Positions 1-64,000 of a stretch of DNA of 64,000 nucleotides are shown here, piece by piece; the stretch's first letter is position 1, and each line of letters begins with the position of its first letter. The position numbers were made by a program, and so were the translations under genes. The stretch covers positions 2,294,001-2,358,000 of the forward strand of contig NZ_AP027361.1 in the NCBI RefSeq assembly GCF_030295915.1, in the 5' to 3' direction. Source of the DNA: Thalassotalea sediminis. GTDB taxonomy: Bacteria; Pseudomonadota; Gammaproteobacteria; Enterobacterales; Alteromonadaceae. The notes under the pieces are model-generated. The model saw only the letters and a list, made by a program, of their open reading frames with translations. It had not been told where the DNA came from and did not search any database.

Positions 1-1151
1 AGTGCAAGAGATATACGAATACACCCTTGAACACCTAAGTATTCCATTAATGGCATGGCACAATGGTGCCCTACTCTTACCGCAACTCCTTTACTATCCA
101 AATAAGTAGCTACGTCTTGCTGATGTTCTCCAGCAATATTAAATGAGAAAATAGCGATATCTGGTTGCCCATTTGTTAGCATATTAAGCGAAGGAATACT
201 TAACAATTGCTGATAGGCATATGCCGTTAAAGACGCTTCATAACCACTTGCTTCTTTTTGCGCTTGAATAAATGATATCGCCGCCCTAAAGCTAATTATA
301 CCTGCGATATTTGGCGTCCCTGTTTCAAATTTATGTGGTAGTACATTAAACGTAGTGCCTGAATTAAAACTCACTTTCTTAATCATCTCGCCACCAGTTT
401 TATACGGCGGCATAAGCTCAAGCAACTCAGATTTACCAAATAAACAACCTACTCCAGTTGGACCATACATTTTATGAGCAGAAAAAACCAAGAAGTCACA
501 ATCTAACTGTTGGACATCAAGTGGATAATGCGCAATGGATTGCGCAGCATCTATAAGCACTTTAGCGCCAACTTGTTTAGCACGCTGAATAATGTGCTCG
601 ATAGGGTTACATTTTCCAATCACGTTGGAAATATGACTAACAGCTACTAATCGCGTTCTGTCAGTTATTAAACGTTCAAACGATGAAAGATCTAACACTC
701 CTGTATCTAATAGCTCAATGACTTTAACCTGAATACCTAATTGTTGCTCAAGCTGTTGCCATGGCACAATATTGGCGTGATGTTCCGCATGACTAACAAT
801 AACTTCATCGCCAGCAACTAATTGCGAACTACCCCACGATTGCGCGACAAGATTGATTGCCTCTGTTGTGCCACTGGTCCAAATTATTTCATGTGCATGC
901 TTAGCATTAATAAACGTTTGCACAGCCTTACGTGAATTTTCAAACTCTGTAGTTGCTGCACTTGCTAACGTATGTGCAGCGCGATGAACGTTGGCATTAC
1001 TCGTCTGGTAATAAGCTTTTATTGCATCAATTACAGCGATGGGCTTTTGCGTTGTTGCCGCATTATCAAAGTAAATACAGTCGTTACCATTTACCTTTTG
1101 ATTTAAAAGAGGAAATAAATTTCGTATTTGCGTTGTTTGTTCAGACGTCAT
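1..1151 (-). CDS. Group II cysteine desulfurase (SufS/CsdA type), 3' end cut by window edge
   Basis: PLP enzyme that removes sulfur from L-cysteine as an enzyme-bound persulfide for Fe-S cluster or other sulfur-transfer pathways. I translated it by hand from the ATG at 1151. The N-terminal YFDNAATTQKP motif, the PLP-lysine motif FSAHKMYGPTGVG and the active-site cysteine motif VRVGHHCAMPL are all clear. The last of these is the group II form. The reading frame is still open at base 1, so only the last few residues are missing. No partner (sufE/csdE, sufBCD) is visible, so SufS and CsdA cannot be told apart. The cysteine motif resembles E. coli SufS, while the following LGVQGCIR segment resembles CsdA. 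The gene stands alone on this strand, with about 370 bases before the next gene. Confidence 0.93.
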   Translation of the reverse strand, partial: MTSEQTTQIRNLFPLLNQKVNGNDCIYFDNAATTQKPIAVIDAIKAYYQTSNANVHRAAHTLASAATTEFENSRKAVQTFINAKHAHEIIWTSGTTEAINLVAQSWGSSQLVAGDEVIVSHAEHHANIVPWQQLEQQLGIQVKVIELLDTGVLDLSSFERLITDRTRLVAVSHISNVIGKCNPIEHIIQRAKQVGAKVLIDAAQSIAHYPLDVQQLDCDFLVFSAHKMYGPTGVGCLFGKSELLELMPPYKTGGEMIKKVSFNSGTTFNVLPHKFETGTPNIAGIISFRAAISFIQAQKEASGYEASLTAYAYQQLLSIPSLNMLTNGQPDIAIFSFNIAGEHQQDVATYLDSKGVAVRVGHHCAMPLMEYLGVQGCIRISLA

Positions 1152-1238
1152 TAAACCATAAAAATAGCATCATAAATTTGCAAAGAGTATAACGCATCCT
1201 TAATGCTTATTTTTAATAATATTTCGCTGTTAGTTACT

Positions 1239-1265
1239 TTTTTGTCTTATGTAAAAAGACAAAAA
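1239..1265. promoter_or_regulatory. Perfect 10-bp inverted repeat in the intergenic region
   Basis: The arms TTTTTGTCTT (1239-1248) and AAGACAAAAA (1256-1265) are perfectly complementary around a 7-base spacer. The repeat lies about 90 bases upstream of the cysteine desulfurase start and just before a small plus-strand ORF. It could be an operator or a weak hairpin. It has no G/C-rich stem, so it is not a convincing terminator. Confidence 0.35.
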
Positions 1266-1305
1266 TTTACTATAACTTAATAAGGTAAATTGCTTGGTGT
1301 ACATC

Positions 1306-1500
1306 ATGACATTATTTTCGTGGTTTAATGCAAAAGATAATTCTTCCATCTCCTCAACGAAAGCTCTCACACACGTTGTTAGTAATAAACAAACAAGTAA
1401 CTGGCCAACAGCTCACACGCCAGTGCTTAAATCGCAACGATTAAGGCAACTCAGACCCCTGAGATCGATTAGCGCGACCAAGTCTTATAGCAAAAACTAA
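1306..1500 (+). CDS. Possible small basic protein, unrecognised
   Basis: Open frame of 64 codons from the ATG at 1306. An upstream TTG at 1294 sits about 7 bases after an AAGG-like ribosome site and is an alternative start. The product begins MTLFSWFNAKDN and ends in a Ser/Arg/Lys-rich tail. I recognise no family or domain. It is the only plausible coding content in the 368 bases between the desulfurase and the metalloprotease gene. Coding status is uncertain. Confidence 0.25.
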   Translation: MTLFSWFNAKDNSSISSTKALTHVVSNKQTSNWPTAHTPVLKSQRLRQLRPLRSISATKSYSKN

Positions 1501-1519
1501 CAAAATAACTTAACAAGTA

Positions 1520-2887
1520 TTACTGCATCATCTGCTTATTAACTAGATGACTTGGCATAAGGTATTGGTGTGTATTGTTTCGTAACAACTGCCAATAAAG
1601 CGCTGGCGTATCGAGTTCAAAATATTCAAGCTTGGTGCGCACGTTTAGCGGCTTAAATGCTAAAATCTTATTGTTATTTTCTTGATTAGCTTGTCGCTTA
1701 CCTAAGCATGTTCTCGCAGGAAATAAGCCAATATTATTTTGCTTTTCTTTATCTGTGCCCAGACGCCATCCTTGACCTTCAGGTTTGAGTATTGGTGTAG
1801 ATGCTAAAATGCGCTCACGCCACGGAAGCTGTTGTAGTATTTGCTCGCGTACGCTTTCTCGTTCACCTAAATAAACTTTATCTTCTAATACCGCAATATT
1901 ATGAGCAAATGGCGCTTTCTGTTCCTGAGCACATCGCTGATGATTACTGGGTAACGGGTATTCGTCAACAAAACCTAACGTATGCAGTAATTCATGCACT
2001 AATACATCGGTAGTGTCTTTTTGATCAATATAAATAATACCATGATTAACGTTTGCGCCCCCTTTGGGGTACATGACTAAAAGATAGTTAACATCTGTCA
2101 AAGAGTGAGTTTGCCAAACATTAATCTTGCATTGAATTCGCTCACTTTCCTGATGAAAACAATGCAAACTCTCTATCGGTTGATATAAGGGTTTTTCAAA
2201 ACAAACAAAGTTACTTATTTGCGAAGATGCCAAAGTTTCAATATGTTTAAGCAATAAAGACAAGTCAGCTAGACGCGTGGCAATAGGTTGTATATTTATC
2301 GGGCAACTCTTAGCTGCTACTAATTGTTGCTCGAAAATTGAAAAATGACTAACGACGTTTAATAACTCAGCGTTTGGATAATGTCTCGATAACCGATTTA
2401 TTCGTTGCAGATAGTTATTTTTATTTCCTTCAATCAGTGCTGATGCCACGGCTAACTCAAGCAAGGCTTTATTATCAGGTATTATCGATAATAGTCGTTC
2501 CGCTTTATCATATTGTTGGTATTGCCAATAGTAATTTACGAGTTCAACCAAGGCTTTTTCATTACCATTTTGCGCGGCATTATTAAGCCAAAATAGGTAT
2601 AGTTCTTCTCTGCCTTGCTTATCGTAGAAGTTTGCAATTTCTGCAGCTATTGTTGGGTTTTGTTGAGAAAGTTTAACGCTAGCTTTTAACCAATCCATAT
2701 CGCCTAGTTCAGAATGCCTACGGACAAAATGGTAATAACTTGCTAATTGACGCTCTTCGCCATAAATCTGCACCCATTTAGGTGCAATATCACGTTGAAA
2801 CGCTATATTAGCAATGTCATCAAAAAATATAATGCACGTAACCGTGCAAAATAAAAAAATCGCTATGACTAGGTTTTTCCAAACCAT
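1520..2887 (-). CDS. Membrane-anchored HELLH zinc metalloprotease-like protein with helical repeats
   Basis: 455 residues. An N-terminal hydrophobic segment (about 3-22) predicts a signal anchor. Residues about 40-220 look like helical TPR/Sel1-like repeats (for example NNAAQNGNEKALVELVNYYW). The C-terminal part has HELLH at 298-302 followed by GFVDEY at 305-310. This HExxH...DEY arrangement resembles M64-type and related metallopeptidases, so a zinc protease acting at the periplasmic face is inferred. The gene starts 8 bases after the nlpI stop and should be co-transcribed with it. NlpI is a protease adaptor in E. coli, which makes this pairing notable. The substrate is unknown, and the exact peptidase family needs a profile search. 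Confidence 0.75.
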   Translation of the reverse strand: MVWKNLVIAIFLFCTVTCIIFFDDIANIAFQRDIAPKWVQIYGEERQLASYYHFVRRHSELGDMDWLKASVKLSQQNPTIAAEIANFYDKQGREELYLFWLNNAAQNGNEKALVELVNYYWQYQQYDKAERLLSIIPDNKALLELAVASALIEGNKNNYLQRINRLSRHYPNAELLNVVSHFSIFEQQLVAAKSCPINIQPIATRLADLSLLLKHIETLASSQISNFVCFEKPLYQPIESLHCFHQESERIQCKINVWQTHSLTDVNYLLVMYPKGGANVNHGIIYIDQKDTTDVLVHELLHTLGFVDEYPLPSNHQRCAQEQKAPFAHNIAVLEDKVYLGERESVREQILQQLPWRERILASTPILKPEGQGWRLGTDKEKQNNIGLFPARTCLGKRQANQENNNKILAFKPLNVRTKLEYFELDTPALYWQLLRNNTHQYLMPSHLVNKQMMQ

Positions 2888-2895
2888 CGTTAAAC

Positions 2896-3831
2896 TTATG
2901 AGCCAGGTAAACTAACTTGTTGATTTCTAAGTAAATCCAATTCCAATTTTGCATAACGATGTTCAACAAACTCATAGACATTGGTACTTAATGCAAGTTT
3001 ATAAAAGTTTGCCGCAGCTCTTTTATGCCCCTGCAGTAAATTTAATTTGCCTAAATAGAAGTAAGCTTCACATAAACGTTCGCTAAACTGCTTATTCGAG
3101 TGAATATTTTGAGTAACCAATTCGATAAATTGACTCTGCGAAATAGTCCCTGCATACAGATTGACAATTGATTTTGCCCAAACATCATCACTAATGTTCT
3201 TAGCTCTAACTTTCAAATTCTTTAACGCTTCGACTGCGTCTACTTTATATTCACCAATAAAAAGCCATAAAAGTCGATAAGGATCATCGATACTCTGTTG
3301 GTAGAACTCATTTAAGTCATCAACGGCTAACGACGCTCTATCACCATAATAAAGTGCTATACCTCTATTTAAATAGGCATATTCATGTTCAGGTGATAAT
3401 TCAAGTGTCGCATCGAAAGATTCATATGCTTGTTCAAACTCTTGTAATTGGGTGTAATGGATACCCAAAAAATTATATGCCTCGACCAAATCAGGTTTTA
3501 AACGTAAAGCGCGGTTAAAGTCTAACCTCGCTAATGAGCGTAATCCTACACTGTCATAGATAACACCGCGATCATAAAAAAGCTGCGCTCGCTGCTCATC
3601 GGTAATATCAGCACGGTGAATAACATCAGTCATTCTTGCTATAGCAACTTCACTTTTATAATTGATCGGTAATGGCTCAGCGATCACTAATTGATCGATA
3701 TAATTATTTGATGATGAAGTTGTTGTAACACAACCTTGTAGAACAAACACTAGCCCTAATACCAACGACGAAGATAATAATACTTTCACGAATAACTCAG
3801 CCTTTTTAATTTGTCTTTTGATTATACTCAT
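2896..3831 (-). CDS. nlpI: NlpI-like TPR lipoprotein
   Basis: 311 residues. A long signal peptide ends in the lipobox VLQGC (cysteine near residue 34). Several TPR motifs follow, such as YNFLGIHYTQLQEFEQAYESF and AYLNRGIALYYG. NlpI is an outer-membrane lipoprotein that in E. coli works as an adaptor for periplasmic proteases and peptidoglycan enzymes. Position directly downstream of pnp is the conserved context and supports the name. A terminator separates it from pnp, so it may rely on read-through or its own promoter. The metalloprotease-like gene follows after 8 bases. Confidence 0.88.
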   Translation of the reverse strand: MSIIKRQIKKAELFVKVLLSSSLVLGLVFVLQGCVTTTSSSNNYIDQLVIAEPLPINYKSEVAIARMTDVIHRADITDEQRAQLFYDRGVIYDSVGLRSLARLDFNRALRLKPDLVEAYNFLGIHYTQLQEFEQAYESFDATLELSPEHEYAYLNRGIALYYGDRASLAVDDLNEFYQQSIDDPYRLLWLFIGEYKVDAVEALKNLKVRAKNISDDVWAKSIVNLYAGTISQSQFIELVTQNIHSNKQFSERLCEAYFYLGKLNLLQGHKRAAANFYKLALSTNVYEFVEHRYAKLELDLLRNQQVSLPGS

Positions 3832-3871
3832 GCCATTACTGAAAGCGAGCAGTTATCAGCCCTGTTTATAC

Positions 3872-3897
3872 AAAAAAAGGAGCCTAAGGCTCCTTTT
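3872..3897 (-). terminator. Rho-independent terminator after pnp
   Basis: Stem AAAAGGAGCC (3875-3884) with GGCTCCTTTT (3888-3897) and a 3-base loop. Read on the minus strand it ends in a run of seven T (complement of 3872-3878). It lies between the pnp stop and the nlpI start. Confidence 0.85.
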
Positions 3898-3914
3898 CTT
3901 TATATGAGTATCAC

Positions 3915-6044
3915 TTACTCAGCAGATGAATCGTCTGATGATTCTTCAGGTTGTGCTGGTTTTTCGATACACTCTTTCATGCTTAAACGAACACGGCCTT
4001 GACGGTCAACTTCAAGCACTTTCACAGTCACTTCTTGACCTTCAGATAGCACATCAGTTACTGCGTTTACACGCTCATGCGCGATTTGTGAAATATGCAC
4101 TAAACCATCTTTACCTGGTAACACATTGACAAATGCACCAAAATCTACGATACGAACAACTTTACCTGTGTATACAGAGCCCACTTCAATTTCAGCTGTT
4201 AAAGCTTCTATACGTGAAATAGCATCTTTTGCTTGCTCGCCGTCAGTTGCTGCAATTTTAACGGTACCATCATCTTCGATTTCGATTGTCGTACCCGTTT
4301 CTTCAGTAAGCTGACGAATAGTAGCGCCACCTTTACCGATAACGTCACGAATCTTATCAGCGTTAATTTTCATCGTGTGGATACGAGGCGCAAATTCAGA
4401 GATATCGTCACGAGCACCATTAATCGCTTGATCCATAACAGAAAGAATGTGTGTACGTGCACCTTTTGCTTGGTTCAATGCAATTTGCATGATTTCTTTT
4501 GTGATACCTTCGATTTTGATATCCATTTGTAAAGCAGTAATACCGTCAGTTGTACCCGCTACTTTAAAGTCCATATCACCCAGATGATCTTCATCACCTA
4601 AAATGTCAGAAAGTACAACGAAGTCGTCACCTTCTTTTACAAGACCCATTGCAATACCAGCTACAGATGCTTTGATTGGTACACCTGCATCCATCAATGC
4701 TAATGATGTACCACAAACAGAAGCCATAGATGAAGAACCATTTGATTCCGTAATTTCAGACACTACACGTACTGCATAAGGAAATTCTTCAGCAGAAGGC
4801 ATAACCGCTAAAATACCGCGTTTAGCTAAACGACCATGGCCAATTTCACGACGTTTCGGTGAACCAACAAAGCCCGTTTCACCAACACAGTATGGAGGAA
4901 AGTTATAGTGCAACATAAAGTTGTCTGTTTTCTCACCCATAATCGTATCAATACGTTGCGCATCACGTTGTGTACCTAATGTTGCAGTAACTAATGCTTG
5001 CGTTTCGCCACGCGTAAATACCGCTGAACCATGAGTTCTAGGTAGTACACCTGTCATTACATCTAATGCACGAATCATTTCTGGGTCACGACCATCAATA
5101 CGCGGCGAGCCTTGAGTAATACGACCACGTACAACATTTTTCTCTAAATCGTGAAATAAATCTTTTGCTTCTTGAACATTGAGTTCAGCATCAGCTTCTT
5201 CTAACTGTGCAATTACCGCATTACGGATTTCAGCGACTTTTTCGTAACGTGCTGCTTTCTCAGTGATTTGATAAGCTTCGTTTACTTGCTCAGCCGCTAA
5301 TTCAGCAATCTTTGTTGCTAAATCAACGTTTTTCTCTGGAGCTTTCCAATCCCATGAAGGTGTGCCTACTTCAGCAGCAAATTCGTTAATCGCTGTAATA
5401 GCCGTTTGCATTTGCTCATGACCATAAACAACTGCGCCTAACATTACTTCTTCTGATAATACGTCAGCTTCTGATTCAACCATTAGTACCGCTGATTCAG
5501 TACCTGAAACAACAAGATCAAGTTGAGACGTTTCAAGCTCAGTTTGAGAAGGGTTAAGTAAATATTTACCTTCAGAATAGCCAACACGAGCCGCACCTAC
5601 AGGACCATTAAAAGGAGTACCTGAAATAGCTAATGCAGCAGATGTACCTAATAAAGAAATAATATCAGGCGAAATTTCTGGGTTTGCAGAAACGACTGTA
5701 ATAATAACCTGTACTTCATTAGTGAAGCCTTCTGGAAACAACGGGCGAATTGGGCGATCAATTAATCGCGCAATTAATGTTTCTTCTTCAGAAGGACGAC
5801 CTTCACGTTTGAAAAAACCACCTGGGATTTTACCAGCAGCGTATGTACGCTCTTGGTAGTTAACTGTTAATGGGAAGAAGTCTTGACCTTCTACCGCTTC
5901 TTTTTTAGCAACAACAGAGACTAATACTGATGTATCGTCCATGCTAGCCATAACAGCAGCAGTTGCTTGACGTGCAATAGCACCTGTTTCCAATGTGACT
6001 GTGTGTTCGCCAAATTGGAAAGATTTAGTTACTGGATTGAACAT
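3915..6044 (-). CDS. pnp: Polyribonucleotide nucleotidyltransferase (PNPase)
   Basis: 709 residues, the usual size. It is a phosphorolytic 3'-5' exoribonuclease and degradosome component. Two RNase PH domains are present, the second including [11 protein letters not shown] and [19 protein letters not shown]. They are followed by a KH domain ([20 protein letters not shown]) and an S1 domain ([23 protein letters not shown]). The usual upstream partner rpsO is absent: the 402 bases upstream hold no ribosomal protein gene and are shared with a divergent protease gene. Confidence 0.98.
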
Positions 6045-6446
6045 TAATTTTTTACCTTTTATTCAAAATATTCTTACTATCCAATCTGTACAATTATTTA
6101 TTCACTTCTACGCGATATACACAAACACGAATAAACAAATAATTATACAGTTTGGAACTTTAACTTTGCTGACTTATTTCAGCACGGGACATTATACTGA
6201 GTAAGTCAAGTTTTGCTAGGTCAATTAACGAATTTCTTGTGTAAAAAAGAAGACATTGCGTAGATATTGCACTCTTTATAATATAATCCACCCAACATCT
6301 GTGTTTTAACCCTAATGATAAATAAAGCTTCATTCATTATGACTACTTAAGGTTTATTCTTTTTTTAACAATTTAACTATAATTATCATCGTCATCTTTT
6401 TATACTTGCCCTTCTTTGATTCCAGCGTATAGCACAAAAAAGTAGC
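6045..6446. other. AT-rich divergent intergenic region, pnp / site-2 protease
   Basis: 402 bases with no convincing ORF. It must hold the pnp promoter and leader on the minus strand and the promoter of the protease gene on the plus strand. I see no rpsO and no clear RNase III-type long hairpin such as the one in the E. coli pnp leader. Confidence 0.6.
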
Positions 6447-7460
6447 ATGAAAAAACTCGCATTTAAGTTTAACGGCTTACACTTTACCGTTTTTGTAAAC
6501 GACTCTGAGATTATCCAGGTCTACTGCGACCAACAAGCACTTGGTTTAACCGCGCTAAGTACAGATATTCAAGCCTGCCAAATTAACGAACAGCACATCC
6601 AATTCGATACTGCACATTTGCAAGCATCACAAATAGGTATTGCTACTAATGATTCTCCTTTTGAATACATTGAAATACCGTCACTGCCTGAAGAAAAGAA
6701 AACAGGTTGGTTAGGGTTAGCAGCTTTGGGGATTAAAGTATTTAAAAGTGCTAAAGTTGTAAAAGCAGCGCTTGCTGGTGCTTCTGTGGCCGGTTATGCA
6801 TGGCTATTTACCTTTGAATTTGCCATGATGTTGATCGCTTGTTTAGTGGTGCATGAATATGGCCATGTACGTGCAATGAAATACTTCGGCATCAAAACCA
6901 AAGGGATATATTTAATCCCTTTTGTCGGAGGATTAGCAGTAAGTGATGATAAAATAACTACACGCTGGCAAGATGTTGTCATTTCATTAATGGGTCCGGC
7001 GTTTGGCCTTATTACCACATTTCTTGGTGTGGTACTTTACTACCTTACCGATATGGAGATATTTGCTGGTGTCGCGGTATTAAGTGCGCTATTGAATCTT
7101 TTTAATTTACTGCCCATTTTACCGCTAGACGGTGGACACGTGCTGAAAAGCATAAGCTTTTCTATGCGTTCTTGGATCGGTTTATTAGCCTGTATGGCAG
7201 GTGTAGCTTTAGGTCTTTGGGTAAGTTATGCCTTCGGCCTTATGTTGTTAGTCTTTTTTATTTTTATCGGTAGTCTAGAAATTATTTTTGAATGGAAAAA
7301 CAGACATCAATCACATCTAATACCATTAGACCGATACGGACAAGTATTCTCTGCCGTTATGTATGCAATCGTCGTTACAGGTCACGTTATGGTTATGATG
7401 CACTTTGCAGATGCAGATAACGTTATTCTCAATTTACCAATGAAGATTCTTTCAAGCTAA
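6447..7460 (+). CDS. Site-2 protease family (M50) membrane metalloprotease
   Basis: 337 residues. The N-terminal ~85 residues form a soluble domain, followed by several membrane segments from about residue 115. The zinc motif HEYGH lies at 136-140, and the second M50 motif NLLPILPLDGGH at 220-231 supplies the third ligand (Asp). Family members cut transmembrane substrates inside the bilayer. No PDZ domain is seen, unlike RseP, so this is a general S2P-like protein whose substrate cannot be inferred. It is monocistronic, divergent from pnp and convergent with the Hsp70-like gene. Confidence 0.88.
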   Translation: MKKLAFKFNGLHFTVFVNDSEIIQVYCDQQALGLTALSTDIQACQINEQHIQFDTAHLQASQIGIATNDSPFEYIEIPSLPEEKKTGWLGLAALGIKVFKSAKVVKAALAGASVAGYAWLFTFEFAMMLIACLVVHEYGHVRAMKYFGIKTKGIYLIPFVGGLAVSDDKITTRWQDVVISLMGPAFGLITTFLGVVLYYLTDMEIFAGVAVLSALLNLFNLLPILPLDGGHVLKSISFSMRSWIGLLACMAGVALGLWVSYAFGLMLLVFFIFIGSLEIIFEWKNRHQSHLIPLDRYGQVFSAVMYAIVVTGHVMVMMHFADADNVILNLPMKILSS

Positions 7461-7462
7461 GC

Positions 7463-7499
7463 GAGTAAGAAAGCCTGTCATTGACGGGCTTTCTTACTC
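7463..7499. terminator. Bidirectional hairpin terminator
   Basis: A 13-bp stem of GAGTAAGAAAGCC (7463-7475) with the complementary arm ending at 7499, extended inward by GTCA/TGAC. It lies between the convergent protease gene and the Hsp70-like gene, so it can serve both. Confidence 0.75.
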
Positions 7500-7512
7500 T
7501 TAACAGTACGTC

Positions 7513-8871
7513 TTAACGAAATATCTTACTTGCCCAGCGTGTTAAACCAGCTGTTACACTGCCGAAGTGATCACCAATCACTAGCTCAGCATCTGTAAAC
7601 TGTTGTTTAATAAATTCACTGATCACCGGTGATTTAGCCGTTCCGCCCGTAACAAATATGACATCAGGGCTGCAGTTCGCTTGTACCATGGTATCTCGCA
7701 TTAATCGGCTAATAACCTGTAATTCTTTGTTACATGCCTGTTGAAAAAGCGCTCTATCAACAGACTGCATTAATGTCTGATCTAGAAAAGTTAAATCAAC
7801 CGAATGCTTATCTGAATTAGATAATGATATTTTCGCTCTTTCTGCACTATTAACTAGCTGATAGCTTAACCTTTCTCGATATAATTTATATAAGCGACTA
7901 ACTAACTCAGGTTGCTCCGCGTCACGCTGTAAAGATTGCAAAAATCGACCATTAGCCGCACTATAAAATGCCGTTTGCTCATTAATATTATTAATTGCTA
8001 CAGCCTGCCAATAACTGTTTGTGGGCATAGGTTTACCCGTTTTTAACTGACTAGTAGCCCCTAAGTTTGGCATTAACCCACGAAAAGCTAACTGAATATC
8101 AAAGTCGTTACCGCCAACACGTTCACCGGCATGCGCTAATAATTGAGCACTACGATCTACACTATCTACATATTGAGGCCCCATTAAAATCATTGAACAA
8201 TCAGTCGTTCCGCCACCAATATCGACAACTAAAACACGCTTTTCAGCATGTAGTGATGCTTCATATTCAAAGCCTGCAGCAACAGGTTCAAACTGAAATT
8301 CAACATCGGAAAAACCAACACGTTTAGCCGCATTCGTTAAAATATCTATCGCTTGTTGATTACTTTCTTCACCCTTTAAACCTTGAAAGTTTATTGGTCT
8401 ACCTATCACGGCCTGATGAATGTTTTGCTTAAGTGACGCTTCCGTTTGCTGTTTTACATGAGCCATCATGGCCGCAACAATATCTTCGAATAAATCAACC
8501 TGCGGCTGCTTTAAACCACTTGCGCCCAAAAATGATTTTGGTGATTTAATATAATAGCCTTCATCTGGTTCGGCTAAATAATTTGCCAAAGCGTTGTCTC
8601 CAAAAGACAACTCACTGGATATGCCATCTAAAGAGAGTTCTCTAAGAACTGCTTGTCCTTTTTGTAATGGCTGCATACGACGTTTTTTGAATAGCTCCTG
8701 TTCTGCTGATGATAGCTGCGAAAACAACCAACTGACAATAATGTCTCTATCAGGAGCATAAAGTGTAGAAGGCATTAAATTGCCGTGTGCGGGTAGATTG
8801 ACCATTTTAGGACAATTATTTTCCATTACACCAACCGCACAATTAGATGTACCATAATCGAAACCGATCAT
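7513..8871 (-). CDS. yegD: Hsp70-family chaperone-like ATPase YegD
   Basis: 452 residues, close to E. coli YegD. The protein is an actin/Hsp70-fold ATPase without the DnaK substrate-binding domain. Phosphate 1 motif IGFDYGTSNCAVGV is at the N-terminus, phosphate 2 motif VLVVDIGGGTTDCSMI in the middle, and adenosine motif VIFVTGGTAKSPVI near the C-terminus. The in vivo role is poorly defined. The gene is monocistronic. Confidence 0.92.
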   Translation of the reverse strand: MIGFDYGTSNCAVGVMENNCPKMVNLPAHGNLMPSTLYAPDRDIIVSWLFSQLSSAEQELFKKRRMQPLQKGQAVLRELSLDGISSELSFGDNALANYLAEPDEGYYIKSPKSFLGASGLKQPQVDLFEDIVAAMMAHVKQQTEASLKQNIHQAVIGRPINFQGLKGEESNQQAIDILTNAAKRVGFSDVEFQFEPVAAGFEYEASLHAEKRVLVVDIGGGTTDCSMILMGPQYVDSVDRSAQLLAHAGERVGGNDFDIQLAFRGLMPNLGATSQLKTGKPMPTNSYWQAVAINNINEQTAFYSAANGRFLQSLQRDAEQPELVSRLYKLYRERLSYQLVNSAERAKISLSNSDKHSVDLTFLDQTLMQSVDRALFQQACNKELQVISRLMRDTMVQANCSPDVIFVTGGTAKSPVISEFIKQQFTDAELVIGDHFGSVTAGLTRWASKIFR

Positions 8872-9382
8872 TGCTTCCCCCTACGTGATAAAAAGCCGCG
8901 TAGCTTAAGGTTGATAAATCAAGAGTGCAAGTAAAAACCAAATAACTAAGTCAAATGTCATCAAAATAGCACCTTTAAATGAAGTGGTTATCTAACTGAG
9001 TACAAGAAATAATAATGGAAGATAAATAATCCACATGCGTAACAGGAGGCTTTAACAAAGCTCCCTCTGTGAAAGCTTACTTCTTTCAGCTTTTACTGAG
9101 TTTCATCGTAAAATGCTTTCATCGATTGTTTCCCATTGATAACTCCCTCAGTGCCCTATTATCGCTTCAAAGGGAGTCGGCATACATCATACCTATCGCT
9201 AAATAACGAAAAGATCTATCACTGCTATTTTGCATTAATATGCGACTTGGAAACCATTCAATTGATACTTTTAAAAATAAGCTTTACGGGCGAAGCCCCA
9301 GCAGAACGTTCACCACCTCCATAGGAAGTGGTTTTGAATTAACCATAAAAAAGCCGGCTTAAATGCCGGCTTTACTCAACAA
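8872..9382. other. 511-base non-coding region with hairpins, possible repeat or transposase remnant
   Basis: Upstream of yegD and beyond the etfD terminator. It holds an imperfect inverted repeat at 9044-9066, arms ACTCCCT/AGGGAGT at 9142-9148 and 9171-9177, and a hairpin at 9311-9331 (ACCACCTCC / GGAAGTGGT around ATA). The segment near 9285-9330, with GGCGAAGCCCCAGCAGAACG, resembles REP-like sequences I associate with transposons in related genomes. That association is from memory only. An open frame at 9136-9324 ends in GEAPAERSPPP and could be a relic. Confidence 0.35.
9347..9373 (-). terminator. Rho-independent terminator after etfD
   Basis: Stem AAAGCCGGC (9350-9358) with GCCGGCTTT (9365-9373) and a 6-base loop. 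The minus-strand 3' side runs into T residues. It begins 10 bases after the etfD stop. Confidence 0.85.
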
Positions 9383-11032
9383 TTACATATTAGGGTAGTT
9401 AGGTCCACCTGTCCCTTCAGGTGTCACCCACGTAATATTTTGGCTTGGATCTTTGATATCACAGGTTTTACAGTGAATACAGTTTTGAGCATTAATTACA
9501 AACTTATCACCTTCTTCGGTATTTTCCACTTCATACACACCTGCTGGGCAGTATCGCTGTGCAGGCTCAGCAAATTTAGGTAAATTTACTGAAATAGGAA
9601 TACTGTTATCCGCCAACTTCAAGTGGCAAGGTTGTTCTTCTTCGTGATTTGTATTTGATAAAAATACAGAAGACAATTTATCAAAACTCAAGACATTATC
9701 TGGCTTAGGGTACTGAATTACCGCACACTCTGCTGCAGGTTTTAGTTGCGCATGGTCGAAAGATTCATCCTTAAAGTTAACAGGTAATTTACCGCCAAAA
9801 ATATTTTGATCAATCGTGTTAAATGCTCCGCCCCAAAAGGTGCCAAATTTGTGCATGGCAGGACCAAAATTACGCGTGTTGTACAACTCTTCATATAGCC
9901 ATGACTGTTCAAATTTAGTCGTAAAACTCGTTAAATCTCTGCCACCTTCATCGCCAGACGCTAATGCTTCAAATATCGCATCTGCTGCTAACATGCCAGA
10001 CTTCATCGCAGTATGATTACCTTTAATTTTCGCAAAGTTAATCGTTCCTGCGTCACACCCTACCAACAAAGCACCCGGCATTGTCATTTTAGGTAATGAA
10101 TTAAAACCACCTTTTGCCAGTGCTCTTGCACCATAAGAAACACGCTTACCACCTTTTAAATACTGTGCAATTTTCGGATGATGCTTATAACGTTGAAATT
10201 CATCAAAAGGACTTAGGTGCGGATTGCTATAGTTTAGATCGATAATCATACCAACAAACACTTGATTATTTTCAGCATGGTAAAGATAGCCACCGCCACC
10301 GGTATCTTTATCTAATGGCCAACCTGCAGTATGCACCACTAAGCCTTCCTGATGCTTTTCCGGTTCAATATCCCAAATTTCTTTAAAACCAATGCCATAA
10401 TGCTGCGGCGACTTTCCAGCATCAAGTGCAAATTTAGCAATAAGTTCTTTGCCAAGATGCCCTCGGCAACCTTCAGCAAAAACAGTATATTTGGCACGTA
10501 GTTCCATACCTGGAACATAAGAATCTTTAGGGTTGCCTTCTGTATCAAGCCCCATATCGCCAGTTAATATTCCTGCAACGCTACCATCGTCGTTATAGAT
10601 AACTTCTTGTGCAGGAAAACCTGGGAATATTTCTACACCTAAACTTTCTGCCTGCTCAGCCAACCAACGGCACATGTTACCCATACTCGCAATATAATTG
10701 CCGTCGTTATGCATGGTTTTAGGTACGCCGAATCCCGGTAGCTTTATTGCGCTTTCTTCACCATTTAGTAAATAAATATCATCTCCAGTTACTTTTGTTT
10801 TTAGTGGCGCATCTTTTTCTTGCCAATCAGGAAATAGTTCGTCTAACGCTCTTGTTTCAAACACTGCGCCAGAAAGTATATGAGCGCCAACTTCTGAGCC
10901 CTTTTCTACAACACAAACCATGAGCTCTTGTTCTTTTTCTTGCGCTAACTGCATTAGTTTGCATGCTGTAGCTAATCCTGAAGGCCCCGCCCCCACAATT
11001 ACTACATCAAATTCCATTGATTCGCGTTCCAT
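9383..11032 (-). CDS. etfD: Electron transfer flavoprotein-ubiquinone oxidoreductase (ETF-QO)
   Basis: Passes electrons from reduced ETF, fed by acyl-CoA dehydrogenases, to ubiquinone at the inner membrane. The FAD motif VVIVGAGPSGLATA is at the N-terminus. The C-terminal 4Fe-4S ferredoxin-like domain carries CPAGVY and NCIHCKTCDIKDPSQNI. I place the start at 11032 (MERESMEFDV), which is preceded by a G-rich stretch. A longer frame from 11068 would begin inside a PsrA-like operator and has no ribosome site. About 549 residues. Divergent from etfBA. Confidence 0.95.
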   Translation of the reverse strand: MERESMEFDVVIVGAGPSGLATACKLMQLAQEKEQELMVCVVEKGSEVGAHILSGAVFETRALDELFPDWQEKDAPLKTKVTGDDIYLLNGEESAIKLPGFGVPKTMHNDGNYIASMGNMCRWLAEQAESLGVEIFPGFPAQEVIYNDDGSVAGILTGDMGLDTEGNPKDSYVPGMELRAKYTVFAEGCRGHLGKELIAKFALDAGKSPQHYGIGFKEIWDIEPEKHQEGLVVHTAGWPLDKDTGGGGYLYHAENNQVFVGMIIDLNYSNPHLSPFDEFQRYKHHPKIAQYLKGGKRVSYGARALAKGGFNSLPKMTMPGALLVGCDAGTINFAKIKGNHTAMKSGMLAADAIFEALASGDEGGRDLTSFTTKFEQSWLYEELYNTRNFGPAMHKFGTFWGGAFNTIDQNIFGGKLPVNFKDESFDHAQLKPAAECAVIQYPKPDNVLSFDKLSSVFLSNTNHEEEQPCHLKLADNSIPISVNLPKFAEPAQRYCPAGVYEVENTEEGDKFVINAQNCIHCKTCDIKDPSQNITWVTPEGTGGPNYPNM

Positions 11033-11064
11033 AATTCCCCCCGAAATGATAACCACACTGAAAT

Positions 11065-11080
11065 TCAAACACTCGTTTGA
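11065..11080. promoter_or_regulatory. PsrA-like operator 1 in the etf divergon
   Basis: TCAAACACTCGTTTGA is an exact CAAAC-N4-GTTTG palindrome. This matches the published PsrA consensus (G/C)AAAC-N2-4-GTTT(G/C) for the fatty-acid-responsive TetR repressor. It lies 33 bases upstream of the chosen etfD start, so it can overlap that promoter. Binding is inferred. Confidence 0.65.
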
Positions 11081-11083
11081 TTT

Positions 11084-11099
11084 TCAAACACCTGTTTGA
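11084..11099. promoter_or_regulatory. PsrA-like operator 2 in the etf divergon
   Basis: TCAAACACCTGTTTGA is a second exact CAAAC-N4-GTTTG palindrome, centred 19 bases from the first, about two helical turns. The tandem arrangement between etfD and etfBA strengthens the operator reading. Binding is inferred. Confidence 0.65.
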
Positions 11100-11311
11100 T
11101 AACATCATACCTATAGAATTTTCGCCAGTAAATACTATGCTGTAAAAGACTGTTTATTGGCATAAAACAAAAAACGTTCAATTGCACTAAATTTACGTTG
11201 ACGTTCACGTAACCCTAAAGTAGCCTTTGAACAATTACAAGTTAATACTAGTCTAGTTCTTTTCTATTAAAACTAGACACTAAATTACAACAAGCACAAT
11301 TAGAGGCAACG

Positions 11312-12064
11312 ATGAAAGTACTAGTTCCGATAAAACGTGTCATCGATTACAACGTTAAAGTACGTGTAAAAGCTGACAGCTCTGATGTCGATCTCGCTAA
11401 CGTAAAAATGGCGATCAACCCTTTCTGTGAAATCGCTGTTGAAGAAGCAGTAAGACTAAAAGAAGCAGGCACGGCCACCGAGGTAATCGCCATTTCAATT
11501 GGTGATAAATCTTGTCAGGAACAGTTACGAACTGCGCTCGCATTAGGTGCAGACCGTGCTATTCAAATAGACACAGATCAAAAACTTGATTCATTGCATG
11601 TTGCTAAACTTTTACAAAAAGTTGTTGAAGAAGAACAACCGCAATTAGTTATTCTAGGTAAACAATCTATTGACTCAGACAACAACCAAACAGGACAAAT
11701 GCTTGCGGCATTAACTGGCCTGCCACAAGGTACGTTTGCCTCTGAAGTGAAAGTAGATGGCGATAAAGTTAACGTTACTCGTGAAGTTGACGGTGGCCTG
11801 CAAACCGTCGCATTAACCTTACCTGCTATTGTAACAACTGACTTACGTTTAAATGAGCCACGTTATGCTTCATTACCCAACATTATGAAAGCTAAGCGTA
11901 AGCCATTAGATGTAAAAGAAGCCTCTGAATTTGGCTTAGATCTAGCACCTCGTACAACACTATTAAAAGTAACACCACCTGCAGAACGTCAAGCAGGTAT
12001 TGTTGTAGAAACAGTTGACGAGTTAGTAGATAAATTAAAGAACGAAGCTAAGGTGATCTCATGA
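11312..12064 (+). CDS. etfB: Electron transfer flavoprotein subunit beta
   Basis: 250 residues, typical size. It forms the ETF heterodimer with EtfA and collects electrons from acyl-CoA and other dehydrogenases. [20 protein letters not shown] and [18 protein letters not shown] are family hallmarks, and [20 protein letters not shown] is the ETF-beta signature. The start at 11312 follows a purine-rich GAGGCAACG. It overlaps etfA by 4 bases (ATGA), implying translational coupling. Confidence 0.97.
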
Positions 12065-12987
12065 GCATTTTAATATATGTAGAACACGATAATAACGAAT
12101 TAAAAGCTGATACACTTAAAACCGTTACTGCAGCAAAAGCCATTGGTGGAGACATTCACTTATTAGTTGCTGGCCACAATTGTTCAGCGGTTGCAGAACA
12201 AGCTGCAAAAGTGAATGGTGTAACAAAAGTACTAGTTGCCGACAATGCAGCTTACGAAAATCAATTAGCAGAAAATGTTAGTTTATTAGTGACAGAGCTT
12301 TCTGGTGATTATGACGTCATCATGGCGACAGCGCTTACAACAGGTAAAAACTTTATGCCACGCGTTGCAGCATTATTAGATGTTGCACAGATTTCAGATA
12401 TTATTGGCGTAGAATCAGCAGATACCTTTGTTCGTCCGATTTATGCGGGTAATGCAATTGCTACCGTACAAAGTTTAGACAGCAAAAAAGTAATTACCGT
12501 TCGCGCAACAGCATTTGATGCTACTACCACAGATGGTAATGCGGAAGTTGTGAACCTTTCACAAGCTACAGATGCGGGTACGTCCTCACACGTAAGTGAT
12601 GAATTTACCGAATCAGAGCGTCCTGACTTAGGTGCAGCTAATGTTGTTATTTCTGGTGGTCGTGGTATGCAAAATGGCGATAACTTTAAATTGTTAGAAG
12701 GTATCGCAGATAAGCTTGGTGCGGCAATTGGTGCATCACGTGCAGCTGTTGATGCTGGTTTTGTACCTAATGATATGCAAGTCGGTCAAACGGGTAAAAT
12801 TGTTGCGCCTGACTTATACATTGCGGTTGGTATTTCTGGTGCTATTCAGCATTTAGCAGGTATGAAAGACTCCAAGATTATTGTTGCCATCAACAAAGAT
12901 GCTGAAGCACCTATTTTCCAAGTTGCAGATTACGGAATTGTTGCTGATTTATTTGACATCCTGCCTGAACTTGAAAGCAAACTATAA
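12061..12987 (+). CDS. etfA: Electron transfer flavoprotein subunit alpha
   Basis: 308 residues. The N-terminal domain pairs with EtfB. The C-terminal FAD domain has [16 protein letters not shown] and the ETF-alpha signature [17 protein letters not shown]. Start overlaps the etfB stop. A terminator follows directly. With etfD across the divergent promoter, the set links fatty-acid beta-oxidation to the quinone pool. Confidence 0.97.
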
Positions 12988-13013
12988 CAATTAAATATAA
13001 TTAATTGATTACG

Positions 13014-13041
13014 AAAACCAGCTTAAACGCTGGTTTTTTTT
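13014..13041 (+). terminator. Rho-independent terminator after etfA
   Basis: Stem AAAACCAGC (13014-13022) with GCTGGTTTT (13029-13037), a 6-base loop and a run of T directly after. Confidence 0.9.
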
Positions 13042-13086
13042 ATGCTTAGAGATATAATGCCGAAAACAACTGTTAGAGCTTATCAT

Positions 13087-13416
13087 ATGTCTTGGCAAGA
13101 TCAGTTATCCCAACTCGTTTATTCAACTGACAAAGGTAAAATATCCCCTGAAAAGGTTGAACAAATCACACCATCCGATGGTACAGCAAAAGTTAGACGT
13201 GAAACAAAAGGCCGTAAAGGTAAAGGCGTAATTGTTATTTCAGGTCTTGGGCTTGATCAAAAAGCGCTGAAAAATTTAGCCAGTACGCTAAAAAAGAAAG
13301 CAGGTACAGGTGGTAGCGTTGTCGATGAAACAATTGAAATTCAAGGCGACAAAAGAGATGTAATCAAAACCGAACTTGAAAAAGCAGGTTTTAAGGTCAA
13401 ATTTACAGGCGGTTAA
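13087..13416 (+). CDS. yciH: SUI1-family protein YciH (eIF1-like)
   Basis: About 109 residues from the ATG at 13087 (MSWQDQLSQLVYSTDKGK). This start matches the N-terminus of E. coli YciH. An open frame reaches back to 13042, but that start abuts the etfA terminator. The SUI1/eIF1 domain carries ETKGRKGKGVIVISGL and the C-terminal IEIQGDKRDVIKTELEKAGFKVKF. Members bind the ribosome and can influence initiation fidelity. The double-receiver gene follows after 18 bases, possibly co-transcribed. Confidence 0.93.
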   Translation: MSWQDQLSQLVYSTDKGKISPEKVEQITPSDGTAKVRRETKGRKGKGVIVISGLGLDQKALKNLASTLKKKAGTGGSVVDETIEIQGDKRDVIKTELEKAGFKVKFTGG

Positions 13417-13434
13417 GAGCGTTAGAGGGAAATA

Positions 13435-14232
13435 ATGACAAGCATACAACCAAGTGAATTATCGATATTGCTGATCGAACCTTCAGATACACAAAGTAAG
13501 ATCATCATTAATCATTTAAAACAGCATGACATCACAGAAATTACATTGGCAAAGACGTTTAGTGACGCACTACAGCAGATCGAGCGCCACCAATTCGATC
13601 TCATTGCAAGTGCAATGTATTTTGATCAAGGAACAGCGCTTGACTTGTTAAAGCACGTAAAATCGTCAGAGCGAAATAATGAAACCGCTTTTATGCTCGT
13701 ATCTAGTGAATACAGACGCGAAAGCCTTGAAGAATTTAAACAGTCCGGTGTGGTTGCTATTTTACCAAAACCATTCACCAGTGATCACTTACACGCAGCC
13801 ATCAATAACACCATTGATCTCATGTCTGCAGAAGAAATGGAACTCGATTATTTCGACGTTCACGAAATACGTGTGTTGCTCGTTGACGATAGCAAGCTTG
13901 CAAGAAATCATATTAGACGCGTACTCAATAACCTTGGTTTGCTTAAAGTTTCTGAAGCTAAAGATGGTAGCGAAGCTATTTCAATGCTAAATGAAAATAT
14001 GTACGATCTTGTTGTTACTGACTTTAATATGCCCGAAATTGATGGTCGCCAACTAACAAAGTATGTTCGTGAGCAAAGTCAGCAATCACATATCCCTATT
14101 TTAATGGTCACCAGTGAAAGTAAAGACACACATTTAGCGAATATTGAACAAGATGGTGTAAATGCCCTTTGTGACAAGCCTTTTGAACCTGAGACGGTAA
14201 AACAAATACTATACACTCTATTAGATCATTAA
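13435..14232 (+). CDS. Double receiver-domain response regulator, first receiver lacks the phosphoacceptor
   Basis: 265 residues and no output domain. Receiver 1 (about 8-130) has Lys112 in LPKPF, but the usual acceptor position reads LIASAMYFD, with Ala60 where Asp is expected. Receiver 2 (about 145-265) is complete: VLLVDDSKLARN, the acceptor Asp196 in VVTDFNMPEIDG, and Lys248 in CDKPF. The protein is CheY-like and probably acts through protein contacts, with the second domain as the phospho-switch. No histidine kinase is nearby. The start at 13435 follows GAGGGAAATA. Confidence 0.85.
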   Translation: MTSIQPSELSILLIEPSDTQSKIIINHLKQHDITEITLAKTFSDALQQIERHQFDLIASAMYFDQGTALDLLKHVKSSERNNETAFMLVSSEYRRESLEEFKQSGVVAILPKPFTSDHLHAAINNTIDLMSAEEMELDYFDVHEIRVLLVDDSKLARNHIRRVLNNLGLLKVSEAKDGSEAISMLNENMYDLVVTDFNMPEIDGRQLTKYVREQSQQSHIPILMVTSESKDTHLANIEQDGVNALCDKPFEPETVKQILYTLLDH

Positions 14233-14263
14233 AACGCGTAAGCGTTAGTAATTTATTTATCCC

Positions 14264-14297
14264 GTTAAGGGCTTATACTAGCTTATAAGCCCTTAAC
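14264..14297. terminator. Bidirectional hairpin at the tyrR 3' end
   Basis: Perfect 14-bp stem of GTTAAGGGCTTATA (14264-14277) with TATAAGCCCTTAAC (14284-14297). It includes the tyrR stop codon and lies between convergent genes. T-runs are weak on both sides. Confidence 0.6.
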
Positions 14298-15790
14298 TTC
14301 ATTGCTATTTTATTGTGGGATACATTTAACCGCGTGGCTAACTTCCTTGTTGTTGGATAATGTGGATATAATTCTTTTAGCAAATTCTTTTCAAATTCAG
14401 CTTGGGCTGTTGCCCAATCTTGTACATGTAACAATTCACCATGCACGGCTAAATCTTGTTTACCAAAGAGTACCTGTTGAATATGCGAAACATCTATATC
14501 TTCTCCGTCAGAAAGAGCAACAAGCCTAAAAATAGTATTTTCCAACTGTCTGATATTGCCAGGCCAAGGAAAACAGCGTAGTTGCTCACGCCCAGCAGGT
14601 ACAATATCTACGTTCACTTGGTTTACTTGTTGTGAGGCAAGTTGTAAAAAGTAATTAACGAGTAAATCAATATCTGTCTTTCTTTGCGCTAGTGACGGTA
14701 GTTCTATTTTTAGTACATTAAGGCGATAAAATAAGTCTTCGCGAAATTGCCCCTGCGCTATCAATTCTTCAAAGTCTTGGTGACTTGCACTAATAATCTT
14801 TACATCTGCTTTATATTCTTTGGTGCCACCTACTTTACGATAACGAAAGTCTTGTAAAAATCGCAGCAGCTTAGCTTGCAAATATGACGACATTTCAGCT
14901 ATTTCATCAAGAAAAAGTGTACCGCCATTGGCAAGTTCAAAAAGTCCTGGCTTGCCTCCTTTACTTGCGCCAGTAAAAGCACCTGCGGTATAGCCAAAAA
15001 GCTCACTTTCAAGTAACTGTTCAGGGATTGCCGCACAATTAATGGTTAAAAACGGTTTATCTTTTCGAGGCCCAAGTTGGTGCAACGCTTGCGCAACCAA
15101 CTCTTTACCAGTGCCCGTTTTACCAACTACTAATACAGGTAACTCTAATCGAGCAAAGCGAACAATCTGCGATTTAACCAAACGAATTTGTTCAGATTCA
15201 CCTATCATCGCTTGCAACGCGTTATCTTTAGAGGCTTGCACCAAAGATAACTGACGCCCCACCTTTTCAACTGACTTTAAATAGATCACCGCACCAGTTA
15301 CATTATCAGCACTCAATACAGGGTTTATATCGGCAATAAACGGTTCACCTAAAAAAGAGACCGTCATACTAAACTCATGAGATTGCAACAAAACGGCTAA
15401 CGACGTATCAATAAAATCAGCGATATTACTATGTACTAAATCAACTTGATGCTTTTTCGCAATACCTTTAGCCGCTTGATTACACGCTAAAATCATCCCT
15501 GAATCACTAATATCTATAATAGGATCTGAGATTTTCGCCAATAATGCCTGCACATGTTTTTCTCGAGTTTCTGAGGGCATTTCATTAATCACGACGCAAT
15601 TATTAATACCATTAATTGGCATTAATAATTGCTCTACTCTATCTAGATTCGCCTCACTGGCATCAATATGCACAAAGGTATTTTGGCTTTGAACCTCAAT
15701 ACTTTTAACGTTCCAGTCATGTGATGCAAACGTTGCTAAAATTTCTTGACTAATACCTACTCTATCCGCAGATTCAATACAAATTTTCAT
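14273..15790 (-). CDS. tyrR: TyrR-type aromatic amino acid regulator with intact GAFTGA loop
   Basis: 505 residues. Order: ACT domain (1-70, MKICIESADRVGISQEIL), PAS domain (about 78-190), sigma54-type AAA+ domain with Walker A GKTGTGKE, then a C-terminal Fis-like helix-turn-helix (TTRKLATRLNVSHNKIAMKLRAY). The AAA+ domain carries ELFGYTAGAFTGA. E. coli TyrR has lost GAFTGA and works with sigma70. A TyrR-box palindrome lies 105 bases upstream, between tyrR and the divergent methionine gamma-lyase, consistent with autoregulation and/or control of that gene. Confidence 0.92.
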   Translation of the reverse strand: MKICIESADRVGISQEILATFASHDWNVKSIEVQSQNTFVHIDASEANLDRVEQLLMPINGINNCVVINEMPSETREKHVQALLAKISDPIIDISDSGMILACNQAAKGIAKKHQVDLVHSNIADFIDTSLAVLLQSHEFSMTVSFLGEPFIADINPVLSADNVTGAVIYLKSVEKVGRQLSLVQASKDNALQAMIGESEQIRLVKSQIVRFARLELPVLVVGKTGTGKELVAQALHQLGPRKDKPFLTINCAAIPEQLLESELFGYTAGAFTGASKGGKPGLFELANGGTLFLDEIAEMSSYLQAKLLRFLQDFRYRKVGGTKEYKADVKIISASHQDFEELIAQGQFREDLFYRLNVLKIELPSLAQRKTDIDLLVNYFLQLASQQVNQVNVDIVPAGREQLRCFPWPGNIRQLENTIFRLVALSDGEDIDVSHIQQVLFGKQDLAVHGELLHVQDWATAQAEFEKNLLKELYPHYPTTRKLATRLNVSHNKIAMKLRAYKLV

Positions 15791-15894
15791 GTAATAATTT
15801 AATTACTAAGTAATACTATTATGACATCAGTTTAGCACTTGTATTTCAAGAGATTATTTATTTTACTATTCAAAATTCTTCAATACCCACAACT

Positions 15895-15914
15895 TTGTAA
15901 TAAAAACATTACAA
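15895..15914. promoter_or_regulatory. TyrR box between tyrR and mdeA
   Basis: TGTAA (15896-15900), 8-base spacer, TTACA (15909-15913), extended by one base on each side. It has the essential G-N14-C spacing of TyrR boxes (consensus TGTAAA-N6-TTTACA). It sits 105 bases before tyrR and 126 before mdeA. Function is inferred. Confidence 0.65.
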
Positions 15915-16039
15915 TCAAGGTTATCTCAACAACGCCAAATCAACTTAACCAATTGTTTTTATGCACTATTTTATTTATGGCTTAGAACTTGTTTAAACAC
16001 AGATTACAGCACTATATTCCGATAACACATGAGAGAACA

Positions 16040-17245
16040 ATGATTAAAAGCAAATTTATCGAAACACAAGTAGTACATGGCGGAAAAATAAAAGACGAAC
16101 AGTTTGGCTCACTCGCATCACCTTTATACCAAACCTCTACTTTTACCTTTGAAAATGCAGAACAAGGCGCTCAAAGGTTTGCTGGTGAAGCCGAAGGTTA
16201 CATGTACACTCGTTTAGGTAACCCTACAACACGTGAACTCGAACAGCGCATGGCACAGCTAGAAGGTACAGAAGATGCAGCAGCAACCGCAACGGGTATG
16301 GCGGCAGTTTCAGCAGCATTACTGACAAATCTGGCTGCGGGCGACCATTTGATCGCTTCAAAAGCAATCTATGGATGTTCATATGCATTAATGAACCATA
16401 TGTTGACGCGCTTTGGTATAGAAGTCAGTTTTGTTGATATGAGTAATACCGACAACATCAACAATGCAATTAAAGAGAATACTAAGCTTATTTTTCTTGA
16501 ATCACCTATCAACCCAAACCTACAAGTATTAGATCTTGTTGAGATTTTAGCGATAGCAAAAGCGCACCAGCTAATTTCTGTTGTTGATAACACCTTTATG
16601 ACACCCGTTCTTCAAAAACCAGTTCGCTTTGGTGCCGATATTATTGTGCACAGTGCGACAAAGTATCTAAATGGACATGGTGATGTTGTTGCAGGCATTA
16701 TTTGCGGTCGTAAAGAAATGATTAACGAAATAAAGCTAACTGCATTAAAAGATATTGGTGGCACAATGAGCCCTCACGATGCTTGGCTGATAATACGAGG
16801 CCTAAAAACATTGCCGATTCGTGTTGAAAGACACTGCCAGAATGCGCAGTTAGTTGCAGAGTTTTTAGAAAGTCACCCTGCTGTTGACACCGTTTATTAT
16901 CCTGGACTACCGTCTCATCAAGGTCATCAATACATAGGTAATCAAATGAAAGCAGCTGGTGGTGTGATTGGCTTTGAACTAAAAAGTGATGTCAAAGGTG
17001 GTGCGGAATTTATTAATCGCATGCAGCTCTTCTCTATTGCGGTTAGTTTGGGCGATGCTGAATCTCTGATCCAACACCCTGCGTCTATGACACACTCACC
17101 TTATAGTGATGAAGAGCGCTTAAAAGCAGGTATTAGTGACGGGTTAATAAGGATCTCTGTAGGTTTAGAAAACGTCACTGACATTATTGAAGATTTAAAA
17201 CAGTCGTTAGATCAAGTAACACTTAATACCGAAAAAGTAGCGTAG
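16040..17245 (+). CDS. mdeA: Methionine gamma-lyase (Cys/Met metabolism PLP enzyme)
   Basis: About 401 residues from the ATG at 16040 (MIKSKFIETQVVHGG), which follows GAGAGAAC. A longer frame from 15989 lacks a ribosome site. The enzyme cleaves L-methionine to methanethiol, 2-oxobutyrate and ammonia. PLP lysine is in HSATKYLNGHGDVVAG. The IYGCSYAL segment carries the cysteine that distinguishes methionine gamma-lyases from cystathionine enzymes, and the SLGDAESLIQHPASMTHS segment is typical. Cystathionine gamma-lyase or gamma-synthase is the alternative. The TyrR box upstream suggests regulation by TyrR. Confidence 0.85.
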   Translation: MIKSKFIETQVVHGGKIKDEQFGSLASPLYQTSTFTFENAEQGAQRFAGEAEGYMYTRLGNPTTRELEQRMAQLEGTEDAAATATGMAAVSAALLTNLAAGDHLIASKAIYGCSYALMNHMLTRFGIEVSFVDMSNTDNINNAIKENTKLIFLESPINPNLQVLDLVEILAIAKAHQLISVVDNTFMTPVLQKPVRFGADIIVHSATKYLNGHGDVVAGIICGRKEMINEIKLTALKDIGGTMSPHDAWLIIRGLKTLPIRVERHCQNAQLVAEFLESHPAVDTVYYPGLPSHQGHQYIGNQMKAAGGVIGFELKSDVKGGAEFINRMQLFSIAVSLGDAESLIQHPASMTHSPYSDEERLKAGISDGLIRISVGLENVTDIIEDLKQSLDQVTLNTEKVA

Positions 17246-17270
17246 CCTGATATAAAAGCAATAATATTAA

Positions 17271-17295
17271 AAGAGATCGTGCACTGCGATCTCTT
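17271..17295. terminator. Hairpin between convergent mdeA and the EEP gene
   Basis: AAGAGATCG (17271-17279) pairs with CGATCTCTT (17287-17295) around a 7-base loop. T-runs are short, so a bidirectional terminator is probable rather than certain. Confidence 0.55.
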
Positions 17296-17321
17296 CATTG
17301 CAAGGATAAAAATAGTTGCAG

Positions 17322-18164
17322 CTACTTAACCGATACGTTAATCCAAGAAACAACCGGAGCATGGTCTGACAGCGCATTGTTTTCAATAACCTTACTGTCT
17401 AAAAGCGAAAGTGATACCTTGTTACCGCTTCGAACCGCAATAAAATCAATTTCGGGTAAAATATTTTCTTCAACATCACTCCCCAAATAAGTCGCCTTAT
17501 TTTTTTGATGAAAATCAAAGCCCGCTTGTTTAAAAAGTAGCATCGTTCTTGAGCTTGCTATATCGTTAAAGTCGCCCGCCAAAATAACAGGATACTGTGT
17601 ATTAAGCGCCGCCAAAAGCGCCTTTGCCTGAGCAAAACGTTGATTATCATTCGTTGGCCAATCAAAATGAACGGGCACAAAAATAAGTGGTTGCTGCGCC
17701 ACATCAACGGTAAACATAGGAAAGTTTCGGGGTTCTAAGCCATTCGGTAGATTAATCGTTGATTTAGATAACACAGGGAACTTACTAAAAGCAGCAATAC
17801 CATATTCGCCATCGTCATAATGCATAAACCGCTGAAAAACACTATTGAGTGCTAGCTTGTGTGCAAAAAACGATGTTTGATCAACAAGGCCCGAGCGTTT
17901 TGTTAACTTATCAACCTCTTGAATAGACAGTAAGTCAGGCTGGTGCATGTTTAGAAAAGCCGCTTGTTTAACTATACTTTTTTGCCCTACTAAATCAGTA
18001 CCATGTTTTATATTGTAAGTAACGACCTTTAATGTGGTATCTGCATTAGCAGCAACGTTATGGGCTGATACCGCTGTTGGCAATATACCCAAAAAAATAA
18101 AACACATAAAATATGTGTTACCTAGAGCACTGACGCCGTTAATAAACTGCACCATTTTATTCAT
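17322..18164 (-). CDS. Exported endonuclease/exonuclease/phosphatase-fold hydrolase
   Basis: 280 residues with an N-terminal signal peptide (hydrophobic about 10-33, AVSA cleavage region). The EEP metal-dependent phosphodiesterase fold shows in order VVTYNIKHG, LSIQEVD, VPVHFDW, LAGDFNDIAS, EIDFIAV and LSDHAPVVSW, so all catalytic residues seem present. Substrates in this superfamily include DNA, phospholipids and sugar phosphates. The signal peptide and location downstream of two DUF3472 lipoproteins and a TonB receptor suggest a periplasmic phosphoester substrate linked to the imported glycan. It lies 83 bases after the lipoprotein gene, likely the last gene of that operon. Confidence 0.85.
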   Translation of the reverse strand: MNKMVQFINGVSALGNTYFMCFIFLGILPTAVSAHNVAANADTTLKVVTYNIKHGTDLVGQKSIVKQAAFLNMHQPDLLSIQEVDKLTKRSGLVDQTSFFAHKLALNSVFQRFMHYDDGEYGIAAFSKFPVLSKSTINLPNGLEPRNFPMFTVDVAQQPLIFVPVHFDWPTNDNQRFAQAKALLAALNTQYPVILAGDFNDIASSRTMLLFKQAGFDFHQKNKATYLGSDVEENILPEIDFIAVRSGNKVSLSLLDSKVIENNALSDHAPVVSWINVSVK

Positions 18165-18247
18165 ATTTTTCTGATCCTATGATAATTCAAGCAACTTAAC
18201 ATGACTGTAAGTGATTAACGTTCACCTACAGTCAGTTAATATGCTTA

Positions 18248-19609
18248 TTACGGTAATGCGTTTAAGTCAATTTTTGGCGCAGACGTAGCAGTGCGAGTAA
18301 GCTGCGTATTATACTTTGTATTATCTGAGAAAAAGCCGGTATTTTTTAAATAAAACCCCGTTTGATTTATGCCACCTTGAAAATCAACACGTGCTTCTTT
18401 ACGCGCCGTGGCATCATACGTAAACTTCGCCTCTAGCATGGGTTCCCAATCTTTATTCGATTGCTTAACCCATTGGTTACTATAGTTTGCCATACGCTCA
18501 AATTGCCCTGCACCTGGAATAAAGTTTTCTAAAAATGAATAAGGCGATTGTAAATATGTTGTCGTATGCGGCCTTCTAAAACTAGCAATAAGCTGCCATT
18601 GATTAACTACTGGATCAAAAAAGTAGGCGGTGAAATCTGTTTTATTTTCGTCAACTCTTGGTTGATAACGCGTTAAAAAACGATATGTTACACCCGTTTG
18701 CCAGTTATATTTTACATAGCTTTGGCCGCCAGAGCCTTCATTACCAAACTTACCCGTATAAACATCTTTTCCTTTTTTAAGTAACGTAGTTTTGTACTCG
18801 TCAGGAATGCTGCTCGGATCATCTGTTTTATAGGGACTCCAAATTGAAAAAAGTACTCTTCGCTCAGTTTCAGAGTTCACTTGAATACCAAAGTAGCCAC
18901 CGTTGAAACCATTTGCCATATAATATGAACCTAAAGAGTCTTGTCCCTCTGGTACCGTTATTTCACTATAAAACCACTCATAGTTACCTTTTTCCTGCGG
19001 TAATTGATATTGCAAATGAACAGAGGGCCCTCTTCTTCCCCAGTAAAAGTCATCTTTCACATAGTAATTTTTCCCCGTCGTTGCTTCACCACCGATAACA
19101 AGCGCGCTGATATCAGGAAAGTACTGCCCTTGTTTGTCAACGCCAGAAATAGTCACCTTTTGATAACCTTTTTCTGTCACGCTAAATGTGCCTATCGGCA
19201 CAATACGACTCTCTGTATTATCTAGCGTAATTTGCTGTTGCTGCTCGTTAATGCTTACGTTAATTGTAGCGATGTCGTTAACGATGTTTCCCTTAATTCC
19301 AAGGTTGAGCTCACCCGTTGCACCAAGATAAAAATAAGTTACAAGTTGTTGGCTACTCTCTTGCCATTGAGAAAGCCCCGTAGATGAAATTAATGTATCA
19401 GACGCTTCAATATCATCCGCAATCCAACTATTACCACCAACAGCTACTTCAATAGGCATATCTGCAGCCGTTAATGCACTTTTATATGTTGTTGTCGCTT
19501 GCATTTTTTTTGGTGACTTTGTTCCCTCACCACACCCTACAACACATATCGCCAACAAAAGTGCAGATATTATCGCAACCGAGTGTGAATGCTTTGCTTT
19601 ATTTTTCAT
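18248..19609 (-). CDS. DUF5077/DUF3472 lipoprotein
   Basis: 453 residues. The lipobox LLAICVVGC places the lipid-modified cysteine near residue 26. Residues about 50-175 look like DUF5077 (VAVGGNSWIADDIEASDTLISS and a beta-rich region). Residues about 180-440 look like DUF3472 (SVHLQYQLPQEKGNYEWFYS, GYFGIQVNSETERRVLFSIWSP). These domains are common in marine polysaccharide-use loci and have no settled activity. It may be a glycan-binding or glycan-modifying surface protein. It follows a larger DUF3472 protein and precedes the EEP gene on the same strand. Confidence 0.8.
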   Translation of the reverse strand: MKNKAKHSHSVAIISALLLAICVVGCGEGTKSPKKMQATTTYKSALTAADMPIEVAVGGNSWIADDIEASDTLISSTGLSQWQESSQQLVTYFYLGATGELNLGIKGNIVNDIATINVSINEQQQQITLDNTESRIVPIGTFSVTEKGYQKVTISGVDKQGQYFPDISALVIGGEATTGKNYYVKDDFYWGRRGPSVHLQYQLPQEKGNYEWFYSEITVPEGQDSLGSYYMANGFNGGYFGIQVNSETERRVLFSIWSPYKTDDPSSIPDEYKTTLLKKGKDVYTGKFGNEGSGGQSYVKYNWQTGVTYRFLTRYQPRVDENKTDFTAYFFDPVVNQWQLIASFRRPHTTTYLQSPYSFLENFIPGAGQFERMANYSNQWVKQSNKDWEPMLEAKFTYDATARKEARVDFQGGINQTGFYLKNTGFFSDNTKYNTQLTRTATSAPKIDLNALP

Positions 19610-19681
19610 AATTTACCTTTTTAAACTAACGATACAAATTGCGAATAAAGCGCCTTGTATTGTCAGATAAAACCTCAAAAA

Positions 19682-19711
19682 AAAGGAAGAAGCCACTACA
19701 CTTCTTCCTTT
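19682..19711 (-). terminator. Terminator after the discoidin/DUF3472 gene
   Basis: Stem AAAGGAAGAAG (19682-19692) with CTTCTTCCTTT (19701-19711). On the minus strand it is followed by eight T. It would partly separate the large lipoprotein gene from the downstream DUF5077 gene. Confidence 0.8.
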
Positions 19712-19733
19712 AAACCATGTTACATACATAACC

Positions 19734-22664
19734 TTAAGGGTTAGTACGGATACCAAACTCTACTGCTGCAGCAAAGTTATTGTCATTCTTCTCTCGAAGC
19801 GCAACAAACTTGACATAACGACCATTAGTTGCATCAAATGCTGCGATTTCCTTAGCACCAGAGCCTTTCCAAGTACCTGTAGCAACGGCGGCTCCCCAAC
19901 TACTATCTGAGTCACTTACGTATACTTCATACTCAACAATTGTACCGTTACCACCACCTGCACGAGGCGTGTACTCAAATTGAACAACATCCATTGCTTC
20001 CCCTAAATCGATAATGACTTCATGCGGGAATCCAGGAATACCATTCCACGGTGTATGCCAATGATTAGCATCAAACTTACCATCAAAAGCGTGAGCTAGC
20101 TCATTGCCAGGTTGCGCACCAGAGCTTGTTGAATAGCTTAGTGTTGTATTATCAACTTTCGTTGTCATATTAACACCAACGTTAAACTCAGAGGCTGCAG
20201 CCCATGCACCATCACCACGCTCAGCTAAGGCAACAAACTTAACAAAGCGACCTGGTTTATCAGTAAAGGTAACCGTTTTCACGTCGCCACTGTCTTCCCA
20301 AGTACCTACAGCTACGGCTTCACCTAAACTTTCAGCGCTTTCACCTACGTAGATTTCGTACTCAACAATCGTACCGTTTCCACCACCAGTACGCGGTGTG
20401 TAATCAAAACGATTAACGTCGTACATTTCACCTAAGTCGATTAATACTTCGTGTGGGTACGATGGAACACCACTCCAAGGCGTATGCCAGTGACCTGCAT
20501 CACCAGTTATACCATCAAAGGCAAAAGATAGTTCATGACCTTCCTGAGCACCCGACGAGCTAGAAGCGCTCAAACCAGCATTATCAAGTAAAGTTGAATT
20601 AACCGGAATATTAACGTGGTTACCATCGCCATTATCACCGCCAGCAGAACATGCGCCGCCTGCATCAGTATCGGTTTCTGTATCTTCGTCACCGCCTTCA
20701 GCAAGGGGGTCTGAGCCGTCATCAAAGCCAAATTTAATTTCAGCCGCAGAAGCCCACTCGTTTCCGCCACGCTCTTCTGTTGCAACAAATTTAACAAAAC
20801 GCCCTGTAACCGCTTCAGTAAACCATTCTACTTTTTCATCGGTACTATCTTCCCACGTACCAACTATTTGAGGTTCTGCTGGATAGGTGTCTGGATCATC
20901 AGAAATATAAAGTTCATATCCGACAATCGTTCCATTCACACCACCATCTTGGCGTGGAAGATAACGAATTCGATTAACGTCATAGGTATCACCTAAATCA
21001 ATAGTTATCGTGTGCGGGTAAGTTGGCGCACCATCGCCCCAGTTTGTATGCCAAATAGTCGCTTCGTTACCGTCAAATGCATTACCAAGACCATTACCTG
21101 ATCCCGTAGCAGATTCAGAGCTTACAATATAGTTAGAACCACTGATCCAACCAGGTTCACCATCTTGTGTTGTTGATAAGGCTAAACATGAAACGTCGGT
21201 TCTAGCCGTTACGAGTACATAGTAAGGTGTTTCCTCTCTTACATTTACTGGTAAACGACATGACTCAATACTACTACCCGAGAAGCCAACACAATCATAG
21301 TCAGTTGTAGTTGGCATGCTACCTTCCATCACGTAAATGTCAGCATCGCCTTCATCACCAGCTAGTTTTACCGTCATCGATTTAGACGCATCTAAGCCCA
21401 TAACTTGATATAACTTTGACTCACCCGCTGCGATAGCTTCAATCACTGTTGCTTCATTTCGCTCAAGTAAATGTGCTTCTGTATCAACAACAATTGTATT
21501 GTCTACTTCAATTTGTCCTTGACTTGCAGTGGCTTTAAACGTACTTGTTTTGCCGAAGATATTTTCAATTTCAAGCGTAATTTCATCATCAACATCAATA
21601 ACATCAAACATCGCACTTCTTGCTTGTGGATCTGTACCTTCTGCTACGATTTTATCATTAACCCATACACGATAAGATAATTGTGGTACTTCTGTCGTAG
21701 CGAGTTGCCAGTCAATCCCCGTCGTTGAAACAGTTGATAGCGTCACATTAGTCGGCGCGTCACTTGGCGCAGCTAATAAATAAGGTCTTGCTAATTCACC
21801 TTCTGGCTCAAATGCTTCTTCGCCTTCTTCTGCTCCAGCAGTACCCCCCGTCGTCATACGATAGTAATCAGCGTTTGATGCAATATCGAAGTTATCGTTA
21901 TAAGCTGCAGTTGCTTCTTCTTGAACGACATTATAATCAGCATTAGTGAAGGCCTTCCAGCCACCATCCATGCCACGCTTACGTCCATTATTAAACAATG
22001 CAGTACGTGTGTTATTACCCGTACCTAACCAATCTTCAACAAATGAACCCGTTTCCGTACTAAAAACAATCCAAGGCATTGGAAAATCCATGGTGACTAA
22101 GTGTGTCCATATGCCTGTTTCTTTATCTTGCGACCAAAAAGCAAAATGCGTATGACCGTCATCTCGTGTATGCCACACTTTAGTCGCTAAGGTATACCAT
22201 CTGTCTGGCTCCCAACCTAATTGGAAGTTCCAAGATTTAAGGCCCGTACCCTCACCACCAAATAATTCAACTTGCGTACCTTCACCTTGGTATTCAGCCG
22301 TGATCGGCTCGCCGTTTGAAGGATCCCAAATTGAAAAGATAAAATTTCTGCCATCAGGATGATCTTGAATACCCGCATAGCCACCACCATCAAGGCCTGC
22401 ATTCCAATTTAATACTGAATAATAAGTATAAGGTGTTAAGCCATTTGTTGGAATATACACATCTTGCATGATGGTATCGCCATTGAAATCATCACCAAAG
22501 CGCAACCACGTTGAAGGCGCTCGGTCTGTTTCACCGGGAGGTATAACTACTGGTTTTTCAACAACATTATTTGTAACTTTTTCGTCATCTGACGAACCAC
22601 AACCCGCAGTAGTAGCGAGTATGATCGCCGTTGATAATATGGATAACTTGTTTTTTAAATTCAT
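19734..22664 (-). CDS. Large DUF3472 lipoprotein with PPC and three discoidin (F5/8 type C, CBM32-like) domains
   Basis: About 976 residues from the ATG at 22664 ([13 protein letters not shown]). The lipobox ATTAGC gives a lipid anchor. Order: DUF3472-like domain (about 45-270, with [23 protein letters not shown]), an Fn3/Ig-like segment (about 300-390), a PPC domain (about 395-500, [18 protein letters not shown]), and discoidin domains at about 506-650, 690-830 and 832-976. Discoidins 2 and 3 are close to each other (both WHTPW..P..PHEV.IDLGE and [13 protein letters not shown]), suggesting recent duplication. The protein probably sits on the outer membrane and binds a galactose-type glycan. 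Enzymatic activity is unknown. Confidence 0.82.
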
Positions 22665-22693
22665 CACTTTTTCCACGCTATTTTTATAATTAC

Positions 22694-22730
22694 AGCAAGT
22701 AATTGTTATGAAGATGAACGCATACTTGCT
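22694..22730. promoter_or_regulatory. Inverted repeat between the TonB receptor and lipoprotein genes
   Basis: AGCAAGTA (22694-22701) and TACTTGCT (22723-22730) are perfect arms around 21 bases. It lies in the 92-base gap upstream of the discoidin lipoprotein. It could be an attenuating hairpin or an operator, and it has no T-run. Confidence 0.3.
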
Positions 22731-22756
22731 GGCGTTTTTGTCTCATTTATTGGAAA

Positions 22757-25624
22757 TTAGAAACGATAATTAACACCTAAATTAAACAGGCGACCTGAAC
22801 GATATAGGTAAGCTAGTTGCTCCTCATTCTCGATATAGGCATAACCGCGTTCATTGGTTAGGTTATTCGCTGAAACATTGATATTTAGCTGCTCAGTTAG
22901 ATCGTAACTTGCACTAAAATCTAACTGCCCGTAATCGGCTTGCCATCTAACACCGCCCCAGTCTTCTTCATTTGTTAAATATTTATCGCGCCAGTTATAG
23001 GCAAAACGTGCTTGAATTTTGTCTTTCTCATAGTAGATAACTGCGTTATAAGAATGCTTAGACATGCCTCTGAATGGCAAGTCACGTTCACGAAAATCGA
23101 ACTCTTCATGATCTTCATCAACTTGGTCATAACCAGAGTCAACAACGGTATAGTTTAATTGAATACCTAAGCCATCAAATGGCGCCGGTAAAATATCGGT
23201 AAATGATTGCTGATAGGCAATTTCAATACCCTTAATCTTACCACCTGCATCACTGTTAATATGTGATTCTACAGTGAATTCTTCACCATCAATATCGATA
23301 GTACCGTTTCTACCATACGTAGAAAAAGTTTCGATATCTTTAACATAAAATGCGGTCGTTAATGCACCGTACTCAGAAAAGTACCACTCTAAAGCAAGGT
23401 CACCTTGTGTTGCGCGCAAAGGCTCTAAGCCAGGATTAGATGCGTGATATTCACGATCATTAATGTTAACGTAACTCCACGCTTTTAAATTGCCAATGCT
23501 AGGACGCGTAATTACTTTTGACGCAGCTGCACGGAAAACCAGCTCATCGGTTAGGTTTAACTTAAAGTTAAAACTTGGTAATACATCTTGATAAGAATCT
23601 TCAAACTCAACAACTTCTTGATAATTTTCAACATCTTTCAAAAATTTTATAATTTCGGGGTTATCATTATCTGCTGCCACAAAGTTAACTAATGCAGGGT
23701 TTAAAGAGAAACCGCTACTCGTTACTTTCGTTTCAATTGCACGTACACCCAAATTTAATACGTATGGATAATCATATATTTCATCTTCAATGTTTATCGC
23801 AAGATAAAGCGCACTAGTTTGCTCAGATACATCGTATGAATCGTTTGGACGAGGTGTTGCTTTAATTAACTGGTTTGCAGCTTCAGGGCTAATACTTTCA
23901 TAAAAAGAGAAGAGTTTATCGTAATCAAACATTGGCCAAGGTGTTGGGTGTTTACCTGGCTCGCCACTCATAAAGTTGTCAAAGTTTCCTGCAATAACCG
24001 CATCACTTGGCAGTCTAAACAAGTCAAAACCATTGATTTCTTCCGCTGCAGAAAAATCAATATCCCACTCATCATACTCTGTTGAATCTAAGATAGTACC
24101 GGCATTTGAAAAAGCACTCGCATTTTTAGAAGCATTAACAGCAGTCGTTTTTGTTTGCTTACCAATGTTAATACCAAAATCAACAGACGCTATCCAATGA
24201 ATATTCGGGATCCATTTACCGTCAATACGAAATTCACTTACTCTATCTTTAACACCAGTACCACTGTTGTAACTATAGTGAGCACCGAAAGGCGAACTTG
24301 AATCTAAATTTGGAGAAACTGTCACGTCAGGTAACAAGTTATTTGTTGATGCGTCAATTGAAACTTCTTCAACAAATCCACGTGCTACAATGTATCGATT
24401 GTGGCCATTATTTTCATTTTCAGATTGAGAATGAGATAAATCGAAATTCAAAGACAATGCATCAGTAATATTCCACTTACTGTTAACACCAACTTGAAAC
24501 GTTTCTGTAATTCTTGGGCGTGATACATTTAACAGCTCGGCCATTGCGCCACTGTTAAACATGGTCATTTTATTCACTAAACCATTATCAGCGAAACCTA
24601 CATCTTTAACACCTGGAATGCCTGGCGTCCAACTTTCATCATAGGTTACAAAAGAAATTTGTGACTCTGTACCATTGGTTTCATATGAAGAATAAATACT
24701 ATCAAAGTTAACTTCCACATCATCATTTGGTAACCATTGCAGTGCTAAACTTCCGCCAATACGTTCACGTGTATCTTGTTTGTTACCGTAACGAACATAA
24801 CCTGGAATAATTGAACCCCATTCATTATCGACATATTGATCAAATTCACCGTTACCATCAACATCTTGACGTATGGTAAGATCAGGATCTGTTACTGAGT
24901 TATAAAAACCTTGCCCTTCGTAGCTATCAATACGCAAGGTTCTTTCAGAATATACTGCGGTAAATAAGGCACCAAACTTTCCGTCATCAAAGGTATTACT
25001 AACTAAAAATGAGGCTTGAGGAGTCGTATCTTTTGTTCTGTCTTCATAAATACCTTTTGCAGAGGCTGACAGCGTAAAGCCGTCAAAGTCAAGCGGTCGA
25101 CGGGTTTTAATATTAATAACAGAACCAATACCACCTTCTTGCGTTTGCGCTACCGAAGATTTGTAAACTTCAACACCACCGAGTAATTCAGCGGCAATGA
25201 GATCATAGTTAAAGTCTCGGCTACTATGCTCTGATGCCATACGACGGCCATTAATTGTTGTAACGTTGTAGTCACCACCTAGGCCGCGAACAGTAACGTT
25301 CTGGCCTTCACCCGCATTACGTGTAATGGTGATACCGGTAATACGTTGCAAAGCCTCCGCGACATTTTGATCTGGAAATTTGCCAATATCTTCAGCAACA
25401 ATTGCATCAACAACTTGAATTGAGTTTTGTTTGATGAAAAGCGACTCTTTAATACTGCTTCTCATACCGCGAACTTCAATAACCTCAGTTTCGCTTTCTT
25501 GCTCTGTTGCCTCTTTCTTTGTTGCTGTCGTTTGCTCTGTTTCCTGTGCTACCGCACACGCACTACTGACTCCAAGAATGGAACCAATAAGTAGGCTCAG
25601 GTATTTTTTCTGGTGATTTACCAT
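22757..25624 (-). CDS. TonB-dependent outer membrane receptor (carbohydrate-type)
   Basis: About 956 residues from the ATG at 25624 (MVNHQKKYLSLLIGSILG), which is preceded by GAGAGGG. Signal peptide, then a plug domain (IVAEDIGKFPDQNVAEALQRITGI, NVTVRGLGGDYNVTTINGRRM), then a 22-strand-type barrel ending in GRLFNLGVNYRF. The FPDQNVAEALQRITGI plug is typical of large sugar-type TonB receptors in marine gammaproteobacteria. It probably imports an oligosaccharide. First gene of the operon with two DUF3472 lipoproteins and the EEP hydrolase, and divergent from a DeoR regulator. Confidence 0.93.
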   Translation of the reverse strand: MVNHQKKYLSLLIGSILGVSSACAVAQETEQTTATKKEATEQESETEVIEVRGMRSSIKESLFIKQNSIQVVDAIVAEDIGKFPDQNVAEALQRITGITITRNAGEGQNVTVRGLGGDYNVTTINGRRMASEHSSRDFNYDLIAAELLGGVEVYKSSVAQTQEGGIGSVINIKTRRPLDFDGFTLSASAKGIYEDRTKDTTPQASFLVSNTFDDGKFGALFTAVYSERTLRIDSYEGQGFYNSVTDPDLTIRQDVDGNGEFDQYVDNEWGSIIPGYVRYGNKQDTRERIGGSLALQWLPNDDVEVNFDSIYSSYETNGTESQISFVTYDESWTPGIPGVKDVGFADNGLVNKMTMFNSGAMAELLNVSRPRITETFQVGVNSKWNITDALSLNFDLSHSQSENENNGHNRYIVARGFVEEVSIDASTNNLLPDVTVSPNLDSSSPFGAHYSYNSGTGVKDRVSEFRIDGKWIPNIHWIASVDFGINIGKQTKTTAVNASKNASAFSNAGTILDSTEYDEWDIDFSAAEEINGFDLFRLPSDAVIAGNFDNFMSGEPGKHPTPWPMFDYDKLFSFYESISPEAANQLIKATPRPNDSYDVSEQTSALYLAINIEDEIYDYPYVLNLGVRAIETKVTSSGFSLNPALVNFVAADNDNPEIIKFLKDVENYQEVVEFEDSYQDVLPSFNFKLNLTDELVFRAAASKVITRPSIGNLKAWSYVNINDREYHASNPGLEPLRATQGDLALEWYFSEYGALTTAFYVKDIETFSTYGRNGTIDIDGEEFTVESHINSDAGGKIKGIEIAYQQSFTDILPAPFDGLGIQLNYTVVDSGYDQVDEDHEEFDFRERDLPFRGMSKHSYNAVIYYEKDKIQARFAYNWRDKYLTNEEDWGGVRWQADYGQLDFSASYDLTEQLNINVSANNLTNERGYAYIENEEQLAYLYRSGRLFNLGVNYRF

Positions 25625-25739
25625 GCTGTACCCTCTCTTATCTCTCATGTTTAGTTTTAGTTATTATTTGTTTTAATTTCACTCGCACTATATTTATACC
25701 CAATGAAACTAACAAATCAACATTTAAAAGCAATAAAAA

Positions 25740-25756
25740 CTTTCGATAAGACTTTC
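25740..25756. promoter_or_regulatory. CTTTC direct repeat (DeoR/AgaR-type half sites) upstream of the TonB receptor
   Basis: CTTTCG at 25740-25745 and CTTTC at 25752-25756 repeat with a 12-base period, both inside ACTTTC. A TTTCGAAA palindrome at 25817-25824 lies nearby. DeoR-family regulators such as AgaR and GlpR commonly bind repeated TTTCG elements. The same element recurs near the aga genes in this window. Confidence 0.45.
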
Positions 25757-25848
25757 AAAAAAGACAAAGACAACAGAAAAATACTAATATAACCAAATCA
25801 AAACAAAAACTTACAGTTTCGAAAGTGCTTTTGGTATTATTCACACTT

Positions 25849-25863
25849 GAAAGCTTGCGAAAG
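25849..25863. promoter_or_regulatory. GAAAG direct repeat upstream of the DeoR gene
   Basis: GAAAGCTTGCGAAAG has two GAAAG half sites with a 10-base period, one helical turn, 43 bases upstream of the regulator start. It is probably an autoregulatory operator. It closely resembles the pair at 34917-34932 upstream of agaZ. Confidence 0.5.
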
Positions 25864-25905
25864 AAGGATAAGATATATACATAACGAAATAAGATAAAAT
25901 TCATT

Positions 25906-26670
25906 ATGAACACCATTGAAAGACGACACGATATCGTGCAACAAACCCTTAAGTTAGGCAAAGTACATGTAAGTGCTTTAGCGAAAAGCTATCAGGTTTC
26001 AGAAGTTACAATACGCGGTGACTTGAATTATCTCGATATGAAAAACTTAGTACGGCGTACGCGAGGTGGCGCAATGGCAAGCAGTACCGTGCCGAAAGAA
26101 TTATCGATAAATGAAAAGCATTGTGCGCAAATTGATATTAAACGAAAGCTCGCCATATTAGCCCATAAACAAGTCCAAGAAGGCGATGCTATCATTCTAG
26201 ATTCAGGTTCTACTATTGCTGAATTAGCAAACTGTTTACACGATTTTGAGCGCCTCGTCGTCATGACCAACGGCTTAAATGTCGCACAAAACCTCATTGA
26301 TGCACCCGGTGTTGAAGTGTTAATGACTGGCGGTGTGTTAAGAAAAACATCGTTGTCTTTTTATGGTCGACAAGCAGAAGACAGTTTAGAAAGGTATCAT
26401 TTTGACAAAGCCTTCATGGGGGTTGACGGCATTGATTTTAATTCTGGTATTACAACCCATTTTGAATACGAAGCCATGATGAACCGTTTAATGCGTAGAG
26501 TCGCTAAAGAAGTTATTACCGTTGCCGATTCTTCTAAGTTTAACCGCTCAGGTGTTCATAAAATATGCGGTCTAGCAGAAATAGACGTGTTAATAACTGA
26601 TGCTGGCATTCCAGACGCCTTTGCCCAAGCATTAGAGCGCAATGGTGTGAATTTAATTATTCAAACCTAA
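25906..26670 (+). CDS. DeoR-family (AgaR-like) repressor
   Basis: 254 residues. The N-terminal winged helix (IERRHDIVQQTLKLGKVHVSALAKSYQVSEVTIRGDLNYLD) is followed by the DeoR sugar-phosphate sensor domain (IILDSGSTIAELANCL, VMTNGLNVAQNLI, FMGVDGID, VADSSKF). It is paralogous to the regulator at 43451-44221 in the aga cluster. Divergent from the TonB receptor operon, it probably represses that operon and itself in response to a phosphorylated amino sugar. Confidence 0.88.
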   Translation: MNTIERRHDIVQQTLKLGKVHVSALAKSYQVSEVTIRGDLNYLDMKNLVRRTRGGAMASSTVPKELSINEKHCAQIDIKRKLAILAHKQVQEGDAIILDSGSTIAELANCLHDFERLVVMTNGLNVAQNLIDAPGVEVLMTGGVLRKTSLSFYGRQAEDSLERYHFDKAFMGVDGIDFNSGITTHFEYEAMMNRLMRRVAKEVITVADSSKFNRSGVHKICGLAEIDVLITDAGIPDAFAQALERNGVNLIIQT

Positions 26671-26682
26671 CCTTTACCTGTT

Positions 26683-26730
26683 GCCGGTAATAGCTTTCAT
26701 TGGTTGATGTTGGCTGATACCGGCTTTTTT
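26683..26730 (+). terminator. Probable terminator after the DeoR gene
   Basis: GCCGGTA (26683-26689) pairs with TACCGGC (26718-26724), followed by six T. The 28-base loop is long, which lowers confidence. Confidence 0.45.
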
Positions 26731-26755
26731 CGAAGCGAGTTATATTTATTAATGC

Positions 26756-27271
26756 CTACTGTGTAAACGCTTGTTCATCGTTAACCTGACAGGCATTCAC
26801 AGGTTGAGGTTGATTGTTTCTATCAACAAGCCAACACTCGTCGTAAATAGAACAATAACAAAGCTCAATATTAATCAACTTATCTGCCTTGACCAACGCG
26901 TGCGCATTATCACCATTATAAGACACAGGCGTAATACTCTTCGTTGGCGATAAAGTACGATTACTTATGTGAGATTGTCTAATATTATTGAAAGGCTCAA
27001 TATCTTTCCATTTTTTAACATATGTTGTGCCATGTTGAACCTTTGCATACTTTATAAGTGCTGGACCCGTACCATTATTGGTAACGCCATAACTAAAAGA
27101 ATCACCGTTAAAGCTTCTAAATATTTCTAGCCTGGGCCAAACCGATGCCCGTGCATATTCTCGATCAACATATGCCGAATAAATTGACGTAAACGCCGTA
27201 ACCAGACCAATTAATAACGCAGAAAGCGCGACTATCATTTCAGGGTTTTTATACCACTTTTCACTATCCAT
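26756..27271 (-). CDS. Hypothetical single-pass membrane protein
   Basis: 171 residues. One N-terminal membrane helix (about 13-33, IVALSALLIGLVTAFTSIYSA) precedes a soluble beta-rich region. GVTNNGTGPALIKYA resembles motifs in small membrane proteins of unknown function whose extracytoplasmic domain has an immunoglobulin-like fold. I recognise no named family. First gene of a loosely packed accessory stretch. Confidence 0.65.
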   Translation of the reverse strand: MDSEKWYKNPEMIVALSALLIGLVTAFTSIYSAYVDREYARASVWPRLEIFRSFNGDSFSYGVTNNGTGPALIKYAKVQHGTTYVKKWKDIEPFNNIRQSHISNRTLSPTKSITPVSYNGDNAHALVKADKLINIELCYCSIYDECWLVDRNNQPQPVNACQVNDEQAFTQ

Positions 27272-27404
27272 TAAATACGGTTCCTTGACTGGTAGTAAAG
27301 CTTAAAAAAAACAAGTAATTAGCATTATTAAATAACTTTATCTTTTTGCAGCCCTACTTTCAAATGCGTTGTTAGCACTGCTTAGCCACATGCTAAATGC
27401 ATTT

Positions 27405-28229
27405 TTAAAAGTGTGCCACTACACTGATAAAGCCCCCTTTAATGCTAGCATCACTCGTTAAATTTTCATCGTTGTTAAACGCCATTTTCACCGCGCGATA
27501 GCCAATAGCGACGTTAAAATCCACCACTTGGCTATTAATTAAGTTATACATAATACCAACGTTATAGTCAGAAATTGTATGGTGACTTTTCAGTAAAAAG
27601 TCACCTTGGGCGAATAAACTTACTCCCGTTACTGGTAATCCTACATTAGTAGCAATGTATAGCATTGGCTCAATGTCGTTGGTGTTTATTCTATGATTAA
27701 CATTATCGTAATAGGTAAAGGTATAAGGAGTGCCAAATATATCATGCCAATTATCCACTCTCGTTGAGTTTTCAGTAATAGCAATAGCTCCGCCAAAATC
27801 CCGAGCCGTAACGCCTAAATCTAATGAAAAGGCTCGATTGTCGAATAATTCATAATAGAAAGTGTAATCAACGTATCTGACATTAAAACGGGTATCAATG
27901 TCAGTATCTACGATGGATTCATGAACAATACCAGACGCTTCATCTGTGTAACTGGACGCTTGTGTTACGTTGAGTTTACTGCTGGTATCATATGTGGTGT
28001 GAGAAACTCGAAAATTAGGTAACATAGGAAAAGGATGCTCAATAGCAACAAAAAAACTACGTTGTTCTTCTTTTTTCAAATCAAAGTCAGTCGTTGTAGT
28101 TTCATTGCCAAACTCACCGTTGACCTTTCCTTGCCAAATTTGGCCACCTACATATAAGCCAACAGAGTCTGCTTGTACGTGACTCACTAATATTAATAAA
28201 AAAACTGCTACTAACGCTTTTTTAATCAT
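27405..28229 (-). CDS. Outer membrane beta-barrel protein (TIGR04219-like)
   Basis: 274 residues. Signal peptide about 1-20 (VFLLILVSHVQA), then alternating beta-strand pattern throughout, ending in the aromatic-terminated strand GGFISVVAHF, typical of outer membrane barrels. GLYVGGQIWQGKVNGEFG at the mature N-terminus resembles the TIGR04219 family. Function unknown. It is separated from both neighbours by gaps of at least 77 bases. Confidence 0.7.
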   Translation of the reverse strand: MIKKALVAVFLLILVSHVQADSVGLYVGGQIWQGKVNGEFGNETTTTDFDLKKEEQRSFFVAIEHPFPMLPNFRVSHTTYDTSSKLNVTQASSYTDEASGIVHESIVDTDIDTRFNVRYVDYTFYYELFDNRAFSLDLGVTARDFGGAIAITENSTRVDNWHDIFGTPYTFTYYDNVNHRINTNDIEPMLYIATNVGLPVTGVSLFAQGDFLLKSHHTISDYNVGIMYNLINSQVVDFNVAIGYRAVKMAFNNDENLTSDASIKGGFISVVAHF

Positions 28230-28306
28230 CTTATTACAATCCTTGTATAGGTAAATAACCTAGTAAATGAGTGCATGTACTGCGAAAGCATGTTTTTCTC
28301 GTTTCT

Positions 28307-28936
28307 TTAATCGACCAAAACTTCAGTCGTTGGGTTTTCATGGCATCTAAACATTAATTCAATATCATCACGTAACACACGGCTTTCTGAAAGCTCTGGC
28401 AAATTATCTCGTTCAAAAAAATCTATTTCAGAAATCTCAATATTTGTTAACGGCTGCCCTGATTCAAAGGTACATAGAAAAAACAACTTATAAATATGCT
28501 GTGGGTATTTAGGTACATAAGGGTGAATATCGCGATCTTTAATCGCCACTAATGTCGGGTTGGTTACGTTAAAGCCAGACTCCTCGTATACTTCACGAAC
28601 AATACCTTGAGAAGGTGTTTCACACACATCTGCCCATCCCCCGGGAAGTGTCCAACGATTATCCTGTCGCTCTCTAACGAGCAAAATTTTATTGTTTTTA
28701 ATAACACCAGCACGTAAATCAACTTTCGGCGTTGGATACCCCGTTTCAGGAATAAACAAATTCTCTGCTTTAGGCACGGGTGTATCAGCTAACTGTGCCA
28801 ACATTTGATGAGATATACTGGCAAGTTCGTCAAACCTTTCGATATCAAATTTATCTTTAGAGTATGCTTTTCCTGTTTGACTAATGGCCTGAAGCCGCTT
28901 TACCCAGCTAACCCATTGATTCATCAATTTCTCCAA
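28307..28936 (-). CDS. NUDIX hydrolase with N-terminal NUDIX-associated domain
   Basis: 209 residues. The NUDIX box is complete: GGWADVCETPSQGIVREV continuing to YEESGF, matching GX5EX7REUXEEXGU. The first ~65 residues (VSWVKRLQAISQTGKAYSKDKFDIERFDEL split over two helices) match the NUDIX_N domain found on ADP-ribose and related nucleoside-diphosphate pyrophosphatases. Substrate not predictable. Monocistronic. Confidence 0.9.
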   Translation of the reverse strand: MEKLMNQWVSWVKRLQAISQTGKAYSKDKFDIERFDELASISHQMLAQLADTPVPKAENLFIPETGYPTPKVDLRAGVIKNNKILLVRERQDNRWTLPGGWADVCETPSQGIVREVYEESGFNVTNPTLVAIKDRDIHPYVPKYPQHIYKLFFLCTFESGQPLTNIEISEIDFFERDNLPELSESRVLRDDIELMFRCHENPTTEVLVD

Positions 28937-29536
28937 ATGTGTTCCCCTTTATTCGAGGATGATAATACCGACCTAAAGTTAAGCAACAAAGCGAAATTGA
29001 ACAAGCAGTTAGCATCTCGGCCTTTAATGCGTTTATTATTTCATTTAGTACAACGTTAGATCCTGTCATTATTGGGATGAAAGCCTGATATGTCTTTCTA
29101 GTTAATGTTCATTCATGTTTAGGCAACATCCATAATACGGCGTTCTGAACAACATCAATGATAATTCCCCTATCATAGTAATAGCTATACTTTTCATCGC
29201 TATTATTCAACTAAACATGACTCTATTACGCTGACAACCTTTTTACAACATAAATACAATAATCAAATAAACATTTGAAAACAAAACGTTAGCAATATAG
29301 TAACTAATTTCTATTTTTAACGCCTTGCTGTTTAACAGGAACTTTTTTACTTCTTAATCGTGTTTGATAAATGTAAGCAGTTCATCAGTACATAGTTTTT
29401 AGATAACCATTTGTTATTTTTACACACTCTTTAACCGTTGGAGTATATTTCGATATTACCCAACATTATGACTAATTCGGATCATTTAGCGTCAACAATG
29501 AGCAAGGATCGGCCTCAAAGTAAAAGGAAAAAAACA
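28937..29536. other. 600-base AT-rich region upstream of the bacteriocin-like gene
   Basis: No supported gene. It should hold the promoter of the NUDIX gene on the minus strand and of the peptide gene on the plus strand. An open frame continues upstream of 29537 to 29438, but the good ribosome site is at 29524-29528. Confidence 0.5.
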
Positions 29537-29674
29537 ATGAGAGAATTAAACGTAAATGAAATTCAAAAAGTAAATGGTGGAAATAAAAAGCTATTTTGGA
29601 AAGCGTTAAAATGGGTGGCGGCTAATATCGGCAGCCCTGCGCCTAACCGGTATACGGGGGGATTTCACGGTTAA
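29537..29674 (+). CDS. Double-glycine-leader peptide, candidate class II bacteriocin/microcin precursor
   Basis: 45-residue precursor from the ATG at 29537, preceded by AAAAGGAAAAAAACA. The leader MRELNVNEIQKVNGG fits the double-glycine type: Leu at -12, Ile at -7, Val at -4 and Gly-Gly at -2/-1. Processing would release a 30-residue basic peptide starting NKKLFWKALKWVAANIG, an amphipathic Trp-containing helix, followed by a Gly/Pro/aromatic tail ending FHG. A longer in-frame start at 29438 is possible but less likely. A terminator and then a CPBP protease gene follow. No C39-type ABC exporter is in the window. Activity is inferred from leader and context only. Confidence 0.72.
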   Translation: MRELNVNEIQKVNGGNKKLFWKALKWVAANIGSPAPNRYTGGFHG

Positions 29675-29692
29675 AGATATTGTAATGTCATT

Positions 29693-29725
29693 ATGACTTC
29701 TTAAATATTTAGAAGTCATATTTTT
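29693..29725 (+). terminator. Terminator between the peptide gene and the CPBP gene
   Basis: ATGACTTCT (29693-29701) pairs with AGAAGTCAT (29711-29719) around a 9-base loop, followed by ATTTTTATT. Partial termination here would give more peptide mRNA than protease mRNA, a common design in bacteriocin operons. Confidence 0.7.
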
Positions 29726-29785
29726 ATTCGAGCTTGTAGTTTATCCAATTTTTCAAAGGATACATTTAAACAAAAGGAAAACATA

Positions 29786-30757
29786 ATGCGCCGCCATGAA
29801 AAAACAGAGGATTTACTCAAGGCGAGTTCAACATACAGTGATGACAAAGCAGATAAACCCAGTATTTTAGGGGCGCTTTACATAACCTTTTTAGTACTAA
29901 TTGGTACTCTGTTTATGCAGTTTGTTTTTTTAATACCACTTTTAATTAATGGTATGTTAACGCTCGATATGTTTAATCTGCCACCAAGTGAATTTAGTGA
30001 AACCTTAGGTATTAAGGGGGAAGCCTTTATTTTACTAGCTGAATTAATCGCGTTAATAATTTGTATAAAAATAGCTTTTCACATTCAAAAAATTCCATTT
30101 AGCATAATTGGTTTTAAGCTAAATGGTTATAAAACGGATGCAGTGTTAGGCGCTTTGGCAGGAATAATTATAATTACAATATGTTTCTTTCTATTAGTCA
30201 GCACTGGCTATATCTCATATACTGTTCAATCGTTTAGCCTTGTACCTTGGGTAGCGAGCTGTTCACTCTTTTTATTAGTAGCTGTTTCAGAAGAAATACT
30301 ATGCAGAGGTTTTATTCAAGGTCTGTTGATGAGAGCAACAACACCTTATTTAGCGCTATTCATTTCATCTGTAATATTTATGGCACTTCATTTAGGAAAT
30401 GTTAATTGGACATTAATTTCACTCATTAACCTATTTCTAGCAGGCGTTACCTTTGGGCTTTATTATTTATATACGAGAAATTTGTGGTTTCCTATTACGC
30501 TCCATTTTACTTGGAATCTTTTTCAAGGCACCGTTTTTGGTTTCGAAGTTAGCGGTCATAAAATGGCAAGTTGGCTAGCGATCGTTCGAACAGAAAACTC
30601 ACTCATCACAGGTGGTAAGTTTGGTCTAGAAGGTTCAATTTTAGTGACGGCTTTAGAGATACTGTTGATTGTACTGATCCAATTAAAGTTTACTTCAAGT
30701 AAATCCACGTCAAATGAACGTAAACTTATTAACTTATCACCCAAAGCGTTACGTTAG
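29786..30757 (+). CDS. CPBP-family intramembrane metalloprotease, candidate bacteriocin immunity or processing protein
   Basis: 323 residues with about eight membrane helices. The CPBP (Abi/CAAX) motifs are intact: EEILCR (EExxxR), FMALH (FxxxH) and HFTWN (HxxxN). The start follows AAAAGGAAAACATA. CPBP proteins encoded beside class II bacteriocins act as self-immunity proteins in lactic acid bacteria. Position 111 bases after the double-glycine peptide supports a similar role here. A general membrane protease unrelated to the peptide is the alternative. Confidence 0.85.
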   Translation: MRRHEKTEDLLKASSTYSDDKADKPSILGALYITFLVLIGTLFMQFVFLIPLLINGMLTLDMFNLPPSEFSETLGIKGEAFILLAELIALIICIKIAFHIQKIPFSIIGFKLNGYKTDAVLGALAGIIIITICFFLLVSTGYISYTVQSFSLVPWVASCSLFLLVAVSEEILCRGFIQGLLMRATTPYLALFISSVIFMALHLGNVNWTLISLINLFLAGVTFGLYYLYTRNLWFPITLHFTWNLFQGTVFGFEVSGHKMASWLAIVRTENSLITGGKFGLEGSILVTALEILLIVLIQLKFTSSKSTSNERKLINLSPKALR

Positions 30758-30870
30758 CTCTATTCATTTTGCTTTCTTATACATTCACGTATGTGCCTAT
30801 ACTGACGTTCTTACAAGCTTAGACTAAATAACTATAGAATCTTAAATGCACAAAATTGTTATTTAATTGG

Positions 30871-31308
30871 CTAAGTGATGTTGGCTATTAAAGTAATAAG
30901 AGCCGAATCATAATATTTACGTTTATGATGAAAATCTTCAGAACGTAAATATTCTATATGCGTTTTTAACTGTCCAATAACAACATTCTCCCACTCTTTT
31001 TCATTGGTATGAGCAAGGATTTCTTCCAGTGAATACAACATATGCGCAATAAAAAGCTCATACTGAACAAATTTACCTGTTCGCTTTAATTGTTCAATGT
31101 TTGGTGTAATAAAATCTGGCCGATTAATTGCGTCGGCTAAATATTCTCGATATAAACCTTTTGCTATCCCCTCTCGATGTAGTTCTTTACTTGTCTTGAT
31201 CTGAATATATGTTAGCGGTATTCCTACAATAGCAAATGCCGCAGCAAACCCCGTTGCAAAGCCTCCAACAACTGTCGAAAGTGCTACCAAATTATTTACT
31301 TCTAGCAT
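30871..31308 (-). CDS. Hypothetical protein with one N-terminal membrane helix
   Basis: 145 residues. A hydrophobic segment at about 8-35 (LSTVVGGFATGFAAAFAIVG) is followed by a soluble helical region with many His, Glu and Lys. No family recognised. Flanked by non-coding gaps of 113 and 259 bases, typical of this accessory stretch. Confidence 0.6.
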   Translation of the reverse strand: MLEVNNLVALSTVVGGFATGFAAAFAIVGIPLTYIQIKTSKELHREGIAKGLYREYLADAINRPDFITPNIEQLKRTGKFVQYELFIAHMLYSLEEILAHTNEKEWENVVIGQLKTHIEYLRSEDFHHKRKYYDSALITLIANIT

Positions 31309-31567
31309 AAAAAAACCTTTTAGTATTGTTTGTTAGTTTTTGAATTAATTAAAAATAATTCATCGTATAGTTAATTAATCCATTAAGAACATCAGATGTA
31401 ATTGAGATATAAAGTGATAATAACCTTTTATCGCTGCATATATAGATCTCCAGTTCAATTCAGCATGTATAACTACTGCATAAGAGGCTGATGATAACTT
31501 ATTGCTAATAATATATAGTGCAACTGAACCGAATCAAGTTTCAGGCATTCTCTTCACAGTGGTTTTG

Positions 31568-31987
31568 TTACCTTACCCCAGGCCTTATCTGAGATGTAAC
31601 TATATCTCCGACAGTGTTACGACTATGAAATCTAAGCAAGTCTTGAAAGTTGAATTCAGATACCTCAAGTGTATTCTCACTCAACCAAGTTACTTTATAT
31701 ACCAGTTCATTAGGGTGTCCATCTAGTACAACTAAAACATCCTTATCTTCAGGAGTATTTATACGATTAACCGAAATCTGAGTTTCGTAATTGGTTGTCG
31801 CACCACAATTGATCACATTAACCACAGCCTCAATATCGTTGTTAGGTGATAAAAAGACTTCATATTGCTCTGTTCCGCACCAGTCATCGGTAATGTTCCA
31901 TAACAAAACAATTGGAACTAAGATAAGCGCCATCCCCCAAAATATTGTGGCACCTGCATTCCATAAAATGGTTAAAATTTTTCTCAT
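31568..31987 (-). CDS. Hypothetical membrane-anchored protein (DUF5412-like)
   Basis: 139 residues. One membrane helix at about 10-32 (AGATIFWGMALILVPIVLLW). Extracytoplasmic part with Cys near 37 and 61 and a pattern (YEVFLSPNNDIEAVV, INCGATTNYETQISV) that recalls DUF5412-type proteins. Function unknown. Confidence 0.6.
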   Translation of the reverse strand: MRKILTILWNAGATIFWGMALILVPIVLLWNITDDWCGTEQYEVFLSPNNDIEAVVNVINCGATTNYETQISVNRINTPEDKDVLVVLDGHPNELVYKVTWLSENTLEVSEFNFQDLLRFHSRNTVGDIVTSQIRPGVR

Positions 31988-32068
31988 TTGCTTCCTTCCT
32001 TATGACTAGCCAAGCGAAACCTAGCAAGTATAAGATGGCCTGACATTTTTAACAGTTGGTAGCTTTTA

Positions 32069-32608
32069 TTACACTGAGCTCTCATAGGCTTTTAATAACC
32101 ATGCAACAACTTCATTATCAACGTCAGATATCTCTTTTAGCTGTATTCTGTGAGTACACATGGTACCAAATGGCCCAGAACTCTCTAAGCGCCCCTGAAC
32201 TTCTATACCTTTAAGTTTTAATCCCAAATCGATCCTTGTTTTAGTTGCTGGTTTAACTAAGGCAAATTGCTTTTTTCTAATTAAACTGACACTTCCTTTC
32301 TTGGGAGTGATCACAATATCATCCCCGAAACTGTCGACTGTAAAAAGTATCTTTTCATAAATAGGTTTGAGTAATTCTTTACCACTATATTGATTTACAA
32401 CCAAATCTTCAGGTGAATCACTTTCTTTGGACAGAGCAACTATTGTATTTGCAAATCCATGTGTCACACCATATTCAGTCTTTAAGAACTTTACAGCTAC
32501 AGAGTGTTTTTCAAAGTTTTTTTTGTTTAATATTTCAAGCCATTCGTCTAGCTTTTTACCTGTTTTCTCAGGCATATTCTCAATCATTGTTTGTAGTGGT
32601 TTATCCAT
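32069..32608 (-). CDS. DUF4287/DUF5655 domain protein
   Basis: About 179 residues from the ATG at 32608 (MDKPLQTMIENMPEKTGKKLDEW). Residues about 1-65 match DUF4287 (helical, with GVTHGFANTIVAL). Residues about 75-175 match DUF5655 (YEKILFTVDSFGDDIVITPKKGSVSLIRKKQFALV split over strands). This pair occurs in small cytoplasmic proteins of unknown function, often in mobile or integron contexts. An attC-like palindrome ends 33 bases upstream of the start. Confidence 0.8.
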   Translation of the reverse strand: MDKPLQTMIENMPEKTGKKLDEWLEILNKKNFEKHSVAVKFLKTEYGVTHGFANTIVALSKESDSPEDLVVNQYSGKELLKPIYEKILFTVDSFGDDIVITPKKGSVSLIRKKQFALVKPATKTRIDLGLKLKGIEVQGRLESSGPFGTMCTHRIQLKEISDVDNEVVAWLLKAYESSV

Positions 32609-32640
32609 ATACTTCACCATTTAATTCAAAACATAGCCAC

Positions 32641-32770
32641 GATAACGCCCCACAAAGTGTTAGCTTTTAATTTCGAGGGTTTACATGAACAAACATAACA
32701 TACCTTTTTATCGGACTTAATACACATAAAAAGCATCAGCTATGGCTAAGCTTCCAAAGGCGTTAGGCTA
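32641..32770 (-). repeat. attC-like imperfect palindrome (weak)
   Basis: Outer arms TAACGCC (near 32644) and GGCGTTA (near 32761), inner arms TTAGC and GCTAA at matching distance (10 and 9 bases). Read on the minus strand it begins GCCTAAC, a perfect integron R'' core. It ends GTTATCG, a poor fit to GTTRRRY. Length of about 130 bases is within the attC range. No integrase is present, so this is only suggestive. Confidence 0.3.
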
Positions 32771-33153
32771 GCTGTTAACGAAAGTTAATTGAGCACGAAC
32801 ATAGACTAAACCACGAAGCTAGAGAGAAATTATTGGCTTCATTCAATGTGCTAATCATTTATTGATAACAATTGATCGTTCTAAAATAAATAGGCAGGAC
32901 TTGGTGTTTTTACTTCACATGGGGAGTCATAACAACGCTTTGTTAAGAGGCGCTAGCTAAAAATACGAGCGTAACACTAGGCAACATCTTGATCAGTTCT
33001 TGATCCAATACAGAAACGCCAAGTAAATCATACCCGCTATCAGCTTCTCCATCTGGTGCTAATATTCGGGTTATGTGAAAGAAACACTGACTGTTTTTAC
33101 AATGTATCAAACTGTTTTCATCTAATTTAATTTTGTCTGAAATGGCGACAAAA

Positions 33154-33174
33154 AAGGCCTCATAATGAGACCTT
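33154..33174 (-). terminator. Rho-independent terminator after the GH109 gene
   Basis: On the minus strand AAGGTCTCAT pairs with ATGAGGCCTT (one G-T pair) around a single loop base, or a slightly opened loop, followed by six T. It starts 31 bases after the GH109 stop. Confidence 0.75.
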
Positions 33175-33204
33175 AATTCTTTTTCGCTATTTAGTGTATT
33201 ACGA

Positions 33205-34665
33205 CTAAGTAACAATGCCTAAAGGCTTACCTGTTTTCCAAGCGCCGCGAGTAAAGTCAGGAATAGTTTTACTATTACTTCTGTCTGCTACAGAATCCAT
33301 ACTAAGCGGGAATACTGAAGACCAAGCAGCTGCATCATATACATCTTGATCTAATGGTTCACCATTACGCAAACACGAAACAATGCGATGTGTCATAATA
33401 AAGTCCATACCACCATGCCCTGCACCCTTTGCAGCATCACCTAATCGTTTCCATAACGGATGCTCGTACGCTTGATACCATTTTTCCATATCAGTATCCC
33501 AAGAGTGGTAATTTTGATGATAAGGTTTGTAACCTTTCTTACCATTTGCTTTCCATAATGCTAGGGCTTCTTCATGCTGTTGATCGTAAATCGCTTTAAT
33601 TTTATCAGGAATGTTTTCCAATGCGATACGATTCGGGAAGCCAGCAAATACACCGTTGGTACCCTGAATTAAGTTATGACGGCTATATGGACGTGGCGTT
33701 GTAGTATCATGTTGAACCATGATACTGCGGCCTTTAACCGTTTTAATAATACTGGTGTTCATATCGCCAGCTATATACTTCATTTTATTACGTGCATGAT
33801 CTGCTGGAAATTCACGTTGTGCGTATTGTTGACGCCCCATCGCTGGTGAACTCATAGATGTAATATAATCTAAACGGTCACCACGGTTAATATTCATATA
33901 CTGAGCGACAGGGCCTAAACCATGTGTTGGATACAAGTTACCGTTGTGCATGGCATGACGCTGTGTACGCCAAGAGCCTGTTTTACGGTCAATTTCTTTC
34001 ATTTGCCAACGCAACTCATGAATATAAGCCGCTTCACCGTGTAACAAATCACCAAATAAGCCTTGGCGAACCATATTTAATGCCATTAACTCATCACGAC
34101 CGTAGTTAACATTTTCAAGCATCATACAGTTTTTCTGAGTACGCTCTGCTGTATCCACCAATTGCCAACATTCTTCGATTGTTGTTGCTGCTGGAACTTC
34201 GATCAATGCGTGTTTACCACTTTCCATGGCATCTACTGCCATAGGCGCATGCCACTTCCAAGGGGTAGAAATAATAACAACATCAATATCTTGTCGTTCT
34301 AGCATCTTTTTATAGGCTAAATCTGACCCTGTATATTTTTCTGGTGCAGGAAAGCCTTGTTTAACGACATGTCCAATGGCTTTATCAAGTGACTGCTGAT
34401 CGGTATCACAAATCGCTTTAACCTCTACGCCTTCCATTTTAATGAAGTTTTTTACATGGTAATCACCACCGCGTACACCTACACCAATAAATCCGACTCT
34501 TACCACATCCATTTTTGGCACAACTAACCCCATAACACTGGGCCCTTGCTGTTTAAAAAGTGGAGAACCTGTATTTTGTGCACTCGTAGCACAACCGGCA
34601 ACAACGCCAGCTGCTGCGGTTGCCGCAGCTGACTTTAAAAATTTACGACGACCAAGATCAGACAT
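33205..34665 (-). CDS. GH109-type NAD-dependent glycosidase (Gfo/Idh/MocA fold), Tat-exported
   Basis: 486 residues. Twin-arginine signal ([22 protein letters not shown]), possibly with a lipobox at AGC. Rossmann motif [15 protein letters not shown] binds [22 protein letters not shown] and [14 protein letters not shown], with [18 protein letters not shown], are typical of the GH109 alpha-N-acetylgalactosaminidase family. These enzymes hydrolyse GalNAc via transient oxidation at C3. Divergent from agaZSK-nagA, it likely releases GalNAc for that pathway in the periplasm. Other Gfo/Idh/MocA activities are possible. Confidence 0.85.
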
Positions 34666-34756
34666 GTGTTTTTCCTTTATTTCTTATAATGCTAAATAAT
34701 TTATGAAAACAATTAGCTATATATATATCCAAACGGAAGAAAAAACGCAATCAAAA

Positions 34757-34771
34757 CTTTCAAAAGACTTC
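34757..34771. promoter_or_regulatory. CTTTC/CTTC repeat upstream of the GH109 gene
   Basis: ACTTTCAAAAG followed by ACTTCAAAAAAA with an 11-base period, about 95 bases upstream of the GH109 start. It is nearly the same as the element at 25740-25756. Candidate AgaR half sites. Confidence 0.4.
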
Positions 34772-34916
34772 AAAAAAACAATATCCTCACTATTGCTTTA
34801 TTCGAACAAGCGATAAAAATGCGCTACAACCCAATAAAAACATCACCAAAACCTTGTCACCTATAGTTGTAGCAGTATTTTAGTAAAACAATTACTTTCT
34901 TTCATAAAGCATATTG

Positions 34917-34932
34917 CGAAAGAAAACGAAAG
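34917..34932. promoter_or_regulatory. CGAAAG direct repeat upstream of agaZ (candidate AgaR operator)
   Basis: CGAAAGAAAACGAAAG holds two identical CGAAAG hexamers with a 10-base period, 46 bases before the agaZ start. It is the best DeoR-type operator in the window. Confidence 0.6.
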
Positions 34933-34978
34933 TTGCTAACATCCACTTTAATGAATCAGTTATATAATAGGATTAGCA

Positions 34979-36268
34979 GTGACTAAGATAATAGATATCA
35001 TCAACAGTAACCGTAATGATGCAAACGTTGGCATATATTCCGTTTGCTGTGCTCAGCCTCTGGTAATTGAAGCAGCAATAAAACAAGCGATTAAAGACAA
35101 TACGGTTGTACTCATTGAAGCCACCGCTAACCAAGTGAATCAATTTGGCGGATATACATCAATGAAACCTGTTGATTTTGTTGAATTTATAAAGAATATC
35201 GCTGTTAAACTTAACTTTCCTTTTGAAAATATTATTCTAGGTGGTGATCACCTAGGGCCTGTATGCTGGGTAGACGAAAACGCAGCGCAAGCATTAGAGA
35301 AGTCAAAGACGCTTATTCAACATTATGTTGCTGCTGGATTTAAAAAAATACACTTAGATACTAGCATGCCTTGTGCTGATGATGACATTGCACTTTCAGA
35401 TGAAATAATCGCCGAACGTGCTGCTATACTTTGCGAAGTTGCAGAGAAAACAGCAAAAGATACCTTTGGGCATTCTGATATTGTTTATGTTGTTGGTACG
35501 GAAGTTCCGCCACCAGGCGGTGCAACAGAAGAAATTACATCACTTGACGTAACCCCTACAGAAAATGTTGAAAAAACACTAAGCATTCACTTAGCAGCCT
35601 TTAATAACAAAGGTTTACAAGATGCATGGCAAAGGGTTATTGGTATTGTTGTTCAACCAGGCGTTGAATTTGATCATACAAGTATTATCGATTACGACTC
35701 AGAAAAAGCACAACCGCTAAGTCAATTTATAAAAACGGTGCCTAATATCGTATTTGAAGCACATTCGACCGACTATCAAAAACCAACTGCGTACCAGTCT
35801 TTAGTGACTGATCATTTCGGTATTCTAAAAGTTGGTCCACAATTAACTTTTGCTATGCGTGAAGCATTATTTGCACTAAGTTATATTGAACAAGCTTACA
35901 TACCCTCCGAGCAACGCGCCAACCTCATGGATGTTATTGAAGAAGCAATGTTAACAAACCCAGTTTACTGGCAAAAGTTTTATCACGTTGCCCCTGCAGA
36001 TGAAATCTTTTACCGCAGATATAGCTATAGTGACCGTATTCGTTATTATTGGAATACAACAATAGTAGAACAAGCAGTAGAGAAGTTATTGAACAACTTG
36101 ACTCAACACGCTATTCCTTTGCCGTTAATAAGCCAATATCTACCCGAGCAATACCAAGCGTTGCGTGCAGGCACCATTAAGAATTGCCCAAGAGCACTCA
36201 TTGTAAATAAAATTATGCAAGTTACTGAAGTATATGCCAGCGCTTGCAATCAACAGTCTCAACAATAG
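34979..36268 (+). CDS. agaZ: AgaZ/KbaZ/GatZ-family tagatose-bisphosphate aldolase subunit-like protein
   Basis: 429 residues. Start is GTG at 34979 with AGGA at 34969-34972. Signature segments are VLIEATANQVNQFGGYTSM, IILGGDHLGPVCW, HLDTSMPCADD and VVGTEVPPPGGATE. The family was named as the non-catalytic subunit of tagatose-1,6-bisphosphate aldolase. It has also been annotated as a tagatose-6-phosphate kinase. The catalytic aldolase (KbaY/GatY) is not in the window. First gene of the aga operon, 10 bases before agaS. Confidence 0.9.
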   Translation: MTKIIDIINSNRNDANVGIYSVCCAQPLVIEAAIKQAIKDNTVVLIEATANQVNQFGGYTSMKPVDFVEFIKNIAVKLNFPFENIILGGDHLGPVCWVDENAAQALEKSKTLIQHYVAAGFKKIHLDTSMPCADDDIALSDEIIAERAAILCEVAEKTAKDTFGHSDIVYVVGTEVPPPGGATEEITSLDVTPTENVEKTLSIHLAAFNNKGLQDAWQRVIGIVVQPGVEFDHTSIIDYDSEKAQPLSQFIKTVPNIVFEAHSTDYQKPTAYQSLVTDHFGILKVGPQLTFAMREALFALSYIEQAYIPSEQRANLMDVIEEAMLTNPVYWQKFYHVAPADEIFYRRYSYSDRIRYYWNTTIVEQAVEKLLNNLTQHAIPLPLISQYLPEQYQALRAGTIKNCPRALIVNKIMQVTEVYASACNQQSQQ

Positions 36269-36278
36269 GTTTTATCTA

Positions 36279-37406
36279 ATGAATGAATTTTTGACTATTG
36301 ACGTAGATACTCTTAATGCAAAAGGTGCTTACTGGACTGCCAAAGAAATATCTCAACAACCAAAGGTTTGGCGTGAAGCTCATACTAATGTTATTAACCA
36401 ACAAGCTAAGATATCAAGCTTTCTTTCACCCATTCTCGCGTTAGATAACCTAAGAATTATTTTTACGGGTGCAGGTACTTCAGCATATGTTGGCGACACC
36501 GTTGCACCCTATATAGAAAGCAGCACAGGTTTTCAATGTAACGCAATCAGCACCACAGATATTGTTGGAACGCCTGAATATTATTTACACCGCGAACAAC
36601 CAACATTAGTTATTTCATTTGCACGTTCAGGGAATAGCCCTGAAAGCTTAGCCGCTGTTGAATTAGCCAATACATTAATTGATACCTGCTTTCACTTAGT
36701 CATTACCTGCAATGAAAATGGTGAGCTTGCCACGGGTACTAAAGGCAATAACAATGCATTAAGTTTAATTATGCCTGAAGGTACGTTAGATGAAAGTTTT
36801 GCAATGACGAGTAGTTTTACGGCTATGATGGTGTCGGTATTAGCCGTTTTTACTCCTAACACAGAGCAACTCGAAAGTGCAGCAAATGCCGCAGAAAGAA
36901 TCCTCAGCGACGAAGTCGTAAACATTAAAACGAAAGCTGAACAAAATATTGATCGGATCGTATTTTTAGGTGCAGGTCCAACATTAGGTATTGCCCGTGA
37001 AGCAGCACTTAAATATTTAGAGTTAACGGCTGGCAAAGTAACAAGTTATTGCGAAAGCCCACTAGGTTTTCGTCACGGCCCGAAATCAATTGTTAATAAT
37101 CAAACAGATATCATTATATTTCAGTCAAGCAACGCATACACAAGACGTTACACATCTGACTTGGTAAATGAGGTTGTTAACGATAAAATTGCTCACCAAG
37201 TCACTTGTATTGATGATGTTGTATTTAACGACGACAGCAATTTAGAAGATGTATGGGCAGGACTACCTATTATTGTATATTGCCAAATACTCGCTTTTTA
37301 CAAATCAATCGCTCTTAACCTGTCACCAGACAACCCTTGTCCAACAGGTGAAGTTAATCGCGTCGTACAAGGTGTTAACATCTACCCACTTGTAGATGCT
37401 GACTAG
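36279..37406 (+). CDS. agaS: AgaS, SIS-domain galactosamine-6-phosphate deaminase/isomerase
   Basis: About 375 residues from the ATG at 36279 (MNEFLTIDVDTLNAKGAYWTA). A longer frame from 36234 overlaps agaZ and lacks the family N-terminus. Two SIS domains are visible (IIFTGAGTSAYVGDTVAPY, SFARSGNSPESLAAVELA, then IVFLGAGPTLGIAREAALKY). AgaS converts GalN-6-P to tagatose-6-P plus ammonia. It lies between agaZ and the kinase gene. Confidence 0.92.
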   Translation: MNEFLTIDVDTLNAKGAYWTAKEISQQPKVWREAHTNVINQQAKISSFLSPILALDNLRIIFTGAGTSAYVGDTVAPYIESSTGFQCNAISTTDIVGTPEYYLHREQPTLVISFARSGNSPESLAAVELANTLIDTCFHLVITCNENGELATGTKGNNNALSLIMPEGTLDESFAMTSSFTAMMVSVLAVFTPNTEQLESAANAAERILSDEVVNIKTKAEQNIDRIVFLGAGPTLGIAREAALKYLELTAGKVTSYCESPLGFRHGPKSIVNNQTDIIIFQSSNAYTRRYTSDLVNEVVNDKIAHQVTCIDDVVFNDDSNLEDVWAGLPIIVYCQILAFYKSIALNLSPDNPCPTGEVNRVVQGVNIYPLVDAD

Positions 37407-37441
37407 CAACATTAACGATTAAATAATCATTAGGAATGAAA

Positions 37442-38356
37442 ATGGCCCGTTACGGTGTAGATATTGGCGGAACAAAAATTGAAACCGCTATATTTGATGA
37501 CCATTTTAATTTACTTGACTGTTGGCGTGTTAACACGCCAACAGACGACTATGCGCGGTTTCTTGAAACCTTAAAAGAACAGATTACCAAAGCTGACCAA
37601 ATCACCGGTGAAACCTGTAATGTAGGTATAGGCATGCCCGGCTTGATTAACCATAAGGGTAAGGTGCTTTCAGCCAATATTCCTTGTGCGACAAATCAAG
37701 ATATTGTGCATGACTTACACGCGATACTCGATCGCCACATTAATTTAAAAAATGATACCCGATGCTTCGCGCTCTCTGAGGCAACATTAGGCGCAGGTAA
37801 AGAGTATTCGCGTGTTTTTGGTGCAATTATTGGTACTGGTGCTGCCGGTGGTTTATGCGTAAATGGCCAACTTGAAGAAACCAATTTAGGCATCGCAGGA
37901 GAATATGGTCATATTCCATTATCTGCCCAGTTACAGCAAAAATATAATTTACCTATCTACACCTGTGGTTGCGGATTACAAGGCTGTGTAGAAAGTTACA
38001 TTGCTGGCCCTGGTATTAGCCGTTTGTATCAGCATTTTACGGGTGAACAGCAAAGTGCTATACATTGGCATCAACAGCTAACACTTAACGATACTACAGC
38101 ACAACAAGTGTTAGCATGCTATCTCGATATATTAGGTGAAACCTTCGCTGCTTTAGTTAAGTTTCAAGAGCCTGATATTATCGTACTTGGTGGCGGTCTA
38201 TCACTGGTTGACAACATTATTGTGCAACTACCTAATGCCATACAACAACATTTATTTCCGGGCTTTACCTCACCTAAAGTTGTCGCAGCACAATTTGGCG
38301 ACTCAAGTGGAGTAAGAGGCGCAGCAATACTCGGGAGCTTACCACATGAACTATAA
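37442..38356 (+). CDS. agaK: ROK-family N-acetylhexosamine kinase (probable AgaK)
   Basis: About 304 residues. Start chosen at 37442 (MARYGVDIGGTKIE), 6 bases after AGGA. An ATG at 37436 abuts that site. Phosphate motif DIGGTKIETAIFD, the ROK zinc motif YTCGCGLQGCVESYIAGP and IIGTGAAGGLCVNGQ are intact. The neighbourhood points to GalNAc phosphorylation, as in Shewanella where uptake is by a permease rather than a PTS. NagK-type GlcNAc kinase is the alternative. Overlaps the deacetylase gene by 11 bases. Confidence 0.88.
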   Translation: MARYGVDIGGTKIETAIFDDHFNLLDCWRVNTPTDDYARFLETLKEQITKADQITGETCNVGIGMPGLINHKGKVLSANIPCATNQDIVHDLHAILDRHINLKNDTRCFALSEATLGAGKEYSRVFGAIIGTGAAGGLCVNGQLEETNLGIAGEYGHIPLSAQLQQKYNLPIYTCGCGLQGCVESYIAGPGISRLYQHFTGEQQSAIHWHQQLTLNDTTAQQVLACYLDILGETFAALVKFQEPDIIVLGGGLSLVDNIIVQLPNAIQQHLFPGFTSPKVVAAQFGDSSGVRGAAILGSLPHEL

Positions 38357-39527
38357 CCCATATTATCTCAAGTGTGCACAAATCGTCACAGAAAAAAGTA
38401 TTGAGAAAAATACTTATGTACTTGTTAAGCATGGCATTATTAGTGAAATAACTCGCGAGCCTCGCGCCAATGTTCATATCGTGGATTTAGGCGATTCAAT
38501 TCTCATACCGGGCATGATAGACATGCATATTCATGGTCGTGAAGGCTGCGATGTTATGGACGCTGAGCTATCATCGTTAACGACTATTTCAACTTCTTTA
38601 GCCAAACATGGCGTGATCGGGTTTTTAGCAACAACAGTGACCGCGAGTTGGCAGCAAACGTTAAAAGCCTTTGAGGTAATTGGACAAGCAAGCCATCATA
38701 AAATGCCAGGAGCGCAAGTACTCGGTGCTTACAACGAAGGGCTTTTCTTTACTGAAACCCATAAAGGAGCGCACAACGAAGCGTTTTTTCTTGAGCTGAC
38801 AAAAGAGCGTGTTGACGCAATTTATCAAGCGAGCCAAGGTTCATTAAAAGTTATGGCGCTTGCGCCTGAATTTGAAGGTTCAATGGAGATAATTCGTTAT
38901 TTAGATGAGCTTGGTGTCAACGTTATGTTGGGCCATACAAACGCAAATTATCAACAAGCAACAGATGCCTTCGCTGCGGGTGCTTGTGGTGGTGTTCATA
39001 TTTTCAATGGCATGAGTGGTGTACACCATAGAGATCCTGGTTGTGCCGGTGCTGTACTGATGAATAAAGACGCGTTGGCAGAAGTGATTGCCGATGGCGT
39101 GCATTTACATCCAACAATTATGGAAATGATTTATCAGTTAAAAGGCAAAGACAAAATAGCGCTGATCAGTGACTGTATCAATGCGGGTGGGTTCAGTGAT
39201 GGCACTTACCGTTTAGGTGAGCTAGATGTTATTGTAAAAGAAGGCATAGCAAGAACGAAACAAGGTTCACTCGCAGGTAGCACATTAACGCTTGAAAAAA
39301 GCGTAAAAAATATAATCGAGATGGCAAAAGTGCCATTTATTGAGGCCGTGCATATGGCCAGTTTAGTGCCTGCGGCGCATTTAGCCTTAGCAGACGAATT
39401 AGGAAGTATAACGCTAGGAAAACGCGCTTGTTTTGCAGTGCTATCGCCCGATTTAAACGTTCAAGCGACGATCATAGATGGTGAAGTCGTATTTTGTGAG
39501 CAACATGTAGCGTTATTTAACCGATAA
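38346..39527 (+). CDS. agaA: N-acetylhexosamine-6-phosphate deacetylase (NagA/AgaA type)
   Basis: 393 residues, amidohydrolase fold. Metal site IPGMIDMHIHGREGCD, LGAYNEGLFFTETHKGAH, VMLGHTNANYQQATDAF, GGVHIFNGMSGVHHRDPG and LISDCINAGG with the catalytic Asp are all present. It converts GalNAc-6-P (or GlcNAc-6-P) to the amine for AgaS. Start overlaps the kinase stop, so translation is coupled. The GMC gene follows after 10 bases. Confidence 0.93.
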   Translation: MNYNPYYLKCAQIVTEKSIEKNTYVLVKHGIISEITREPRANVHIVDLGDSILIPGMIDMHIHGREGCDVMDAELSSLTTISTSLAKHGVIGFLATTVTASWQQTLKAFEVIGQASHHKMPGAQVLGAYNEGLFFTETHKGAHNEAFFLELTKERVDAIYQASQGSLKVMALAPEFEGSMEIIRYLDELGVNVMLGHTNANYQQATDAFAAGACGGVHIFNGMSGVHHRDPGCAGAVLMNKDALAEVIADGVHLHPTIMEMIYQLKGKDKIALISDCINAGGFSDGTYRLGELDVIVKEGIARTKQGSLAGSTLTLEKSVKNIIEMAKVPFIEAVHMASLVPAAHLALADELGSITLGKRACFAVLSPDLNVQATIIDGEVVFCEQHVALFNR

Positions 39528-39537
39528 TTATCACTTT

Positions 39538-41241
39538 ATGAGCAGACAAGGCGAAAATACCTTTGATGCGATTGTCATCGGCAGTGGCATGACAGGCGGT
39601 TGGGCAGCAAAAGAACTCACAGAACAAGGATTAAAAGTTCTGGTGCTAGAGCGTGGTCGAATGGTTGAACATGCAACTGACTACCCCACTGCTCATTTAT
39701 CATCTTGGCAACTGCCTTTTGCCAATCAACCCAGCCTGCAAGAACATAAAACACAGTTTAAACAAGCACGTAGTGGCTTTGCGACCAATCAGGATGTAAA
39801 GCATTGGTTTGTAAATGATGTTAAACATCCTTATCAAGAACAATATAGATTTGACTGGTTAAGAGGTTATCATGTCGGTGGACGTTCGCTAACTTGGGGG
39901 AGACAATGTCTCCGGCTAAGCGACTTAGACTTTTCAGCAAATATCACAGACAATCATGGGGTTGACTGGCCGATACGCTATAAAGATATTGCTCCTTGGT
40001 ATGATAAAGTTGAGCAGTTTATTGGCGTTATCGGTGAGGCACTAAATCTTGAACAACTGCCCGACGGTAAATTTTTACCGCCCATGCCGCTTAATTGCGT
40101 TGAGAAAGACTTAAAAGCAACGTTAAATAAGCACTACAGTAGTCGGCATTTAACGATTGGCAGGGTAGCCCACTTAACCGGTGACAAAACATTTATTGGT
40201 AGAAGCGCATGTAGTTACCGAAATAGATGCATGAGAGGCTGTCCAACAGGTAGTTATTTTAGTAGCAATGCCTCAACGTTACCTGCAGCACAACGCACAG
40301 GAAATATGACGCTTCGCCCCAATTCAATCGTAAAGCGTATTCATTACGATGATCACGCAAAACGCGCAACTGGCGTAGAAGTAATTGATGCAAATACGCA
40401 CAAAACGTCGCACTTTCACGCGAAAATTATTTTTTGCTGCGCATCGACAGTCGCTACAACCGCTTTATTGTTACAATCAACATCAAAACGTTTCCCTCAT
40501 GGGCTTGGCAATGATAGCGGTCAACTTGGGCACAACTTAATGGACCATCACTTTCGAGTGGGAGCCACAGCAATCGTATCTAAATTTGATCATATTATTG
40601 ATCAAGGTAAACGCCCAGTAGGCTTTCACATTCCAAGGTTTAGAAACCTGCGAAAGCCATACGAATCAAAACTTAATTTCGTTCGTGGCTATGGTTTTCA
40701 AGGGTATGCTACGCGCACTGATTGGCGAAGAGGCATAAAAGAAATGTCAATTGGTGCTGATTTTAAAGATCACTTACTCACACCGGGGTCATGGCAAGTT
40801 GCACTGATCGGTTTTGGTGAATGTTTGCCACGATATGAAAATAAGCTGACGTTAGATTATCAACAATTAGATCAATGGGGTTTGCCCACCGTATCATTTA
40901 GTTGCCGATATGGTACCAATGAAGCAAATATGCGCAAAGACATGAAAGCTCAGGCAGTACAAATGCTGACACTAGCGGGTTATGAAAACGTAACGCCATA
41001 TGATGACGGCTCATTTCCTGGGCAAGCGATTCATGAAATGGGTACAGCCCGCATGGGAAATGACCCTAAAACATCCGTGGTCAACAAACATAACCAACTA
41101 CATAGCGTTGCAAATGTTTACGTTACGGATGGTTCATTTATGACATCATCGGGATATCAAAATCCTTCGTTAACCTATATGGCCTTTACCGCACGCGCAG
41201 CTGATCATGCTGTAAAACAATTTACTCGAGGCATTTTTTAA
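39538..41241 (+). CDS. GMC-family FAD oxidoreductase (sugar dehydrogenase large subunit type)
   Basis: 567 residues. FAD motif AIVIGSGMTGGWAAKELTEQ, GGRSLTWGRQCLRLS, and the C-terminal EMGTARMGNDPKTS / VTDGSFMTSSGYQNPSLTYMA with the catalytic region. It pairs with the next gene, a gluconate 2-dehydrogenase subunit 3 homologue. This is the architecture of membrane-linked sugar dehydrogenases such as glucoside 3-dehydrogenase. Within the aga operon it may oxidise a GalNAc or galactose glycoside to a keto-sugar. Substrate is unproven. No signal peptide of its own. It probably travels with the Tat-type partner. Confidence 0.85.
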   Translation: MSRQGENTFDAIVIGSGMTGGWAAKELTEQGLKVLVLERGRMVEHATDYPTAHLSSWQLPFANQPSLQEHKTQFKQARSGFATNQDVKHWFVNDVKHPYQEQYRFDWLRGYHVGGRSLTWGRQCLRLSDLDFSANITDNHGVDWPIRYKDIAPWYDKVEQFIGVIGEALNLEQLPDGKFLPPMPLNCVEKDLKATLNKHYSSRHLTIGRVAHLTGDKTFIGRSACSYRNRCMRGCPTGSYFSSNASTLPAAQRTGNMTLRPNSIVKRIHYDDHAKRATGVEVIDANTHKTSHFHAKIIFCCASTVATTALLLQSTSKRFPHGLGNDSGQLGHNLMDHHFRVGATAIVSKFDHIIDQGKRPVGFHIPRFRNLRKPYESKLNFVRGYGFQGYATRTDWRRGIKEMSIGADFKDHLLTPGSWQVALIGFGECLPRYENKLTLDYQQLDQWGLPTVSFSCRYGTNEANMRKDMKAQAVQMLTLAGYENVTPYDDGSFPGQAIHEMGTARMGNDPKTSVVNKHNQLHSVANVYVTDGSFMTSSGYQNPSLTYMAFTARAADHAVKQFTRGIF

Positions 41242-41242
41242 A

Positions 41243-41827
41243 ATGGAAAGGCGTAGTGCAATTAAAATGTTGCTTACTTCGATTGGTATTACAGCATCGA
41301 GTCAAACATTAATAACATTGGTTCAAGCAAGTCAACAAAACCATCGCCCGAAAAAACCATATTTTAATGCGAGCCAACGTGCATTTATCAAACAACTTAA
41401 TAATACTATTTTGCCCGAAACTTCAACACCGGGTGCTGAAACACTCAAATTACAGCGTTTTGTTGAGACAATGGTTAAAGAAACCTTTCCTGAGAAACAA
41501 CAAAATATGTTTGTTGATGGCTTAAGGATAACCCAAGAACTATTTAACAAAAGCATGATTGTAGATGAAACTACACAGCAAGATCATACCGCTCATTTAA
41601 CGCAGTTTTTATCGATAACTGACGAGCAAAGAGCAACATATCAAATACTCGATGATTTGCCACCAGAGCGCATTCCCGCTGAGATAAAAGTACATTATTA
41701 CCAATATAAATTTTTATTCACTTTAAGAGCGTTACTCATTATTGGCTTTATGCATCACGAAGAGATCGCAAAATTACAACGCGATGCAAAAGACTTTCCT
41801 GTAACTTATATTCCTGGTAACTGTTAG
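41243..41827 (+). CDS. Gluconate 2-dehydrogenase subunit 3 family protein, Tat-type small subunit of the GMC enzyme
   Basis: 194 residues. N-terminal MERRSAIKMLLTSIGITA is a twin-arginine-like signal. The body (QRAFIKQLNNTILPETSTPGAE, QFLSITDEQRATYQILDDLP) matches the gluconate 2-dehydrogenase gamma family (PF13618). It starts 1 base after the large subunit stop. It probably escorts the folded flavoprotein to the periplasm. A cytochrome c subunit, usually the electron acceptor, is not seen. Confidence 0.85.
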   Translation: MERRSAIKMLLTSIGITASSQTLITLVQASQQNHRPKKPYFNASQRAFIKQLNNTILPETSTPGAETLKLQRFVETMVKETFPEKQQNMFVDGLRITQELFNKSMIVDETTQQDHTAHLTQFLSITDEQRATYQILDDLPPERIPAEIKVHYYQYKFLFTLRALLIIGFMHHEEIAKLQRDAKDFPVTYIPGNC

Positions 41828-41839
41828 TTTTATATAAAA

Positions 41840-41865
41840 AACGCAGCATAGCTGCGCTTTTTAAT
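41840..41865. terminator. Bidirectional terminator between the aga operon and the permease gene
   Basis: CGCAGC (41842-41847) pairs with GCTGCG (41851-41856) around ATA, flanked by A-rich and T-rich sides that extend the stem with one mismatch. Lies between convergent genes. Confidence 0.75.
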
Positions 41866-41884
41866 CAAAATTACGACTGCGGAG

Positions 41885-43231
41885 TTACCAGTTACGCTTC
41901 TTATGACCAATTAATGCGTAATATAATATAAAGGCGTAACAAGGTAACATTATCCAATAGGACAGCTGCGAATCGCCAGTTTGTTCAGCAAATGCGCCAT
42001 ATAGTAAGGGTAATAAAGCACCACCTGAAATTCCCATAATTAATACTGCTGAGCCTGTAGCGGTTTGTTTCCCTAGGTCTTTAAGTGCCATTGGCCAAAC
42101 AGCAGGCCATACTAAGGCATTTGCTAAACCGAGTAATGCAACAAATAAAACAGTATTAGGTATGGCAGGCACGCCACTCCATGAAAACATTAAATCCCAA
42201 ACAGCGGTACTATCTTTTGCACCAATAATTATAAAAATAGAAAAAACCAAACCTAATACCGCGGATACAACCAGTGCCTTTTCTTGGCTTATCCAGCGTG
42301 GAATAACAACAATACCAATGATATAGGCAACCACCATAAATGCCATGGTATAAGACGTTAATTGCCCAAAGTTAGTAACACCAAGTTCCTTACCGTATAA
42401 ACCGATCGTATCACCGGCGATCACTTCGACACCAATATAGAAAAATAAAGTCAGCATACCGAGTATCAATTGGGGGTAATGTAATACGCCTTTGATCTCA
42501 GATGTACGTTCAACGCTAAGATCGTTTTCTTCTGCTCCTAAGTCAACATCTGGCAAAGGTGAAAAATGGATAAATACCGCTAATATTGCAAGCATTCCTG
42601 CCATGATGAAGTATGGAAATATAAGGCGACTAGATAATTCTTGTAATGCTTGTAGTCGCTCTACTGCATTTAAAGTGCCTAAATAGCTTTCGTTATATTG
42701 AGACATATCGGTTAAAACAAATGCGGTGAAAAATATTGGTGCGATAATCCCAGCACCTTTATTTAAAATCCCCATAATACTAATACGTACTGCTGCAGAT
42801 TCTTGTGGTCCTATCACAACGAGGTATGGATTTGCAGCCGTTTGTAAAATCGTTAAACCTGTTCCTAGTAAAAATAGCGCAATTAAGAACACAGAATACA
42901 ACTTTGTTTGTGCCGCAGGAATAAAGACAAGGGCACCTACGGTCATAACTAGCAACCCACCAACAATCCCCTTTTTATAACCGATAGATTTTAATACTTT
43001 CGCTGCAGGAAGCGCCATCACGGTATAAGCAATATAAAACACTAAGGTAACAAAATAAGCTTCAAAGTGGTTCAATTCACAAGTAATTTGTAAAAACGGG
43101 ATCAGTGATCCGTTTAGCCATGTAACAAATCCAAACATAAAGAAAAGGCCGCCAATGATCATCATCGGCATGTAGCGTGTTAAAGCGCCCTCCTCTTTCA
43201 TCAATGGAGTCGCGGAAGTGTGCGTTGACAT
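41885..43231 (-). CDS. agaP: MFS sugar permease of the FucP/NagP type (probable AgaP)
   Basis: 448 residues, 12 predicted membrane helices. MIIGGLFFMFGFVTWLNGSLIPFLQ and LTILQTAANPYLVVIGP are hallmarks of the FucP/NagP/GluP group of sugar:cation symporters. Divergent from agaR and convergent with the aga operon, so GalNAc is the likely substrate. It supplies free sugar for the ROK kinase, replacing the PTS of enterobacteria. Confidence 0.9.
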   Translation of the reverse strand: MSTHTSATPLMKEEGALTRYMPMMIIGGLFFMFGFVTWLNGSLIPFLQITCELNHFEAYFVTLVFYIAYTVMALPAAKVLKSIGYKKGIVGGLLVMTVGALVFIPAAQTKLYSVFLIALFLLGTGLTILQTAANPYLVVIGPQESAAVRISIMGILNKGAGIIAPIFFTAFVLTDMSQYNESYLGTLNAVERLQALQELSSRLIFPYFIMAGMLAILAVFIHFSPLPDVDLGAEENDLSVERTSEIKGVLHYPQLILGMLTLFFYIGVEVIAGDTIGLYGKELGVTNFGQLTSYTMAFMVVAYIIGIVVIPRWISQEKALVVSAVLGLVFSIFIIIGAKDSTAVWDLMFSWSGVPAIPNTVLFVALLGLANALVWPAVWPMALKDLGKQTATGSAVLIMGISGGALLPLLYGAFAEQTGDSQLSYWIMLPCYAFILYYALIGHKKRNW

Positions 43232-43307
43232 GATTGTTTCCTATCATTTTTAATAATTTATAATCGATTTATCATTCCATATTCACCTTAAATTATCAAC
43301 AACATTT

Positions 43308-43327
43308 GAAAGCTTCATTCTCTTTCG
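43308..43327. promoter_or_regulatory. GAAAG...CTTTCG elements in the agaP/agaR divergent promoter
   Basis: TGAAAG (43307-43312), then TTC and CTTTCG (43322-43327). It lies 76 bases upstream of the permease start. Candidate operator for the adjacent regulator, sharing half sites with those near agaZ and the TonB receptor. Confidence 0.4.
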
Positions 43328-43450
43328 TAAAAAAGAGTAAGTATTATTAACCAGTTGCCTTTTTATTAAAAATAACGAACAATTGCTTTATAAAATAAAG
43401 CGTACGCTTGTATTTGACTAAATAAAAACGATAAAAATAGAGAAAGCACC

Positions 43451-44221
43451 ATGCTTAGTACCATTGAAAGACGCCAAGAAATCGTGTTATTAACCGAAAA
43501 AAAAGGTAATGTTTCAGTTAAAGAGTTAGCCGAAATATTTAACATTTCAACCGTATCAATTCGTAATGATCTGAATGAACTTAATCGACTTGGATTGCTC
43601 GTTAGGTCTCGTGGTGGCGCAGTACCAAGTAACCGTTTAACAAAAGAGCTATCGATTAAAGAAAAGCACACTAAAAACCTTAAAATTAAACAAAAACTTG
43701 GCGAAGCAGTTGCACACCTCATTGACGAAGGCGACGCAATTATCCTTGATTCCGGCTCAACAACAGAAGAAGTTGCGCACTGTTTAATTGGTAAAAAGCA
43801 ACTCACTGTAATGACCAATGGATTAAATATTGCCAACCAGTTAGCGCAAGCCGAAGGATGTGATGTTTTTATTACCGGTGGTCGATTAAGAAAAAAATCT
43901 ATGTCTTTTTACGGCGCACAAGCTGAAGAACGCTTAGAATATTACAATTTCAATAAAGTAATATTAGGTGTTGATGGCATTGATATTAATCGTGGCATTA
44001 GTACGCATTATGAGCCTGAAGCTAACTTTAACCGAGCGATGTGTGAAAACGCAGAACAAATTATTGTCGTAACCGATTCATCTAAGTTTGGTAAGCGTTC
44101 GCTTCATTCAATCATTACACTCGATAAAGTCGATATACTGGTTACCGATAGCCATCTTTCAAAAGAATATATCGACGTACTTGAAAGCCACAATATAGAA
44201 TTACACCTTGTTGAAATATAA
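43451..44221 (+). CDS. agaR: DeoR-family repressor AgaR
   Basis: 256 residues. Winged helix IERRQEIVLLTEKKGNVSVKELAEIFNISTVSIRNDLNELNRLG (in two parts) and the DeoR sensor domain with IILDSGSTTEEVAHCL, VMTNGLNIANQLA, ILGVDGIDI and VTDSSKFG. Position between the permease and beta-galactosidase genes in a GalNAc cluster supports the AgaR name. Paralogous to 25906-26670. Confidence 0.88.
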   Translation: MLSTIERRQEIVLLTEKKGNVSVKELAEIFNISTVSIRNDLNELNRLGLLVRSRGGAVPSNRLTKELSIKEKHTKNLKIKQKLGEAVAHLIDEGDAIILDSGSTTEEVAHCLIGKKQLTVMTNGLNIANQLAQAEGCDVFITGGRLRKKSMSFYGAQAEERLEYYNFNKVILGVDGIDINRGISTHYEPEANFNRAMCENAEQIIVVTDSSKFGKRSLHSIITLDKVDILVTDSHLSKEYIDVLESHNIELHLVEI

Positions 44222-47688
<3,467 letters not shown>

Positions 47689-47783
47689 GCGTAATAGCGA
47701 TTAGTGGAACGCACAGGTTTCTAAATACCACTAATGGCTACACACAGCATGGTCTTTTCAATGAACAGAGACTACTATTTATA

Positions 47784-47809
47784 TAAAAAAAGGCCCTGAC
47801 AACAGGGCC
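47784..47809 (-). terminator. Terminator after dgcA
   Basis: GGCCCTG (47792-47798) pairs with CAGGGCC (47803-47809) around ACAA. On the minus strand it runs into seven T. Positioned 48 bases after the dgcA stop. Confidence 0.85.
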
Positions 47810-47857
47810 ATGCAAACGCACGTTTGAGAAAAACTTTTCCTTTATACAAACTAACTT

Positions 47858-48865
47858 TTAAGCCAAATAATACTGCTCTGAACTACCACCCCATAAATCA
47901 GTATTGAGTGAATGCATAATGCCATTACTAAAATTGAAACCAAATGGTCTATCTTTGGCGACAAGCAATGGCCCATCCAAATCAACAAACTTTGCGCCAT
48001 TTGACAATAAAAATGCCGGAGCCATGGCTAGAGATGACCCCACCATACAGCCAACCATTATATCGAAACCTAACGCTAAGGCTTCTTCTTTTAGTAATAG
48101 TGCTTCAGTTAAGCCACCTGTTTTATCTAGTTTTATGTTGATGGTGTCATATCGCCCCTTTAAGTAAGGTAAGTCTTGACGGGTATGACAAGACTCATCT
48201 GCACAAAGAGCTACGGGTAAATCAACGTCTATAAGGGCTTCGTCTTCACCTACAGGTAAAGGTTGTTCAATCAAAACCACATTGAGCTTAGCTAATTCAA
48301 AGGCATGTGTCGTCAGCTGCTCCATAGACCAGCCTTCATTAGCATCTACGATAAACTCACTATATGGAGCGGCCTTGTGAATCGCGCGCATCTTTCCAAT
48401 AATATCATCACCATCTAACTTTACTTTTATTAAAGGGGGATGTTTTAGCGCTAAAGCTGCGTTCGCCATGTTTTCTTGGCTATCAATACTCAATGTTTGT
48501 GCAGTAATACAAGGAAGTGTTGGCGCTAACGAAAGCAAATCTTCTACAGAAGTGTCGCACAACTTTGCTTTTAAATCCCAGTAAGCACAATCAACAGCAT
48601 TTTTTGCTGCTCCTGGCGCCAAACTAGCGAGCAATTCTTCTATAGAAACGCCTTTTGCAAGCTTAGTTTTTATGTCATCGAGTTGCTTAGTTACTGAGCC
48701 CATATCTTCTTGATAACGTTTATACGGTACAGATTCGGCTCTTCCCTTTCGGCCTTGACTGGTTAATTCAACTTCAATCACTTCTGCTTCGCTTTTAGCA
48801 CCGCGCGCAATACGAAAAACCTGTGCAAGTGGAAATGACACTTGGCGATAATTTAATGTGATCAT
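47858..48865 (-). CDS. dgcA: DgcA, N-acetyl-D-glutamate racemase (enolase superfamily)
   Basis: 335 residues. Enolase-superfamily barrel of the dipeptide epimerase type. Catalytic lysines in LIKVKLDGDD and NIKLDKTGG, metal ligands in IVDANEGW, LIEQPLP and LCADESC. Older annotation would be L-Ala-D/L-Glu epimerase. The adjacent DUF1611 (DgcN) gene points to the D-glutamate catabolic pair reported in marine bacteria, where DgcN acetylates D-Glu and DgcA racemises the product. Start overlaps the dgcN stop by 4 bases. Confidence 0.85.
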   Translation of the reverse strand: MITLNYRQVSFPLAQVFRIARGAKSEAEVIEVELTSQGRKGRAESVPYKRYQEDMGSVTKQLDDIKTKLAKGVSIEELLASLAPGAAKNAVDCAYWDLKAKLCDTSVEDLLSLAPTLPCITAQTLSIDSQENMANAALALKHPPLIKVKLDGDDIIGKMRAIHKAAPYSEFIVDANEGWSMEQLTTHAFELAKLNVVLIEQPLPVGEDEALIDVDLPVALCADESCHTRQDLPYLKGRYDTINIKLDKTGGLTEALLLKEEALALGFDIMVGCMVGSSLAMAPAFLLSNGAKFVDLDGPLLVAKDRPFGFNFSNGIMHSLNTDLWGGSSEQYYLA

Positions 48866-49890
48866 GATACAACACCTGCTATTTGCTGATTGTGTAATAG
48901 ATAGTCAATAATCGCATCTGTACCGTCTCTTACAGGGTCAACACATGGGATACCAAATTCTTTAGCGATACCTTGGCAATATATTCTTCCTTGCTCAACA
49001 CTGACACTCGATGTATTAACGGTGATACCCGCCAACTGCACATTAGGATTGGTTAGCTTAGCGGCTTGTAAATTTAACGCAATGGTATCAGCAATACTTG
49101 GAATCGACGTATGCGGTAAACCACGCATATGATGTCTATTCAGTGCATGACAAACAACAATTGCATCTGGCTGTGAACCATGCAATAACCCCGTACTAAC
49201 ACCAGCAAAAGCTGGGTGAGATAATGAGCCTTGTCCTTCTATAATGTCCCAATGGTCGTCTTGATTATCAGGTGATAAGGTTTCAGTTGCCCCCGAAATA
49301 AAGTCAGCAATAATACAATCAATAGCAAGACCTTGCCCGGCGATTAGGATGCCACACTGTCCTGTAGCCCTAAAATCAACATTTAGCCCTTTAGCTTTCA
49401 TCGACTTTTCAAGACTCAACGAGGTATACATTTTTCCGACAGAACAATCAGTGCCAACCGTTAACAATCGTTGACCTGAGCGCTTAGCGCCGGTTCCCGT
49501 TTTAAACCCCCCTTCAGGGTGCCTAATATCGAGTAACTGTCGATTATGTATATTAGCAACTTCAACTAATTCAGCTACATCGGTTAATTTATCATGTAAA
49601 CCACTAACAACATCCATACCAAATTCAAGTGCTTTAATGATATATGGATGCCACTTCTCCGCTAATATTCCGCCACTATTTGCAAAGCCTAAAACAAAGG
49701 TTTTCGCACCTTGCTTTGCAGCCTCTTCAATTGATGTTGATGCCAACCCTGTTGAAACGGTACAGCCTTCAACTTTCATTTCACCAATACATAATTCTGG
49801 ACGCCAATCGGCTACACCACGCGCCATTTTGATAGAAAGTTCATCCGTAGCATCACCGATGAAAAGCAGATAAGGAGCAACTATTTGCAT
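48862..49890 (-). CDS. dgcN: DgcN, D-glutamate N-acetyltransferase (DUF1611)
   Basis: About 342 residues from the ATG at 49890 (MQIVAPYLLFIGDATDEL). An in-frame start at 49899 is 3 codons longer. DUF1611 family with P-loop-like RLLTVGTDCSVGKMYTSLS. IRHPEGGFKTGTGAKRSGQR and IIEGQGSLSHPAFAGVS are typical. In Pseudoalteromonas this family transfers acetyl to D-glutamate. With dgcA it forms a coupled pair, preceded by a 19-bp palindrome. Confidence 0.87.
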   Translation of the reverse strand: MQIVAPYLLFIGDATDELSIKMARGVADWRPELCIGEMKVEGCTVSTGLASTSIEEAAKQGAKTFVLGFANSGGILAEKWHPYIIKALEFGMDVVSGLHDKLTDVAELVEVANIHNRQLLDIRHPEGGFKTGTGAKRSGQRLLTVGTDCSVGKMYTSLSLEKSMKAKGLNVDFRATGQCGILIAGQGLAIDCIIADFISGATETLSPDNQDDHWDIIEGQGSLSHPAFAGVSTGLLHGSQPDAIVVCHALNRHHMRGLPHTSIPSIADTIALNLQAAKLTNPNVQLAGITVNTSSVSVEQGRIYCQGIAKEFGIPCVDPVRDGTDAIIDYLLHNQQIAGVVS

Positions 49891-49991
49891 AAATAACAAC
49901 CTAAAATAAGAAGTAAATAATCAACTAACGTTTTCTTAAATACAGCTTATTCGCTTGTTAGATAATTGAAAAATACAATGCGTTAGCTCAC

Positions 49992-50010
49992 CTATAACCT
50001 TAGGTTATAG
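49992..50010. promoter_or_regulatory. 19-bp perfect palindrome upstream of dgcN
   Basis: CTATAACCTTAGGTTATAG has 9-bp arms around one T. It contains the T-N11-A pattern used by LysR-type regulators. It lies 102 bases before dgcN, just past the LysR gene stop. Candidate DgcR operator. Confidence 0.6.
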
Positions 50011-50033
50011 TGTGCTTTCTTTGTTAACAACAC

Positions 50034-50909
50034 CTATATTTGTTCAATTAGGTAAGGGATGAAATCTTCTGCTACGCGAGGTATAGGCCGACCTTCTAAA
50101 TGTAACAGGCTAACATCAAATGACAGTTTGGGCGAAAATGAAGCATAACCAATGTCGTTGGATACATTGCCTTGTGCTGTATATTTATCGACAACACAAA
50201 CTCCTGCACCTCTAGCAACCATTCTTGCAGCAATAAAGTAAGTTTGTACTTTGATTGTTGACTGCAGATCAACATTTTCTTCCATTATTCGCGTCCATAA
50301 CAGATCACCTAGTGGTCCACTATCACTAATATCAATAAACGGGTATTCAGTTAACTGAGATAACGATAACTCTGCGGGGCTCTCTGAAAATAATGCTTTC
50401 GGGTACATAACCACGAGTTCTGATTGTGCGCACGGCTGACATGTAATCCCCGCAAAGGTTGCAGGCGAAAACAATACGGCAAAATCACATTTATGCTCAA
50501 AAAGTGCTTTGGTCACTTCATCGTTGTGCACGGTTTGAATAGTAAAGTTGACCTTAGGATGATCCGCTTGAAACGCTGAAATTGCGTTTGGTAATACATC
50601 AAAGCCTAATGCTGGGGTTACGCCAATACTGATATTACCAAAGTCAGTCTTTTTAATATTTTCTGCTGTATTTCTAATCGAGCGCATTTGCTGATAAATT
50701 TTATCGACTTCATCAAATAACATTTCAGCTTCATTGGTCGGTATTAAACGCCCCTTAACACGCTCAAAGAGATTAAAGCCAAGTTGCATCTCAGCATGCG
50801 ATAACACTTTACTTACCGAAGGTTGCGACACGTGCAGTATTTTGGCAGCATTGGTAATCGACCCTGTGGTGTAAATTGCATGAAATATTTCAATATGCCT
50901 TAATCTCAT
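50034..50909 (-). CDS. dgcR: LysR-family regulator (probable DgcR)
   Basis: 291 residues. N-terminal winged helix MRLRHIEIFHAIYTTGSITNAAKILHVSQPSVSKVLSHAE (in two parts), then the LysR effector domain (GNISIGVTPALGFDVLPNAI). Directly upstream of dgcN on the same strand, so regulation of dgcNA in response to D-glutamate is inferred. 22 bases after the transporter gene. Confidence 0.8.
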   Translation of the reverse strand: MRLRHIEIFHAIYTTGSITNAAKILHVSQPSVSKVLSHAEMQLGFNLFERVKGRLIPTNEAEMLFDEVDKIYQQMRSIRNTAENIKKTDFGNISIGVTPALGFDVLPNAISAFQADHPKVNFTIQTVHNDEVTKALFEHKCDFAVLFSPATFAGITCQPCAQSELVVMYPKALFSESPAELSLSQLTEYPFIDISDSGPLGDLLWTRIMEENVDLQSTIKVQTYFIAARMVARGAGVCVVDKYTAQGNVSNDIGYASFSPKLSFDVSLLHLEGRPIPRVAEDFIPYLIEQI

Positions 50910-50931
50910 TAGTTATCTCTTCGAAATTTAG

Positions 50932-52653
50932 CTACGTGAACAATAAAACGCACGCTGTCCATAAACTACCCGCTATAGTAGCGGCATATGTCGCAGGTAC
51001 AATTTGTGATTTAACGTGATCCATCAAGTCACAACCGGTTGTCATTGAACTTAAAATAGTGGTATCTGATATTGGTGAGCATTGGTCACCATAAATACTA
51101 CCATTTAGCACTGTCGCAAAACATATCATCATGTAAAGTTCTGGGTTGGCAAGCATTTGGCTATCACCAATTGACCATGCAAGCGGCATAGCCAAAGGAA
51201 ATGCTATTGCAAACGTCCCCCAACTCGTTCCTGTAGAAAACGCGATAATCATCGTGATCAGTTGTAAGGTAACAGGCAGTAACCAATAAGGTAATTGCTC
51301 TCCTAGTAAAGAGACTAAATACAAACCACCACCAATTTCTTTACTGATGAAACCGATGATCACCGCTAACATTAAAATAACCGAAGCAACAACAACCCCT
51401 TTTAGACCATTACCAAAGCCATCAATAACATTCATTAATGACATTCCTTTGCCTAACGCCATCAATACCGACAACATTAATGCGGCGCCAAACGCCCAAT
51501 TAACCTTTGGAGACCCCATAAAAATAAAAGTTAGAACCGCCGTCAAAATTAAAGTCACTAAAGGTAAAATGAATTCTAAGTAATGTGAGTTATAACCTTT
51601 AGGTACATCACAGGTTTGCAATTCTTTCGCACTAAGCGGTTTTGCTCCTGGTGCATCTAACTGCCCTGTAGTGTTAGCCCTAATATGTGCTTCTTTAATT
51701 CTTCGACCTGAAAATGTTGCTATATTTAAGCTTAATAATAAGGTACCAAGCACCGCAAAAATGCCATAAAAACTAAAAGGAATACTATTAAAAAAGAAAG
51801 CGATTCTATCAGCTTCAGTTGCTAAGAAACTGACGCCTGGCACGAAAATAAGCGCTTGTACATAAGCAGGCCAAGCATTAAATGCCAATACGGCAGCAAT
51901 TGGTGATGCAGTCGAATCAACGATATAACTCATTTCTTCATGACTGACTTTGGCTTTATCGGCTAAAGGCCTAACGGTAGTACCCACTAGTACGGTGCTC
52001 ATGGTTCCTCCCTGAAAGAGTAAAACACCTAGGATCCAAGACACTACCTTTGCCGAACGTTGCCCTCTGACGAATCGCTTAGTCATCATGTCAGCAAATG
52101 CTTGAGCAGCCCCCGTTTTTGACCACAGACCTAGCAAACCACCGAGCAACCATAAGTATAAAAGTAATAATGCTGCCGTACCTTGCTGCGCTAGATTGGG
52201 AATAATAACACTATCTGTAATATCGTATTCACCTAACATGAGTGCACCTGTAACAATCCCAGAAAAAAGTGCAGTAAGTGGTTCTCGCGTTATCAAACAC
52301 AGTAAGACAGTTAGAAATGCAGGGAGCAAAGACCACAAGCCAAAGTGAAACGCAGGTTTTAATTGTTGTAATTGCCCGTCTTCTTTCTCAACCCATTGCT
52401 GAGTCAGTAGCGGTTGCTCTGTTGCACTGAGATTCGCTTGGTTTAACGGTGAAGAATGATAAGGTACAACATCCGTTATCTTTATTTCCTCGCCTTTATA
52501 TTTATAGGCAGGTTTTCCTTTATCTGTTTGATACACATCATAAATATAAGATTGTTCCAACCACGTTTTTTCAACATAAAGGTTAACGTACTGCGCCAAA
52601 CATAGGCCAAATATTAAGATGAAAAAGGCCCATACATTTTTATTCATTGTCAT
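50932..52653 (-). CDS. NhaC-family Na+/H+ antiporter-like transporter
   Basis: 573 residues with many membrane helices. N-terminal helix, a periplasmic loop (about 30-105), then the NhaC core ([63 protein letters not shown] split). The family moves Na+ against H+ or amino acids and other solutes. Co-directional with dgcR and dgcNA, so it may import D-glutamate or a related acidic amino acid. Starts at 52653 or 52647 are both possible. Confidence 0.88.
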
Positions 52654-53024
52654 AGTTTAATTTTATTCTTTAATGTAAATGAGGGAAAACAGACTTTGCT
52701 ACTTCACAGCATAATATCAATAACATAAAGACCTTGCTTGAAAATTTGCACGAAGGATGCAAATAGGTGCTTATTCATTGTTCTTTCAATAGATGTACGT
52801 AATTTAATAAACGTTTAAAAAGTAAGTAAACGACGTAATCTAGCGATCGTTTAGCTGCTTTAGCGTCGTTTTTGGTAATTCAACGTATTCGGTACTTGCA
52901 GGTAATACTTTAGCTGAAAATTGCGTACACTAGACCGACAGCTGAAAATACTGATTTACACGAATATTGTGTAATTTTTGTAGAGGTAACAATGTTACTC
53001 TGCATTATCGAAAAATAAGACGAG
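52654..53024. other. 371-base intergenic region upstream of the NhaC gene
   Basis: No supported gene. Contains a 7-7-7 inverted repeat at 52744-52764. The minus ORF at 52910-53098 overlaps the GNAT gene and is rejected. Confidence 0.5.
52744..52764. promoter_or_regulatory. Symmetric inverted repeat upstream of the NhaC gene
   Basis: ATTTGCA, 7-base spacer, TGCAAAT: perfect arms, 91 bases upstream of the transporter start. Candidate operator of unknown regulator. Confidence 0.45.
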
Positions 53025-53486
53025 TTAAAGTGTTTTGACCATTTGCAACATTTCAGGCATAAACCCGAGATTGCTATAGAATTTTTGCGCTTTAACATTA
53101 TTAGCGAAAACCTCTAAATGCAGTAATTCAAAATTCATTGATCTTGCCCACTTTTCAGCTTCTGCCATTAATAACTTACCAACCCCTAAACCTTGAGCGC
53201 TTGGAGATACCGCTAAAAGTGGCACTGTTGCACATTTTTCACCCGAAATATCATCACACCCCTCCCTGACATGTATAAACCCCAAGGAAATTGATTCCTT
53301 TTCTGCGATGAGTGTTTTATTCGCCGTATTCGTGCTAGCAAGCATGTCATGAATATATTGATCCTGCATACGTTGAACAACGTCAACAGAGTGCCAGTCT
53401 AACCTTGCAACTTCAGCTAAATAAGGTGAAAGCGCAAATATAAATTGGCGATCGCTTTCTTGTGCGTTTCTAATCGTAACGGTCAT
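53025..53486 (-). CDS. GNAT-family N-acetyltransferase
   Basis: 153 residues. The acetyl-CoA motif VSPSAQGLGVGKLLMAEAE (Q-x-x-G-x-G/A) is clear, followed by LHLEVFANNVKAQKFYSNLGF typical of motif B. Acceptor not predictable. Monocistronic between the dgc locus and the esterase-like gene. Confidence 0.92.
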   Translation of the reverse strand: MTVTIRNAQESDRQFIFALSPYLAEVARLDWHSVDVVQRMQDQYIHDMLASTNTANKTLIAEKESISLGFIHVREGCDDISGEKCATVPLLAVSPSAQGLGVGKLLMAEAEKWARSMNFELLHLEVFANNVKAQKFYSNLGFMPEMLQMVKTL

Positions 53487-53549
53487 ATGAAAATCAGCTT
53501 TTTATTAAGTTTGATTGCCTTTCAATAAGTGCATTAAAAGGCAAATGAG

Positions 53550-54809
53550 TTATTGAGTTACATCTATGGATGCTAAATCAGCTTGATACTGAGGCAAATT
53601 ATTGTCTGCTGACTGCTCAGCAATGGATATTGCTTTAGTAAAATTTTTATGTGCTTTATCTTTTGCACCGATGGCTTTAAATACCTTTCCTAAGCCATTA
53701 TAAAGCAACGCTGAGTCTGGAAATTTTACAATAGCTTGCTCAAAGTACTGCTGGGCTTTTGTTGTATTTTCATGACGCAAATAAAAAAGCGCAATTCTGT
53801 TTTGCCAAAATACCGCGTTATACCGTTGCGTTGCTAAAACGTCGCTAAATTCACGCATAAATAAATCGAATGCCGAGTAATCATCATCATTTAGCGCCAA
53901 CCAAATAAGATGATTCTTAGTTTTATCACTTATTACTTTTTCAACACCAAATCGTTCACCACGTTTTTTAAAATAATCATTTAAGTAAGGTAAGCCACCG
54001 CGTTCCTTAAACTCTTCGATACTCACAAACTCTGGTAAACGATAATTTTGAAAGATATTCATCAACCCTTTGTACAATGCAATATAAGGTGTTGATTGGT
54101 GAGTCTCTTGGTTAAACTTTTCAAAACGCCAATGTAACTGCTTTAGAGGGTTGTTAGCCAAAAGGTTTGCCAAAGCGTTACCATATTTAATGGTATAAAC
54201 ATCTCGCTCTGAATTAGCAACGTAAAGGTAAAGCGGTTGCGCTAAGTTTTTGTCTATGTTTAACAACGCCTCTTTATCAATTTCTCCCCCATTGCTAAGA
54301 ATTACGCCCTCAAACAACGATGGATATTGAGAAATTAGAGATGAGGAAAAGAATGCCCCCATCTCCCAACCGAAAAGTATTCTTGTAGGTTGTGTTCGAT
54401 AATTACTATCGATATGAGGGATAAGTTCATCTTTAAGATACTTAGAAAACTGTTCACTATTGGCACCAAACCAATTGCGTCTATTCGGTTCCTTATTAAT
54501 AATAGCAACAACAATCATTTCAGGGATTGCCTTGGTAAACTGCGCTTTTAAGCTTTGTTGTACAGCAATAGCATTCATAAAATGCCATTGTCCATCCAAT
54601 ATATACAGTACAGGATAATTTGAAGACGATTCAGCATAACGCTTAGGCAGGTATATATTTACTTCGCGCCTTTCCTTTAGCGTACTTGAGTCACTCACTA
54701 ACTTAAACCCAGCGTATACAGGGTGTTGAGACGAGCTTTCTGCGTATGAAACGTTAAAAATAACCGTTACCAGCATTAATATAGTTAAATATATTGCTTT
54801 AGTCTGCAT
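53550..54809 (-). CDS. Exported esterase-fold protein with TPR tail, catalytic serine replaced
   Basis: 419 residues. Signal peptide about 1-23. Residues about 28-260 form an Esterase D/enterochelin-esterase-like alpha/beta fold (VNIYLPKRYAE, YPVLYILDGQWHF). The nucleophile elbow reads LFGWEMGAFF, with Glu149 where Ser is expected. His237 in ETHQSTPYIALYKGL and an acidic residue near 203 remain. Residues about 300-410 are TPR-like (RYNAVFWQNRIALFYLRHENTTKAQQYFEQA in two parts). Probably a pseudo-esterase or an altered enzyme. Monocistronic. Confidence 0.82.
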   Translation of the reverse strand: MQTKAIYLTILMLVTVIFNVSYAESSSQHPVYAGFKLVSDSSTLKERREVNIYLPKRYAESSSNYPVLYILDGQWHFMNAIAVQQSLKAQFTKAIPEMIVVAIINKEPNRRNWFGANSEQFSKYLKDELIPHIDSNYRTQPTRILFGWEMGAFFSSSLISQYPSLFEGVILSNGGEIDKEALLNIDKNLAQPLYLYVANSERDVYTIKYGNALANLLANNPLKQLHWRFEKFNQETHQSTPYIALYKGLMNIFQNYRLPEFVSIEEFKERGGLPYLNDYFKKRGERFGVEKVISDKTKNHLIWLALNDDDYSAFDLFMREFSDVLATQRYNAVFWQNRIALFYLRHENTTKAQQYFEQAIVKFPDSALLYNGLGKVFKAIGAKDKAHKNFTKAISIAEQSADNNLPQYQADLASIDVTQ

Positions 54810-54973
54810 AGCAGTCCTTTAAAAATGTCAGTTGTTTTATTTTTACTGACTAGTTTAAGGCATTAAGTGTATGCCGGTATATGGTTAAAAATAAGCATTT
54901 GTTACAAATATTGTCATCTAACGACAATAAAAGTAACAATATATGAGTTAATAACTAAATGTTGAATAAAGAA

Positions 54974-55004
54974 AAACCCAGCAATCTATTGATTAACTGG
55001 GTTT
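54974..55004 (-). terminator. Terminator after tRNA-Leu
   Basis: AAACCCAG (54974-54981) pairs with CTGGGTTT (54997-55004), a long loop of 15, followed on the minus strand by T-rich sequence. Directly after the tRNA 3' end. Confidence 0.7.
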
Positions 55005-55008
55005 AGTT

Positions 55009-55093
55009 TGGTGCGGAAAGCGGGACTTGAACCCGCACGGCCGAAGCCACCACCCCCTCAAGATGGCGTGTCTACCAATTCCACCACTTCCGC
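55009..55093 (-). tRNA. leuU: tRNA-Leu (anticodon GAG)
   Basis: 85 bases with encoded CCA. Acceptor GCGGAAG pairs with TTTCCGC (one G-U). D-arm GGAATTGGTAGACAC, anticodon loop TTGAGGG between CCATC and GGTGG, a class II variable arm (TGGCTTCGGCC), and T-arm GGGTTCAAGTCCC. Position after secG is the same as E. coli leuU. Confidence 0.96.
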
Positions 55094-55100
55094 AAATTTC

Positions 55101-55484
55101 TTAATCTGGTATTTCACTTTCGTTGTTTTTCTTGGTGTCATTTGCTGCCGGTACTTCTTCATTAGCATCTGCAACAGGCTCAACACTTGATTCAACAGCA
55201 GTTTGTTCTGCAGGAATACCTAAGTCATTCCACTCATCGCTCGACTTAACTTTATTAGCCGTCAAATTACCTAACACTAAACTAATAGCAAAAAATGCAA
55301 TGGCTAACCAAGTTGTTGCACGGGTTAGAAAGTTACCAGAACCACTAGAACCGAAAATAGTTGCAGATGAACCAGCACCAAACGATGCCCCCATATCTGC
55401 ACCTTTACCTTGTTGGATTAACACTAATCCGATCAGGCAAATAGCAACGATTAGATAAATAACAATTAAAACTTGATACAACAT
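55101..55484 (-). CDS. secG: SecG, preprotein translocase subunit
   Basis: About 127 residues from the ATG at 55484 (MLYQVLIVIYLIVAICLIGL), preceded by AAAGGATATAGTA. Two membrane helices (1-23, 50-73) with GLVLIQQGKGADMGASFGAG between them, the SecG hallmark. Acidic tail of about 50 residues. Accessory subunit of SecYEG. Between tpiA and tRNA-Leu, likely one transcript. Confidence 0.95.
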   Translation of the reverse strand: MLYQVLIVIYLIVAICLIGLVLIQQGKGADMGASFGAGSSATIFGSSGSGNFLTRATTWLAIAFFAISLVLGNLTANKVKSSDEWNDLGIPAEQTAVESSVEPVADANEEVPAANDTKKNNESEIPD

Positions 55485-55495
55485 TACTATATCCT

Positions 55496-56257
55496 TTATA
55501 CCGCCGAACAAATTTTCGTAAATTCGTCGACTTTTAAGCTAGCACCACCAATTAATCCACCGTCTATATCTGACTGTGAAAACAATTGTTGGCAATTGGT
55601 AGCATTAACGCTACCGCCATACAAAATTGAAATCTTTTCAGCAATTTGCTGATCTATATTCGCTATAAATTGTCGAATATACTGGTGCGTTTCTTGCGCC
55701 AGCTCTGGTGAAGCTGTTTTTCCTGTACCAATAGCCCATACAGGCTCGTAAGCAATAACAACTTCTTTAAATTTCTCTATACCTATTTCATCAATAACAG
55801 GCTGCAATTGCGAAGCAAGTACTACTTCTGTTTGCTGAGTCTCACGCTCTTGCTCACTTTCACCAATGCATAATATTGGCGATAAACCTGCGTCTAATGC
55901 ACGCTTTACTTTATGAGCAACTAATGTACTTGTTTCTTTATACAAGCTTCTACGTTCAGAATGACCGATGATAACATAATCAACGTTCAGTTCTTGCAAC
56001 ATGTCTGTTGAAACTTCGCCTGTATATGCGCCGTTTTCATGCTCGGAAACGTTTTGACAACCAAGCGAAATTCTCGCATCAAGTTGCTTTACTTCTTGAG
56101 CATGTGAAAATGCGGCAAGATAAGGAAAGCTAGGACAAATAATAACACGCGTATCTTGAGAAAGAGAAACTACTGATAAAGCAGTTGTCATTTCTTTGAT
56201 TAACGTTAAATTACCGTTCATTTTCCAATTTGCGGCAACTATCAGTGATCTGTTCAT
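55496..56257 (-). CDS. tpiA: Triosephosphate isomerase
   Basis: 253 residues. Interconverts DHAP and GAP. NWKMNG with catalytic Lys, IIGHSERR with catalytic His, VIAYEPVWAIGTGKTAS with catalytic Glu and loop 6, and the phosphate loop ILYGGSVNATN are present. 11 bases upstream of secG. Confidence 0.98.
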   Translation of the reverse strand: MNRSLIVAANWKMNGNLTLIKEMTTALSVVSLSQDTRVIICPSFPYLAAFSHAQEVKQLDARISLGCQNVSEHENGAYTGEVSTDMLQELNVDYVIIGHSERRSLYKETSTLVAHKVKRALDAGLSPILCIGESEQERETQQTEVVLASQLQPVIDEIGIEKFKEVVIAYEPVWAIGTGKTASPELAQETHQYIRQFIANIDQQIAEKISILYGGSVNATNCQQLFSQSDIDGGLIGGASLKVDEFTKICSAV

Positions 56258-56300
56258 AAGTCTTTCCTAAATCAAAGCGGCGAGATATTAACTAACCTCT

Positions 56301-56336
56301 GAGCAAGATACAAGTGTTTCACTTAATATCTTGCTC
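56301..56336 (-). other. Strong hairpin between glmM and tpiA
   Basis: GAGCAAGATA (56301-56310) pairs with TATCTTGCTC (56327-56336), with an inner AAGTG-TTT-CACTT stem. No T-run on the minus strand, so it may be an RNA stability or processing element rather than a terminator. Confidence 0.6.
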
Positions 56337-56357
56337 ATTTGCTCACATTTCAACCGC

Positions 56358-57695
56358 CTAACACGCTTTTTTTACTGCGTCAGCGATATCATGTGCTAAA
56401 GCCGTTACTTCATCATGATCTGGTCCTTCAACCATAACTCGAATCAGAGGTTCAGTACCTGACTTTCTTAACAACACTCGCCCTCTGCCAGTTAAAGCTT
56501 CATTTACTTTATGTACTGAAGTTACAACACTTTCTTCAGTCAGTGGGTCATTATCGCCTGAAAACCTCACATTAACTAGTACTTGCGGTAATTTGGTCAT
56601 GCCTTGACGCAATTCAAATAAACTTTTACCTGAGGCACACATTGCGGTAAGCACATTGAGAGCTGCAATAATGCCATCACCAGTTGAGGTATGGTTTAAA
56701 TTAATGATGTGTCCAGAATTTTCAGCGCCTAATTGCCAACCGTTTTCTTTTAGCATTTCCATTACATAACGATCACCAACATTACTGCGTGCAAAAGGTA
56801 CGCCCATGTCTGCAAGAGCCAGTTCTAGGCCCATGTTACTCATTAAGGTACCAACAACACCACCACGTATATTACCAGACTTTAAATCGTTACACGCGAT
56901 AACGAAAACGCATTCATCACCGTCTAGTACGTAGCCAGTATTATCAACCATCATTAAGCGATCACCGTCACCATCAAGTGCAATACCTAAGTCAGCTTCA
57001 TGTTCTAATACTGCTGCACTAATTGCCGCCATAGAGGTTGCACCACACTCGTCATTAATATTTGTACCATTGGGATTAGCGCCAATTTCTACAACATTTG
57101 CCCCTAGCTCTCTAAATACATTAGGTGCTATGTGATACGTTGCGCCATGCGCACAATCTACTACGATTTTCATGCCTTTTAAGGAGTACTGGCTTGGAAA
57201 GTTACTTTTACAAAACTCAATGTAACGACCTGATGCGTCAGCTATACGCGTTGCTTTACCTAGCTCAGCAGAATCAACACAGGTGATATCTTTGTCTAGT
57301 TCAGCTTCAATAGCAAGTTCAACCTCGTCTGGTAATTTTTGCCCGTCCTGAGAGAAAAACTTAATACCATTATCGTAAAAAGGGTTATGAGAAGCGCTGA
57401 TTACGATACCAGCTTCAGCACGAAACGTTTTAGTCAAATAAGCAATACCTGGTGTTGGCATTGGCCCTAACAAGCCTATGTCTACACCTGCCGCTGAAAA
57501 GCCAGCTTCAAGCGCTGATTCAAGCATATATCCTGAAATTCGTGTATCTTTACCAATTAGCACTTTTTTAGTGCCTTGAGCCGCTAAAACTTTACCTGCA
57601 GCATAACCTAATTTCATGACAAAATCTGGCGTGATCGGGTATTTGCCTACTAGACCTCGTACGCCGTCAGTACCAAAATATCTTCTTTCAGACAT
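56358..57695 (-). CDS. glmM: Phosphoglucosamine mutase
   Basis: 445 residues. Converts GlcN-6-P to GlcN-1-P for peptidoglycan and LPS. Phosphoserine loop [19 protein letters not shown], metal loop [13 protein letters not shown], sugar loop GAENSGHII and phosphate loop [12 protein letters not shown] are intact. Follows folP by 33 bases, the standard order. Confidence 0.98.
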
Positions 57696-57728
57696 GAATA
57701 AATCCTTGTATTAATTTATAACGCAAGC

Positions 57729-58568
57729 CTAAGCTTGCATTTGGTGCGTATATTGTAATATTTTTATCGTATCTACTGTTTCCTGAACATCATGAACTCG
57801 AATGATCGATGCGCCTTGTTGAACCGCTAACATAGCCGTTGCTAAACTACCAGCAAGTCTTTCATTAACCTCTCGATTGAGCAAATTACCAATCATCGAT
57901 TTTCTAGATGTGCCAGATAAGAGTGGAAAGCCAAGCTTTTTAAACTGTGATAAGTTTGCCAACAAACGGTAGTTTTGTTCAAGCGTTTTTCCAAATCCAA
58001 AGCCAGGATCGAGCAAAATTCTCTCTTTTCCAATCCCTACTTGTTGGCAAGCGGCTACACGTTGTTCGAAAAAACCCATAATATCAACGAGTAAATCTTG
58101 ATACTGTGGATTTGATTGCATTGTACGTGGTTGGCCTTGCATGTGCATTAAACACACAGGTACATTGCTATTGGCAACTACCTCTAAGCAGCCTTCTTCC
58201 TGTAGCGCTCTAACATCATTCACTAGGTCAGCACCCGCTAAAATAGCTTCTTTCATCACAAGTGCTTTACTCGTATCTATCGATACTGCAATGTCAAAAC
58301 GTTCTTTTATCGCTTCAATGACAGGTATTGTTCGTTGTAGCTCTTCCGCTAAAACAACATCTACCGCTCCTGGCCGGGTTGACTCACCACCAATATCTAT
58401 AATGCTCGCTCCAGCATCAATCATGCGTTCTACTTGCTCAAGAGCAGTGTTGACTGCTGTATATTTGCCGCCATCGGAGAAGGAGTCGGGCGTAACATTT
58501 AAAATGCCCATCACTTGTATATGTTGAGGGTTTAACGAAAGCGGTTGACCAGGTGTAATTAGTGTCAC
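57729..58568 (-). CDS. folP: Dihydropteroate synthase
   Basis: 279 residues. Condenses pABA with dihydropterin pyrophosphate. GILNVTPDSFSDGGKY, DIGGESTRPGAV, VSIDTSKALV, NDVRALQEEG, LDPGFGFGKTLEQNY and SGTSRKSMIG are the sequential family motifs. A terminator separates it from ftsH. Confidence 0.98.
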   Translation of the reverse strand: MTLITPGQPLSLNPQHIQVMGILNVTPDSFSDGGKYTAVNTALEQVERMIDAGASIIDIGGESTRPGAVDVVLAEELQRTIPVIEAIKERFDIAVSIDTSKALVMKEAILAGADLVNDVRALQEEGCLEVVANSNVPVCLMHMQGQPRTMQSNPQYQDLLVDIMGFFEQRVAACQQVGIGKERILLDPGFGFGKTLEQNYRLLANLSQFKKLGFPLLSGTSRKSMIGNLLNREVNERLAGSLATAMLAVQQGASIIRVHDVQETVDTIKILQYTHQMQA

Positions 58569-58606
58569 GGAAATACTCTGTTTACTGAAAGTCTATGGGA
58601 TAAAAG

Positions 58607-58629
58607 AAAGCCTCGAATATCGAGGCTTT
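58607..58629 (-). terminator. Terminator between ftsH and folP
   Basis: AAAGCCTCG (58607-58615) pairs with CGAGGCTTT (58621-58629), then T-rich on the minus strand. 7 bases after the ftsH stop. Confidence 0.8.
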
Positions 58630-58635
58630 ATATCG

Positions 58636-60564
58636 TTATTTTGCAGGCATATCACTTGGTGTATTAAGGTCAGGCTCTGCTTTATCTCCGGAAGGAGCTT
58701 TAGGTGGTTGATCTGAACCAGAAGAATTATCGCCATGAAAATCTGACGGCGGTCTAACATCTCTACGATTCATCAAATCATCAATTTGTTTTGCATCAAT
58801 GGTTTCATAATGCATTAAAGCATCTTTCATTGCGTGCAGAATATCCATATTATCGTTAAGAATTTGCTCAGCACGTTTGTAATTAACATCAACAATACGT
58901 TTAATTTCTTCATCAATCGCTTTAGCTGTATCATCAGACATATGAAGAGATTTAGCCGATGTTCTCCCTAAAAATACTTCGCCTTCTTCTTCGGCAAACA
59001 ACATTGGTCCCATCTTAGCTGATAAGCCCCACTGAGTAACCATTTTACGCGCTAAGTTTGTAGCACGTTCAATATCATTTGACGCACCTGTGGATACTTT
59101 ATCAGCACCGTAAATAATTTCTTCGGCAATACGTCCACCATAAAGTGAAGATATATTACTTTCTAAATGTTGTTTACTGTGACTAAATCTATCTTGCTCT
59201 GGTAAATACATAGTAACACCAAGCGCTCGTCCACGAGGAATAATAGACACTTTATACACAGGATCATGTTCAGGTACTAAACGTCCAACAATTGCATGAC
59301 CTGCTTCATGATAAGCCGTCATTTCTTTTTCGTCTTCGCTCATTACCATTGACTTGCGCTCAGCACCCATCAATATTTTATCTTTTGCTTTTTCAAACTC
59401 TTCCATCGATACAACGCGTCGTGAAGAACGTGCAGCAAATAAAGCTGCTTCATTAACTAAGTTAGCTAAATCAGCACCTGAGAAACCAGGAGTACCACGT
59501 GCAATTACTGATGCTTCAACATCGTCACCAATTGGCACTTTACGCATGTGTACCTTAAGAATCTGTTCGCGACCACGAATATCAGGTAACCCTACTGTTA
59601 CTTGACGGTCAAAACGGCCTGGACGTAACAATGCAGGGTCAAGCACGTCAGGACGGTTAGTTGCCGCAATGACGATAACGCCTTCATTACCTTCAAAGCC
59701 ATCCATTTCAACCAACATTTGGTTCAACGTTTGTTCACGCTCGTCATGACCACCGCCTAAACCAGCACCACGTTGGCGACCTACTGCATCGATTTCATCA
59801 ATAAAGATGATGCAAGGTGCAGATTTCTTAGCTTGTTCAAACATATCGCGAACACGTGATGCACCTACACCAACAAACATTTCAACGAAGTCTGAACCCG
59901 AAATAGTAAAGAAAGGCACTTTAGCTTCACCAGCAATTGCTTTAGCTAACAATGTTTTACCTGTACCAGGTTGACCTACCATCAAAACACCTGAAGGAAT
60001 ACGACCTCCAAGTTTTTGGAAACGAGATGGATCTTTTAAATAATCAACAAGCTCTGCCACTTCTTCTTTAGCTTCGTCACAACCAGCAACATCTGCAAAT
60101 GTTGTTTTAATTTGGTCTTCACTTAACAAGCGTGCTTTTGATTTGCCAAAAGACATAGCGCCTTTACCGCCACCGCCTTGCATTTGACGCATGAAGAAAA
60201 TCCACACACCGATTAATAAAATCATCGGAAACCACGAAATAAACACCGACGTTAAAAAGCTTGTTTCTTCTGGCTTTTCACCCGAAGCAGTTACACCTTG
60301 CTTCACTAGGTCATTAATTAAATCACGATCGTAACCACCAGGTATAACAGCTGTGAATTGCTCACCACTGCGTTTAATGCCTTTTATGACGCCATTGCGA
60401 TCTACAACGACCTCACGCACTTGTCCTTGACGCACATCTTGCACAAAGCGCGTATAATTCATAGATTGTTCGGTGCCACCTCCCGGAGTAAAACTCTGGA
60501 AAACCGACATTAATACCACGGCTATTACTAACCATAAAATCAGATTTTTTGCCATATCGCTCAA
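58636..60564 (-). CDS. ftsH: ATP-dependent membrane zinc protease FtsH
   Basis: 642 residues. Two membrane helices (about 5-23 and 100-120), AAA+ domain with Walker [10 protein letters not shown] and Walker [32 protein letters not shown], and peptidase motif HEAGH. Pro/Gly/Asp-rich tail. Degrades unassembled membrane and regulatory proteins. 73 bases after rlmE. Confidence 0.99.
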
Positions 60565-60637
60565 CTTAATGACCTCTTTAGTTCATCAACACTACTCTAT
60601 CCATTTAAGTAGTGCTTAAATAATTCTGTCTAATTTA

Positions 60638-61267
60638 CTACAATTTAAAGCCGGTCGCCACAAGATAAACTTCTCGTGACCTTGCTCGTGAAGATTGCGG
60701 TTTCCTCACTTTAACCACTTTAAACGCTTGCTTCACTTCTTGCATGAATTGATCAAAGCCAGCCCCTTGAAACACTTTGACCACAAAAGCACCGTTTTTC
60801 TTTAGTACTTGGTTGCACATATCTAAAGCCAGTTCGACCAAATACATACTTCGTGCTGCATCGGCGGCGTCATTACCGGTAAAGTTAGCAGCCATATCTG
60901 ACATGACAACGTCAATGTTTTTACCGTCAATTCGTGTTAATAATGCATCAAGTACCGCATCTTCACGAAAGTCCCCCTGCAGAAAATCAACGCCTGCAAT
61001 GGGGTCCATTGCGAGTATATCGCAAGCCACAACCTGCCCTGTATCACCAACTGCTTTAACCGCATACTCAGACCAACCTCCGGGTGCAGCACCAAGATCA
61101 ACAACCTTCATGCCAGACTTAATCAACTTGTCTTTTTCATTGATTTCTTCAATTTTAAAAACAGCGCGAGAGCGCAAACCAAGCTTTTGTGCTTTTTTTA
61201 CATATTCGTCGTCGAAATGCTCTTGCATCCATCGTTGACTACTATTTGATAATTTCTTTTTACTCAT
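60638..61267 (-). CDS. rlmE: 23S rRNA 2'-O-methyltransferase RlmE (FtsJ)
   Basis: 209 residues. Methylates U2552 of 23S rRNA. SAM motif [31 protein letters not shown] with catalytic Asp, and [14 protein letters not shown] with catalytic Lys. Conserved partner of ftsH, divergent from yhbY. Confidence 0.97.
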
Positions 61268-61389
61268 ATCCAGTGTACAGCCGGCTTTGCAAGATAATAT
61301 GCATCAAACAAAACAGGTTTTATTAGTATTACAAACAAGATGGAGTTAAAATAGTGATAATTCAAGCTAACATGTAACGAAATTTTTTA

Positions 61390-61686
61390 ATGAGTTTAAA
61401 TAAAAAACAAATTCAGTATTTAAAAGGCGAAGCCCATTCGTTAAAACCTGTTGTACTTTTAGGAAGTAATGGGTTAACAGAAGCGGTTATCGCTGAAATT
61501 GATTATGCACTTAATCATCACGAATTAATCAAAGTAAAAATCCCTACGGACGATAGAGAAGTAAAAGGGTTAATTGTTGATGCTATTTGTCAAGAAACTA
61601 ACGCGATAAAGGTACAAGTTATTGGTAAAACACTTGTGCTTTATCGTCAAAGTGATGAAAAGAAAATTCATATTCCTAAATTATAA
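61390..61686 (+). CDS. yhbY: CRM-domain ribosome assembly RNA-binding protein YhbY
   Basis: 98 residues. A single CRM domain: KQIQYLKGEAHSLKPVVLLG, GSNGLTEAVIAEIDYAL with the GxxG loop, and ELIKVKIP. Associates with pre-50S particles. Divergence from rlmE-ftsH is the conserved gammaproteobacterial arrangement. Confidence 0.96.
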   Translation: MSLNKKQIQYLKGEAHSLKPVVLLGSNGLTEAVIAEIDYALNHHELIKVKIPTDDREVKGLIVDAICQETNAIKVQVIGKTLVLYRQSDEKKIHIPKL

Positions 61687-61816
61687 ACATCGTTAAGGTG
61701 TTAGCCTTAATTCGTTCTGTTTATAGTCGACAAATTTATTGCTAAATAACACCAATGTGAATAAATTGGTTTAGCGAAGTCGACAATACGAGTGAGTAAT
61801 AAGCTTACTTGAGAAT

Positions 61817-61849
61817 AAAAAATGCCGCTTTTATTAAGCGGCATTTTTT
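61817..61849. terminator. Bidirectional terminator between yhbY and the DUF3192 gene
   Basis: Perfect 14-bp stem AAAAAATGCCGCTT (61817-61830) with AAGCGGCATTTTTT (61836-61849) and a 5-base loop. Functions on both strands. Confidence 0.92.
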
Positions 61850-61852
61850 ATT

Positions 61853-62233
61853 TTATAACCCCGTATTTCTCGAAAAATCTCCACCTTGCCCGGTTTCTTT
61901 TAATTCACCGTTAACAAAATACAGATAAGTACACTCATCACGCGTCGTTAATCCATCTTTATGGATACGGTTAGTGCGATAAAACAACACTTGAATCGTT
62001 TTATCATCTTGTTGATAACTTTCGTTAAAATCTGCTACCCCAAGCTTGCGAGATGCGTCCACAAAACTCGAACCAATGTTTAAACGGGCGATTTTTTTAC
62101 GGTTATTGTATTCACGATCTGAAAAGTCTGAACTGATCATGTGGTCATCATCACCACCAACAGACACTACACAGCCTGTTAAAGATAAACTAAGTGGTGC
62201 AACAACTAATAATGCAATAATCGATTTTTTCAT
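61853..62233 (-). CDS. DUF3192 lipoprotein
   Basis: 126 residues. Lipobox LSLTGC with Cys21. The body (NRKKIARLNIGSSFVDASRKLG, DDKTIQVLFYRTNRIHKDG, DECTYLYFVNGEL) matches DUF3192, a small lipoprotein family of gammaproteobacteria resembling BamE-like folds. Function unknown. Confidence 0.85.
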   Translation of the reverse strand: MKKSIIALLVVAPLSLSLTGCVVSVGGDDDHMISSDFSDREYNNRKKIARLNIGSSFVDASRKLGVADFNESYQQDDKTIQVLFYRTNRIHKDGLTTRDECTYLYFVNGELKETGQGGDFSRNTGL

Positions 62234-62410
62234 AATTAACTCTCATGTTATTTTTGTATATTTCAATAGCATTCAATTAGCAATTCTTAAACCAAGATTA
62301 ATAACCCCTTGTATTATTTATATTTTCTAGAGTTTGACTAAAATAAAACCAAGACTTTTTGTGTAGATTTGGCTAAAATATCGTTTTTTATACAAAGATA
62401 TATGTGCAAT

Positions 62411-62734
62411 ATGACCATCAATGACGAGATATTAACCGCTGCGAATAAGCTTGCCAATCAAGGTATTAAGCCAACCGTTGCATTAATTAAAACGAAACTA
62501 AATACACCAGTGCCATTACCACGCATTATTTCAACATTGAAAACTTGGCAGCATGAACCAACGTTTACTGAAGTAAACACTACACTGCCTCCTATAAAAC
62601 AAGTAAACGACAACATTCTAGCTGAGCAGTTACAGCATGCAATTACCGAAGCAATAGCGCCACTTAAAAAAGAGGTGTTAACGTTACAAAAAGAAATTCT
62701 TCAACTCAAAGCGATCATACAAAAAGACGATTAG
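62411..62734 (+). CDS. Small protein with KfrA-like N-terminus and C-terminal coiled coil
   Basis: About 107 residues from the ATG at 62411 (MTINDEILTAANKLANQGIKP). The first ~55 residues resemble the helix-turn-helix N-terminus of KfrA-type DNA-binding proteins (TVALIKTKLNTPVPLPRIISTL). Residues about 75-105 form a coiled coil (EAIAPLKKEVLTLQKEILQL). DNA binding is inferred. An open frame reaches back to 62369. Confidence 0.7.
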   Translation: MTINDEILTAANKLANQGIKPTVALIKTKLNTPVPLPRIISTLKTWQHEPTFTEVNTTLPPIKQVNDNILAEQLQHAITEAIAPLKKEVLTLQKEILQLKAIIQKDD

Positions 62735-62751
62735 GCCTTTGCGCACACCTG

Positions 62752-63324
62752 TTAGTCTTCGATATAAATATCAGGGGTTAAACTTGTCATAAATTGACAA
62801 AGATTATCAGCGATTTTTTTGTGTGGCTTGCGACCAACACGCTCTACCCACACCTCGCCGTTATCATTATTTACTGTTAAAATAATATCGTCTTTATCTG
62901 TTAGCGCAAAAAATAAAGTAATATCTTGCTTAAGTTTTTGCTTCATTAAGATATGACCAATGAGATTTTGTTGAAGTCTTTCAAAATCTTTTTCACTCCA
63001 TGCAAACAAGAGTTGTAGATTACCCTCTTCACAGTTTGCTGGAATACTCTCACTGTAGTGCACGGTAAAATACGTTTTAATACTAGGGTGAATGTTAAAG
63101 CCAATAGCACGCTCAACATTATCAAATATAAGCGTTTCTTGGATTTTCATTGGCTGCCATGTTTTTAGCTCTTCATTAAATGAATCGAGCTCGCAAGGAG
63201 ATGGCCAATCATCATCGGCTTCAACGACAGGGTAATGACCAAGCTTACTTTTAAAGGCGCTAACATAATTTTGTCCAAAATTTAAAACGGCATCACTAAG
63301 TTGTCGTAACTGTTTCGTTTCCAT
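62752..63324 (-). CDS. syd: Syd, SecY-interacting protein
   Basis: 190 residues, typical size. Peripheral cytoplasmic protein proposed to check SecY assembly. YVSAFKSKLGHYPVVEADDD, WPSPCEL, DNVERAIGFNIHPSIKTYF and VGRKPHKKIADNL are family motifs. Divergent from queF, as in E. coli. Confidence 0.95.
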   Translation of the reverse strand: METKQLRQLSDAVLNFGQNYVSAFKSKLGHYPVVEADDDWPSPCELDSFNEELKTWQPMKIQETLIFDNVERAIGFNIHPSIKTYFTVHYSESIPANCEEGNLQLLFAWSEKDFERLQQNLIGHILMKQKLKQDITLFFALTDKDDIILTVNNDNGEVWVERVGRKPHKKIADNLCQFMTSLTPDIYIED

Positions 63325-63389
63325 CTCGCCTCTACTTTCATTACAATATGCGCTAATTTATTTTATCGATCTTACTTTATTATATTTCT

Positions 63390-64000
63390 ATGAGCCAATA
63401 TAAAAACGCCAGTGAACTTGAAAACCTATCGTTAGGAAAAAACACTGAGTATGCAAGTCAATATAATCCTGACCTACTTCAAAGTGTCCCAAGAAGTTTA
63501 AACAGAAATGAACTTGCATTAATTGAAGGTCAGCTTCCATTTATAGGTGAAGACATATGGTATGGCTATGAAGTATCTTGGTTAAATAGTAAAGGAAAAC
63601 CAATCGTCAAAGTCGCCGAATTTCGCTTTCCTTGTACAAGTCCTAATATTGTCGAGTCAAAATCTTTCAAGCTTTACCTCAACAGCTTTAACCAAACTAA
63701 ATTTCCTTCTGAACAAGCGGTTAAAGATGCGATGGTTAAAGATCTATCAAAAACAAGTGCAGCTAACGCCAAAGTCACGCTATATCCAGTAGACAATTGC
63801 CCTGTTCTAGCGATAAAAAACCATAGCAGTCAATGTATTGATGATCTTGATATAGAAATGAATGACTACCAACTTTCTTCTGCACATTTATCAACAGAAA
63901 GTAATGAAGAGGTCACAGAATCGCTTGTTTCGCATTTATTAAAGTCTAATTGTTTAATTACCAACCAGCCAGATTGGGCGTCTTTGTTTGTTGAATATCA
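63390..64000 (+). CDS. queF: NADPH-dependent 7-cyano-7-deazaguanine reductase QueF, 3' end cut by window edge
   Basis: Translated by hand from the ATG at 63390 (MSQYKNASELENLSLGKNTE). Reduces preQ0 to preQ1 in queuosine biosynthesis. Long two-domain (YqcD-type) form: ESKSFKLYLNSFNQT motif and the catalytic Cys188 in SNCLITNQPDW are present. Only about 203 of the expected ~280 residues lie in the window. Confidence 0.96.
   Translation, partial: MSQYKNASELENLSLGKNTEYASQYNPDLLQSVPRSLNRNELALIEGQLPFIGEDIWYGYEVSWLNSKGKPIVKVAEFRFPCTSPNIVESKSFKLYLNSFNQTKFPSEQAVKDAMVKDLSKTSAANAKVTLYPVDNCPVLAIKNHSSQCIDDLDIEMNDYQLSSAHLSTESNEEVTESLVSHLLKSNCLITNQPDWASLFVEY

Follow-up and report, generated by a model that had tools for sequence, protein, structure and literature searches.

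A double-glycine leader peptide gene adjoining a CPBP protease gene in Thalassotalea sediminis, a putative bacteriocin and immunity cassette

The peptide gene and its CPBP neighbor

In the window, by which we mean the whole 64,000-nucleotide stretch of Thalassotalea sediminis DNA that was analyzed (C1:2294001-2358000), a 45-codon gene is followed on the same strand by a gene coding for a CPBP intramembrane protease. The features of the locus are as follows.

29231..29260, + strand: promoter-like pair CTGACA-18-TACAAT, a weak site from a consensus scan
29524..29528, + strand: Shine-Dalgarno-like AAGGA of the peptide gene, read from the sequence, ~8 nt 5' of the ATG
29537-29674, + strand: peptide ORF of 45 codons, reading MRELNVNEIQKVNGG and then NKKLFWKALKWVAANIGSPAPNRYTGGFHG
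29537..29581, + strand: double-glycine leader of 15 residues, MRELNVNEIQKVNGG (leader-model E 4.9e-8, with the window leader itself in the model)
29582..29674, + strand: predicted mature peptide of 30 residues, NKKLFWKALKWVAANIGSPAPNRYTGGFHG, plus the stop codon, backed by core constraint and a recurring tail
29693..29719, + strand: hairpin ATGACTTCT-N9-AGAAGTCAT and then T-rich sequence, found by folding, between the peptide and CPBP genes
29774..29778, + strand: Shine-Dalgarno-like AAGGA of the CPBP gene, read from the sequence
29786..30757, + strand: CPBP (type II CAAX/Abi) intramembrane protease of 323 aa, a predicted immunity protein (PF02517)

The leader is as well formed as an earlier note on this DNA had described it, with Leu at -12, Ile at -7, Val at -4, and Gly-Gly, and it matches the Gram-negative double-glycine motif given in PMC4462113. 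A second Thalassotalea genome (G001, locus L036) has an orthologous peptide and CPBP pair, and the two peptide genes differ by 15 synonymous and 5 nonsynonymous changes over 45 codons, with a dN/dS of 0.05 for the gene and 0.03 for the core. Judged by this substitution pattern, the 45-codon frame is confirmed as translated and under strong purifying selection; the model match and the constrained frame place the precursor among double-glycine class II bacteriocin precursors, with cleavage predicted. An upstream extension to a TTG at 29438 was rejected, since the ATG at 29537 has a ribosome site and the upstream frame is absent by eye in G001. The block around the promoter-like pair shows partial conservation with G001 (CTTTTTACAAYATAAATACAA; blastn of the spacer block), and the consensus scan finds such sites no more commonly than in shuffles.

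The predicted mature peptide has a charge of +5, a pI of 10.6, and two Trp residues, and the precursor lacks Cys. Its cationic character therefore stands as earlier described, but the proposed amphipathicity is not established because the hydrophobic moment of the core is not above that of shuffles (~17% reach the core value). The peptide matches nothing in Pfam, including PF10439 (Bacteriocin_IIc) and PF17508 (MccV), and its best NCBIfam match, NF038034 (lactococcin G-beta), reaches 14.4 bits where the cut-off is 37; it is above the cut-off in none of the curated bacteriocin families PF10439, PF17508, TIGR03949, and NF038034. There is no second double-glycine peptide in the window unit, as a class IIb (two-peptide) system would have, and no modification enzymes are evident among the ORFs listed around it, the neighbors being read from that list.

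The neighboring gene is an intact CPBP gene, as the earlier note had it. The protein matches PF02517 with an E-value of 1e-19 and 71 bits (gathering cut-off 22.4) and has all the catalytic motifs, E169 E170 xxx R174 (EExxxR), F198xxxH202 (FxxxH), and H240xxxN244 (HxxxN), which are invariant among 10 aligned relatives; dN/dS between the window and G001 genes is 0.12. Its AlphaFold model (pLDDT 84.7) aligns with SpdC (6u0o_A; Z 17.9 over 238 residues) and Rce1 (4cad_I; Z 13.7 over 226 residues), both far above other chains; Foldseek alone gives weak matches (best E 0.011), and a sequence search of solved structures with the CPBP profile gives none. The model thus indicates that the protein keeps the Rce1/SpdC membrane fold, and proteolytic activity is predicted.

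The hairpin lies in the 111-nt gap between the two genes, and its G001 counterpart, ATGACCCCT/AGGGGTCAT, has paired changes on both stem sides. A simple intrinsic-terminator scan left it unscored, and Rfam finds no known regulatory RNA in the region. The hairpin is probably a partial terminator or an mRNA-stabilizing element, and the genes form a two-gene unit, probably with attenuated read-through.

The exporter and other leader-peptide loci of the genome

The earlier note saw no C39 exporter in the window and reasoned that one would have to be encoded elsewhere. This proves correct: the sole C39 protein of the complete 3.9-Mb genome is a 715-aa ABC exporter at C1:281486-283633, ~2 Mb from the window, with intact QAEVAECGLA (C motif) and HFVVL-x9-INDP (H motif) signatures and with Cys, His, and Asp all present. 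A HlyD-like adaptor gene (284469-285716) lies 0.8 kb upstream of the C39 gene in the same orientation, and four proteins, each with two OEP (TolC) domains, are candidates for the outer-membrane channel. The genome thus codes for a C39-peptidase ABC transporter, and we assume that it handles the window peptide. Just downstream of the exporter gene lies a 58-aa ORF, MKDIKEHKALISIQGGNADTV... (C1:281064-281240, - strand; locus L002), with a weak double-glycine-like leader that the leader model misses; it is a possible native cargo.

Searching the whole genome with the leader model yields only five matches at E<=0.001, across three loci, and a CPBP gene lies directly downstream at all three; these account for three of the six CPBP genes in the genome. 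No regulatory sequence common to the three loci and the exporter was found. At C1:926k, two double-glycine peptides are followed by a 289-aa CPBP gene, and at C1:744k one peptide is followed by a 160-aa CPBP gene and then by a leader remnant lacking the Gly-Gly. The adjacent peptides of the former (C1:925.0-926.1 kb, - strand; L005/L030/L078) have Gly-spaced motifs in their cores, AALILWTILLLGHEALNELGKGIGAGVYDATH and GLMRDIGYEIGSGLAGEWGKELGNWLYEVTH, and look like a two-peptide bacteriocin; the CPBP protein encoded after them belongs to the same subfamily as that of the window. The remnant, MRELNVNELKQVDEGHVCIG and a stop, lies directly after the 160-aa CPBP gene (L046:1501-1563; C1:744638), and we regard it as a decayed peptide gene. 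Differing double-glycine peptide and CPBP cassettes occupy the site 3' of thymidylate synthase among Thalassotalea genomes (L077, which is the C1:744 kb locus of this genome, L111, L116, L118, and L176), and in G003 (L176) the same site holds a CPBP gene lacking a recognizable double-glycine peptide; the site is possibly one of cassette swapping.

Linkage and loss of the pair in Alteromonadaceae

The closest named loci are in Thalassotalea sp. 1_MG-2023 and Thalassotalea sp. PP2-459, and two of the genomes compared, G001 and G004, are placed in the same genus as the window. The conservation of the peptide that the earlier note would have it show is found within the genus, where identity is 89%, but beyond it there is only similarity of the tail and leader. 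Among 369 gammaproteobacterial genomes sampled there are no full-length relatives of the core outside Alteromonadaceae; the one extra match of that search, in an Alteromonadaceae genome, covers the leader alone.

Leader matches occur in 84 of 397 family genomes, and we took the best of these, 80 regions amounting to 0.65 Mb, as a linkage sample. CPBP genes, called by a home-made profile and motif check rather than individually by Pfam, are present in 27 of the 80 regions (32 genes), and C39 and/or HlyD genes are present in 43, with 15 regions having both; the operon order HlyD-GG-CPBP-C39 is seen at L083, L107, L131, L133, and L137. All of the CPBP genes are downstream of the peptide on the same strand, most of them <=130 nt away; the one at L124 follows a frameshifted peptide whose leader and core do not share a frame. 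There are 83 PF02517 genes in 36 family genomes, or ~0.56 per Mb, so that ~0.4 would be expected in 0.65 Mb, and CPBP genes are thus enriched ~90-fold over background downstream of double-glycine leaders; this is the co-occurrence that the earlier note proposed to check. The regions contain 136 distinct peptide cores, and 45 of the 53 without CPBP have another membrane ORF <=700 nt downstream by a loose criterion of hydropathy only.

In two genomes the CPBP gene outlives its peptide. In G002 (a complete genome) and G004, the peptide gene and hairpin are deleted between short direct repeats and the upstream region is kept, yet the CPBP ortholog is intact in both. A second peptide in G004, of the L109 type (L124), has two one-base deletions, which may partly be a matter of sequencing, and its CPBP frame is open. 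Retention of CPBP genes without the peptide therefore fits immunity, with selection for protection, and not a maturation protease. By position, linkage, and this retention, the CPBP gene corresponds to the adjacent membrane immunity gene of class II systems, with immunity itself predicted.

The CPBP subfamily of the window is also found with no double-glycine peptide nearby (L165, L167, L037, and L039), and it may therefore have roles beyond bacteriocin immunity. These four proteins have an SG...LITGGxFGxEGS signature and come from other Thalassotalea as well as from other genera and phyla.

Interpretation and relation to known systems

We consider it highly probable that the locus is a two-gene cassette coding for a double-glycine-leader class II bacteriocin and a predicted CPBP immunity protein, with the exporter elsewhere in the genome. 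The evidence is of a genomic kind: the frame is translated and constrained, the motifs of the exporter and of CPBP are intact, the linkage recurs, and CPBP is retained after peptide loss. From it we infer export, killing, immunity, and a proteolytic mechanism. The 45-residue precursor would be made in the cytoplasm, and the C39 domain of the sole C39 ABC exporter would recognize and cut the 15-residue leader; together with the HlyD-like adaptor and a TolC-type channel, the exporter would release the cationic mature peptide of 30 residues. This peptide would kill or inhibit close relatives, with the inner membrane as its most likely site of action, and its conserved C-terminal tail may serve in uptake or docking. 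The CPBP protein, in the inner membrane of the producer, would protect it, probably as a glutamate-type intramembrane protease that cuts either the incoming peptide or the membrane target of that peptide.

The CPBP protein might instead serve maturation or release, removing the leader or trimming the peptide further, since the gene directly after the peptide does code for what looks like an intact intramembrane protease. However, the C39 exporter has an active site of its own that is intact, two thirds of the leader-peptide regions have no CPBP gene (many of these encode C39/HlyD themselves), other membrane ORFs take its place, and the CPBP frame remains open after deletion or frameshift of the peptide; we regard such a role as decidedly improbable. 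Alternatively, the peptide could be a secreted signal of the pheromone kind, or it could bring about self-lysis or control biofilms, and CPBP would then modulate the response; cyanobacteria and Gram-negatives have small proteins, exported by this route, that can take part in biofilm development (PMC4997328) and in autolysis (PMC11798529). Such a role for the peptide seems unlikely, given that the ORF list around the unit has no evident sensor-kinase and regulator pair adjoining it, that the cores are far more diverse than a conserved pheromone would be, and that genomes carry multiple differing cassettes and keep CPBP genes where the peptide is missing. Chance adjacency of two functionally unrelated genes would accord with the 111-nt gap and its hairpin and with the existence of the CPBP subfamily on its own, but the conservation of the pair in G001 and the enrichment of CPBP downstream of double-glycine leaders make it scarcely credible.

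The arrangement of the bacteriocin and immunity cassette is already known, as microcin S/McsI, the Aliivibrio wodanis plasmid locus, and the plantaricins precede it, and it is the individual peptide family that is new. The novelty suggested in the earlier note thus holds for the peptide but not for the arrangement, which has Gram-negative precedents (PMC3316575, PMC4462113); among the titles and abstracts searched, none describes the window peptide family or any Thalassotalea bacteriocin. McsI, a CAAX-family protein encoded next to the double-glycine-leader microcin S gene of Escherichia coli G3/10, has been shown to confer immunity (PMC3316575). That system likewise has a Gram-negative double-glycine peptide gene and then a CAAX/CPBP gene, with a HlyD-type adaptor and a peptidase ABC exporter; however, the microcin S precursor is Gly-rich, Cys-containing, and 120 aa long, compared with 45 aa and no Cys here, McsI has 216 aa against the 323 aa of the window CPBP, and the genes form a compact four-gene cluster, whereas the exporter of the window unit is elsewhere in the genome. 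In A. wodanis, also a marine gammaproteobacterium, pAWOD920 carries a double-glycine bacteriocin gene, C39 exporter and HlyD genes, and a PF02517 gene as the proposed immunity determinant, and strains with the locus inhibit relatives (PMC4462113). Unlike the window unit, it is a plasmid six-gene locus with mceI/mceJ-like genes, and its authors describe its peptide as lacking similarity to other proteins.

In lactic acid bacteria, the counterparts are the Abi/CPBP proteins PlnI and PlnL (plantaricins EF and JK) and SkkI (sakacin 23K), as cited in PMC8538875, and here too a membrane-bound putative protease tied to self-protection adjoins a class II bacteriocin gene; these hosts are Gram-positive, and plantaricins EF and JK are two-peptide bacteriocins, unlike the single peptide of the window. 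Class II microcins of the MccV type (CvaA/CvaB/TolC; PMC9746304) share the double-glycine leader, the C39 exporter with an intact triad, the HlyD-like adaptor, and the adjacent membrane immunity gene, but the window peptide does not match PF17508, and immunity proteins of the verified microcins are short (51-216 aa; PMC9746304) compared with the 323-aa CPBP. The Thalassotalea cassette would extend CPBP-type immunity, known in E. coli microcin S and in lactic acid bacteria, to a marine family, in a layout of one exporter hub with scattered peptide and immunity pairs and a large dispersed cassette set.

The tail of the window peptide, RYTGGFHG, recurs in L109, where the N-terminal half is unrelated. 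Four independent pairs (L079/L109, L081/L107, L096/L105, and L078/L128) have a common C-terminal tail with unrelated N-terminal halves and CPBP proteins, other example tails being DWGxSMxDxDTNLAP and KELGGWLYEITH. Among 19 non-redundant units, CPBP similarity is not correlated with similarity of either the N-terminal half or the tail (Mantel r 0.01 and -0.12), and a modular reading therefore rests on the four pairs. We tentatively speculate that Alteromonadaceae bacteriocins may be modular, with a constant C-terminal tail for a common step (receptor docking or uptake) and an N-terminal half exchanged together with its cognate CPBP; if so, one tail can bear different active parts with different immunity. 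The orphan CPBP genes of G002 and G004 and the common tails with unrelated CPBP genes offer natural tests of immunity specificity. At L144 (G373:C1:173672-182258), C39 and HlyD genes are followed by a tandem series of ten short ORFs with double-glycine leaders.
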